In this document: one piece after another, positions 1 through 40,568 of the stretch
How positions within the stretch are numbered: position 1 is the first letter of the stretch
Layout: each line of letters begins with the position of its first letter
Assembly: GCA_913065105.1 (NCBI GenBank)
Contig: CAJXZZ010000019.1
Span: 1 to 40,568 of the forward strand
DNA: 40,568 bases
From: an uncultured Gammaproteobacteria bacterium
GTDB taxonomy: Bacteria; Pseudomonadota; Gammaproteobacteria; SZUA-229
Reading direction: 5' to 3'
Translations under genes and position numbers: made by a program
Notes under the pieces: model-generated
Databases searched by the model: none
Seen by the model: only the letters and a program-made list of their open reading frames with translations
What the model was told of the DNA's origin: nothing

Positions 1-1
1 T

Positions 2-3000
2 GTTTTTGCTCCATTATATGGTGTAGTTTATGAGGCTTCTTACAAAACTGTATCTGTTTTCGGCAAATCAAAATTAGATGCTGCAACCATAACGTTCGCA
101 GAAACTGGTAATTATTTTGGTGGGGCGATTTTAGTCAATAATAGTGGTGCCAGCGTCAGTCTCGCTGATGATGTTGGTGGGATTACACTGGGTGATGTGT
201 CAAATGCGTTTGTATCAAACGATCTAACGGTCGTTTCTACTGCTGGCGATATAGCGCAGGGTAATTCTATAACAACCGGTGTAGCCAGTTTCGATTCTAG
301 TAATGATGTACTTCTTAGTAATAACTTAAACAATTTTAGTAGCACTATTGCGGTTGTTGCGGGCGGGGATGCCACTATTACAGACAGCACATTCTTGAAT
401 TTAAATTCTGCAGATGTAGGTAATGATTTAATTCTCGAATCTACTACTGCTGGCGTAGAGCTTGCTGGTGTAGTCACTGTTGGTAGAAATATGGACATAG
501 TTGCAGCAGGCACTATTACCGATGCATTAGGCACAAATATCGCTGTGACGGGTATAACCAGTCTTTACGCAGAAGCGTTGTCTGTGGCACAGGACATCAT
601 CTTTGATTCAACTGATAGTAATTATAATAGCGTTAATATACTTAGAAGCAATAATGTTGTTCTAGTTGATAACGTGGATAGTGTTGCAATTATGGGTGAT
701 GTAAGTGGTTTTTTGAATTTAACAGAAAATGGCACGGGCCAAACAAATGCTATTACTAATGCAGGTGGGCTCAATGTTGCTGGTGCAGCAACATTTACGG
801 TTGCTGGCGGTGAGTCAATTAACCTTGATAATACGGCAAACACTTTTGATAGTACTGTAAGGTTTAATGGCGGTATTATTAATTTAACGATTCGTGATGA
901 TACCGCGCTGACCTTGCAAGACGGTTTGACTGTTACTGACCTTGATGCTGGGGCTTTAGCATTGACTTTTAATAAAACGACTGTGACAGGCACGTTAACT
1001 GCAAATAGTACATCAGGTCTGATCAATCAGGTTGCAGGTACTGATCTAATCGTTAGTGGTACAGCCGATTTAAATGGTGTTGGCGGTATTGAACTTGCTA
1101 ACGCTAATAATGATTTTCAAGATATGGTTACATTGACAACAACATCAGCGGGGAATACCAGTGATGCCAAAATTACTGATAGAGGTGGTTTATTGATTTG
1201 TCAATCTAATATTGATGGTAATCTTACAGTAACCGCCAGTAGTATCACTCAAGATGCGACTGCGGGTAATGGTATTACTGTAGCAAATTCATCTTTGTTT
1301 ACCGTTAATAATGGTAGCTCTATTGAGCTAGCTAATACTGACAACCAGTTCAACTCGATTGCTTTTTCAGCAAAAACATCAGGTACTTTTCTTGGTAGTG
1401 TGACTATCAGTAATAGCGGGTCACTTGATTTACAGGGGCTGAAATTAACCAACGACCTGATAGCAACATCAACAGGTAATATTACTGACTCTGGCACATT
1501 AATCGTCCAGGGTTTGACACAGTTAGATGCTAATAATATTACTTTAGATGAGGCGGCGAATAACTTTACCGATATAACTATTGGATCAGTTGCAGCAGCA
1601 GGTGCAGTTGTTATTTCGGATGCTAATGCACTAAATTTTGTCGGATCATCAGAAATGAGTTCTTTAGTTGTGGATGTATCGATCGGTAATATTACCGATG
1701 ACGCTGCGGCCAGCCTTGTGGTTGCAAATAATACAACCCTCACAACCAGTAACGGTAGTATTGTTCTTGATAATGGTAATCATGATTTTGATAGTCTGCA
1801 GTTAAATTCAACGGGCAGTGCAACAATCACTGATTTGAATGCGATCGATATTAATAATTCAATGATCACTGGTAATTTGACGGTGACGGCAGATACCAGT
1901 AACGGTGGTGTGAATAATATAACCAGTAGTACGGGTGGTATTGTTGTTAACGGTAGTACTTCGTTGACAAGTTCGATGGGAGCTGATGTATTGCTTGCAA
2001 CAGGCGCTAGTCATACGCTAAGAGGCCCGGTTTCTATTGTTGGAAATGGTGGCAGATTAAATGATGTCCAGCTTACGAACAATACAAGTACTGACCTGCA
2101 AGACATACTTGCGACTACACTAACAGTAACTTCGACGGGCAATATTACAGATAGTGATTCGGTTGATGTCACAGGGTTAACCACGTTATCTTCTGCTAAT
2201 GACATTACTATGGATAGCGCAATAAATAATATATCTAGCATTGCGGTGACGGCAGCTAATAACGTAAATATAAGTAGTGCAAGTGATTTGCAGCTAGGTA
2301 GTATTAATATGAATGGCCAGTTAACCGTATTTGCAAACGGTTTAACTACGACCAATGATCTGCTGGCAAATACAGGTATGGATTTGAATGCAGGTTCAGG
2401 TTCGCTTGTACTTAACAATAATTTAACTGTTAATAGCGGAGAGCTTCTGCTTACAGCCGGGCAGGATATTATTCAACAGCAACTCATACAATCCTCGGCA
2501 GGCAATATTTCGCTTGATTCATCACAGTCGATTGTTATGTCTAGCACTGCAAGTACGCAGGCTGCAGGAAATATTACTTATACCTCTATAGGTGATCAGG
2601 CTGTTGCTTCGCTGGTTTCTACAGGGGGTGTTGTTTCATCAACCTCTAGTAGTGGCGCTATCACCGATGCAAATGCTGGTGGGGTGAATTACACTGCTTC
2701 TTCGGTCGTATTGCGTGCCGACTCAGGAATAGGCAGTACAGATGCGATTGAAACGACAACCGCTAATTTGGATGTTATTAATAATGGCACGGGTGGTGGC
2801 AGTGTTCAGATAACAAATACAGGTGGTGTGCTGCTAACTAATCTGGTCAATAGTGGTGATATTATTTTCAGGAACGATACCAATGTAACAATAGACAATG
2901 TCGATGCTGGCTTTACTGTTGGCACGTTCAGCTTAGATGTGGCTAATGGATCTGTGTTTGGTGTTGATCGAGGCGGTGTTAATTACCGAACGGTTCCTGA

Positions 3001-3352
3001 TATTACGGCAGACTCTGCCTTTATTACCGTCAATGGAGAGTTCGGTACTTTTGAGAGGCAAATCGTGGTTAAGCTAAATAGTGAATTTTTCCTTGCCTCA
3101 ACGGTTAGTAGTACGTACTACTTTGGTCTGCAGCCACCAACTACTGTAAATGATACCTCTGATCTTCAGCTTAGTGTATTTGATTCATTGAACAGTGTTT
3201 CTGGTCAGCAGTTGATTGAAATTGAATCGTTAGCCGATATTGATCCAGCTATTTTTACGGAGTTACATAATTACAACCATGAAAATATTTCCATCCGCCT
3301 GCCACGTGATCAAATGTTTGATGATGATTTAAAAAACTATGATCGCCTGTAA
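2..3352 (+). CDS. Giant repetitive adhesin/filamentous haemagglutinin-like exoprotein (TpsA type), C-terminal part
   Basis: The frame is open from base 2 with no start, so this is the C-terminal 1,116 residues of a larger protein. An internal Met codon at 197 is not a convincing start, because the same repeat-like sequence continues upstream of it. The chain is rich in Asn, Thr, Ser, Gly, Val and Asp and nearly lacks Cys. It is built of degenerate beta-strand repeats such as GNLTVTA, GNITD, NITLD and SIELANTDNQF, recurring roughly every 70-80 residues, as expected for a right-handed beta-helix exoprotein. The last 120 residues are non-repetitive and end in an acidic tail. No LPXTG, autotransporter barrel or RTX nonapeptide is visible. 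The next gene encodes an FhaC/ShlB-type transporter on the same strand, so secretion by the two-partner route is inferred. The defining TPS domain would be in the missing N-terminus. Function is probably adhesion or biofilm; a contact-dependent toxin is less likely, as no toxin-like C-terminus is recognised. Confidence 0.8.
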   Translation, partial: VFAPLYGVVYEASYKTVSVFGKSKLDAATITFAETGNYFGGAILVNNSGASVSLADDVGGITLGDVSNAFVSNDLTVVSTAGDIAQGNSITTGVASFDSSNDVLLSNNLNNFSSTIAVVAGGDATITDSTFLNLNSADVGNDLILESTTAGVELAGVVTVGRNMDIVAAGTITDALGTNIAVTGITSLYAEALSVAQDIIFDSTDSNYNSVNILRSNNVVLVDNVDSVAIMGDVSGFLNLTENGTGQTNAITNAGGLNVAGAATFTVAGGESINLDNTANTFDSTVRFNGGIINLTIRDDTALTLQDGLTVTDLDAGALALTFNKTTVTGTLTANSTSGLINQVAGTDLIVSGTADLNGVGGIELANANNDFQDMVTLTTTSAGNTSDAKITDRGGLLICQSNIDGNLTVTASSITQDATAGNGITVANSSLFTVNNGSSIELANTDNQFNSIAFSAKTSGTFLGSVTISNSGSLDLQGLKLTNDLIATSTGNITDSGTLIVQGLTQLDANNITLDEAANNFTDITIGSVAAAGAVVISDANALNFVGSSEMSSLVVDVSIGNITDDAAASLVVANNTTLTTSNGSIVLDNGNHDFDSLQLNSTGSATITDLNAIDINNSMITGNLTVTADTSNGGVNNITSSTGGIVVNGSTSLTSSMGADVLLATGASHTLRGPVSIVGNGGRLNDVQLTNNTSTDLQDILATTLTVTSTGNITDSDSVDVTGLTTLSSANDITMDSAINNISSIAVTAANNVNISSASDLQLGSINMNGQLTVFANGLTTTNDLLANTGMDLNAGSGSLVLNNNLTVNSGELLLTAGQDIIQQQLIQSSAGNISLDSSQSIVMSSTASTQAAGNITYTSIGDQAVASLVSTGGVVSSTSSSGAITDANAGGVNYTASSVVLRADSGIGSTDAIETTTANLDVINNGTGGGSVQITNTGGVLLTNLVNSGDIIFRNDTNVTIDNVDAGFTVGTFSLDVANGSVFGVDRGGVNYRTVPDITADSAFITVNGEFGTFERQIVVKLNSEFFLASTVSSTYYFGLQPPTTVNDTSDLQLSVFDSLNSVSGQQLIEIESLADIDPAIFTELHNYNHENISIRLPRDQMFDDDLKNYDRL

Positions 3353-3577
3353 GAATAACTAAGTTACCCAGGTTTATAAACGCTATTAATTCTGTAATGG
3401 AGATTGTGGCGTTCCTGTATCTGTCATTAATGTCTGTATAAATGTATAACCCGATATATGTGGTTAAGGTAATTGCGGGTAATAGGAGTTTTTCTTTAGT
3501 TAGTACGGTTTGTTTTTCGTAAAGAAGTTGTTTGAAAATAATAATTGATAAAAAATAATTTTTGTAAGGATTAAGTT
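3353..3577. other. Intergenic gap between tpsA-like and tpsB-like genes
   Basis: This is a 225-bp AT-rich gap with no ORF of note. It ends in a good Shine-Dalgarno (TAAGGA, 3565-3570) placed 7 nt before the TTG start of the transporter gene. AT-rich promoter-like hexamers are present upstream but none is convincing. No clear terminator hairpin follows the adhesin stop. Confidence 0.5.
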
Positions 3578-5470
3578 TTGAATTGGAAAAATAAATATAT
3601 ATTGTTGCTGGTTTTTATTATTTGTTTGCCGCTAGATAGTTTGGCTGGTTTTTTAGAAATGCCACAAATAACAGAAGTGCCAGATCTTGAACGTAAGTCT
3701 ATGCTTAAAGATCTGGATATTCCTAATGTTCGAGACCGTGATCCTGATCCAGGAGCTGGCCCACGTTTAAATGTTGAGCGTTTTAAGATACAGGGTATTG
3801 TGGAATACCCTGAACTTGGAATTACCAAAGCTGAAATTGAAAAACTGATCGAAGGCATACGCAGTGACTTAATGGAAGAATATAAAGTTCTGCCATCTGG
3901 TTTTACTGCGGGTGAGCTTGAAGAAGTCTCAGGTCTATTGGTCGAAATTGAAGAGCAGACCATGGAAAGGCATGTGACTGATCTTGAGGTTCAAAAATTA
4001 GTTTGGCTGGTTCGTGAGCAGCGCTCAAAAAGAGGTGTAACACTTGGTACGATCGAAACAGTTGCCGATAGGATAACGCAGTTTTACCGCGAACGCGGTT
4101 TTATTCTGGCTAAGGCGTACATACCACAGCAAGAGGTTAGAGATGGTATTGTTACATTAACACTTCTGTTAGGTGCGCTTGGTGAGGTTGAAGTGCATGA
4201 CAACGAAATGTACTCCACAGAAATGATTTCCTCGGTGTTTGATGATGATTTAACGCGCCCTGTTACCAGTAGTGCGATCGAAGAAAATATTTACCTGCTG
4301 AATGACTATCCAGGTTTGGCAGTCACCGGTTTTTTTGAACCGGGTGCACAAGTCGGCGATACCAAGCTAAATCTTAATGTGCATGCTGAAGAACGATATT
4401 ACGCGAATATTCGGATTGATAATCATGGTACTGATGAAACAGGTCGGCAGCGTCTCTATGGTGAAGTGTTACTGAATAATCTGGCGGGTATCACAGATCA
4501 ACTTCATATCGGCGCTTTACGCTCGGCTTCACCGAGCAATACTACCTACTGGTTACTAAGATATTCATTTGACCTGTTTAACCCGCGATTGCGATTTTCT
4601 ATGGGGCGTACGCAAAATCAATTTGTGGTGGAACAAAATAATTCGGAATTTTTGTCACAGTTAAATATAAGTGGTGTAACAGTACAAACAGATGCAACTC
4701 TTACCTATAAGCTTAAAAGAAGCCGTGTTCAAAATTATAACGTTGGTATTGCCTGGGAAAATATTTTATCAGACCTGCAGCTAGGTAATATCCCTGATCC
4801 CGGTAATCTGCTTGATGATGAGGTGACGAATCTCAAGCTGGTGTTTAACTATGACGTGCTTCAGGAAAGTAGCAAGATATTACATCAAGGACTTGTTGCG
4901 TATGTGTCAGGAAGCTTTGAACAAGGCAATGATTTTGGTCAGGATGATAATTTTGATATTCTAATTTCAGATTATACCTTACTCACTTTTATGAATATTC
5001 CATATGTGGATGTCGATACCCGTTTAATATTACGCTCATCTTTACAGTATACAGATTCACCCCTGGCATCGGTCAGCCAAATTTTTCTTGGTGGCCCAAC
5101 GAGGGCAAGGGGTTATCCCGTAAATCAATTTTCAGCTGATAGTGCATTCTATGTCGGCGTAGACTGGATATTTAATATGCCATCATGGTTGAATATTAAA
5201 TTTTCAAATATTTATAGCCTCAGAGATTTTGCGCAGCCGTTTTTATTCGCTGATGCTGCGTATGGTGTTAAAAACGCATTTAAAGATGGTGAGAGTAATA
5301 GTGAAGCAACATTATATGACGCCGGATTAGGCTTTCGCGTTTTCTATCTAAATCACCTACAGGGAAATCTACAATTCGCTTATCCCATCAGTAGTTCATT
5401 TACAGATGAGCTGCTGGCCACACCCAGTGACAGTGTTAGAATCGTATTTGATCTTCAGTACGGGTTTTAA
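3578..5470 (+). CDS. Two-partner secretion outer-membrane transporter (TpsB; FhaC/ShlB/HecB family)
   Basis: A 630-residue Omp85-superfamily protein that should export the upstream exoprotein across the outer membrane. Residues 1-24 are a Sec signal peptide (hydrophobic core YILLLVFIICL, probable cleavage near SLAG). A first POTRA domain spans about 67-206 and ends in the family pattern RERGFILAKAYIPQQ then DGIVTL. A second POTRA covers about 207-275. The C-terminal half is a 16-strand barrel ending in aromatic Phe (DLQYGF). The conserved loop-6 motif appears as TRARGYPVNQF near residue 510, corresponding to VRGY of FhaC. The start is TTG at 3578, supported by TAAGGA 7 nt upstream and by the signal peptide following directly. 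The first POTRA carries about 50-60 extra helical, acidic residues (about 85-150) compared with the usual FhaC domain. Family assignment is secure; the substrate pairing is inferred from adjacency. Confidence 0.9.
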   Translation: MNWKNKYILLLVFIICLPLDSLAGFLEMPQITEVPDLERKSMLKDLDIPNVRDRDPDPGAGPRLNVERFKIQGIVEYPELGITKAEIEKLIEGIRSDLMEEYKVLPSGFTAGELEEVSGLLVEIEEQTMERHVTDLEVQKLVWLVREQRSKRGVTLGTIETVADRITQFYRERGFILAKAYIPQQEVRDGIVTLTLLLGALGEVEVHDNEMYSTEMISSVFDDDLTRPVTSSAIEENIYLLNDYPGLAVTGFFEPGAQVGDTKLNLNVHAEERYYANIRIDNHGTDETGRQRLYGEVLLNNLAGITDQLHIGALRSASPSNTTYWLLRYSFDLFNPRLRFSMGRTQNQFVVEQNNSEFLSQLNISGVTVQTDATLTYKLKRSRVQNYNVGIAWENILSDLQLGNIPDPGNLLDDEVTNLKLVFNYDVLQESSKILHQGLVAYVSGSFEQGNDFGQDDNFDILISDYTLLTFMNIPYVDVDTRLILRSSLQYTDSPLASVSQIFLGGPTRARGYPVNQFSADSAFYVGVDWIFNMPSWLNIKFSNIYSLRDFAQPFLFADAAYGVKNAFKDGESNSEATLYDAGLGFRVFYLNHLQGNLQFAYPISSSFTDELLATPSDSVRIVFDLQYGF

Positions 5471-5584
5471 GCGTATTACCTAGAATTAGAGATTACGCCT
5501 TAGTTTCACTATGATAAGCCAATGTCCAGGCCTCCTTGTGTAAGCATAAGTACCTTGTTCTATTATTCAACTACTTTAGGTATT

Positions 5585-5629
5585 AAGATCGAGAGGTCTT
5601 TTTCTATAAGTGCAGCCATTGGCTGTTTT
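5585..5629 (+). terminator. Two candidate short Rho-independent terminators after tpsB
   Basis: First hairpin: AAGATC (5585-5590), GAGA loop, GGTCTT (5595-5600), with a T-run through 5603. Second hairpin: CAGCC (5613-5617), ATT loop, GGCTG (5621-5625), followed by TTTT. Both stems are short (5-6 bp) but the T-tracts face the plus strand, so they would end the tps transcript before the convergent clpV gene. Confidence 0.45.
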
Positions 5630-5671
5630 AATAGTGACGTTTCATTCTAGCGATGCAATTCATCACTATAA

Positions 5672-8359
5672 CTAATTTATCATATAGCCAAATTTTCCTT
5701 CATCATCCACACTTACATGAATTTTAGTTATCGCCTGGTTATTCGCCATTCTAGATAAACATTCTGAAGCCATCTCTGGCAGCATTGTACGTGTGAGTAT
5801 GTTTTCTATGTTTCTGGCGCCAGTGTCCACTTCCTGACTTCTGGCGACTATGTGTAGGATAAGGTCTTCATCATAAGTGAATTCTGCGCCGTAATGTTCT
5901 GTTACGCGTTTGTCGATGCGATTCATATTGATTTTGCATATTTTCATCAAGTCATCGTCACTTAAAGGGTAATAGGGGATGACGGTGGTTCTGCCAAGAA
6001 ATGCGGGTTTAAAATATTGCAGTAGTTGTGGGCGGAAGTTTTCGAGCAGAACATCAGGATCGGGTAGTTCTTCACCGGCTGCACACATGGCTCTGATATG
6101 TTCTTCGCCAGCATTTGAGGTCATGATGATGACGGTATTACGGAAATCGATATCTCGGCCTTCACCGTCTTTTATGGTGCCTTTATCTAACAGGTTGTAG
6201 AAGATGTCCTGCACACCGCTGTGGGCTTTTTCCATTTCATCGAGTAGTACGATGCTGTAGGGTTTTTTGCGTACGGCTTCGGTGAGTACACCGCCTTCGC
6301 CAAAACCGACATAACCGGGAGGTGAGCCTAGCAACATGGAAACTTTATGTTCTTCTTTAAATTCGGACATGTTGATGGTGGTAATGTTTTGTTCACCGCC
6401 ATACAGTAAATCGGCCAGGGCGAGGGCGGTTTCTGTTTTACCGACACCACTTGAACCAACTAAAAAGAATACGCCGATGGGTTTACGTGGGTCGGTTAAG
6501 CCAGCGCGAGAGGTACGAATAGCCTGGGCAATAGCTTCTAAGCCATGTTTTTGGCCGATGACGCGAGTGCCTAAAACGTTTGCAAGATCGAGTACGTTGT
6601 TTATTTCATCGGAGACCATTTTACCGACGGGAATACCGGTCCAGTTGGCTACCACTTCTGCGATGGCCTGGCCGTCAACATTAACTTGAATTAATGGGTT
6701 CTCGCCCTGTAATTCGCTGAGTTCTTCCATGTGTTTGTGCAGTTCAGTTTTTATTGATTCACGCTCTGCGTCGTCCAGCTTTTGTGGTGCATCTTCTTTT
6801 TTGGCGTCCGCTGCTGATAGCTTTTGCGCATGAAAATCGTCTTCAATTTTGCCTTGTAACTCATGGATTTGACTGACTTTTTCTTTTTCTTTTTCCCACT
6901 GGAGTTGCTGAATTTCTAGATAGGCTTCTAGTTCAGACTTTTCTTCGTTTAGTTGCGATATGCGATCATCACAATTGCCTAAGGTGGCATTTTCTCGTTC
7001 GAGTGATGTGATATTAACTTCACATTGCGAAATTCTTCTACGTGTATCTTCGACTGCAGCAGGGGTTGCGCTCTGGCTTAGTGAGACTCTGGCACAGGCA
7101 GTGTCCAGCAGGCTAACGGATTTGTCGGGCAGTTGACGCGCGGTGATGTAACGGCTGGATAATTTCACTGATTCTACTATGGCTTCATCCATAATGCGCA
7201 CGCCATGATGGTTGGCTAACATGATAGAAATAGCGCGCATCATATTTATAGCTTTTGCTTCGTCTGGTTCTTCTATTTTAACGACCTGGAAACGACGGGT
7301 AAGTGCTGGGTCGCGTTCGAAGTATTTTTTGTATTCTGCCCAGGTGGTGGCAGCGATGGTGCGTAGTTCGCCACGAGCTAATGCCGGTTTTAATAGATTG
7401 GCTGCATCTCCCTGGCCTTCTTTACCGCCGGCACCGATGAGGGTGTGAGCTTCATCGATAAACATAATGATGGGTGTTGGTGAAGCTTTAACTTCAGCAA
7501 TAACAGATTTTAGACGGTTTTCAAATTCACCTTTAACACTTGCGCCAGCCTGTAATAAACCAAGGTCGAGACTGCGAACAGCCACGCCTTTTAATGGCTC
7601 GGGTACGTCGCCGGAGGCAATGCGTAGGGCAAAACCTTCGACCACGGCGGTTTTACCGACACCGGCTTCACCAGTAAGGATGGGATTATTCTGACGGCGG
7701 CGAATAAGTATATCGATGATTTGTCTTACTTCTTCATCGCGACCGAGTACGGCATCGATCTTGCCGTTTTTTGCATCTTCAGTCAGATTAATGGTGAACT
7801 TGTCTAAGGAAGGTGTACTGGTTGGTCCTGTCGATGCTGCTGCATTTGATGTAGAGGTATCACCGACACCGGCACTTATTGATTCTGAGGTACTGCCGAC
7901 GATGCTGGGCAATACGGCGCGTAATGATTCAGGCGCGATTTTTTTTAGTTCGCCAGAGGTTGCTTCGCTGCTTCGGCGAAGACTGTCATCCAGCATGAGG
8001 GCGGCTAATATATGCGCCGATGTTGCTTGTTGGTGGCCGTATTCAACTGAAGCTAGTATCCATGCATTTTTGGCTAAATCAACGATGGTGGGAGAGAGTG
8101 CTGGCGCTCGTGTATTGCCGGATTTTATTTTATCTAGTTCACGATTGAGATCGGCGACTAGTTTGCCGTGGTTAATCTCAAATTTTTCCAGTAGAGCGGT
8201 AATGTCACTATCGGGTAATTCGAGCAGCTTTAATAACCAATGTTCTATTTCAACGTTGTAATGTGTGCGTGCAAGACACAGTCCGGCTGCACTCTCGAGT
8301 GCCGCTCGGCAAGATTCATTGAGTTTGCCTACCAGTGATTTTAAATCGATTGTTATCAT
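5672..8359 (-). CDS. clpV: T6SS sheath-recycling AAA+ ATPase ClpV (TssH)
   Basis: An 895-residue Hsp100/ClpB-type ATPase that disassembles contracted TssB/TssC sheaths in the cytoplasm. The N-terminal Clp-N double repeat covers about 1-150 and is followed by a Ser/Thr/Ala-rich linker. D1 has Walker A GEAGVGKT (residues 230-237) and Walker B IIMFIDEAH. A coiled-coil middle domain spans about 410-545. D2 has Walker A GSSGVGKTE near residue 636 and Walker B IVLLDEMEKAH. The N-domain and the genetic context (last gene of the tssA-to-tssG operon) separate it from the general chaperone ClpB. The ATG start is preceded by AAGGAAAGAG, a strong ribosome-binding site. It is separated from tssG by 137 bp, the largest gap in the operon apart from the tssC/tssC2 gap, so expression may be set separately. 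Confidence 0.97.
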   Translation of the reverse strand: MITIDLKSLVGKLNESCRAALESAAGLCLARTHYNVEIEHWLLKLLELPDSDITALLEKFEINHGKLVADLNRELDKIKSGNTRAPALSPTIVDLAKNAWILASVEYGHQQATSAHILAALMLDDSLRRSSEATSGELKKIAPESLRAVLPSIVGSTSESISAGVGDTSTSNAAASTGPTSTPSLDKFTINLTEDAKNGKIDAVLGRDEEVRQIIDILIRRRQNNPILTGEAGVGKTAVVEGFALRIASGDVPEPLKGVAVRSLDLGLLQAGASVKGEFENRLKSVIAEVKASPTPIIMFIDEAHTLIGAGGKEGQGDAANLLKPALARGELRTIAATTWAEYKKYFERDPALTRRFQVVKIEEPDEAKAINMMRAISIMLANHHGVRIMDEAIVESVKLSSRYITARQLPDKSVSLLDTACARVSLSQSATPAAVEDTRRRISQCEVNITSLERENATLGNCDDRISQLNEEKSELEAYLEIQQLQWEKEKEKVSQIHELQGKIEDDFHAQKLSAADAKKEDAPQKLDDAERESIKTELHKHMEELSELQGENPLIQVNVDGQAIAEVVANWTGIPVGKMVSDEINNVLDLANVLGTRVIGQKHGLEAIAQAIRTSRAGLTDPRKPIGVFFLVGSSGVGKTETALALADLLYGGEQNITTINMSEFKEEHKVSMLLGSPPGYVGFGEGGVLTEAVRKKPYSIVLLDEMEKAHSGVQDIFYNLLDKGTIKDGEGRDIDFRNTVIIMTSNAGEEHIRAMCAAGEELPDPDVLLENFRPQLLQYFKPAFLGRTTVIPYYPLSDDDLMKICKINMNRIDKRVTEHYGAEFTYDEDLILHIVARSQEVDTGARNIENILTRTMLPEMASECLSRMANNQAITKIHVSVDDEGKFGYMIN

Positions 8360-8388
8360 ATCTCTTTCCTTCGAGTAGAAATCAACGA

Positions 8389-8410
8389 TAGTAAAGTATG
8401 CGCTTTACTA
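8389..8410 (-). promoter_or_regulatory. Inverted repeat in the clpV leader
   Basis: TAGTAAAG (8389-8396) and CTTTACTA (8403-8410) form a perfect 8-bp stem with a 6-base loop, 30 nt upstream of the clpV start. There is no T-tract on the coding side, so it is not a typical terminator. It could be an mRNA stability or leader structure, or an operator. No protein partner can be named. Confidence 0.4.
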
Positions 8411-8496
8411 CTGTTGTAATTATTATTTTTGAATAGGGTTATTTATTTTAGTTATAGTTTTTAATTTTTAATGGGTAGATTTTTTTAAGTAAATTT

Positions 8497-9612
8497 TTAT
8501 CCTAAGCGACTTGCTGAAACCGAGATGTCTAGTGTTTTATCCTGGTCTTCAAGATCCCCTGGTTTGTTTGATAACCATGTGTTCCAGCCAATAATGGTCG
8601 GTGTGTTTTTATTTAATTGTATGTTTTCGGGTGTGTAGCACCTTTTAGTCCGTATAATAAATTCATAATCATTTTCCATGCCTACATACATTCTTACCAG
8701 TTCGTTTAATGCTTTAAGTGTATAAGTGCCAGGGGAAAACTGGTTAAGTTGGTGCTTATTCAAAGGCCCAAGTATTATGCGTATTTTGCCCTGTGCAAAC
8801 CAGCCTTTTTTTCCGATCATTGCTGAACGACCTAAGCTAGCGTTGCAGCCGGTAGGGTTGTTGAAGTCAGGTAGCCGGCTACGTACATCATCAATTAAAT
8901 TTTTCCACTGCCCAACAAACTGATCGATTTCAACTGGGATGCCGAAGTGAGAGCGTAAGATCTGTTTTAGTCCAGTGGATGTTCTGACTTGTTGGCTAAA
9001 TAAACCACTGTAATAGATTAGTGACTCATCTTTGGTGTACATACGGTTGGTTAGTCCATCTGTTCCCATGCCGATGAGTGATAACAAAGCCTGAGTCTGC
9101 GGGTCTTGCCCTGTTTTAGCTGAACTATGAAGGCGGTGACGTTCGTATTGTAATGGTAGGTGGTATTTGACGGATGCCTGAAAAAATAATGAAAGAATTC
9201 GATGATTAAATAAATCAAAGAAACGTTCCATGCTGTTGTCTTTTTGTTTTTGTCGTTTAAGAATGAGTTCTGTGTAGTGAAAAGGTAACACGCCCATAGA
9301 ACCTGTTAGGCCCATTAGATTCACTACTGCTTCCCACTGAGAGGTGCCTGATTTTTTATCTACTCGATTTATGCTTTTAACTTCAGATGATGGAAAAGCT
9401 AATGATTGATTTATCCTGAATCGTAACGACTCACTATCAGGTGGTGTAAATCTGGCAATAGGATTGCTGGCAATATTTGATTGTGAACTTTCTTTTTCGA
9501 ATACGGCAGAACGTTCCAGCAAACGCACTGTTTGCCGAAATTGAAACTCATACGGTGCTTCTGTTAGCTTTCGCGTTATAGAAGTGTTTTTTCGCCAGCC
9601 CTTGGAGGACAT
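8497..9612 (-). CDS. tssG: T6SS baseplate protein TssG (ImpH/VasB)
   Basis: A 371-residue cytoplasmic baseplate subunit that forms the wedge with TssE, TssF and TssK. The N-terminal segment FQFRQTVRLLER and the following LRFRINQSLAFPSSEV match the TssG family, as do the central LLSLIGMG and the glycine-rich SLGRSAMIGKKGWFAQGKIRI. Length is usual or slightly long. The start ATG at 9612 lies 37 nt inside the end of tssF, implying translational coupling. No signal peptide or membrane segment is seen. The gene is followed by 137 bp of AT-rich DNA before clpV. Assignment rests on motif recall plus invariant gene order (tssE-F-G), so confidence is high. Confidence 0.94.
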   Translation of the reverse strand: MSSKGWRKNTSITRKLTEAPYEFQFRQTVRLLERSAVFEKESSQSNIASNPIARFTPPDSESLRFRINQSLAFPSSEVKSINRVDKKSGTSQWEAVVNLMGLTGSMGVLPFHYTELILKRQKQKDNSMERFFDLFNHRILSLFFQASVKYHLPLQYERHRLHSSAKTGQDPQTQALLSLIGMGTDGLTNRMYTKDESLIYYSGLFSQQVRTSTGLKQILRSHFGIPVEIDQFVGQWKNLIDDVRSRLPDFNNPTGCNASLGRSAMIGKKGWFAQGKIRIILGPLNKHQLNQFSPGTYTLKALNELVRMYVGMENDYEFIIRTKRCYTPENIQLNKNTPTIIGWNTWLSNKPGDLEDQDKTLDISVSASRLG

Positions 9613-11411
9613 TTTTTTAGATAACCTTCTCTACTTTTTAGTTTAACCAGAACTCTGGTAAATGAATTTATTGAACAATATAATGCAAAAAAATGTTCTA
9701 ACACTGTTGCAAATAAATAGCTGCTACTGCCTGTTAATTGTGAATCATCCAGTTCTATTTCTATTTCTATGCCACGGCATAATGTCGCCCGGCCATCGAT
9801 GGTAAGCGGTGCGCTTATAGGTCGTATGCTTACCTGGTTAATAGATTCAATCTGTGCTCTGTTTATTGATGACTCTTTGAAATCATACAGACGCAATATT
9901 TCTTTTAATGCTTTTGTCGCATCATCTCTTCCTGTTAACGACAGATGATTCAGGCTTAAATGCGAAATTAAACGCCAGCGTGCATTGTTTCGCATCGATG
10001 GACGTACGGTCGCTGTGGGTTGTGTCAGGCAGCGAATGCGTTCGCAAGGTGGCGCGCTATCAACACATTGTAATTTAGGTTGATCACCTGAAAAAGGTAA
10101 TTTGCTAGGTTGATCCCGGTTGCTGCAGGTGGTTTCGAGCGATAGAGTGCGATCATCTGGATTATTTGGGTTGAAGTATAAATCAACGAGGCTCATGAAA
10201 ACATCGGTGCCGTCATCACGTAGATAAGTGCCCATTTTTGCGTCTCTACGCGTAGTGAACCAGTAAGCGTGGTTTTCCTGTTCCTGACTTTCATGGTTGG
10301 TGCCGTACAGCGGTAAGTATGTTTCTTTATCTCCTGCTGAGTTTGAGGCGTCGACTTTATCTACAGAATAGAGTTCATAGCCCATCGGTCGTCTTGCATC
10401 TGCGATGATCTGATATTCTGTTGAGGTATGATCTAGTTTTATTGGATCTGCTCGATGTGAAAACAAATTTATTGCAGGTGAGCAATTCAACTGAAATGTT
10501 TGTGCTGTTATGTTGTGTTCGAGTTCTACATCGGATTTACCTAAATAAATATAAAACTCGAGTGTGTCTTCGCTTGTTGCAACTATTTTATCTGCAAAAC
10601 CTTCTAGATCGATAAACATGAATTTTTCGGGAAAGGCGAAGTATTCAGTCAGTAATCTATAACCCATAAATGATGAATCAGGGTAGGGTAAAAGACCGTC
10701 ATCAATGTTAAAACCTACTGGTTTGATAATGTTAGTCGGTAGCCTTACAGGGTTTGCGTCATTTCCTGAGGTGGCCATGTAGATGGCCTCACAATTATTT
10801 AGTAATAATTCATAAAGAGGGTTTATGTGTTGTGGTTGCCCTTTAAGATAGAAGCGTAAGCGATCTGGTCTTACATCGGCAAAAGTTATTTCTGAATTGA
10901 ATGTTTTTAACGACAGTTTTAATACACCGCCAGCACCTTTCAAATTTTTTGAACCAGGCGTGGTAAATGGCTGGCCTAATAAACTGGCCTCTGTCAATTT
11001 TAAGGGATGTAATTGTGTTTCATAAATTGCTGTAAAACGGCAGTTTTCACCCTGGTATTGTTCTGTTTCTAGAAGCGTGTTTTTAGCTAAACGATAAGTG
11101 GCTTCTAATTTTTCTTCGTCCGCAACAAACTGTACGATGCTCATTGATGGGATGGGGCGTTGATAATGTGGGAATAAAACTTCTAATAAAGCATCACTGA
11201 GTTCTGGGAAATCATCATCTAGTTTGTGTTGTATGCGAGCATTTAGGTAGGCAAAACCTTCTATTAATCGAGAGACGTGAGGGTCTTCAATAGTTTCTGC
11301 ATTGATGCCTAATCGGCCTGCGATTTTTGGGTGTTCACTCGCAAACTCAGCCCCCATCTGACGAATGAAAGCTAGTTCTTTTTCATAATAGGGGAGTAAT
11401 TCATCGGCCAT
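9576..11411 (-). CDS. tssF: T6SS baseplate protein TssF (ImpG/VasA)
   Basis: A 611-residue baseplate subunit. The N-terminus LPYYEKELAFIRQMGAEF, then HPKIAGRLG and DPHVSRLIEGFAYLNARI, is the diagnostic TssF opening. The C-terminus contains LEHFFALYCSINSFTRV, also typical. Length matches the family (about 580-630). TssF2-TssG heterotrimers build the wedge around the VgrG hub; this is known from other T6SSs. The ATG overlaps the end of tssE by 11 nt and the 3' end overlaps tssG by 37 nt, so tssE-F-G are translationally coupled. No truncation or frameshift is visible. Confidence 0.96.
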   Translation of the reverse strand: MADELLPYYEKELAFIRQMGAEFASEHPKIAGRLGINAETIEDPHVSRLIEGFAYLNARIQHKLDDDFPELSDALLEVLFPHYQRPIPSMSIVQFVADEEKLEATYRLAKNTLLETEQYQGENCRFTAIYETQLHPLKLTEASLLGQPFTTPGSKNLKGAGGVLKLSLKTFNSEITFADVRPDRLRFYLKGQPQHINPLYELLLNNCEAIYMATSGNDANPVRLPTNIIKPVGFNIDDGLLPYPDSSFMGYRLLTEYFAFPEKFMFIDLEGFADKIVATSEDTLEFYIYLGKSDVELEHNITAQTFQLNCSPAINLFSHRADPIKLDHTSTEYQIIADARRPMGYELYSVDKVDASNSAGDKETYLPLYGTNHESQEQENHAYWFTTRRDAKMGTYLRDDGTDVFMSLVDLYFNPNNPDDRTLSLETTCSNRDQPSKLPFSGDQPKLQCVDSAPPCERIRCLTQPTATVRPSMRNNARWRLISHLSLNHLSLTGRDDATKALKEILRLYDFKESSINRAQIESINQVSIRPISAPLTIDGRATLCRGIEIEIELDDSQLTGSSSYLFATVLEHFFALYCSINSFTRVLVKLKSREGYLKKCPPRAGEKTLL

Positions 11412-11901
11412 GACTGGTCTCTTCTACGTTTACTGTACGTGTTACGGGTTCTAGAATTGAGTCGAATACAACAATTTCTGGCGATGGGTCAGCATATAGC
11501 GTGGCATCTATTCTGAATCGTAAACTGCGATCGAGTGAGTCGGTGTTTTCCATATAATTTACTTTTACTGATTTAAATCTGGGTTCAAAATCGATAAGTA
11601 TAGATTCCAGGTGATCGATAAATTCTTTCTGTTTGATCTTATCTGAAATATTGACGGTGGCCAGATCGGGGAGACCATAATTTAATAACGATTTTTTTAA
11701 CTCTACGAATTCATCAGCGGGTTCGACCACACGAAACCGTGTGTTGAGCAAATTTTCTAAATCACGACGCACGCTATCACGAAGTTCTTTAAGTTTTTGA
11801 TGTTGGTCCGTGTCCTTTTCAACACTTATATCTGGATTGTTATCCATTAAACGGTCCAGTATGGATGGCCGGAGTTTTTTCTTTTTATCGACTGATGCCA
11901 T
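11401..11901 (-). CDS. tssE: T6SS baseplate protein TssE (gp25-like)
   Basis: A 166-residue protein of the phage T4 gp25/lysozyme-like fold family, which nucleates the sheath on the baseplate. Supporting segments are LRPSILDRLMDNNP near the N-terminus, LRDSVRRDLENLLNTR in the middle, the LLNYGLPDL stretch, and FRIDATLYADPSPEIVVFDS near the C-terminus. Length is typical. It lies 32 nt after the second tssC and overlaps tssF by 11 nt. The order tssC2-tssE-tssF-tssG is the same as impD-(impE)-impF-impG-impH of the Rhizobium imp locus, with no impE/tagJ here. Confidence 0.94.
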   Translation of the reverse strand: MASVDKKKKLRPSILDRLMDNNPDISVEKDTDQHQKLKELRDSVRRDLENLLNTRFRVVEPADEFVELKKSLLNYGLPDLATVNISDKIKQKEFIDHLESILIDFEPRFKSVKVNYMENTDSLDRSLRFRIDATLYADPSPEIVVFDSILEPVTRTVNVEETSHGR

Positions 11902-11933
11902 TATTTTAGCTTCCCTTTAACCGTGGTGAACAT

Positions 11934-13433
11934 TTAAGCAGACTGCGCTAGTTCAGTCACTAGTTCTAACTCGGAAACCATGTGATCTAGTTGATAATGT
12001 GGGCGTAGATGAATGACACAGATAAAATCTCCTGGTTTTGTTGGGTGTTCTCTAACTTTAACGGCGGCTTCACGCAGTGGATATCTTGCCTGTTCTTCCC
12101 ATTCTAAATCTTCACGACCGGTGGTGTATTTAAATAGCCAGTTACGTAAATAATCTTCACACTCTTCAGCGGTAATAAATGAGCCTACTTTGTCGCGGAT
12201 GATAACTTTTATGTAATGAGCGATGCGCGCACCACACAAGACGTGTTGCAGCATCGCTGAGAGCCGTGCATTTACTTCACCTTCTCGATTTGATTGACGA
12301 GCAGGTTTGCGTACTGATTGATTGCCATAAAACGCAGCAAAGGGTGTATCGTAACATTGACAAAGCGGCATTAAACCCAGGTCGCTCAGTTCTCGCTCTT
12401 TGACATCACTAATTATGACATTGGTTACCGGTTTGATGGCTACGTCGTTTTCTTCTGTTTCAAATGAATCGCACGGCAGATTGGTGAGTAAGCCGCCGCC
12501 AATCTGGTTGCGCGGCACGCCACGTATATGCCCAAACCAGCCTACATTGGAAAATTCTCTGATCAAGATTGCCGCGAAGGCATAAGAGGCACTGCCCCAG
12601 CAGTAATTTTCTCTTCCATCGGTAGCGGTCTGTTCATAGAAAAACATGCCTTTATAACTGCCAGGTGTTTTTCGATAAGGTAAGCGCATGAGTATATGCG
12701 GCATGGTTAAACCGACAAACTGTGAATCAGGTTTGTCTCTAAATGAACGCCACTTTATGTATTCTTTTTGTGCAAAAATACTGTGTAGATTGATCGGATT
12801 GGCTAATGTTGAGAAGTCATCCAGTCCAAAAAGTTCGGGCGAAACGCCTGTTATAAAGGGTGAAAAGGCTGCAGCTGCAACTTGAGATATACCTTCTAAT
12901 GTTGCTATGTCATCATGGTTATGATTTTGTGAAGGTTTGTGACTGATTTCATAATCACCGATCAAAACGCCGTAAGGTTCGCCCCCAGGGGTACCATATT
13001 CTTCACTGTAGATCTTTTGAAACAGGCTGCTCTGGTCGAATTCAAGGGCTCTGGAAATATCACGCGAGACTTCGCTCCAGTTGATATCAAGTACTTTTAT
13101 TTTAATGTTTTTTGCACCATCTGCCTGTACGGTTAAGTACCATAGACCGCGCCAGGATGCTTCCAGTTTTTGGAATTTTTTATCGTGGATGATGACGTTT
13201 ACTTGATCATTAATCATGTGATCAATATCGGCAATTGACCGATGTATAGCATCAATAATATCTTCGGAGGTTTTAAGGCTACGTACGGGGATGAATTCGG
13301 TAAGCCAATACTTCAGTGCTTTTATGTCATCACTTTCTGCTAAAAATTGATCGACACTGATGATGTAAGCAGATCTTGTGTAGATGCTTTCCTTGTCCGT
13401 GCTTGTCTCTGCTGTTTTCCTTGGTTCGGGCAT
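11934..13433 (-). CDS. Second TssC-type T6SS sheath protein (ImpD-like TssC paralogue)
   Basis: A 499-residue paralogue of the neighbouring TssC. Collinear motifs include SWRGLWYL, ALEFDQSSLFQKIYSEEYG, GGEPYGVLIGDYE and VKWRSF-like IKWRSFRD, and near the C-terminus IRDKVGSF and LRPHYQLDHMVSEL. The two proteins are of equal length but clearly diverged. In the Rhizobium imp locus the same position is occupied by impD, and Agrobacterium likewise has two tssC genes. Whether this copy co-polymerises with TssB, caps the sheath or has another role is not known from sequence. The start ATG has no clear ribosome-binding site, but it lies one base after the TAG stop of a 49-codon ORF, suggesting translational coupling. 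Confidence 0.93.
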   Translation of the reverse strand: MPEPRKTAETSTDKESIYTRSAYIISVDQFLAESDDIKALKYWLTEFIPVRSLKTSEDIIDAIHRSIADIDHMINDQVNVIIHDKKFQKLEASWRGLWYLTVQADGAKNIKIKVLDINWSEVSRDISRALEFDQSSLFQKIYSEEYGTPGGEPYGVLIGDYEISHKPSQNHNHDDIATLEGISQVAAAAFSPFITGVSPELFGLDDFSTLANPINLHSIFAQKEYIKWRSFRDKPDSQFVGLTMPHILMRLPYRKTPGSYKGMFFYEQTATDGRENYCWGSASYAFAAILIREFSNVGWFGHIRGVPRNQIGGGLLTNLPCDSFETEENDVAIKPVTNVIISDVKERELSDLGLMPLCQCYDTPFAAFYGNQSVRKPARQSNREGEVNARLSAMLQHVLCGARIAHYIKVIIRDKVGSFITAEECEDYLRNWLFKYTTGREDLEWEEQARYPLREAAVKVREHPTKPGDFICVIHLRPHYQLDHMVSELELVTELAQSA

Positions 13434-13434
13434 A

Positions 13435-13584
13435 CTAAAGTGTATCTTCAGCTTGTGTATCTGTTCCAGGCGCGTCGTTTACGTGAGCGAGTTCGTGGAC
13501 AATAGTTGCTGCAGGTAGCCATTGCCAACCTTGTAGTTTTGACGGGGCACTATATCTGGATGAACTTACATAAATATTTGCCAA
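13435..13584 (-). CDS. Putative 49-residue small protein with HELAH motif, between tssC and the second tssC
   Basis: A short ORF beginning TTG at 13584 (LANIYVSSSRYSAP) and ending TAG at 13435-13437. It reads through KLQGWQWLPAATIVHELAHV to an acidic end. A good Shine-Dalgarno (AAGGA, with AGGA 8 nt before the TTG) supports the start. The stop is one base from the ATG of the second tssC (TAG-T-ATG), a spacing typical of translational coupling, and that gene lacks its own clear ribosome-binding site. The HExxH sequence resembles the zinc-binding motif of metalloproteases, but 49 residues cannot form a known protease fold, so this may be chance or a remnant. No family is recognised. It could be a real small T6SS protein, a leader peptide for the second TssC, or the tail of a decayed gene. 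Confidence 0.5.
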   Translation of the reverse strand: MANIYVSSSRYSAPSKLQGWQWLPAATIVHELAHVNDAPGTDTQAEDTL

Positions 13585-13632
13585 AATACTTTTCCTTTAT
13601 ATTGATCTAGATATTGATCCTGAATAAAATAA

Positions 13633-13700
13633 CTTGGGCCCATACACTCAATGGAAGCTTGCCAGTGTTTAGCAACGCTGTTGAATGTGTTGGGCCCAAG
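13633..13700 (-). promoter_or_regulatory. Long hairpin between tssC and the rest of the operon (attenuator, terminator or processing site)
   Basis: CTTGGGCCCA (13633-13642) pairs perfectly with TGGGCCCAAG (13691-13700). The pairing continues inward through TACACTCAA and TTGAATGTGT with one bulge and one mismatch. Inner bases GCTTGC (13657-13662) and GCAACGC (13672-13678) can pair too, leaving a loop of about nine bases. In the direction of transcription (minus) the structure begins 40 nt after the tssC stop and is followed by TTATTTTATT. It is far longer than a normal intrinsic terminator. Likely roles are partial termination or 3'-end stabilisation of tssA-B-C mRNA. Confidence 0.6.
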
Positions 13701-13740
13701 GTTTACACGCTAATTACATATAGATGTCTGTTAATAGGCG

Positions 13741-15225
13741 TTAACCCGCGTTAGGAATGTTAGCCACCAAGCGCATTGACGCACTAAGTTCTTCCATTTG
13801 TAACCAGGGGCGCATCCAGGCAACCGCGCTGTATACACCTGGTTGACCAGGCACTTCTTTTACTTCTATGCTGGCTTCAGCAAGTGGGAAGCGAGCCTTC
13901 ATTTCAGCGCTAGCGCCCGGGCTTGCATTTACATAACCAGCTATCCAGCGGTTTAGCCATTCTTCGGCGTCACTGGCTTCCATAAAGGAGCCGATTTTGT
14001 CGCGCGCCATTACTTTCAGAAAGTTGGCAATGCGTGAAGTGGCCATGATATAAGGAAGACGTGCTGAAATTTCTGCATTAGCTGTGGCAGCAGGATCATC
14101 GAATTTTTTGGGTTTTTGTGTTGTTTGTGCACCGAAAAATACGGCATAGTCAGTGTTTTTATAGTGGCATAAAGGTAAGAAGCCAAGTTTACTTAGTTCT
14201 GCTTCACGTCGGTCTGTAATGCCTATTTCAGTCGGGCATTTTTGATCGGTATCACCGTCATCGCTAACAAAAGTATGACTTGGTAATCCTTCGACTTTAC
14301 CGCCACCTTCAGCACCACGGATGCTGGTGCACCAGCCAAATTCAGCATATGACTGAGTTAGTGTTGTACCCATAGCGTAGGCAGCATTCATCCAGCAGTA
14401 GTCATCATGACCACTCTCTAACTGGCGTCCCGATGAATCTAACGTTGCTTCTTCGAAGTTGAAAGCCTCGACTGGTTTGGTGTCTTGTCCGTAAGGTAGT
14501 CGTGCTAGTACGCGGGGCATAGTTAATGTGACAAAGCGTGCATCTTCACTGTCACGGAAACTACGCCACTTAACATATTCCGCTGAATCAAATATTTTTT
14601 CCAGGTCACGTGGTTTTGATAGTTCTGTAAAGCTGTCAAAGCCAAACATTTTAGGATCGGCCGCAGAGATAAAAGGACAGAAGCCAGCGGCTGCAACATT
14701 GGACATGCTGGTTAACATGTCTAAATCGTCAGGGTGTGCGGTGAACTCATAATCGCCAATTAATGCTGCGTAAGGTTCACCACCAGCGGTGCCGAATTCA
14801 CTTTCGTAAATTTTCTTGAAGATTTGGCTTTGATCAAATTCAACGGCCTTTTCAAGATCTTTAGTGAGTTCTTTTTTACTTATATTCAGCATGCGAATTT
14901 TTAAATCGGTGCTGGTTTCAGAATTTGAGAGCAGGTGATTCAGACCGCGCCATGAGCCTTCCAGTTTCTGGAATTTTGCATCTTGCATGATGGCTGATAA
15001 CTGTTCGGACATCGCCTTGTCAATTGCTGTTATGGCGTTATTAATTGTGACGGTTAAGTTTTTATCCCACTTAACGGTGCCGTCCATCGCCTCACTCGTG
15101 AGCGTTTTTAATAATTCTTCGGTTTCATTGCGCGAGGTTTGTTTGGTAGCAGAAATGACTTGCTCAAGATAACTTACTTCTTCTTGAGCTTCTGCTTCCT
15201 GCGATTCTTGTTGTTTCTTAGCCAT
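13741..15225 (-). CDS. tssC: T6SS contractile sheath large subunit TssC (VipB)
   Basis: A 494-residue sheath subunit that forms heterodimers with TssB and contracts to push the Hcp tube out. Diagnostic stretches include [58 protein letters not shown] and, near the C-terminus, [20 protein letters not shown]. Length is typical (about 490-500). The start codon overlaps the tssB stop (TAATG at 15223-15227), giving tight coupling for the 1:1 subunit ratio. It is followed by a strong hairpin before the downstream genes. This is the canonical copy by position beside tssB. Confidence 0.97.
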
Positions 15226-15737
15226 TATTTATCACCTTCTTCATCTGTACCTAGTTCGCCTTTTAATTTGGCAAGGGCATCTGTGCTACTTAAAACTTCT
15301 TCTAACAGAGTTTCCAGATCATCCGAACGATCCGCTTTGGTTAGTAGGTCGCGTAATTTATTACGTGTTTCCATTAGCTTTTTGAGTGGGTCAACTTTTT
15401 CAACAATGTTTTGTGGCTCAAAGTCTTCCATGCTTTTAAAATCAAGAGCAACCGACATTTGACTACCGTCGCTTTCCAGCGTGTTGTCAACTTTCAAGTC
15501 TAACTGAGGGGAAACGTTATCCATCACTTCGTTGAAGTTGTCGCGATCAATCTGTGAGAATTTTCGGTCTTTCAGGGCTTTTTTATTTTCAGTGTTATCG
15601 CCTGAGTAATCACCCATCACACCCATCACGAATGGGATTTCTTTTTCTTGTACCGCTCCATTGGTTTCTACATCATAAGTAATATGAACGCGGGGTTTCC
15701 TTACTCTCTTTAGTTTGTCATGAATGCTCTCAGCCAT
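15225..15737 (-). CDS. tssB: T6SS contractile sheath small subunit TssB (VipA)
   Basis: A 170-residue cytoplasmic sheath subunit, partner of TssC. The N-terminus [20 protein letters not shown] followed by YDVETNGA, and the segment [15 protein letters not shown], are hallmark TssB sequences. Further matches are the [14 protein letters not shown] segment and the C-terminal helix [22 protein letters not shown]. Length is typical. The stop overlaps the tssC start by one base, and 26 nt separate it from the end of tssA. No anomaly is seen. Confidence 0.97.
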
Positions 15738-15763
15738 GGCTTAGTCCTCTTTAATATAATGAA

Positions 15764-16870
15764 TTAATAATCGTCTTCTGTTTTTATACCGGTTAAAGAG
15801 CCATAGGTGTCCCGAGCTGAAGAGTCTGGGATTAGTTCTTTAATTAAGTCATTTAGCGACATATCGCCCCATTTGACTGCCCGCTCCAGTATATATGAAA
15901 TCGGTGAGTGCGGTTCTGTTTTACGAAAAAACGCAGAAATTTCTGTTAATTTTTTAAAAGCTTCGGCGCGTGATTTAACTGGCCCTGTAGTCTGAGTAGC
16001 TGGATTTTCTATGGATGCATCATTAATGTCACCAGCTTCTGTGTGCTCTTCTAAATCTTCTATAGGCATTTTGTGTTTGCCGATGTAGTTAATAGTACCT
16101 AAACAGTCTTCCAGTATGTTGATAATGTTACTGGAGGGTGGGGAATCATTGATGCCGCAGTTTTCATCAAGCATTCGGCTTATTTCGCGGAAGGTAGCAA
16201 TCGCTTCGCTGACATCATCTCGGACGTTAACGAAAAAAGATTCGCTGGATTCTGAGACGGCGCGCTCAACATCCTCATTATTGAAGCCTAGTTTTGCGGT
16301 TTTATCGGCTTTGGATTCTTCATCAATGATTTTTTCAACTTCGAGAGCTTGCTGGTATTTCCAGTAGCTGAAAGGACCTGGCTCATTGCCCTGTGTTATT
16401 TCGACGTTGCGAATTGGGGCAATTAATACGCCTTCGGCACCTTCACCATTTAGCCCACTCAGTGATGCTACGCGAGTTTCTATACCGTCTTCATCTGGTA
16501 GTGGGTAGAGGCCATCCCAATATTGTTCAATTAAACCATGAATTAATTTAAAGCCATCACGCAGACCCTGAAAACCATAACGACGGATTAAGGCTTCCGT
16601 GTACCAGCTTGCGATTTCAAGATCTTTGGCGTGATTCTGTAAAATGTCGGGCGCAAGCTCAAGTATTTTTCGCCAATGATCATCAGCTTCGCTGCTATTA
16701 CCATCAAATATATTATTACGTTCTGCCGCACGTGCAGAGTTGCGCGCATCTTTAATGGTGTAGAAAAGTGATGAGGGGGATGAATCTTCGCGAATGTCGT
16801 CACCGACCGTATTATCTTCAGATATCGGCAGTAGCAGGCTATTTATCTGTATAATCTCTTCTGATGACAT
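15764..16870 (-). CDS. tssA: T6SS assembly protein TssA (ImpA N-terminal domain)
   Basis: A 368-residue protein carrying the ImpA N-terminal domain: SLLLPISEDNTVGDDIRED near the start, then DPxx-like opening residues, NIFDGNSSEADDHWRKIL, and DLEIASWYTEALIRRYGFQG with LRDGFKLIHGLIEQYWDGLYP. TssA helps recruit the baseplate and initiate or cap sheath growth. The C-terminal end (FRKTEPHSPISYILERAVKW then LNDLIKELI) resembles the short C-terminus of the TssA1 class rather than long VasJ-type extensions. It is the first gene of the minus-strand operon, about 110 nt downstream of the inferred promoter start. The ATG at 16870 fits the conserved N-terminus, preceded by GAAGGGAAATC-type purine sequence. 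Confidence 0.94.
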   Translation of the reverse strand: MSSEEIIQINSLLLPISEDNTVGDDIREDSSPSSLFYTIKDARNSARAAERNNIFDGNSSEADDHWRKILELAPDILQNHAKDLEIASWYTEALIRRYGFQGLRDGFKLIHGLIEQYWDGLYPLPDEDGIETRVASLSGLNGEGAEGVLIAPIRNVEITQGNEPGPFSYWKYQQALEVEKIIDEESKADKTAKLGFNNEDVERAVSESSESFFVNVRDDVSEAIATFREISRMLDENCGINDSPPSSNIINILEDCLGTINYIGKHKMPIEDLEEHTEAGDINDASIENPATQTTGPVKSRAEAFKKLTEISAFFRKTEPHSPISYILERAVKWGDMSLNDLIKELIPDSSARDTYGSLTGIKTEDDY

Positions 16871-16957
16871 TTATGATTTCCCTTCTATGTTATTTAAAAA
16901 TTTAGTCTTAGCTTAGTCGAATGTTTTGACTTTGCTGGCACTTCTAAGCATCATCGC

Positions 16958-16963
16958 TATAAT
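16958..16963 (+). promoter_or_regulatory. Candidate -10 element for the fha operon
   Basis: A perfect TATAAT faces the fha operon. The best upstream hexamers are either weak (TGGCAC with a 16-bp spacer) or too distant (TTGACT, 26 bp away), so it would need an activator. The predicted leader would be about 265 nt. It is a candidate only; a promoter nearer 17234 cannot be excluded. Confidence 0.3.
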
Positions 16964-16986
16964 GTGATTTAAACAAACTAGCGTTA

Positions 16987-17015
16987 TATATAAGATATAT
17001 AAGCGCTTATGTCAA
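16987..17015 (-). promoter_or_regulatory. Sigma70-type promoter of the tssA operon with palindromic spacer
   Basis: On the minus strand TTGACA (complement of 17010-17015) is followed by a 17-bp spacer and TATATA (complement of 16987-16992). This is a perfect -35 with optimal spacing. Transcription would begin near 16980, leaving a leader of about 110 nt before tssA. The spacer holds ATAAGCGCTTAT (16999-17010), a perfect 12-bp palindrome, positioned where a bound dimer would block polymerase. The palindrome is therefore an operator candidate; the regulator is unknown. Confidence 0.65.
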
Positions 17016-17233
17016 AGAAGCTAAGGGTTTTATGAGCTTTATTAAGTAAATTGTAGTGATTTGTCGCCATGCGCTTGGAATTACAACAATCTATGGTTAA
17101 TATCTAGCTCTTTGTTTAGGCTATCCTTGGTTTGGAGAATTAAGTTTGGCATATCAGGTTTGACTTAGTCTGCCTGCTTATAGAAGTGATTAGATAAAGC
17201 CCATTTTAGAAAATTGTCAGGATGATGTATTGA

Positions 17234-18871
17234 ATGTCGTTGTTAATTACCATTATAAAAGCGCCAGACTCGGCGAATATTGTTGAATCGAGCAAAACTT
17301 TCGACATTAGTGGCGGGTCGATCGGGCGTGGTAACAATAATGCCTGGATTCTTGATGACCCTGAGCGTTTTTTGTCTACTTGTCATTGTCAGTTTAGTTG
17401 TGAAAATAATCAGTTCTACCTTAGTGACTTAAGTACAAACGGTACTTTTTACAATGGTGCTCCGCATCCTATTGGTAAAGGCTCAAGACTACCGGTCAAT
17501 GACGGAGACACATTTGCCTTAGGGGATTATGTGTTTTCAATGACTGTATCAGATTCAGTTTCATCCGCCGATCCTTTTGGTGGCAGTACGAGTTTTTCAC
17601 CAACAGCACCAGAAGATATATTTTCAACTCCGCCTGCTAATAACAGTGATTTTAGTCAAGATGGATTCGCGGCCAGTCCTTTTGCGGGTACGCATGTATC
17701 TAGTTCAGAGTCGTTATTTAGTAGCAGCTCGGAAGAAACCGATCCACTCGCTGCATTAGATAAGGCGCAGGGCAGTGGGCCTGATAGTCTGAATTCTATG
17801 GCTGGAGTATCAGGTGGCTTTGGTAACAATATAGATCCGTTTACTGCTGCGACACATTCAGACCAGAGCGGTGCCCTTAATCAACAGATTTCGTGGCCAG
17901 GCGCAGTACCAGAGCAATCTGCAAACAACGCTAGCGGTATACCCGATGACTGGGATGATGATTTGTTGTCCTCTCCAGCGCAACCTGCAGCACCTGTGGT
18001 TACGTCTGCTGCGCCAATACCGCCGTCAGTGCCCTTAACAGAACCACCTGTTATACCTAAGCCAGCACAAGTGATACCGCAAGCGACGACGGATAATTCA
18101 GTTATTGATGGTACCGGAAAGCAAAATGCTGTTGAAAGTGGGACATTAGCAATTGAGAACCAGGCGTTACAAAAAGCCAATTCAATTCTGCTGGCAGAAC
18201 TTAATGTACTTAAGCAGCAAGTAAAAGTTATGCAGCAACGTGGTGTGAAATCTGATATTGCTGTAGATACTTCGATCGTAGATGCAATGGGATTTCAAAA
18301 TCAACATTTAGTTGATGCTCAAATAACACAAATTAATGCGTTGGCTGGTGAAGTTCTTAGGGAAATGGTCAGTGGGCTAATGCAGGTGTTAGGCTCTCGT
18401 AGTTCTATTAAAAATGAGTTCCGCATGAATGTCACCACCATTCAGCCTGTTGAAAATAACCCATTAAAGTTTTCAGCTAATGTGGATGATGCTCTGGAAA
18501 ATATGTTTATTAAAACGGGTAATTCCTATAAAAAACCATTAGAAGCAGTGTGTGAAGGTTTTGATGGTATTGCTGAGCATCAAGTGGCGATACTGGCGGG
18601 TATAAGATCAGCATTTAAAGGTGTTATTGAGCGCTTTGATCCCGTTTTTCTGGATGCGCGGTTTTCCAAACAGAATAAAGGTAGTTTAATTCCCGGTAGC
18701 CAGAAGGCGAAAAACTGGGATTTATATCAGGAATACTATAATGAATTGATCGGTGACATAGACAATACATTCCAATTTCTTTTTGGCGATGATTTTGTGC
18801 GTGCATATGAGGATCAATTACAGCGGCTTGCTATTGCCAGAAAGTCAAAAAACACTAAAAATGTTAAATAA
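17234..18871 (+). CDS. T6SS FHA-domain protein Fha (TagH type), phosphothreonine reader
   Basis: A 545-residue cytoplasmic scaffold. The N-terminal FHA domain (about 1-105) retains the key residues: GR at 31-32, S48 and H51 of the SxxH signature, and NGT at 69-71. The middle (about 110-300) is a low-complexity Ser/Pro/Ala-rich linker. A coiled coil follows (about 305-335, QALQKANSILLAELNVLKQQ). The C-terminal 200 residues match the T6SS-specific TagH domain, ending KNWDLYQEYYNEL and DDFVRAYEDQLQRLAIARK. In Pseudomonas and Agrobacterium, Fha binds a threonine phosphorylated by PpkA and switches the T6SS on; both kinase and candidate targets are in this operon. The ATG at 17234 has AGGA 11 nt upstream, a slightly long spacing, and directly follows the TGA of a three-codon ORF. 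It is the first gene of the plus-strand operon, 12 nt before tssJ. Confidence 0.92.
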   Translation: MSLLITIIKAPDSANIVESSKTFDISGGSIGRGNNNAWILDDPERFLSTCHCQFSCENNQFYLSDLSTNGTFYNGAPHPIGKGSRLPVNDGDTFALGDYVFSMTVSDSVSSADPFGGSTSFSPTAPEDIFSTPPANNSDFSQDGFAASPFAGTHVSSSESLFSSSSEETDPLAALDKAQGSGPDSLNSMAGVSGGFGNNIDPFTAATHSDQSGALNQQISWPGAVPEQSANNASGIPDDWDDDLLSSPAQPAAPVVTSAAPIPPSVPLTEPPVIPKPAQVIPQATTDNSVIDGTGKQNAVESGTLAIENQALQKANSILLAELNVLKQQVKVMQQRGVKSDIAVDTSIVDAMGFQNQHLVDAQITQINALAGEVLREMVSGLMQVLGSRSSIKNEFRMNVTTIQPVENNPLKFSANVDDALENMFIKTGNSYKKPLEAVCEGFDGIAEHQVAILAGIRSAFKGVIERFDPVFLDARFSKQNKGSLIPGSQKAKNWDLYQEYYNELIGDIDNTFQFLFGDDFVRAYEDQLQRLAIARKSKNTKNVK

Positions 18872-18883
18872 ACAGGATATTTT

Positions 18884-19471
18884 ATGAAACTGAACCAAGT
18901 ATATAATCTGGCAATTATCGCCTTTTTTTTAAGTATTTTAACGGCTTGTCAAACTGTTAACTCTTCTGTCGGTGGTTATTTAAACCTTGATACTGATATA
19001 CAGATTGATCTTATGGTTGATGCTGATATAAACCCTGATGAACTAGGTAAGGCTTCGCCATTATTTATTCGATTGTATGAACTGACGTCAAATAAAATGA
19101 TGAAACAAGCAGACTTCATCGAAATTTATGAACGTGATAAAGAAGTGCTGGGCTCAGATATGGTTGCAGTACATAAAATGAAACGTTTAATACCAGGCGA
19201 AGGACGCACTGAAAATATAGTGCTAGATAAAAAAACAAATTACGTTGCGCTTTATGCTGAGTTTCTCGAGTTTAAGGATTCGAAATATAAATTGATTATT
19301 CCTGTTGTGGCGAACAATGTATTCAGAGATTCAGTTGTAATTCGCGTCTCGGGAAATGAACTAATATTTGACGAAGAGATAGCTGAAGAAGTAGATAAAG
19401 GTGGTAGCAGCCTGGAAGAAGATGTCACTAAAGCAAAAGGTACAGCAGATAAAGCAAGTGGGCTTTTCTAA
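18884..19471 (+). CDS. tssJ: T6SS outer-membrane lipoprotein TssJ (VasD/SciN)
   Basis: A 195-residue lipoprotein that anchors the TssJLM membrane complex to the outer membrane. The signal peptide is type II, with lipobox LTAC and Cys22 as the lipidated residue. Gln at +2 favours outer-membrane sorting. The mature part has a transthyretin-like beta fold in this family; the segments SPLFIRLYELTSNKMMKQADF and LIPGEGRTENIVLDKKTNYV (each a conserved stretch) fit TssJ. AGGA lies just upstream of the ATG. The acidic and Lys-rich tail (about 165-195) is a little longer than in compact TssJ proteins. It is 12 nt after fha and 78 nt before tssK. Confidence 0.93.
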   Translation: MKLNQVYNLAIIAFFLSILTACQTVNSSVGGYLNLDTDIQIDLMVDADINPDELGKASPLFIRLYELTSNKMMKQADFIEIYERDKEVLGSDMVAVHKMKRLIPGEGRTENIVLDKKTNYVALYAEFLEFKDSKYKLIIPVVANNVFRDSVVIRVSGNELIFDEEIAEEVDKGGSSLEEDVTKAKGTADKASGLF

Positions 19472-19549
19472 CCTGATTAAAGTTAGCAAACATGCTGCCT
19501 GTAGTTTGAATTATAAAATTAGCAAATAAAAATAACTGGCGAAAAAAAT

Positions 19550-20884
19550 ATGTCATTAGATAGTAAGGTTGTCTGGTCAGAAGGAATGTTTCTGAATCCA
19601 CAGCACTTCCAGCAACAAGAGCGATATTTCGAGCGTTTGGTCGATGGTAAGTGTTCTGCTTTTGGTGCATACGGTTGGGGCATGCACGAGTTTGAAGTTG
19701 ATCAGCAATTATTGACGCTGGGTAAAGTTTCTGTAATCAAAGGTAAAGGCGTGTTTCCTGACGGAACACCTTTTAGTTTTCCCGATGTTGACGAACCCCC
19801 GCCGGTATTAGAGGTGCCTGCAAATACGCATAACAGTATTGTTTTTCTATGTGTGCCTGTTAAACGCGCCGGTGCCATTGATGTTGTCGCGGATGAAAAT
19901 ACACAGGGCCTTGCTCGCTATTATAGTTTCGAGCAGGAAACACGTGATGTTGCCAGTGATTCTGGTGACAATGTTTCGATGAATGTTGGTAAATTACGTT
20001 TTCGCTTGATGTTGCAAACGGATGATTTAAGCGGTTATGCGTGCATCGGTTTAATACGGATAGCGGAATCGCGTGATGATAAAAATGTATTGCTGGATGA
20101 GAATTACATTGCGACTTGTCTTGATTGTAAAAAGTCACCAAAACTTGCTGGATACTTAACAGAGTTAACTGGTCTGTTACACCATAGGGGAGAAGCTATT
20201 GCTGGCAGGTTGGCAGATACAAATCGTGGCGGTACAGCTGAAATTGCGGATTATATGATGTTGCAGCTGGTTAATCGTCTGGAGCCATTATCAAATCATC
20301 TTACGCTTATGAATGGTTTGCATCCAGTAAACCTGTACGCTGAATCGGTACAGATGGTTGGTGAGCTATCGACCTTTGTAGCCAAGGATAAACGTGCGCC
20401 GACGTTTCCTCCTTACCTGCATGATGACTTACAGGCAAGTTTTACGCCTGTCATTGCCGCACTTAGAAATTGTTTGAGCATGGTGTACGAGCAAACGGCT
20501 GTTTCGCTTCAGCTGGTTGAGAAAAAATATGGCATTCGTGTTGCAGAACTTGCAGACAAATCACTCATTGGAAGTGCCATGTTTGTTTTATCTGTTCGTG
20601 CTGATGTGCCAGAAGAGGCGCTACGTACCCACTTACCAGCACAAATTAAGATTGGCCCTGTTGAGCGTATCAGACAATTAGTTAATGCGGCTATGCCGGG
20701 TATCGGCTTAAAGTCTTTACCTGTTGCACCTCGGCAAATCCCTTATCATTCTGGTTATACTTATTTTCAGCTTGACCCACAGAGTGATTTTTGGAATGAA
20801 CTAAAAAATTCTGGTGGATTTGCTTTGCATGTAGGTGGCGATTTTCCGGGTCTTGAACTTGAGTTCTGGGCAATTCGTCAATAA
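19550..20884 (+). CDS. tssK: T6SS baseplate-to-membrane-complex adaptor TssK (VasE)
   Basis: A 444-residue cytoplasmic protein that forms trimers linking the baseplate wedge to TssL/TssM. The opening VVWSEGMFLNPQHFQQQERYF is the diagnostic TssK N-terminus. The central MMLQLVNRLEPLSNHL and the C-terminal end PYHSGYTYFQLDPQSDFW followed by FALHVGGDFPGLELEFWAI also match. Length is typical. The ribosome-binding site is weak, so translation may depend on upstream ribosomes. No anomaly is seen. Confidence 0.96.
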   Translation: MSLDSKVVWSEGMFLNPQHFQQQERYFERLVDGKCSAFGAYGWGMHEFEVDQQLLTLGKVSVIKGKGVFPDGTPFSFPDVDEPPPVLEVPANTHNSIVFLCVPVKRAGAIDVVADENTQGLARYYSFEQETRDVASDSGDNVSMNVGKLRFRLMLQTDDLSGYACIGLIRIAESRDDKNVLLDENYIATCLDCKKSPKLAGYLTELTGLLHHRGEAIAGRLADTNRGGTAEIADYMMLQLVNRLEPLSNHLTLMNGLHPVNLYAESVQMVGELSTFVAKDKRAPTFPPYLHDDLQASFTPVIAALRNCLSMVYEQTAVSLQLVEKKYGIRVAELADKSLIGSAMFVLSVRADVPEEALRTHLPAQIKIGPVERIRQLVNAAMPGIGLKSLPVAPRQIPYHSGYTYFQLDPQSDFWNELKNSGGFALHVGGDFPGLELEFWAIRQ

Positions 20885-20919
20885 AAATATAGCTGGAAGT
20901 AATTTTCACGGAGTTAACT

Positions 20920-21900
20920 ATGTCATCTGATGATTCTGATAAGACAGTATTTAAGCAACCGTCAGTTGATGGCGATCGAACAGTACTAAGACCTACTCCG
21001 GGTGGACGTAATACCCAGTCATCGCAGGTGCAGCAACCTCCGGTACAATCATCGCCAGCCGCACAGCCACCACCACAGGGGTATCAGCCGGTAGCGGCCC
21101 AGTATCAACCACAGCAACAAGAGCAACTTGTTTCTGGTTCAACTAGTGCATATTTCAGTACTAACAGTGGATTAAACCCATTAGTTAATTCCGCCTCCAC
21201 ATTAATCGCGGTGTTTGAAAAAACACGTCAGGCACTGTCTCACCCAGATGTTGGCGGTTTGCACCAACGCCTGGTTAATGAAATTAAAACCTTTGAAACA
21301 AAAGCTAAAGAAACAAATATTAAGCCAGAAATTATTTTATCTTCGCGTTACATATTATGTGCAGCGTTGGATGAAGCCGTGCTTAATACACCATGGGGTT
21401 CAGATAGTGCATGGCCACAAAGAACGTTATTAAGTATTTTTCATAATGAGACGTCAGGCGGTGAAAAGTTTTTTCTGATACTTGATCGAATGAAAGAACA
21501 ACCTGCTGAAAATTTATACATTCTGGAGTTGATGTACATTTATTTAAGTTTAGGCTTTGAGGGTAAGTACAGAGTTATTCATCGCGGTCGTGACATGATT
21601 GAACAGATGCGTGATGATTTGTATCTCATCATTCGTCGCCAACGAGGCGAATATGAACATTCATTGTCTCCAGGCTGGCATGGTCTAGGGCGAACAAGAA
21701 AATCACTGAGGCAATATATACCTTTGTGGGTCGTCGCCAGTGTTGTAGGTGCGGTTTTATTCCTTAGTTACTCTGGGTTTCGAGTATGGCTATATGATTC
21801 ATCATCACCAGTCACAGAGCAGCTGGATAAAATTGCAGACATGCGCACAATTGCACGTACAGATCCAGTTAATAAAAATAGCGACAATGCAAATCAGTAA
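20920..21900 (+). CDS. tssL: T6SS inner-membrane protein TssL (DotU family) with N-terminal phosphothreonine-like motifs
   Basis: A 326-residue tail-anchored protein of the TssJLM complex. Residues 1-70 are a disordered Gln/Pro-rich extension. It bears two D-x-T motifs, SDKTVF around Thr9 and GDRTVL around Thr21, the second followed by RPTPGGR. The DotU domain (about 80-255) includes ILCAALDEAVLNTPWG, LSIFHNETSGGEKFF and ELMYIYLSLGFEGKYR. A single transmembrane helix lies at about 268-288 (LWVVASVVGAVLFLSYSGF). There is no C-terminal OmpA peptidoglycan-binding domain. In Agrobacterium TssL is phosphorylated on an N-terminal threonine by PpkA and then bound by Fha, so these threonines are the likely target sites here. 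GGAG precedes the ATG. Confidence 0.95.
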   Translation: MSSDDSDKTVFKQPSVDGDRTVLRPTPGGRNTQSSQVQQPPVQSSPAAQPPPQGYQPVAAQYQPQQQEQLVSGSTSAYFSTNSGLNPLVNSASTLIAVFEKTRQALSHPDVGGLHQRLVNEIKTFETKAKETNIKPEIILSSRYILCAALDEAVLNTPWGSDSAWPQRTLLSIFHNETSGGEKFFLILDRMKEQPAENLYILELMYIYLSLGFEGKYRVIHRGRDMIEQMRDDLYLIIRRQRGEYEHSLSPGWHGLGRTRKSLRQYIPLWVVASVVGAVLFLSYSGFRVWLYDSSSPVTEQLDKIADMRTIARTDPVNKNSDNANQ

Positions 21901-21958
21901 ATGCTGAATTGTATTCTTAAGCCCCTCCTAAAATAATAATTACTAATTCAGGTCGTCA

Positions 21959-24900
21959 ATGAAATCAGTTATTGAGTTTTTCAAAAATAAAATCGTTATA
22001 TCATTTATTGGGCTAATGGCTCTTTCTCTTTTAGTCTGGTTTGCAGGGCCGGTAATAAAATTTGGCGAAGATAATTCTGCGCCTTTAGAAAGTGCGATTG
22101 TGCGTTTAGTCGTTATCCTTATTCTAGTTGCACTATGGGGGTTGAATAATTTACGTATCCAATTAATGAGTAAGAAACACAACGACGATCTACTGGGCGA
22201 TCTTGAAAGTAATCAGGAAGTAGTGGCTACAGACATAGCCTCTGAGAAGTCTGCTGAAGAAATGCATCAGATGAGTCAGCGATTTACCGAGGCTATGTCG
22301 ACTTTAAAACGGTTGAAATTTAAGGGTAAGGGGAGTGATAAAGCACTATATGAATTGCCCTGGTATATCATCATCGGGCCACCAGGTTCTGGTAAGACAA
22401 CTGCGTTAATTAACTCCAGTCTTGATTTCCCGCTAGCCGACCAGTTTGGTAAAGCAGCATTACAAGGAGTTGGAGGTACTCGTAATTGTGACTGGTGGTT
22501 TACAAATGAGGCGGTACTAATCGATACCGCGGGTCGTTATACGACGCAAGACAGTCATAAGGTTGTCGACAGCAAAGCCTGGGAAGGTTTTCTTAGATTA
22601 CTTAAAAAGAATCGTCGTCGTCGACCAATAAATGGCGCAATTATTTCTATTAGTATTCATGATCTATTGTTGCAAACTGAGGAAGAGCGTATTCAGCACG
22701 CCAAGATCATCAGGACTCGGATCGATGAGTTAATGGACAAATTGGAAATTCGTTTCCCTATATATTTAATGTTTACTAAAGTGGATCTGGTCTCTGGCTT
22801 TACAGAATTTTTTGAAGATTTAGGTAAAGAAGATCGTGAACAAGTATGGGGGATATCCTTACCTGACGCCCCAAAACAAACTCAAACGCCTGATTTCGAT
22901 TATCTTGAAGTCGAATACCAAAAATTACTTGAAAGGCTTTACTCGAGAGAAGTGTCCCGCATACACACTGAACGTGATGTAGTACGTCGTGCTGCAATAC
23001 AAGGATTTCCACAGCAATTTGAAAATCTTAAATCGGTTGTAAATAGTTTTGTAAAGCAAACTTTTATAAAAAACCGCTATCAATATCAGCCTTATCTGCG
23101 TGGTATCTATTTTACTAGCGGGACGCAGGATGGTACACCTATTGATCGCATGATGACTGCAGTATCGTCAAACTTTGGTTTTGCTCGAGAGAACGTCCAT
23201 TTACAACAAGGCCAGGGTAAGAGTTTTTTCCTTGGTAATCTATTTAGAGAAGTTGTCTTTCCTGAATCAGAGCTGGTCGGCTCCAATCGTAAATATGAAG
23301 TATTTATTAAATGGGCGCAGCGCTCTGCTTATGTAGCGATTGCGATTTCTGGCATTGGTTTATTAACGGCATGGGCAGGCAGTGTTACACGACATAATAT
23401 GTTTATGTCCGAAGTTGAATCTTATATTGCTGAGTTTAATGCTGAAAATAAGCGATTTAATTCATGGAATAAAGATATACGGGTGACATTGCCAATGTTA
23501 AACGCATTGGCGAAAGCGAGTATTGTTTATGATCAGGACGAACATCCATGGATGTCTGGCCTGGGGCTTTATGACGGTGGTGTTGATGCATCTGCCGCTG
23601 ATGCGTATGAGGCACAACTTAGAGAGTTGTTTTTGCCGAGGTTGATTAACTATTTAGAAAAACAAGTTCAAAAAGGCCATCAAGGCGGTGATTTATATAA
23701 TAGTTTTAGAACATATTTGATGTTTAATAAACTCGATCATTTTGATAAGCAAGTGGTGAATGACTGGTTCGTTACTGACTGGAAGTTAAACATGCAGGGA
23801 GAAGCCTCAAGACGTAAAGAGCTTGAGCAGCATCTTAAAGCAATGCTGGAGCTTGAGTTTGAGCCATATCAGTTAAACGCCAACCTGGTTAATCAGACGC
23901 GTCGTCTGTTACTTCGTGTTCCAGTACATCAACGTATATACAGTCGCATCAAAACTAAACCAGAGTTTAATCAGGAAATTGATGTGCTTAATCTTTTTGG
24001 TGAAACAGTGCGTGAGACTTACGCCATTACACCCGCTATAGAAGAAGCGTTACATATACCCTACATGTTTACAAAAGAAGGTTATGAAAACATAGATCTT
24101 TCTGAAGGTTCACCTGTGGTTGCAGATATCGTTAATGATCGCTGGGTTTTAACGGACGACAAAAATGCTAAAGTTGACTTCATAAAAGATGACTTGAACG
24201 AGATCAGCGAAAAAGTTAAAGATCTTTATATGGCTGATTACAGTGCATACTGGAAAAAAATATTTAAAGCCTTAAGCGTGGCTGATTTTAAAAGTATTAA
24301 ACATGCAGGCGAGGTTCTGGCTAGTTTTACTGACCCGGTATATTCACCATTGCTTTCTATTCTTCAGGTTAGTGCTACAAACACACAGTTGTCATCTCAG
24401 CTTATGCAAAATGTAAATGATGATCACGGCGAGGGTAAAGCAGGCGCGGTTACAGGGTTACTTGCAGATAAATTTAAGGGCACTAAAGTTGATCAACAAT
24501 TTCGAGACTTGAATGTGTTGCTCAGAGAGACAGAGAAAAAACCTGCACCAGTGACTTCTATAATACAAAAGTTACAGCAATTACAAGATTTTTTAGGTGA
24601 GATATCAGTGTCTCCAGACCCGGATAAAAAAGCATTTGAAGTTGCTAAAGCGCGTTATACGAGTGGCTCAGGCAATGCTATTACGTCATTACGTACGTTT
24701 TCTAAAAACACGCCGGAACCTGTTAAACGTTGGTTAGTGTCTATTTCGGATGAAACCTGGAAAACAGTATTGTCTTCTGCAAGGCGGCATATAAATACAG
24801 AATGGAACAATCAGGTTTATAGTACATATCAAGAAGCACTGGCAGGACGGTATCCATTAAAACGCTCATCCAGCGACGAGCTCGCACTGTTTGATTTCAG

Positions 24901-25498
24901 TGAGTTTTTTAAGCCTGCAGGAAAGATGGATGTGTTTTATACGAGTTTCGTTAAACCATTTGTAACTACTCAAAAAGGCTGGAGCAATCGTGTGGTTGAT
25001 AATCGCTCGCTAGGATTGAGCTCGGCGACTTTGAAGCAAATTCGTCGAGCACAAGTTATTAAAAGTGTATTCTTTAGAAATAATCCTGCAGTGCCCAGCA
25101 TTTCCTTCCAGATGAAACCTTATAACATGGATAAGATGGATGCGCGTTTTTTGTTGGAGATAGGAGAACAACGTATTACCTACAACCATGGACCTAAGTT
25201 CTGGAAGAACGTGTCATGGTCAGGTGAAGATGAGAACAAACGTGTGCGAATCGTGTTCGAAGATTTAGATGGGAATCGACACGATAAATCTTTTGATGGC
25301 CCCTGGGCCTGGTTTAAATTACACGATAGCTCAAAATTATCTAAAACAAAAAAATCGAATGTATATCTGGTGACGTATAGCGTGCCTGGGAATGATAGTG
25401 TTGATCACGAAATAAAATATATGATTAAAGCTAAAAGTGTTAATAACCCTTTTGGTCAGAACTTGCTCAGTCAATTTAAATGTCCGAGATCTATATAA
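21959..25498 (+). CDS. tssM: T6SS inner-membrane protein TssM (IcmF family)
   Basis: An 1,179-residue core of the T6SS envelope-spanning channel. Transmembrane helices lie at about 13-30, 46-66 and 455-473. The cytoplasmic NTPase-like domain contains an intact Walker A GPPGSGKTT (140-148) and the DTAGRY motif (189-194), so nucleotide binding is possible. The large periplasmic part (about 475-1179) includes the IcmF-related central region and the C-terminal beta domain that contacts TssJ (KFWKNVSWSGEDENKRVRI then DGPWAWFKL). Length is typical. The gene is 58 nt after tssL and abuts tagF with no gap (TAA-ATG). No frameshift is seen. Confidence 0.97.
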   Translation: MKSVIEFFKNKIVISFIGLMALSLLVWFAGPVIKFGEDNSAPLESAIVRLVVILILVALWGLNNLRIQLMSKKHNDDLLGDLESNQEVVATDIASEKSAEEMHQMSQRFTEAMSTLKRLKFKGKGSDKALYELPWYIIIGPPGSGKTTALINSSLDFPLADQFGKAALQGVGGTRNCDWWFTNEAVLIDTAGRYTTQDSHKVVDSKAWEGFLRLLKKNRRRRPINGAIISISIHDLLLQTEEERIQHAKIIRTRIDELMDKLEIRFPIYLMFTKVDLVSGFTEFFEDLGKEDREQVWGISLPDAPKQTQTPDFDYLEVEYQKLLERLYSREVSRIHTERDVVRRAAIQGFPQQFENLKSVVNSFVKQTFIKNRYQYQPYLRGIYFTSGTQDGTPIDRMMTAVSSNFGFARENVHLQQGQGKSFFLGNLFREVVFPESELVGSNRKYEVFIKWAQRSAYVAIAISGIGLLTAWAGSVTRHNMFMSEVESYIAEFNAENKRFNSWNKDIRVTLPMLNALAKASIVYDQDEHPWMSGLGLYDGGVDASAADAYEAQLRELFLPRLINYLEKQVQKGHQGGDLYNSFRTYLMFNKLDHFDKQVVNDWFVTDWKLNMQGEASRRKELEQHLKAMLELEFEPYQLNANLVNQTRRLLLRVPVHQRIYSRIKTKPEFNQEIDVLNLFGETVRETYAITPAIEEALHIPYMFTKEGYENIDLSEGSPVVADIVNDRWVLTDDKNAKVDFIKDDLNEISEKVKDLYMADYSAYWKKIFKALSVADFKSIKHAGEVLASFTDPVYSPLLSILQVSATNTQLSSQLMQNVNDDHGEGKAGAVTGLLADKFKGTKVDQQFRDLNVLLRETEKKPAPVTSIIQKLQQLQDFLGEISVSPDPDKKAFEVAKARYTSGSGNAITSLRTFSKNTPEPVKRWLVSISDETWKTVLSSARRHINTEWNNQVYSTYQEALAGRYPLKRSSSDELALFDFSEFFKPAGKMDVFYTSFVKPFVTTQKGWSNRVVDNRSLGLSSATLKQIRRAQVIKSVFFRNNPAVPSISFQMKPYNMDKMDARFLLEIGEQRITYNHGPKFWKNVSWSGEDENKRVRIVFEDLDGNRHDKSFDGPWAWFKLHDSSKLSKTKKSNVYLVTYSVPGNDSVDHEIKYMIKAKSVNNPFGQNLLSQFKCPRSI

Positions 25499-26227
25499 AT
25501 GAGTGATGAACTACAGGTTGGCCTGTATGGAAAACTGCCCGCTTATGGCGATTTTATCTTCCGTAATTTAAATTCAGCTTTTATCACTCCGTGGGATGAG
25601 TGGTTGCAACATTTTATTTCTGGTTCACAAGAACAAATTGGTGATGAATGGCTGGATATATATTTAACTAGTCCGATCTGGCGTTTTGTTTTATCGCCAG
25701 GTGTTATTGACAATAATATGTGGGCAGGGTTGATGATGCCGAGCGTTGATCGCGTGGGGCGCTATTTTCCGATTAGTATTGTTAAACCATTTGCATCAAA
25801 CACGAGCCCAGTTACTTTTATGCTGGAACAGAACGACTGGTTTGATGCACTAGAAATGCATTGTTTGACTACGCTGAATGGCGATATTGATGTCGATGAA
25901 TTGATTTCTCTTATTACCGATATCGAAGTGTCGGCATATCAGAGTTACCAGCCGACTTATAATCTAGGCGAGATGGGACCTATGGTAATTGGTTTACCCT
26001 CCGGTACTGATGGCGAGGTTAATAATGTGATGCCATATATGTTAAGCGCAGCACTGGCGACTGGTTTAAACAGCTTTAGCCTGTGGCAAACTGCAGGTTC
26101 GGAATTAATCAGTCCTGTTATGTTTACCTGTCAGGGTTTGCCACCTATAGGTAGTATTGCTTCCATGTTAGATGGCCAATGGCAACAGCGTAACTGGAAA
26201 ATCCCTTATAACATTCAACAAGTTTAG
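25499..26227 (+). CDS. tagF: T6SS-associated regulator TagF (ImpM family)
   Basis: A 242-residue cytoplasmic protein of the ImpM/TagF family. The opening VGLYGKLPAYGDFIFRNL and DEWLQHFI, then WRFVLSPG and the following GLMMPSVDRVGRYFPI, are diagnostic. TagF is a post-translational repressor of T6SS activity in Pseudomonas aeruginosa and in Agrobacterium acts together with the Fha pathway. Here it is a stand-alone protein, not fused to PppA as in Agrobacterium, but pppA is the next gene. Start and stop of tssM and tagF abut, so they are coupled. Confidence 0.94.
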   Translation: MSDELQVGLYGKLPAYGDFIFRNLNSAFITPWDEWLQHFISGSQEQIGDEWLDIYLTSPIWRFVLSPGVIDNNMWAGLMMPSVDRVGRYFPISIVKPFASNTSPVTFMLEQNDWFDALEMHCLTTLNGDIDVDELISLITDIEVSAYQSYQPTYNLGEMGPMVIGLPSGTDGEVNNVMPYMLSAALATGLNSFSLWQTAGSELISPVMFTCQGLPPIGSIASMLDGQWQQRNWKIPYNIQQV

Positions 26228-26243
26228 TTTTGGAAACTGTTTC

Positions 26244-27041
26244 ATGAGTGATACAACAATCAGACGTCCGATATTCTGGAATTCTGCCCAAGATACTAAT
26301 GTGGGAATGGTCAGAAAGATAAACGAAGATTCGGTTCTGTCATTGCCTGAAACAAAACTTTGGGTGGTAGCTGACGGTATGGGTGGTTACGAGGCAGGTA
26401 ATGTAGCCAGTGATATGATCGTTAAATCTCTGGCGTCCATGATAAGTAAACCGTCTCTGAATGAAATGGTCGAATGTGTCGAGGATAACTTGATAGATGT
26501 TAATCACCGTATTCTTGAATATGCTGACATCATGCTCGATGGTCGTACGCTTGGCAGCACGGTTGTCACGCTTCTTATACAAGGGCACGCGGGTGCTTGT
26601 CTGTGGGTCGGCGATTCACGCTTATATCGTTATCGTAACAGTGAGCTCGTCCAACTGTCCCGTGACCATAGTCAGGTAGAAGATTTACTATCACAAGGAT
26701 TCATTACCCCTGAAGAAGCAGAGAATCATCCAGATTCAAATGTTATTACCCGGGCAGTTGGGGCAAGCCACGATATCTATGTTGATATTAGTGCATTTAC
26801 TGCGCAGCTTGGCGATACTTTCTTATTGTGCAGTGACGGTCTTTACAACATGGTTTCCAAAGACGAGATAAGCAATACGATAGCCAGTTTGCCGCTTTCT
26901 GAAGCGGTGGACGCATTAATCCAAAAAGCACTAGATTATGGTGCGAATGATAATGTCTCAGTCATACTGGTCAATGGTGAATTAGGCGCATACTCTTCAG
27001 CAAAACCGCAATTTGACTCACCACGAAGTCCAGCGATATAA
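26244..27041 (+). CDS. pppA: T6SS serine/threonine phosphatase PppA (PP2C family)
   Basis: A 265-residue metal-dependent PP2C-type phosphatase that reverses PpkA phosphorylation. Conserved motifs are NED (27-29) in VGMVRKINEDS, VADGMGGYEAG (D44), GSTVVTLLI, WVGDSRLYR, LSRDHS, LLCSDGLYNMV near 197, and GANDNVSVILV near 235. All metal-ligand aspartates expected for PP2C appear present. The ATG at 26244 is chosen over an in-frame ATG at 26172: it has GGAAA 7 nt upstream, it does not overlap tagF, and the longer version would add residues unlike the family. The N-terminus SDTTIRRP faintly resembles the D-x-T motifs of PpkA and TssL. Confidence 0.94.
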   Translation: MSDTTIRRPIFWNSAQDTNVGMVRKINEDSVLSLPETKLWVVADGMGGYEAGNVASDMIVKSLASMISKPSLNEMVECVEDNLIDVNHRILEYADIMLDGRTLGSTVVTLLIQGHAGACLWVGDSRLYRYRNSELVQLSRDHSQVEDLLSQGFITPEEAENHPDSNVITRAVGASHDIYVDISAFTAQLGDTFLLCSDGLYNMVSKDEISNTIASLPLSEAVDALIQKALDYGANDNVSVILVNGELGAYSSAKPQFDSPRSPAI

Positions 27042-27042
27042 C

Positions 27043-29691
27043 ATGATTGAAAGTGACGACGACAAAACAAAAATACGCCCCCCTGTAAATAAGCCTGTTG
27101 CATCAGACGATGCGACACGTATTGCCCCCGCAAAAGATAAAGTTGCAGCTATATTATCTAATGAAGATAAAACTCGTGTCGCCGGACTTTCACCACAACA
27201 ACGGCCATTAGATGATAAAACCAGGATTGGCGGTAACGCGAATCAACATAAAGCTAACGATGTAGTATCTGATCGAACCAGGTTTAGGCCAGATGTTATA
27301 CCCGTGGCTGATAATGTTCGGACTGGCGCGGTTAATGAAAATAGTGGTGGTTCAGTAACTCAACCGTTACCAATTGAGATCGGTGAACATGGCACCTTAA
27401 AACACCGTTTCGTTTTGGAAAAAGTTTTGGGTGTCGGTGGTATGGGTATTGTTTATAAAGCAAAAGACATGCTGAAAGTGGAGGCACAGGATAGTGATCC
27501 TTATGTTGCTATTAAAGTATTAAGTGACGAGTTTAAGGCGCATCCAGAAGCTTTTATTTCGTTGCAACGTGAGTCACGGAAATCGCAACGTATCGCACAC
27601 CCTAATATTGTAAACGTACACGATTTTGATCGTGATGATGCTACGGTATTCATGACGATGGAGTTTCTCGATGGTAGTCCGCTAGATGAGTTGATACGGC
27701 AATATAAGTCTACAGGATTACCCACTGATGATGCATGGAGCATCATAAAAGGAATGTCTTCTGCTTTATCATATGCGCATGCTGAAAAAATTATTCATTC
27801 TGATTTTAAACCAGGAAATGTCTTTGTTACAAAAAAAGGCATAGTGAAAGTTTTTGACTTTGGTATTGCCCGCGCAGTCGCCAAAGTTGGACATCTTGAT
27901 GACAACCCTGAAGACAGAACGATTTTTGATGCGGGTAACTTAGGTGCGCTAACACCTGCCTATGCAAGTCTTGAAATGCTAGAAGGTAAAGAGCCAGATG
28001 TTCGTGACGACATTTATGCGCTGGGATGTGTGGTATATGAATTATTTACTGGTGTACACCCCTATAATAAGATTCCTGCAGATGAAGCTGAGCGCCAGGG
28101 TTTAAAACCTAAACGTATTACTAATATTAAAAAAAATGAGTGGAGAGCTATTGAAAAAGCTATAGCCTTTAGACGTGAAAACCGTATCGCTACGGTTGAT
28201 GAGTTTGTTGAAGCTATATCGCCAAAATTAAAAGCATCGAACTGGATTGTAACTTCATTTGCTCTGTTGTTGTCCGTAGTTATTACAAGTTACTTTGTTT
28301 TTTTTCAGGAAAAAGAGGCTGACCCATTTTCTGAATTTGATATACGTAACGAATTAGAATTAAAGATAAAGATTGATTTTTATAAAGAAGATCTTGAGTC
28401 ATTAATTAAAGAGGCTAGTTTTACTAACCGTTGGCAAGAATCCACATGGAAAGATGTATCTGACTTAACGATTCTGACAAAAGGAGGTGACGCCTGGCTA
28501 GATGAGAAAAAACAGATTATTTATAAACTGTATATTAATGAGATAACATCTTCAATCAAGAAATACAAATATTCTACAGCTAATGGGTTTATTGAAAATG
28601 CTAAACGTTATACAGATGATACTAGCGAGTTAGATGTCTATTCTAAAAATATAGTAGCCGCTATAAAAAATGATAAATTAAGAAAAGCCAAACAAAACAA
28701 ACAACAGGATAATATTCGAGTAGTTCGCACACAACAGCAGGCTAAAGACCAGAAGGCATCAAAAAAACAGGAAGTGGTAAAACTCTTTGATATTGCACTC
28801 TCCAACGTAAATGATCAGCTTGAATGTCAACAACGTCTTAATATGCGGAATTTTGAAACTGCGATAAATAAACTACGAGAACTCGATCGATCTCGTTATG
28901 ATGCTCTACAGACAAAAATAGTGAATTCTCTTGCAGCTTGTATCGTACAGATAGGTAAGGTTTTTCCAGAAAGAGCATTAGAAGCTAAAAAACACGGGTT
29001 ACGGATATTTGCGTCTAACAAAACACTATTAAGTATTAATATTGAGTCCAGAGACCCTTGCGATAGGTCACTGGCAGGATTGGGTGCGCGAGGCAAACGG
29101 ACTGTTTGTAAGGATAATATAAAAACCGCTGGTACAGGTCCTGAACTGGTGGTTATACCAGCGAACAGTCAAATTAAAGCCTTTGCTATTGGTAAGTATG
29201 AAGTGTCGATAAGTGAACTTAATAAATTTTGTAAAACTTCTTCAGCTTGTGAGACAGTAAAAAATACGGATGATGAATTACCTGCATCAAAAATGAATTT
29301 TAGTCTGGTTAAAGGTTATATAAAATGGCTGAGCAAAATGTCTGGCCAGAAATATCGGTTACCGACTAAAAATGAATGGGTTTATGCCGCCACATCTAGT
29401 AGTCAAAGTCTTGATGCTAATAGAAATTGTAAACTTAGTACTCGAGGTATAGAAAAAGGCGGGGGATTAGTCAAAGCCAACATAGGCAAGCAAAATAGTT
29501 GGGGTCTAGTAAACTATGTGGGCAATGTACAGGAGTGGGTTTACGACCAGGGACGAGAATTAGTGGCGGTTGGCGGTTCTTATGAACAGTCTATGGAAAA
29601 CTGTAACGTTACTACGCTAAATCAGCATAATGGAGCAGGGGACAAGTCAACTGGTTTCAGAGTGTTACGCGAACTGAGGGTAGACTTATGA
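27043..29691 (+). CDS. ppkA: T6SS serine/threonine kinase PpkA with SUMF/FGE-like C-terminal domain
   Basis: An 882-residue transmembrane kinase. Residues 1-90 are disordered with five D-x-T motifs (Thr9, 25, 44, 60, 79). The kinase domain covers about 120-385: GVGGMG glycine loop (about 130), VAIKVL lysine (about 154), HSDFKPGN catalytic loop (about 250), DFG (about 271). The catalytic loop has HSD instead of HRD, a non-RD kinase. One transmembrane helix lies at about 400-421 (IVTSFALLLSVVITSYFVFF). A Lys-rich coiled region (about 425-640) precedes a formylglycine-generating-enzyme/SUMF-like domain (about 700-880: YRLPTKNEWVYAA, NVQEWVYDQG, GGSYEQ, GFRVLRE). The ATG at 27043, one base after the pppA stop, is preferred to the in-frame TTG at 27013 because the first motif then lies at Thr9, as in TssL. 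PpkA activates T6SS by phosphorylating TssL or Fha partners in known systems. Confidence 0.93.
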   Translation: MIESDDDKTKIRPPVNKPVASDDATRIAPAKDKVAAILSNEDKTRVAGLSPQQRPLDDKTRIGGNANQHKANDVVSDRTRFRPDVIPVADNVRTGAVNENSGGSVTQPLPIEIGEHGTLKHRFVLEKVLGVGGMGIVYKAKDMLKVEAQDSDPYVAIKVLSDEFKAHPEAFISLQRESRKSQRIAHPNIVNVHDFDRDDATVFMTMEFLDGSPLDELIRQYKSTGLPTDDAWSIIKGMSSALSYAHAEKIIHSDFKPGNVFVTKKGIVKVFDFGIARAVAKVGHLDDNPEDRTIFDAGNLGALTPAYASLEMLEGKEPDVRDDIYALGCVVYELFTGVHPYNKIPADEAERQGLKPKRITNIKKNEWRAIEKAIAFRRENRIATVDEFVEAISPKLKASNWIVTSFALLLSVVITSYFVFFQEKEADPFSEFDIRNELELKIKIDFYKEDLESLIKEASFTNRWQESTWKDVSDLTILTKGGDAWLDEKKQIIYKLYINEITSSIKKYKYSTANGFIENAKRYTDDTSELDVYSKNIVAAIKNDKLRKAKQNKQQDNIRVVRTQQQAKDQKASKKQEVVKLFDIALSNVNDQLECQQRLNMRNFETAINKLRELDRSRYDALQTKIVNSLAACIVQIGKVFPERALEAKKHGLRIFASNKTLLSINIESRDPCDRSLAGLGARGKRTVCKDNIKTAGTGPELVVIPANSQIKAFAIGKYEVSISELNKFCKTSSACETVKNTDDELPASKMNFSLVKGYIKWLSKMSGQKYRLPTKNEWVYAATSSSQSLDANRNCKLSTRGIEKGGGLVKANIGKQNSWGLVNYVGNVQEWVYDQGRELVAVGGSYEQSMENCNVTTLNQHNGAGDKSTGFRVLRELRVDL

Positions 29692-29915
29692 GTGATACTA
29701 GCTATTCAGCAATGCTACATAGTTTGTCAAAAGAATATTATCAAAACCATATTGGTTTTGAAGACTATCGCATACAGAGAAAAATCATACTAGATAAAAT
29801 TGACGAAGAGTTTAATGGTCGTAAGTTACATGATGAACCGGCCGAGGAATTGGAACAGTCATCATTATCTATGGATACGATTGCATTCTTTAAAGGTACG
29901 GATATTGAGGGCTGA
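29688..29915 (+). CDS. Small conserved-looking hypothetical protein (75 residues)
   Basis: An acidic 75-residue protein whose ATG overlaps the ppkA stop (ATGA), so it is translationally coupled to the T6SS operon. It has no signal peptide, membrane helix or cysteine. Residues 8-42 have the pattern L-x3-YYQNHIGFEDYRIQRKIILDKI, reminiscent of short C-terminal-type helical motifs (leucine, tyrosine, then G-I-x-x-x-x-YR-x-x-R). The C-terminal half is a disordered acidic tail. No function is recognised. By position it could be a PpkA accessory protein or belong with the downstream ExbB/ExbD/TonB genes. The reading frame is well supported by coupling and by amphipathic helix pattern. Confidence 0.7.
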   Translation: MSDTSYSAMLHSLSKEYYQNHIGFEDYRIQRKIILDKIDEEFNGRKLHDEPAEELEQSSLSMDTIAFFKGTDIEG

Positions 29916-30037
29916 TTTTTATGGCATACTCGCAATACTATTTGAAGTTACAATGTAGAAATTATTGAAAATAAACAGTTTGCTGCTGGTTCGAAGTTCT
30001 ATACAATCAGCTAAATTTTAGTTAAAGGGGATATTTC

Positions 30038-30655
30038 ATGGAGTTAGTTAAGTTTTTTCAAACCGGTGGGCCATTTATGTACCCTATCTTGCTGGTGCTG
30101 GCGTTAGGTTTAGCTATTGCTATTGAACGTTTTCTTTATATTACAAAAACTCAAGGAAGCACAAATAAGATATGGGGACAATTGGTTCCTATGTTAAAAG
30201 CACAGGACTTTTCTCGCGCTACCAAATTAACTGAATCAGCGAAGACACCATTAGCTACTATGTTGAATTACGGTTTTGCAAGAAAAAATGCAAATGCTGC
30301 ACGTGAAGGCATCGAATCAGCGATGGAAGAAGGAATGATGGAAGTGATGCCAGTGCTGGAACAACGCACACACTACCTGGCAACATTCGCTAATATTGCC
30401 ACCTTGCTTGGTTTATTGGGCACCATTATTGGCTTGATTCAGGCATTTACAGCAGTTGCCGGCGCTGACCCTGCTGAAAAAGCAGATTTATTATCCGCCA
30501 GTATTTCAGTTGCAATGAATACCACTGCTTTTGGTCTGATTGCTGCAATTCCGCTTATTTTGATTCACTCTTATCTAGTTACGAAAACCGCACGTTTGAT
30601 CGATAACATCGAAATGGCAGCTGTTAAATGCCTGAACTTGATAGCTAACGATTAG
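30038..30655 (+). CDS. MotA/TolQ/ExbB-family proton-channel protein
   Basis: A 205-residue inner-membrane protein with three transmembrane helices: FMYPILLVLALGLAIAIERF (about 13-35), ATLLGLLGTIIGLIQAF (about 125-145) and AFGLIAAIPLILIHSYL (about 165-190). The second-helix signature LLGLLGTIIG and third-helix NTTAFGLIAAIP are typical of ExbB/TolQ. It forms the pentameric stator of a proton-driven motor with the two ExbD proteins that follow. AAGGGG precedes the ATG. A 122-bp gap separates it from the T6SS operon end, long enough for its own promoter. Whether it serves the T6SS or an independent TonB-like function is not shown by sequence. Confidence 0.92.
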   Translation: MELVKFFQTGGPFMYPILLVLALGLAIAIERFLYITKTQGSTNKIWGQLVPMLKAQDFSRATKLTESAKTPLATMLNYGFARKNANAAREGIESAMEEGMMEVMPVLEQRTHYLATFANIATLLGLLGTIIGLIQAFTAVAGADPAEKADLLSASISVAMNTTAFGLIAAIPLILIHSYLVTKTARLIDNIEMAAVKCLNLIAND

Positions 30656-30698
30656 TTATTAAATTAATAAGTAAGCAGGAAATTTTGAGAGACATTGC

Positions 30699-31280
30699 AT
30701 GAAGCTGGTCAGACGTAGACATATACAGGAAACCGTTGAACTAAATATTACGGCCTTCCTTAACTTAATGGTAATACTCGTGCCATTTTTGTTGATCACA
30801 GCAGTATTCTCTCGTGTAACAGTGCTCGAACTAAATTTGCCTTCTAAAGATGCAATTGCCAAACAGGAAGAAAAAATCAAGTTGCAACTTGAACTGGTGA
30901 TAAGACAAGGCAGTTTTGAAATCAGAGATTCTAACCTTGGTCGTATTAAATATATTGAACGTAATGAGGCAGCGCCTAACTGGAAAATATTTACTGATAT
31001 TCTTGTTGAAATTAAAACACGTTTTCCAGATGAGCAAAGTATTACGCTATTGCTTGAGCCTAAAGTTAATTACAAAACACTCATTCAAGTAATGGACCGT
31101 GTGCGCTCAGCTGATGTTGTGCAATTTACCGAAGTTGAAAATGTGGAGCTGTTTCCAAATATTTCTATCGGTGATGCACCTGTCCTCGAAGATCTGCCAG
31201 CAGTGTCTGTATCTGACACTGCTGGTTCAAACACGGGCAGTTCAAATACAGCCAGCGCAAAACAGGCGATATCCAAATGA
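30699..31280 (+). CDS. ExbD/TolR-family protein, first copy, with Asn at the motor Asp position
   Basis: A 193-residue single-pass protein: cytoplasmic N-terminus, transmembrane helix about 17-40, periplasmic domain. The helix reads NITAFLNLMVILVPFLL, where typical ExbD/TolR has PLVDVMLVLLIIF. The essential proton-translocating aspartate is thus Asn22 here. The periplasmic part keeps the ExbD fold pattern (NLPSKD, then LLEPKVNYKTLIQVMDRVR). The C-terminus is a Ser/Ala/Thr-rich tail. The 3' end overlaps the next exbD by 4 nt (ATGA). It probably forms a heterodimer with the second ExbD, inside an ExbB pentamer. Confidence 0.88.
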   Translation: MKLVRRRHIQETVELNITAFLNLMVILVPFLLITAVFSRVTVLELNLPSKDAIAKQEEKIKLQLELVIRQGSFEIRDSNLGRIKYIERNEAAPNWKIFTDILVEIKTRFPDEQSITLLLEPKVNYKTLIQVMDRVRSADVVQFTEVENVELFPNISIGDAPVLEDLPAVSVSDTAGSNTGSSNTASAKQAISK

Positions 31281-31792
31281 AGGAAATGTCGCGTCGTGCG
31301 AGACGAATGGAAAGAAACCATAGGCGGAATAAACAGCCAGCACTTAATCTGATTTCTTTAATGGATGTTTTTACTATTCTGGTGTTTTTTTTGTTGATTA
31401 GCTCATCGAATGTTCAGCAGTTACCGAAGAAAAAAGACATACACTTACCGACATCTGTGGCAACAAAGGCACCAAAAGAAACGCTTATTATTTCTGTGTC
31501 ACAACGAAATATTTTGGTTCAGGGTAAAGAGGTCGCTACTATACAGCAGGTAATCTCCGATGCTGAGCCATTAATTCGTGGCCTGGAAAAAGAGCTGAAA
31601 TTTCAGGCATCAAAAAGCAGTGTGTTGACTACTACAAAAAGGAAGACGAAGGGTAGGGACGTTACTATTATGGGAGATGAAAATATTCAGTATGAGCTGT
31701 TACGAAAAATACTGGCAACCTGCCGTGAAGCTAACTATACACAGATATCTTTTGCAGCCATGCAGCAATCTAAATCGGGAGATACGTTATAG
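31277..31792 (+). CDS. ExbD/TolR-family protein, second copy, with motor Asp
   Basis: A 171-residue protein with a very basic N-terminus, a transmembrane helix at about 23-45 and a periplasmic domain. The helix reads LNLISLMDVFTILVFFLLI, with Asp30 in the proton-translocating position. This is therefore the catalytically complete partner of the preceding ExbD. The periplasmic part has LPKKKDIHLP, VSQRNILVQGK and YELLRKILATCREANYTQI, as expected for ExbD/TolR. It overlaps the previous gene by 4 nt and the next one by 1 nt. Confidence 0.9.
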   Translation: MKEMSRRARRMERNHRRNKQPALNLISLMDVFTILVFFLLISSSNVQQLPKKKDIHLPTSVATKAPKETLIISVSQRNILVQGKEVATIQQVISDAEPLIRGLEKELKFQASKSSVLTTTKRKTKGRDVTIMGDENIQYELLRKILATCREANYTQISFAAMQQSKSGDTL

Positions 31793-32745
31793 TGTCTTCT
31801 ATTTGTTATGAGCAACTGGCCTTAAGCTGGAGCCCGGTAAATAAAAATAATAAGCAGTTTAATATAATTACTGCTGTGGTTGTGTCTGTGATGTTGCTGG
31901 CTGGTATCGTAATATCATCAGTAACTGTGCCGGATGAAAGTAGGTTGGCGCGCAATGTAGTGCCAGAGCGTATCGCAAATTTTATAATCGAAAAAAAAAA
32001 GCCAGAGCCGAAAATCGTAAAACCTAAGCCTAAACCAAAACCTAAGCTCAAGCCAAAACCAAAACCTGAAGTTAAAAAGCCTCCAAAAGCAAAAGCTCAG
32101 AAGCCACTAACAAAAACACAAAAACAAGCTCGCGAGAAAGCCGCTAAAAGTGGCTTGCTCGCCCTGGGAAATGAGTTGTCGGATTTGATGGATACTTCTG
32201 ATGTTGACTCCATGGTCGGCGGAAATGTTAAAACCAGTTCTGCTTCAGCCGCAGCTGCGACAAGTCGAAATAAAGCTTTACTAACTGCCAATGCGAGTAA
32301 AGGTAGTAGTGGTGTCGATGCAGTCGAATACACTGCTGCTGTTGGCCAAACGCAGTTGACGCAACGCGAAATAACACAGGTTAAACAGTCACTGTTATCA
32401 TCAGACGCACAATCTAAAGCCTCGAGTAATCAGCGTAACAGATCACGAAGTGGTGGTGTTAGAGCGGAAGAAGACATTACGATTGTTTTTGATCAAAATA
32501 AAAGTAAGTTATATTCAATTTATAATCGGGCTCGTCGCACCAACCCGAACTTGAAAGGTAAGATTGTATTAGAGATCACCATTTCACCAGCTGGTAAGGT
32601 AACGCAGATAAAAGTGGTATCGAGTGAGTTAAACGACCCTAAACTTGAATCTCGATTAGTTAGTCGCATCAAGTTATTCAACTTTGGTGCACAGAAGGTA
32701 GAACAGGTAATTGTTACTTATCCTATCGAGTTCTTACCGTCTTAG
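31792..32745 (+). CDS. TonB-like energy transducer with AgmX/PglI-type C-terminal domain
   Basis: A 317-residue protein with one N-terminal transmembrane helix (about 23-43, IITAVVVSVMLLAGIVI). A Lys/Pro-rich segment follows (about 65-105, many KPKPKP units) suited to span the periplasm, then a Ser/Ala-rich linker. A C-terminal beta domain (about 225-317) contains IYNRARRTNPNLKGKIVLEI and ISPAGKVTQIKVVSS, ending VTYPIEFLP; this is the AgmX/PglI type of TonB-like domain. The start is GTG at 31792, overlapping the upstream TAG (TAGTG). It should couple the ExbB/ExbD motor to an outer-membrane or periplasmic target, which is not in the window. Confidence 0.88.
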   Translation: MSSICYEQLALSWSPVNKNNKQFNIITAVVVSVMLLAGIVISSVTVPDESRLARNVVPERIANFIIEKKKPEPKIVKPKPKPKPKLKPKPKPEVKKPPKAKAQKPLTKTQKQAREKAAKSGLLALGNELSDLMDTSDVDSMVGGNVKTSSASAAAATSRNKALLTANASKGSSGVDAVEYTAAVGQTQLTQREITQVKQSLLSSDAQSKASSNQRNRSRSGGVRAEEDITIVFDQNKSKLYSIYNRARRTNPNLKGKIVLEITISPAGKVTQIKVVSSELNDPKLESRLVSRIKLFNFGAQKVEQVIVTYPIEFLPS

Positions 32746-32801
32746 ATAAATATCTCTAGAAAGTGAAAGAAAATATATCTACTAGTCATCTATAAAAGTT
32801 A

Positions 32802-32827
32802 AAAACGTACTGAAGAAATAACGTTTT
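32802..32827. terminator. Candidate bidirectional terminator between tonB-like gene and regulator
   Basis: AAAACGT (32802-32808) and ACGTTTT (32821-32827) form an inverted repeat around a 12-base loop. It has A- and T-rich flanks on both strands and lies between two convergent genes. The right arm overlaps the regulator's stop codon. The stem is short and AT-rich, so strength is doubtful. Confidence 0.4.
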
Positions 32828-34478
32828 ACTTGAGACCCGCAATACGTAGTTGTTCAATAATATTCTGTAACCGGTTTTTATCTTTAACTGGGAATATTCT
32901 AGCGACGTCTGTCACGTTAAATTCTGGTGAAATAGTGTGCAGCTGTCCAGCTGTCCAGTTTGCCTCGTCATGCAGACCTAACTGGCTTAATGTTGCCGTT
33001 AACATTATATGTGCGGTTAGTAGGTTGAAGTTTTTATCAATCGCATCTCGAAATACTGCTGAGGCGCTTTCGTATTCACCCAGATAATAATATGCCTGAC
33101 CCAAGACAGAAATGTACTGGGCAGGGTAGTTTGGGTTAAGGCGCATGGCTCGCCGTATCGTTGTTATACCTAGTGCAGGATCGCCCTTGTATATTTGAAT
33201 TAAAGCCATTATGGCGTAACCATCGGCATAATTTGGCCGGACTAACAGAGAATGGTTAATAGATTCTATTGCCTGATCATAACGATGTAAGTGCAGTTGC
33301 GCATAGGCCAGGGACCAGTAGGCCTGTGGTAACCTGTTGTCAATTGTTACTGCTTTTTTTGCCAGCGCCAGGGTTTTCAGCAATGGTTTTTCAATGCTAG
33401 AAAACCATTGATAACGATATTCATCGACATAAGTTAAGGCCAGCGTACTGTAGGCGCGAGCAAAATTAGGGTCCAATCGAACGGCCTGCTGGAAATGCTC
33501 TCTGGCAAGTAAGTTTTCATTATTTGCGTGCTGTGTATATAAAGCCTGACCTCTGAGAAAATGATCATAGGCTTCTATGCTGTTGGTATAACGATGTGCT
33601 ACGCGTTTTTTCTCTTCTTCGGTTAATTTTATGGATAAGGTGGAGACGATCTTGGCGGTAATGTCGTCCTGTACATCAAATACAGCGGTGATTTCGCGGT
33701 CATAACTTTCTGCCCATAACTGGTGATGATTGCTGTTATCTATAAGTATGACATTGACGCGTAATTTCTTGCCTGCACGCTGCACACTGCCGGTTAGGAT
33801 ATAACGAGCAAGTTGTTGATACTTTGTTTCAACATTATCGATAAATTCATTGCTCTCAGCTAGCGCCGATGGTGCGGCGATTACCAGTAGCCCTGAAAGT
33901 TTTGATAGTGCAATACTTACATCTGCGGTAATGCCATCACTGAAATAATCCTGAGCCGCTTTATTGCTGAGATTATCAAATGGCAGAACAACGATTGATG
34001 GTGTATCTGCAAATATACCGGCATCATCAATAATTTTCGGTTGTGGAATAACGATTATCACTGTGACAGCAACAAGGATTAGCAGAGCTAATGCAATAAC
34101 GTAACGGACTGATTTTGGTCTGCTAGTTTCATGATTTGGTTTGATAACGTTTGAGACTTGAGTGGTTCCAGCCCAGCTGACCGGGGCGATGAGTCGATAG
34201 CCTTTTTTTGGCACGGTCTCTATATAAACAGGCTTGCGTGAATCGTCACCCAGGACTTTACGTAATCTTGTGATGCAGCTGGTGAGGGCGTCATAGCTGA
34301 TGACGCGATTGGTCCAGACGTCGGCTTCCAGTTGCTCGCGGCTCACGACACTGCCCTGGTTTTTTGCCAGGTATACCAGTAGGGTCATGACTTTACTTTC
34401 CAGCTTGATGTTTTGTTCGCCGCAATGGATTCGATTTGCATCGACATCCACATACCAGTCAGCAACCTGAAAATTCAT
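32826..34478 (-). CDS. Membrane-bound winged-helix transcriptional regulator (CadC/ToxR type) with TolB-like and TPR domains
   Basis: A 550-residue one-component regulator. The OmpR-type winged helix is at about 1-100 (LLVYLAKNQGSVVSREQLEA, then LRKVLGDDSRKPVYIETVPK with KGYRLIAP). A transmembrane helix follows at about 125-145. A TolB-N-like segment covers about 155-300 (IVVLPFDNLSNKAAQDYFSD, ITADVSIALSKL). TPR repeats fill about 310-530 (FARAYSTLALTYVDEY, AYWSLAYAQLHLHRYDQAIE, YYLGEYESASAVFRDAI). The output domain is cytoplasmic and the sensor periplasmic. Target genes are unknown; it faces away from the thioredoxin/TolC genes and towards the tonB-like gene, so either neighbour could be regulated. 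Confidence 0.9.
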   Translation of the reverse strand: MNFQVADWYVDVDANRIHCGEQNIKLESKVMTLLVYLAKNQGSVVSREQLEADVWTNRVISYDALTSCITRLRKVLGDDSRKPVYIETVPKKGYRLIAPVSWAGTTQVSNVIKPNHETSRPKSVRYVIALALLILVAVTVIIVIPQPKIIDDAGIFADTPSIVVLPFDNLSNKAAQDYFSDGITADVSIALSKLSGLLVIAAPSALAESNEFIDNVETKYQQLARYILTGSVQRAGKKLRVNVILIDNSNHHQLWAESYDREITAVFDVQDDITAKIVSTLSIKLTEEEKKRVAHRYTNSIEAYDHFLRGQALYTQHANNENLLAREHFQQAVRLDPNFARAYSTLALTYVDEYRYQWFSSIEKPLLKTLALAKKAVTIDNRLPQAYWSLAYAQLHLHRYDQAIESINHSLLVRPNYADGYAIMALIQIYKGDPALGITTIRRAMRLNPNYPAQYISVLGQAYYYLGEYESASAVFRDAIDKNFNLLTAHIMLTATLSQLGLHDEANWTAGQLHTISPEFNVTDVARIFPVKDKNRLQNIIEQLRIAGLK

Positions 34479-34538
34479 GCCTGATAGCCTTTTATTAGCC
34501 TGCGAAAACTATTGTAATTGGGTTCTAAGTTAATGTTT

Positions 34539-34544
34539 ATTATA
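34539..34544 (-). promoter_or_regulatory. Candidate -10 element of the regulator gene
   Basis: TATAAT on the minus strand, about 60 nt before the regulator's ATG, in the divergent 169-bp gap with the thioredoxin-like gene. No good -35 is found at 16-18 bp spacing, so activation or a weak promoter is implied. Low-confidence site. Confidence 0.3.
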
Positions 34545-34647
34545 AGCATTTATTTTGCCAGATAATCGTTTGCTTTTCGTCATAACTTTATAGCTATTTT
34601 AGGCTACTAAGTATCTATATACGTTAAATTCATACTTTGGAAGCATC

Positions 34648-35295
34648 ATGATAACAATAACCAACAAGCATACTGATTCGCAATCAGCAAGGCGATATGC
34701 GCGACGAGTAAACGCTGAATCCTATGACATTATTGGTTTTCTGCTGTTTTTTTTACTGATGTTCTGGGGTGGACAGAGCATAGCGGATATTGAGGACAAT
34801 ATCCCGCGTGATCCGATGGAATATTTCTTTCATCAGAGTTTTAATAACCTGCAAGAAGAATTGGAGATGGTGATTGAGGAAAATAAATCAGGTGTTTTTA
34901 TTATGTTCAGCGATAAGGATTGCCCCTGGTGTATGAAAATGAAGTCCACGATTATGAATCGTGTGGATGTACAGGAATATTACCGTGAGCATTTTCGAAT
35001 TCTGACAGTCGATATACGCGGTGATACTCTGATGGTGGACTTTGATGGTAATGAAGTTTACGAAAAAGATTTTTCTTTCAAGCAGCATCGCGTTCGAGCA
35101 ACACCCGTGTTTATGTTCTTTGATAGCAAAGGTAAAAAAACCATGCGTTTAACCGGCATAGTGCGCAATGCCAAAGAGTTTATCTGGTTGGGTGAATTTG
35201 TTGTCAATGGCGAATATCAGAAAACTAATTTTACAAAATATAAACGTGAAAGAGAGCAGCAGGAGAAGTTAGTCTCCCTGAAGCAGAAAAATTGA
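34648..35295 (+). CDS. Membrane-anchored periplasmic thioredoxin-fold protein
   Basis: A 215-residue protein. An N-terminal hydrophobic segment (about 28-42, IIGFLLFFLLMFWGG) acts as signal or anchor. The thioredoxin fold covers about 60-200: VFIMFSDKDCPWCMKMKS with active-site C92-P-W-C95, then ILTVDIRGD, HRVRATPVFMFFDSKGK with the cis-Pro loop, and LTGIVRNAKEF. The CPWC active site and arrangement resemble SoxW-like thiol-disulfide proteins. The C-terminus is highly charged (KYKREREQQEK). GGAAG lies upstream of the ATG. It is coupled to the TolC-type gene that follows, so a role in folding a periplasmic or exported partner is plausible but inferred. Confidence 0.85.
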   Translation: MITITNKHTDSQSARRYARRVNAESYDIIGFLLFFLLMFWGGQSIADIEDNIPRDPMEYFFHQSFNNLQEELEMVIEENKSGVFIMFSDKDCPWCMKMKSTIMNRVDVQEYYREHFRILTVDIRGDTLMVDFDGNEVYEKDFSFKQHRVRATPVFMFFDSKGKKTMRLTGIVRNAKEFIWLGEFVVNGEYQKTNFTKYKREREQQEKLVSLKQKN

Positions 35296-35309
35296 TACTG
35301 GTCAGTTAC

Positions 35310-36605
35310 ATGCGAATATCTTTTACTTTGAGAAAATATTTCAACTTGCTAGTAATGACCGCTTGTTTTTATACGTCGCATGCTGGAGGTGAGTTATTAC
35401 CAACACCATTGTCTTTATCTAAAGCGCTGTCGTATGCAGATACAGACCACCCGGATTTATTGCTTGCGGATGCTGAACTGGCTTACGCTGTTTCCAGAAA
35501 GTTAGAAGTTGAAAGTAGCAACGATGTTGATGTTTATTTTGAAATTGCGCCTTACACTTCAAAACCAACGACAAATGATCATTTCTTGAATGACAGCTAC
35601 ATTCGATTTTCAGTGACGAAGACGCTGTATGATTTTGGTTACAGCGATTCTCTTGAAGTATCTGGCGACGAAGCAGTTTTAAGTCAGGAGTTTATCGCAT
35701 CAGATACGCGAAATAAAAACTACCTAAAGATTATGCGACTTTATTTCGATGTTCTGCTCGCAGACTTACATTTTTCTGCCATAGATGAAGAGATGACAAC
35801 CCTCTATGTGAAATATGACAAACTTAGTGATCGCAAGTCACTGGACATGGTTTCTGATGTAGCAGTGGCAGAAGCAGAAAGTATCTACCGCGAAGCTGCA
35901 GACCGTCGCAAACTGGCCGAGCTGGAACAGCAAGAGGGCCGTCAACGTCTTGCTATTGCTTTAAATCGTCCTGATGATATTCCTGGTGAACTAATTCGAC
36001 CGGATTTGCCAGAGCTTAATCAACCGATTCCTGAAGCAGAGTCTTTACTTGATGACGCAATAAATAATAACCTGATGCTTACGGCTTTAGAGCACGCGGT
36101 ATTGGCTGATAAAGCAGCATTAAAAGCCACGCAACAGCAATTTGGTCCAACTCTTGCGGCCGGACTGGAAATGAATGAGTATGAGCGTAGGCTCCCGGGT
36201 CGCAGTAATGCCAGTGTTGGCGTCACATTACGTATCCCTATTACTAACGGTGGTCGGTCACTGGCCGAAACAGCACGAGCGACAGCGCAGCTGTCGATCT
36301 CACAGGCCAAGTATGATCAGGCGAAATACTCACTCAGGCAAAAACTGTTTAACCTAATCAGGCGTCTGCAATTATTGAAATATAAACGTACCACCGATGA
36401 ATTACGCCTTAACAGTACTGCGCTCACAATGGAAAAAAGTCGGGCACGTTACGAGCTGGAGATACAGACCACACTGGGCAATACCATGGCAAAATATACG
36501 CTAGCGGAATGGTTGTCAGCAAAAAATGATTTCGATATGGCTACCACATGGGCGCAGATTGAAATATTAAGCGGAAAAAAGCTTTATCAAGACCGGAAAC
36601 ATTAA
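35310..36605 (+). CDS. TolC-family outer-membrane channel protein
   Basis: A 431-residue protein with a Sec signal peptide (FTLRKYFNLLVMTACFYTS, cleavage near SHAGG) and two TolC-type alpha-helical repeats. Supporting segments: LSLSKALSYADTDHPDLLLA, YIRFSVTKTLYDFGYSD, LAELEQQEGRQRLAIALNRP, GVTLRIPITNGG and ETARATAQLSISQAKYDQAK. The start is uncertain: an in-frame TTG at 35292 overlaps the upstream TGA and would add six residues; the ATG at 35310 gives a more standard signal peptide. It forms the outer-membrane exit of a tripartite export or efflux complex together with the adaptor that follows (4-nt gap). Confidence 0.9.
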   Translation: MRISFTLRKYFNLLVMTACFYTSHAGGELLPTPLSLSKALSYADTDHPDLLLADAELAYAVSRKLEVESSNDVDVYFEIAPYTSKPTTNDHFLNDSYIRFSVTKTLYDFGYSDSLEVSGDEAVLSQEFIASDTRNKNYLKIMRLYFDVLLADLHFSAIDEEMTTLYVKYDKLSDRKSLDMVSDVAVAEAESIYREAADRRKLAELEQQEGRQRLAIALNRPDDIPGELIRPDLPELNQPIPEAESLLDDAINNNLMLTALEHAVLADKAALKATQQQFGPTLAAGLEMNEYERRLPGRSNASVGVTLRIPITNGGRSLAETARATAQLSISQAKYDQAKYSLRQKLFNLIRRLQLLKYKRTTDELRLNSTALTMEKSRARYELEIQTTLGNTMAKYTLAEWLSAKNDFDMATTWAQIEILSGKKLYQDRKH

Positions 36606-36609
36606 TCTT

Positions 36610-37389
36610 ATGAAACACATATACCGACTTTTACTCCTGATTCCTTCTTGTCTCGGCAATTTCGCATATGCGACTGATTATGATGCGACCATCGAATTTC
36701 CACCCCCTTATGAACTCAGTTTGCCGGTGTCAGGTGTTATAAAAACGTTGAAAGTGACAGCGGGCCAACGCATTACTAAAGGCGATGAAATACTTGCGCT
36801 GGACTCGACTCCATTCAGATCCGCCATAACCTACGCACAGTCACGTATAACCGTTCAGCAGACAGTATTAACAGAATCACAGCGTGATTTTAAGCAACAG
36901 CAGGAACTGTATGATCGTACGGTACTTGCACTGGTCGAGCTGGAAAATGCTGAACTCAGGGTGAAGCGGGATAGGGCGGCTTTGGATGTTGCACAGGCAC
37001 AGCTTGCTGATGCCGAGTATGCCTTTTCTTATAGTAAATTAGTCGCCCCTTTTGATGCGCTAGTACTGTCAGTGCATGCCAACCAGGGGCAGTCGATTAA
37101 TAATGCGTTGCAAAGCAAACCACTGGTATTACTGGCCAGGCAAGGGCATTACCAGGCTCGGTTTCTTGTATCGGGCGATGAATTAGAAAAATTCAAGATT
37201 GATCAGCCGGTTACAGTAAAAAGTATGGGTAAGCAATACCAGGGCAAGATAACAAGCATCAATTATCAACCGCTCGCTGAGGATATCGGCAAAGATAAAC
37301 GATTTATGATGGCAGCCGAGTTTATTTCTCAAGATGCAACAATGCCAATCAGCCATGAAGCCAGTGTACATATAGCAGACGTTTATTAA
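36610..37389 (+). CDS. HlyD/RND-type periplasmic adaptor (membrane fusion protein), short form
   Basis: A 259-residue exported protein with an N-terminal signal peptide (about 1-21, LLLLIPSCLGNFAYA). The split lipoyl (biotinyl-like) domain reads LPVSGVIKTLKVTAGQRITK and GDEILALDSTPF. A coiled-coil hairpin covers about 65-135, and the second lipoyl half is YSKLVAPFDALVLSVHANQG. A beta-barrel follows (ARFLVSGDELEKFKIDQPVT). It lacks the extended membrane-proximal domain of full adaptors (about 350-400 residues). No RND, ABC or MFS pump gene follows, so the inner-membrane partner is unknown. No terminator is clearly visible after it. Confidence 0.87.
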   Translation: MKHIYRLLLLIPSCLGNFAYATDYDATIEFPPPYELSLPVSGVIKTLKVTAGQRITKGDEILALDSTPFRSAITYAQSRITVQQTVLTESQRDFKQQQELYDRTVLALVELENAELRVKRDRAALDVAQAQLADAEYAFSYSKLVAPFDALVLSVHANQGQSINNALQSKPLVLLARQGHYQARFLVSGDELEKFKIDQPVTVKSMGKQYQGKITSINYQPLAEDIGKDKRFMMAAEFISQDATMPISHEASVHIADVY

Positions 37390-37945
37390 AATTAAAAATG
37401 TAGCTACAAAGTAGTATTCTGTGTATTTTAACGACAAATTAATGGAAAAAGTAATTAAGTAATTAAGCAATTGATTATATTTAATTAATTTCTATTTCCG
37501 AGTCTGATGAGTTCAATGGCAGCAAATTTGGATACCCACAGACTGTTACGATGAGTAAAACCATATAGATGGGGTAGTAATAGTCGCTTACACGGAGATA
37601 GGGGATAATCTTTTCTGGCATACACATGTGTGTGTGCCCACTGCATAGGGGTTTTATACGTGGTGGGACTGAAGAAACTTCAGTTCTAACCCTTATATCA
37701 GTTGAGATCACAGTTTAAAATACGCTGTTTATAAAATGCTTGAAAATATCTCCATCATTTTGTTGAAAACCCGACAGTTTCTTAATTATTAGTGTATCAT
37801 TTATTTAACTTTGAGCATTTTACTAGTGCTTATCGTTAATAAATGTCAGTTTGGGTTCTCCGGCTGAAAAAGAAATTCCAACTCGAAATTCTAATGTTGC
37901 ATATTAATTATGTGATGATGTTATTTATATGCAGGATGTATGTAG
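37390..37945. other. 556-bp intergenic region without a recognised gene
   Basis: The first 100 bp are very AT-rich with repeated TAATTAAG. A 7-bp perfect hairpin ACTGAAG-AAA-CTTCAGT lies at 37668-37684 but has no T-tract. A 76-codon GTG-start minus-strand frame (37481-37711) has no ribosome-binding site and no family resemblance. I saw no known riboswitch core. The region ends with AGGA (37933-37936), 9 nt before the next gene. Confidence 0.5.
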
Positions 37946-39652
37946 ATGAGAAATACTATGAAATCTTTTGAACATGCTAAAAAGCTGACCGTAACACTGG
38001 TTTGTTTGCTAACTATATCCAGTTTAACCGGGTGTGATCCTGGGCAACCTGAAGCAATTTCTGGTTTTACTGCCTCAGGGGCTGTTGCACCATTAAGCCA
38101 GGCTGAATTCAACGCTCTTTCCCCAGAAGATCAATACCAGGTTGCGAGTAAATTATACGGAACACTTTTCCGTGGAATTTCAGCTGAAGATTTTTATAAT
38201 CTTGATGCCGGTGTTGGGGTTTTATCGCCCAAAAGCACTACCTTTATAACCGATACAAAAAAAGCATTAAGTACCAGTCTATCTGTCTCTGAATTATCGG
38301 CTGCGAATACCTTGATAGAAGGTCTGGATAGTGAAGGTAATGCAGTTGAGGATGATGCAAAATATTCATTTGATTTTGATCCTGATGCAAATGAAAATGA
38401 AAAACCGATGCAGCTACCATTGGCTCGCATCAAGGAATATCCAATCAGTCGTGATCTATATGTACAGTGGATGGCTTACTTTCTAAGTAATACCATCATG
38501 TTTTCTCCAGGATTTGAAATGGAGAGTACGGATGCAGTAGACGCGCAAAATATGAACCGGTTTTTAATAACAAAAATTACGGATGAGGCAACGGTAAGAG
38601 ATGTTATTCGCGCAAATTTACCATCATTAGCACGATGGAGGATTTCACGTTCTTCTGAAAATCATGCTCTAGAAGCTTATGAACTTTATCTGGGTTTATT
38701 TGAAACAGAAGAAGATTCAGTAAAAGGTGGTATTGCCTGTAAAGATTTTTATCTATCGGATGAAGATTCTGGTTACGTGATAAGTACGACCAGCTCGCCG
38801 AATATTGAACCGCAACTCATTCTCGATTCATATTTTATAACAACCTGTGAAGATCTGTATGATGTTGTTGCAGGTCATCCGTTGGTAATGCCTCGAGCAA
38901 CTGAAGTGCTGGTTAATTATTTATTTTCTGGTCGCTCACGAGAAGACAGGGTTAATATTATTAATTCTATAGTGAGTAGTGGTGCAGAGACATTTGAAGA
39001 TATATTTACAGCGATGATCTTTTCGAAAGAGTATTTATTGAATACTGAACGACCCAGGTCGTTTGAAGAAAGCCTGATGCCTTTACTGGATTCATTAAAA
39101 TGGGATCCCGCAGCGACAAATAGTTCGGTTGATGAACGAATTTTTGAATTTATGGCATCCGGTTCAGAGAACCCGACTAATCGTGGAAATGTTCTATATC
39201 TGGGCAATAAAGGCTGGCATACCATGGCTTTAAAGATTGGTCGATTACCTGATGTACCTCTAGATGCATTAAGTTTTGCCAATTATCATAAAGGTGTGCG
39301 TGAGCAACTGTTAATGAACGTAGGAAGTTATCGTGGCAGTGTGTTAGATATTCCTGGTTTGATTTATAACGGTGACGGTGGAACTGGAGATGAAAGTCTA
39401 CGTAATGTGGTGGCGCAGTTGAGCTTAACTGATTATGTAAATTTCCTGTTTTTAAATACCTTACAAAGAAAAGCAAATACTGTAGAAGTTGATGCTTTGA
39501 TTGCCATCTTTGATGGCAATGGGCATCTCATCTTTGATGCAATTAGCGGAGAGCAAGTTATTAGATCTAGTCGTCATGATGACATCGCTGCAATTACCTT
39601 TGACTACATTTCCAGATTGCCTGAATTTTATTACTTCAAGGCAATAAATTAA
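37946..39652 (+). CDS. Hypothetical lipoprotein paired with a DUF1501-type gene
   Basis: A 568-residue predicted lipoprotein: signal peptide ending in lipobox LTGC, Cys30. Asp at +2 would favour inner-membrane retention under the E. coli sorting rule. The mature region begins with a Ser/Ala-rich stretch and SQAEFNALSPEDQYQVASKL. Later segments such as MPRATEVLVNYLFSGRS, EDIFTAMIFSKEYLLNTERP and YVNFLFLNTLQRKANTVEVD resemble helical parts of DUF1800/DUF1592-like proteins that commonly sit beside DUF1501 genes, but I cannot assign the family. AGGA is 9 nt upstream of the ATG; an ATG four codons later is an alternative start. Twelve nt separate it from the next gene, so they form an operon. Confidence 0.8.
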   Translation: MRNTMKSFEHAKKLTVTLVCLLTISSLTGCDPGQPEAISGFTASGAVAPLSQAEFNALSPEDQYQVASKLYGTLFRGISAEDFYNLDAGVGVLSPKSTTFITDTKKALSTSLSVSELSAANTLIEGLDSEGNAVEDDAKYSFDFDPDANENEKPMQLPLARIKEYPISRDLYVQWMAYFLSNTIMFSPGFEMESTDAVDAQNMNRFLITKITDEATVRDVIRANLPSLARWRISRSSENHALEAYELYLGLFETEEDSVKGGIACKDFYLSDEDSGYVISTTSSPNIEPQLILDSYFITTCEDLYDVVAGHPLVMPRATEVLVNYLFSGRSREDRVNIINSIVSSGAETFEDIFTAMIFSKEYLLNTERPRSFEESLMPLLDSLKWDPAATNSSVDERIFEFMASGSENPTNRGNVLYLGNKGWHTMALKIGRLPDVPLDALSFANYHKGVREQLLMNVGSYRGSVLDIPGLIYNGDGGTGDESLRNVVAQLSLTDYVNFLFLNTLQRKANTVEVDALIAIFDGNGHLIFDAISGEQVIRSSRHDDIAAITFDYISRLPEFYYFKAIN

Positions 39653-39663
39653 AGGAACTAACT

Positions 39664-40265
39664 ATGAATAAAAGAAACTTTCTTAAAAGTGTCGCAGCAC
39701 TAGGTGGCTCTGCACTTTTACCATCTTCATTAAACCCGCTAGCAATGTATAAAACGGCTAGTGCAGCCGTTGACTATTCTGCAGCAACTGTTGTTGCTCC
39801 TGACGTTATGCCGCAGGTGATAAATATATTTTTGTACGGCGGCCCATCTGAGTTATCGGGTAACCTGACAAATATGGCCGGTCCTGACGGTATTGAAGCA
39901 AATTCGCAGAATTCGTATGCTACTGCTTTTGGCGGTAATATTTTGGAATTTGACAATGATGGTACCGGTGGAAATGGATTTATTACTAAAAATGGTTTTT
40001 GGCGAGGAACTCAACGCACACCAGGTCAAGGTAATGTCCATTTAGATGTTAGTGGTGCAGGTGGTCGTGCCATGCAGTTTATGCTTGATAATAGTTATAT
40101 GTCTGTTTACCGTACGTTGATGAAGAGGCTTGATGGCACACGTTCCCATCGTGAAAGTCTGTTGCAGAGTTTCAAAGGATCTTTAGACATTGAAGGAAGT
40201 CCAGGGGTAGGAACCAGAATTGCGGCAACATTGTATCAGCATCGTGCGCAGTTTGAAGGTCTAAC
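39664..40265 (+). CDS. DUF1501-type exported protein, 3' end missing (contig end)
   Basis: About 200 residues of a probable DUF1501 family protein. The N-terminus NKRNFLKSVAALGGSALLPS is a Tat-like signal with Lys-Arg in place of the twin arginine. The mature segment VINIFLYGGPSELSGNLTNM fits the start of the DUF1501 (sulfatase-like) fold, whose members are exported and usually pair with DUF1800-type partners. AAGGAAC precedes the ATG. Genomic sequence ends at about 40265; the frame continuing to 40332 is read from adapter sequence and its last 22 residues are not real. The function of this family is unknown. Confidence 0.8.
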
Positions 40266-40568
40266 AGATCGGAAGAGCACACGTCTGAACTCCAGTCACG
40301 TGGCCTTATCTCGTATGCCGTCTTCTGCTTGAAAAAAAAAAAACACAAACAAAAAAAAAAAAAAAATAATAATAATAAAAACATAAATACATGTAACTAC
40401 TTGCCTTCTCAGCCATAATGAGACGCAACACAGACCATACATACACCACCTGTACACCCACATACCTAGACTTTTTATATACTCATTGCTTCTCACTATT
40501 CCTCATATACATACTATATTAACACAATCAACCTTTATAACACAAATACTAATCACCTTTGCTACTAT
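40266..40568. other. Non-genomic contig end: Illumina adapter, poly-A and low-quality tail
   Basis: 40266-40331 match the indexed TruSeq read-1 adapter: AGATCGGAAGAGCACACGTC, then the segment ending TCCAGTCAC, an index reading GTGGCC, and the flow-cell end ATGCCGTCTTCTGCTTG. A run of A follows from 40332 and the remainder is A/C-rich low-complexity sequence typical of reads running past the fragment end. Frames over this region give the database-contaminant peptides RKSTRLNSSH and YEIRPRDWSSDVCSSD. Nothing right of 40265 should be annotated as biology. Confidence 0.97.

What the first reader, a model, noticed from the sequence alone, without database searches (positions are those of the whole stretch)
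27043..27320. Five D-x-T motifs tandemly arrayed in the PpkA N-terminus, with two matching motifs in TssL
Seen: PpkA has D-[KAR]-T-[KR]-[IVF] at Thr9, 25, 44, 60 and 79, spaced alternately 16, 19, 16 and 19 residues. TssL has SDKTVF (Thr9) and GDRTVL (Thr21). PppA begins SDTTIRRP, a weaker match. Known: in Agrobacterium PpkA-dependent phosphorylation of an N-terminal TssL threonine recruits Fha. Inference: the kinase carries a multi-copy version of the substrate motif in its own tail, so autophosphorylated PpkA could cluster several Fha molecules or compete with TssL for them, giving a threshold switch.
Basis: partly seen in the sequence, partly recalled or inferred. Interest (0 to 1): 0.7.

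Follow-up and report, generated by a model that had tools for sequence, protein, structure and literature searches.

The report
Kinase tail repeating its target motif
A bacterial weapon-control kinase (PpkA of a type VI secretion system) carries on a floppy tail five copies of what looks like its own phosphorylation target, the array is conserved in related marine bacteria, and it probably acts as a multi-point, switchable landing pad for the assembly protein Fha, although phosphorylation and binding have not been tested.

Summary
PpkA (ATG at 27043) has D-[KAR]-T-[KR]-[IVF] at Thr9, 25, 44, 60 and 79 in a 117-residue tail predicted to be disordered. Shuffling gives 0.005-0.17 copies by chance. 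TssL has the motif at Thr9 and Thr21. PppA's SDTTIRR is not the motif: +2 is Arg, and relatives lack the Asp.

Relatives settle the conservation question. Across 33 tails of this kinase clade from Gammaproteobacteria there are 122 copies against 6 expected. Motif positions are 88% identical to the window in five close relatives, against 28% for the rest of the tail. Copy number varies (mostly 3-7). The 16/19 alternation is not conserved. Ordinary kinases, mostly from related genomes, have 2 against 9.5 expected.

Best reading (inferred): active PpkA autophosphorylates loop and tail; the tail becomes a multivalent phosphothreonine scaffold that gathers Fha, whose FHA-domain binding residues are intact, and hands it to phospho-TssL. 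This is a new variant of the known threonine-phosphorylation pathway. I found no description of it in the open-access papers searched. No phosphorylation or binding data exist for it.

The parts
27043..29691 (+). ppkA: Ser/Thr kinase with N-terminal tail (aa 1-117), kinase domain, TM helix (about aa 405-425, from sequence) and C-terminal FGE-sulfatase-like domain
   Evidence: Pfam PF00069 at aa 124-364 (2.6e-38), PF03781 at aa 708-849 (4.7e-11); start codon supported by relatives' N-termini
27061..27075 (+). motif copy 1, DKTKI, Thr9
   Evidence: aligned copy kept in seven relatives
27109..27123 (+). motif copy 2, DATRI, Thr25
   Evidence: aligned copy kept in seven relatives
27166..27180 (+). 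motif copy 3, DKTRV, Thr44
   Evidence: aligned copy kept in relatives, EKTRL in one
27214..27228 (+). motif copy 4, DKTRI, Thr60
   Evidence: aligned copy kept in seven relatives
27271..27285 (+). motif copy 5, DRTRF, Thr79
   Evidence: most close relatives have DVTQF/DVTRF/DNTRF at or near this place
27913..27927 (+). activation-loop copy of the motif, DRTIF, Thr293
   Evidence: D291 and T293 at least 90% conserved and F295 invariant in 14 sequences
27412..28134 (+). kinase catalytic domain
   Evidence: Pfam PF00069; AlphaFold2 model mostly confident apart from the activation loop
29164..29589 (+). FGE-sulfatase (SUMF1-like) domain, C-terminal to the TM helix
   Evidence: Pfam PF03781
20920..21900 (+). 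tssL (DotU/IcmH), membrane-complex protein
   Evidence: Pfam PF09850 4.6e-68
20938..20952 (+). TssL motif copy 1, DKTVF, Thr9
   Evidence: conserved in the array clade
20974..20988 (+). TssL motif copy 2, DRTVL, Thr21, followed by RPTPGGR
   Evidence: a single copy of this kind also in many T6SSs of other kinase types
17234..18871 (+). fha: FHA domain plus T6SS_FHA_C; no D-x-T-x-hydrophobic motif
   Evidence: Pfam PF00498 aa 29-97 and PF20232; GR..SxxH..NG residues present in sequence; no motif
26247..27041 (+). pppA: PP2C phosphatase, presumed eraser of the phosphothreonines
   Evidence: Pfam PF13672/PF00481
25499..26227 (+). tagF
   Evidence: Pfam PF09867

Best explanation
The tail is a multivalent, self-written docking platform. 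When PpkA is switched on, it phosphorylates Thr293 in its activation loop and then, in cis or between neighbouring PpkA molecules, the five tail threonines, which carry the same D-x-T-x-hydrophobic core (mostly Lys or Arg at x). The phosphothreonines are read by the FHA domain of Fha. Because single T6SS phosphothreonine peptides bind FHA only weakly, several copies on one flexible tail give avidity and concentrate Fha at the membrane around PpkA, seeding Fha assemblies that are passed to TssL, which carries two copies of the same core. PppA would erase the marks. Shown here: the motif array, its conservation, its match to loop and TssL, predicted disorder, intact FHA residues and shared gene cluster. 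Inferred: phosphorylation, FHA binding, clustering and hand-over.
For: Array far above chance and conserved: 122 copies vs 6 expected in 33 tails of the kinase clade, 31 of them in loci with tssL and tssM. Motif positions 66/75 identical to the window in five close relatives vs 127/450 elsewhere in the tail. Logos of tail, activation loop and TssL share D(-2)-K/R(-1)-T-x-hydrophobic(+2), as expected for sites of one kinase (though D, T and +2 are fixed by the search pattern, the -1 preference is not). Tail pLDDT 25-42 against mostly 75-95 in the kinase. FHA phosphothreonine-binding residues kept in every full FHA domain of array loci examined. Ordinary kinases have no tail arrays (2 vs 9.5 expected). 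Separate arrays occur in same-clade kinases outside T6SS, two of them (L135, L143) beside a cyclase-FHA protein. Published: single phospho-TssL peptides bind Fha with Kd 0.5-1.6 mM (PMC3953482); in Acidovorax, Fha foci need catalytically active PpkA but not Fha phosphorylation, PpkA-Fha binding weakens when the kinase is dead, and PpkA and Fha both form condensates (PMC12607579).
Against: No phosphorylation or binding data exist for any of these sites. Tail and TssL copies differ at +1 and +3, so one FHA domain may not read both equally. Some FHA-linked kinases of the wider clade have no tail copies, as do T6SS loci L127 and L132, so the array is not needed for FHA signalling in general. Many T6SSs keep the TssL motif with a tailless kinase. 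Fha keeps a conserved Thr (RMNVTTIQP) and may itself be a substrate.
Confidence: 0.5

Rival explanations
1. Autoinhibitory or competing substrate: unphosphorylated tail copies occupy the PpkA active site (cis decoy), slowing phosphorylation of TssL until enough copies are phosphorylated, giving a delay or threshold. Fha binding is not the point.
For: Tail copies resemble the activation-loop and TssL sites; several copies of a substrate in cis are a simple way to build a delay.
Against: Threonine is kept at the acceptor place, so these are substrates and not pseudosubstrates; the AlphaFold2 model does not dock the tail (pLDDT 25-42), though this is weak evidence; a cis competitor needs only one copy.
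Confidence: 0.17
2. Phosphorylation-independent scaffold: the charged, repetitive tail drives PpkA self-association or contacts with TssL/Fha without phosphate.
For: Tail is predicted disordered and rich in charged residues; Acidovorax PpkA forms condensates in vitro (PMC12607579).
Against: Conservation concentrates on the D-x-T-x-hydrophobic core (88% vs 28%); the conserved Thr has no obvious role without phosphate.
Confidence: 0.12
3. Docking array for another reader: the tail phosphothreonines recruit a protein other than Fha, or dock TssL, PppA or another PpkA.
For: +1 and +3 residues of tail copies differ from TssL copies, hinting at a different reader.
Against: Fha is the only FHA-domain protein identified in the window's T6SS cluster, and its FHA residues are conserved in array loci.
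Confidence: 0.12
4. No function: low-complexity repeats drifting in a disordered tail.
For: Copy number and spacing vary freely.
Against: Twenty-fold excess over shuffles, core conserved against diverged linkers, varied codons, match to activation loop.
Confidence: 0.04

Closest known systems
T6SS threonine-phosphorylation pathway (PpkA-PppA-Fha-TagF; P. aeruginosa H1, S. marcescens, A. citrulli)
   Same: Membrane kinase PpkA, phosphatase PppA, FHA protein Fha and TagF in one T6SS cluster; autophosphorylating PpkA activates assembly (PMC10482370, PMC6082577).
   Different: Known targets are single Thr sites in Fha (P. aeruginosa T362, S. marcescens T438, A. citrulli T640). The P. aeruginosa PpkA kinase structure 5hnv aligns from its residue 4 with query residue 103, i.e. 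no long tail in that construct. No tail array is described in the papers searched.
Agrobacterium PpkA-TssL-Fha relay
   Same: PpkA-dependent N-terminal TssL phosphothreonine read by Fha's FHA domain (PMC3953482).
   Different: One site, DLPpTVVEI, not D-x-T; here TssL has two D-[KR]-T-V-hydrophobic copies and the kinase has five more in its tail.
M. tuberculosis Rv1747 (FHA domains plus multi-Thr linker, kinase-driven clustering)
   Same: Kinase-written multivalent contacts reported to tune clustering (review PMC8573418).
   Different: There the phosphosites and FHA domains sit in one transporter (own knowledge); here the array is on the kinase and the FHA on a partner.
Eukaryotic MDC1 SDTD region bound by NBS1; Rad53 N-terminal TQ cluster (Rad53 and the FHA detail from own knowledge)
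   Same: Repeated acidic-x-Thr motifs as phosphate-dependent docking arrays (MDC1: PMC6858307).
   Different: Different kinases, unrelated proteins; analogy only.

Membership tests
T6SS threonine-phosphorylation pathway (PpkA type) | Hanks-type Ser/Thr kinase with a TM helix, encoded in a T6SS cluster | tested here: met
   Pfam Pkinase 2.6e-38; TssL, TagF, Fha, TssA and PppA neighbours by Pfam; TM helix read from sequence
T6SS threonine-phosphorylation pathway (PpkA type) | Cognate PP2C phosphatase, FHA-domain Fha and TagF in the cluster | tested here: met
[quoted passage not shown]
   Catalytic motifs present in sequence (HSDFKPGN, DFG); activity needs an assay
Phosphothreonine-FHA docking array | Several copies of one Thr motif in a disordered region | tested here: met
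   (disorder is predicted)
Phosphothreonine-FHA docking array | FHA partner with intact phosphothreonine-binding residues | tested here: met
Phosphothreonine-FHA docking array | Thr residues are phosphorylated and bound by the FHA domain | not testable with these tools
   needs mass spectrometry and binding assays
Agrobacterium-type TssL phosphosite | Asp-Leu-Pro-Thr-Val-Val-Glu context at the N-terminus of TssL | tested here: not met
   Here DKTVF and DRTVL with Asp at -2 vs DLPpTVVEI with Asp at -3; N-terminal position, Thr, Val at +1 and hydrophobic +2 agree

The most novel reading that the evidence does not exclude
A bacterial kinase uses a self-phosphorylated, multi-copy tail as a valency dial: graded numbers of phosphothreonines set how much FHA scaffold is gathered, so that the kinase nucleates a condensate from which the T6SS is built; kinase lineages have expanded and contracted the copy number (1-7) repeatedly, and same-clade kinases outside T6SS evolved separate arrays, some next to other FHA proteins.
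Probability: 0.25. Interest if true: 0.75.

Novelty: new variant of a known kind. Interest (0 to 1): 0.56.

Why it matters
It offers a concrete molecular basis for an open point in T6SS control: in Acidovorax, Fha foci need active PpkA but not Fha phosphorylation (PMC12607579), and single phosphopeptides bind FHA only in the millimolar range (PMC3953482). A kinase that writes several FHA sites on itself would address both, in lineages that carry the array. It also gives a predicted target motif, D-[KR]-T-x-[IVLF], seen in activation loop, tail and TssL, which can be used to look for further targets. Copy number differs between close relatives, so dose dependence can be tested by comparing natural variants.

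Tried and rejected
PppA as a motif carrier: rejected, +2 is Arg and Asp is not conserved. The 16/19 spacing as a feature: rejected; relatives have 16,18,18,16,15,13 or 16,41,16,15,13 and others, only the first 16 (and a following 18-19) recurs in close relatives. 'Fha lost its own site when the tail arose': considered because several tailless systems have R-x-D-x-T-T in Fha, but the Thr itself is conserved in array-bearing Fha (RMNVTTIQP) and the residue two before it varies in both groups, so dropped. Covariation of the acidic residue (loop Glu vs tail Glu): not found; tails prefer Asp even when the loop has Glu. Array always accompanying an FHA neighbour in the non-T6SS group: not consistent. 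No PDB sequence match for Fha. Vibrio alginolyticus PpkA2 and P. aeruginosa TagR papers are not held.

Full report
What is there. The window holds a T6SS cluster. PpkA (27043-29691) has a Pfam kinase domain at residues 124-364, a TM helix and a C-terminal FGE-sulfatase-like domain; its neighbours include Fha (FHA domain plus T6SS_FHA_C), TssL (DotU), TagF, PppA (PP2C) and TssA. In shuffles of the same tail the expectation is 0.17 copies (0.0045 for the stricter pattern), and none of 200,000 shuffles reached five. The codons differ between copies and the DNA repeat finder sees only one imperfect 16-nt pair, so the copies look kept at the protein level.

The activation loop of PpkA reads DNPEDRTIFDAGNLGALTPAYAS. 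Thr293 sits in D-R-T-I-F, the same core. In 14 sequences D291 and T293 are at least 90% conserved and F295 is invariant. Activation-loop threonines of Hanks kinases are classical autophosphorylation sites (general knowledge), so the tail and TssL motifs look like copies of a site this kinase would phosphorylate in itself. Logos: tail (121 copies) D-[K54 A14 R10]-T-[R62 Q12]-[I51 F23 V11]; activation loop (28) [D92 E7]-[K57 Q17]-T-[V67]-F-D-A-G; TssL (55) D-[K45 R38]-T-[V76]-[F41 I27] followed by basic residue and often Pro. D, T and the hydrophobic class at +2 are fixed by the search pattern; the other columns are not.

Conservation. Related loci came from a genome-contig scan and from order- and class-wide profile searches; 76 stretches around kinase matches were fetched. 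Thirty-three distinct tails were tested: 31 in loci with tssL and tssM, plus two close homologues (L044, L122) where those genes were not found in the stretch held. They hold 122 copies against 6.0 expected; most have 3-7, a few 1-2, and L127 and L132 have none. Spacing is free. Between the window and its five close relatives L106-L110, core positions match in 66 of 75 comparisons, against 127 of 450 for the rest of the tail. Relatives on beta- and alphaproteobacterial replicons have at most one copy, counting Glu as well as Asp. In a kinase-domain tree the T6SS arrays fall mainly in one clade (deep support weak, 0.40), with separate arrays elsewhere, e.g. L135, L143, L157/L159 and L131. Rooting was at the midpoint and copy counts use the first in-frame ATG, so origins are approximate.

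Partners. In the array clade TssL carries two copies (about Thr9 and Thr21) almost without exception. T6SSs with other kinase types often have one, and often a tailless kinase, so the TssL site is the more widespread element and the tail array is the clade's addition. Fha of the window has no D-x-T-x-hydrophobic motif but keeps a conserved Thr in its C-terminal domain. The FHA domain keeps GR, SxxH and NG in every full domain of array loci examined. AlphaFold2 gives the tail pLDDT 25-42 and the kinase mostly 75-95, with the activation loop also below 50.

Mechanism. The best-supported reading is a self-written multivalent FHA docking tail. The anatomical steps are shown; phosphorylation, binding and clustering are inferred. 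The weakness of single-site binding (Kd 0.5-1.6 mM for phospho-TssL with Fha, PMC3953482) makes multiple sites useful, and the Acidovorax work reports that Fha foci depend on active PpkA but not on Fha phosphorylation and that both proteins form condensates (PMC12607579). That organism's PpkA tail was not examined here, so this is a parallel and not proof. Against identical reading of tail and TssL stands their difference at +1 and +3. A substrate-competition role remains possible and is separable by experiment.

Relation to known systems. It belongs to the PpkA-PppA-Fha pathway by gene content; the multi-copy tail is the new element. Literature searches of the open-access library showed no description of it, but subscription papers are mostly not held. 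Functional parallels are Rv1747 in M. tuberculosis (PMC8573418) and MDC1 SDTD repeats with NBS1 (PMC6858307).

Context. The genome is a 3.06-Mb assembly in 147 contigs. Of 18 genomes of its genus only this one matched the PpkA profile at the cut-off used, while five of one neighbouring genus and a few others in the family did, so the cluster may have been acquired horizontally, lost in sisters, missed in incomplete assemblies, or binned wrongly (estimated contamination 3.28%). The finding does not depend on this because the array recurs in many genomes.

Noticed in passing
window 40267-40568: The contig end holds an Illumina TruSeq-type adapter (AGATCGGAAGAGCACACGTCTGAACTCCAGTCAC...ATCTCGTATGCCGTCTTCTGCTTG) followed by poly-A and low-complexity bases; the 222-aa ORF 39664-40332 ends in adapter translation (STRLNSSH...). 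The last 300 bases are an assembly artefact.
   Followed up: yes
L135:4696-10747, L143:4692-10680: A second, non-T6SS system of the same kinase clade: giant kinase with FGE domain and D-x-T tail array, PppA, and an adenylate/guanylate cyclase fused to an FHA domain; in L143 next to two-partner-secretion genes.
   Followed up: partly
window 197-5470: A repeat protein (DUF5649 repeats) and a ShlB/FhaC-type transporter, i.e. a likely two-partner-secretion pair, lie beside the T6SS, echoing the secretion genes beside some non-T6SS kinases.
   Followed up: no
window 29164-29589: PpkA ends in an FGE-sulfatase/SUMF1-like domain. The P. aeruginosa kinase activator TagR is of this family (own knowledge), so the sensor may be fused to the kinase here.
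   Followed up: no
L129 and L134 (kinase activation loops): Activation loops enlarged to carry two motif copies (QDKTLFNFSENSGVITKSNDTTIFDPS; QDKTVFNFNESDSAVTAETTDATIFDP) in kinases with almost no tail.
   Followed up: no
L046 (Marinibactrum halimedae PpkA): Activation loop lacks the threonine (VDEDDEFDAG, acidic) while the tail keeps four DRTVF/DKTVF-type copies: possibly a constitutively active kinase.
   Followed up: no
window 29688-32745: A 75-aa ORF without a Pfam match and ExbB/ExbD/TonB-like genes directly follow the T6SS kinase.
   Followed up: no
G000, whole genome: This PpkA type is found in only one of 18 genomes of the genus: horizontal gain, loss in sisters, incomplete assemblies, or binning error.
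   Followed up: no
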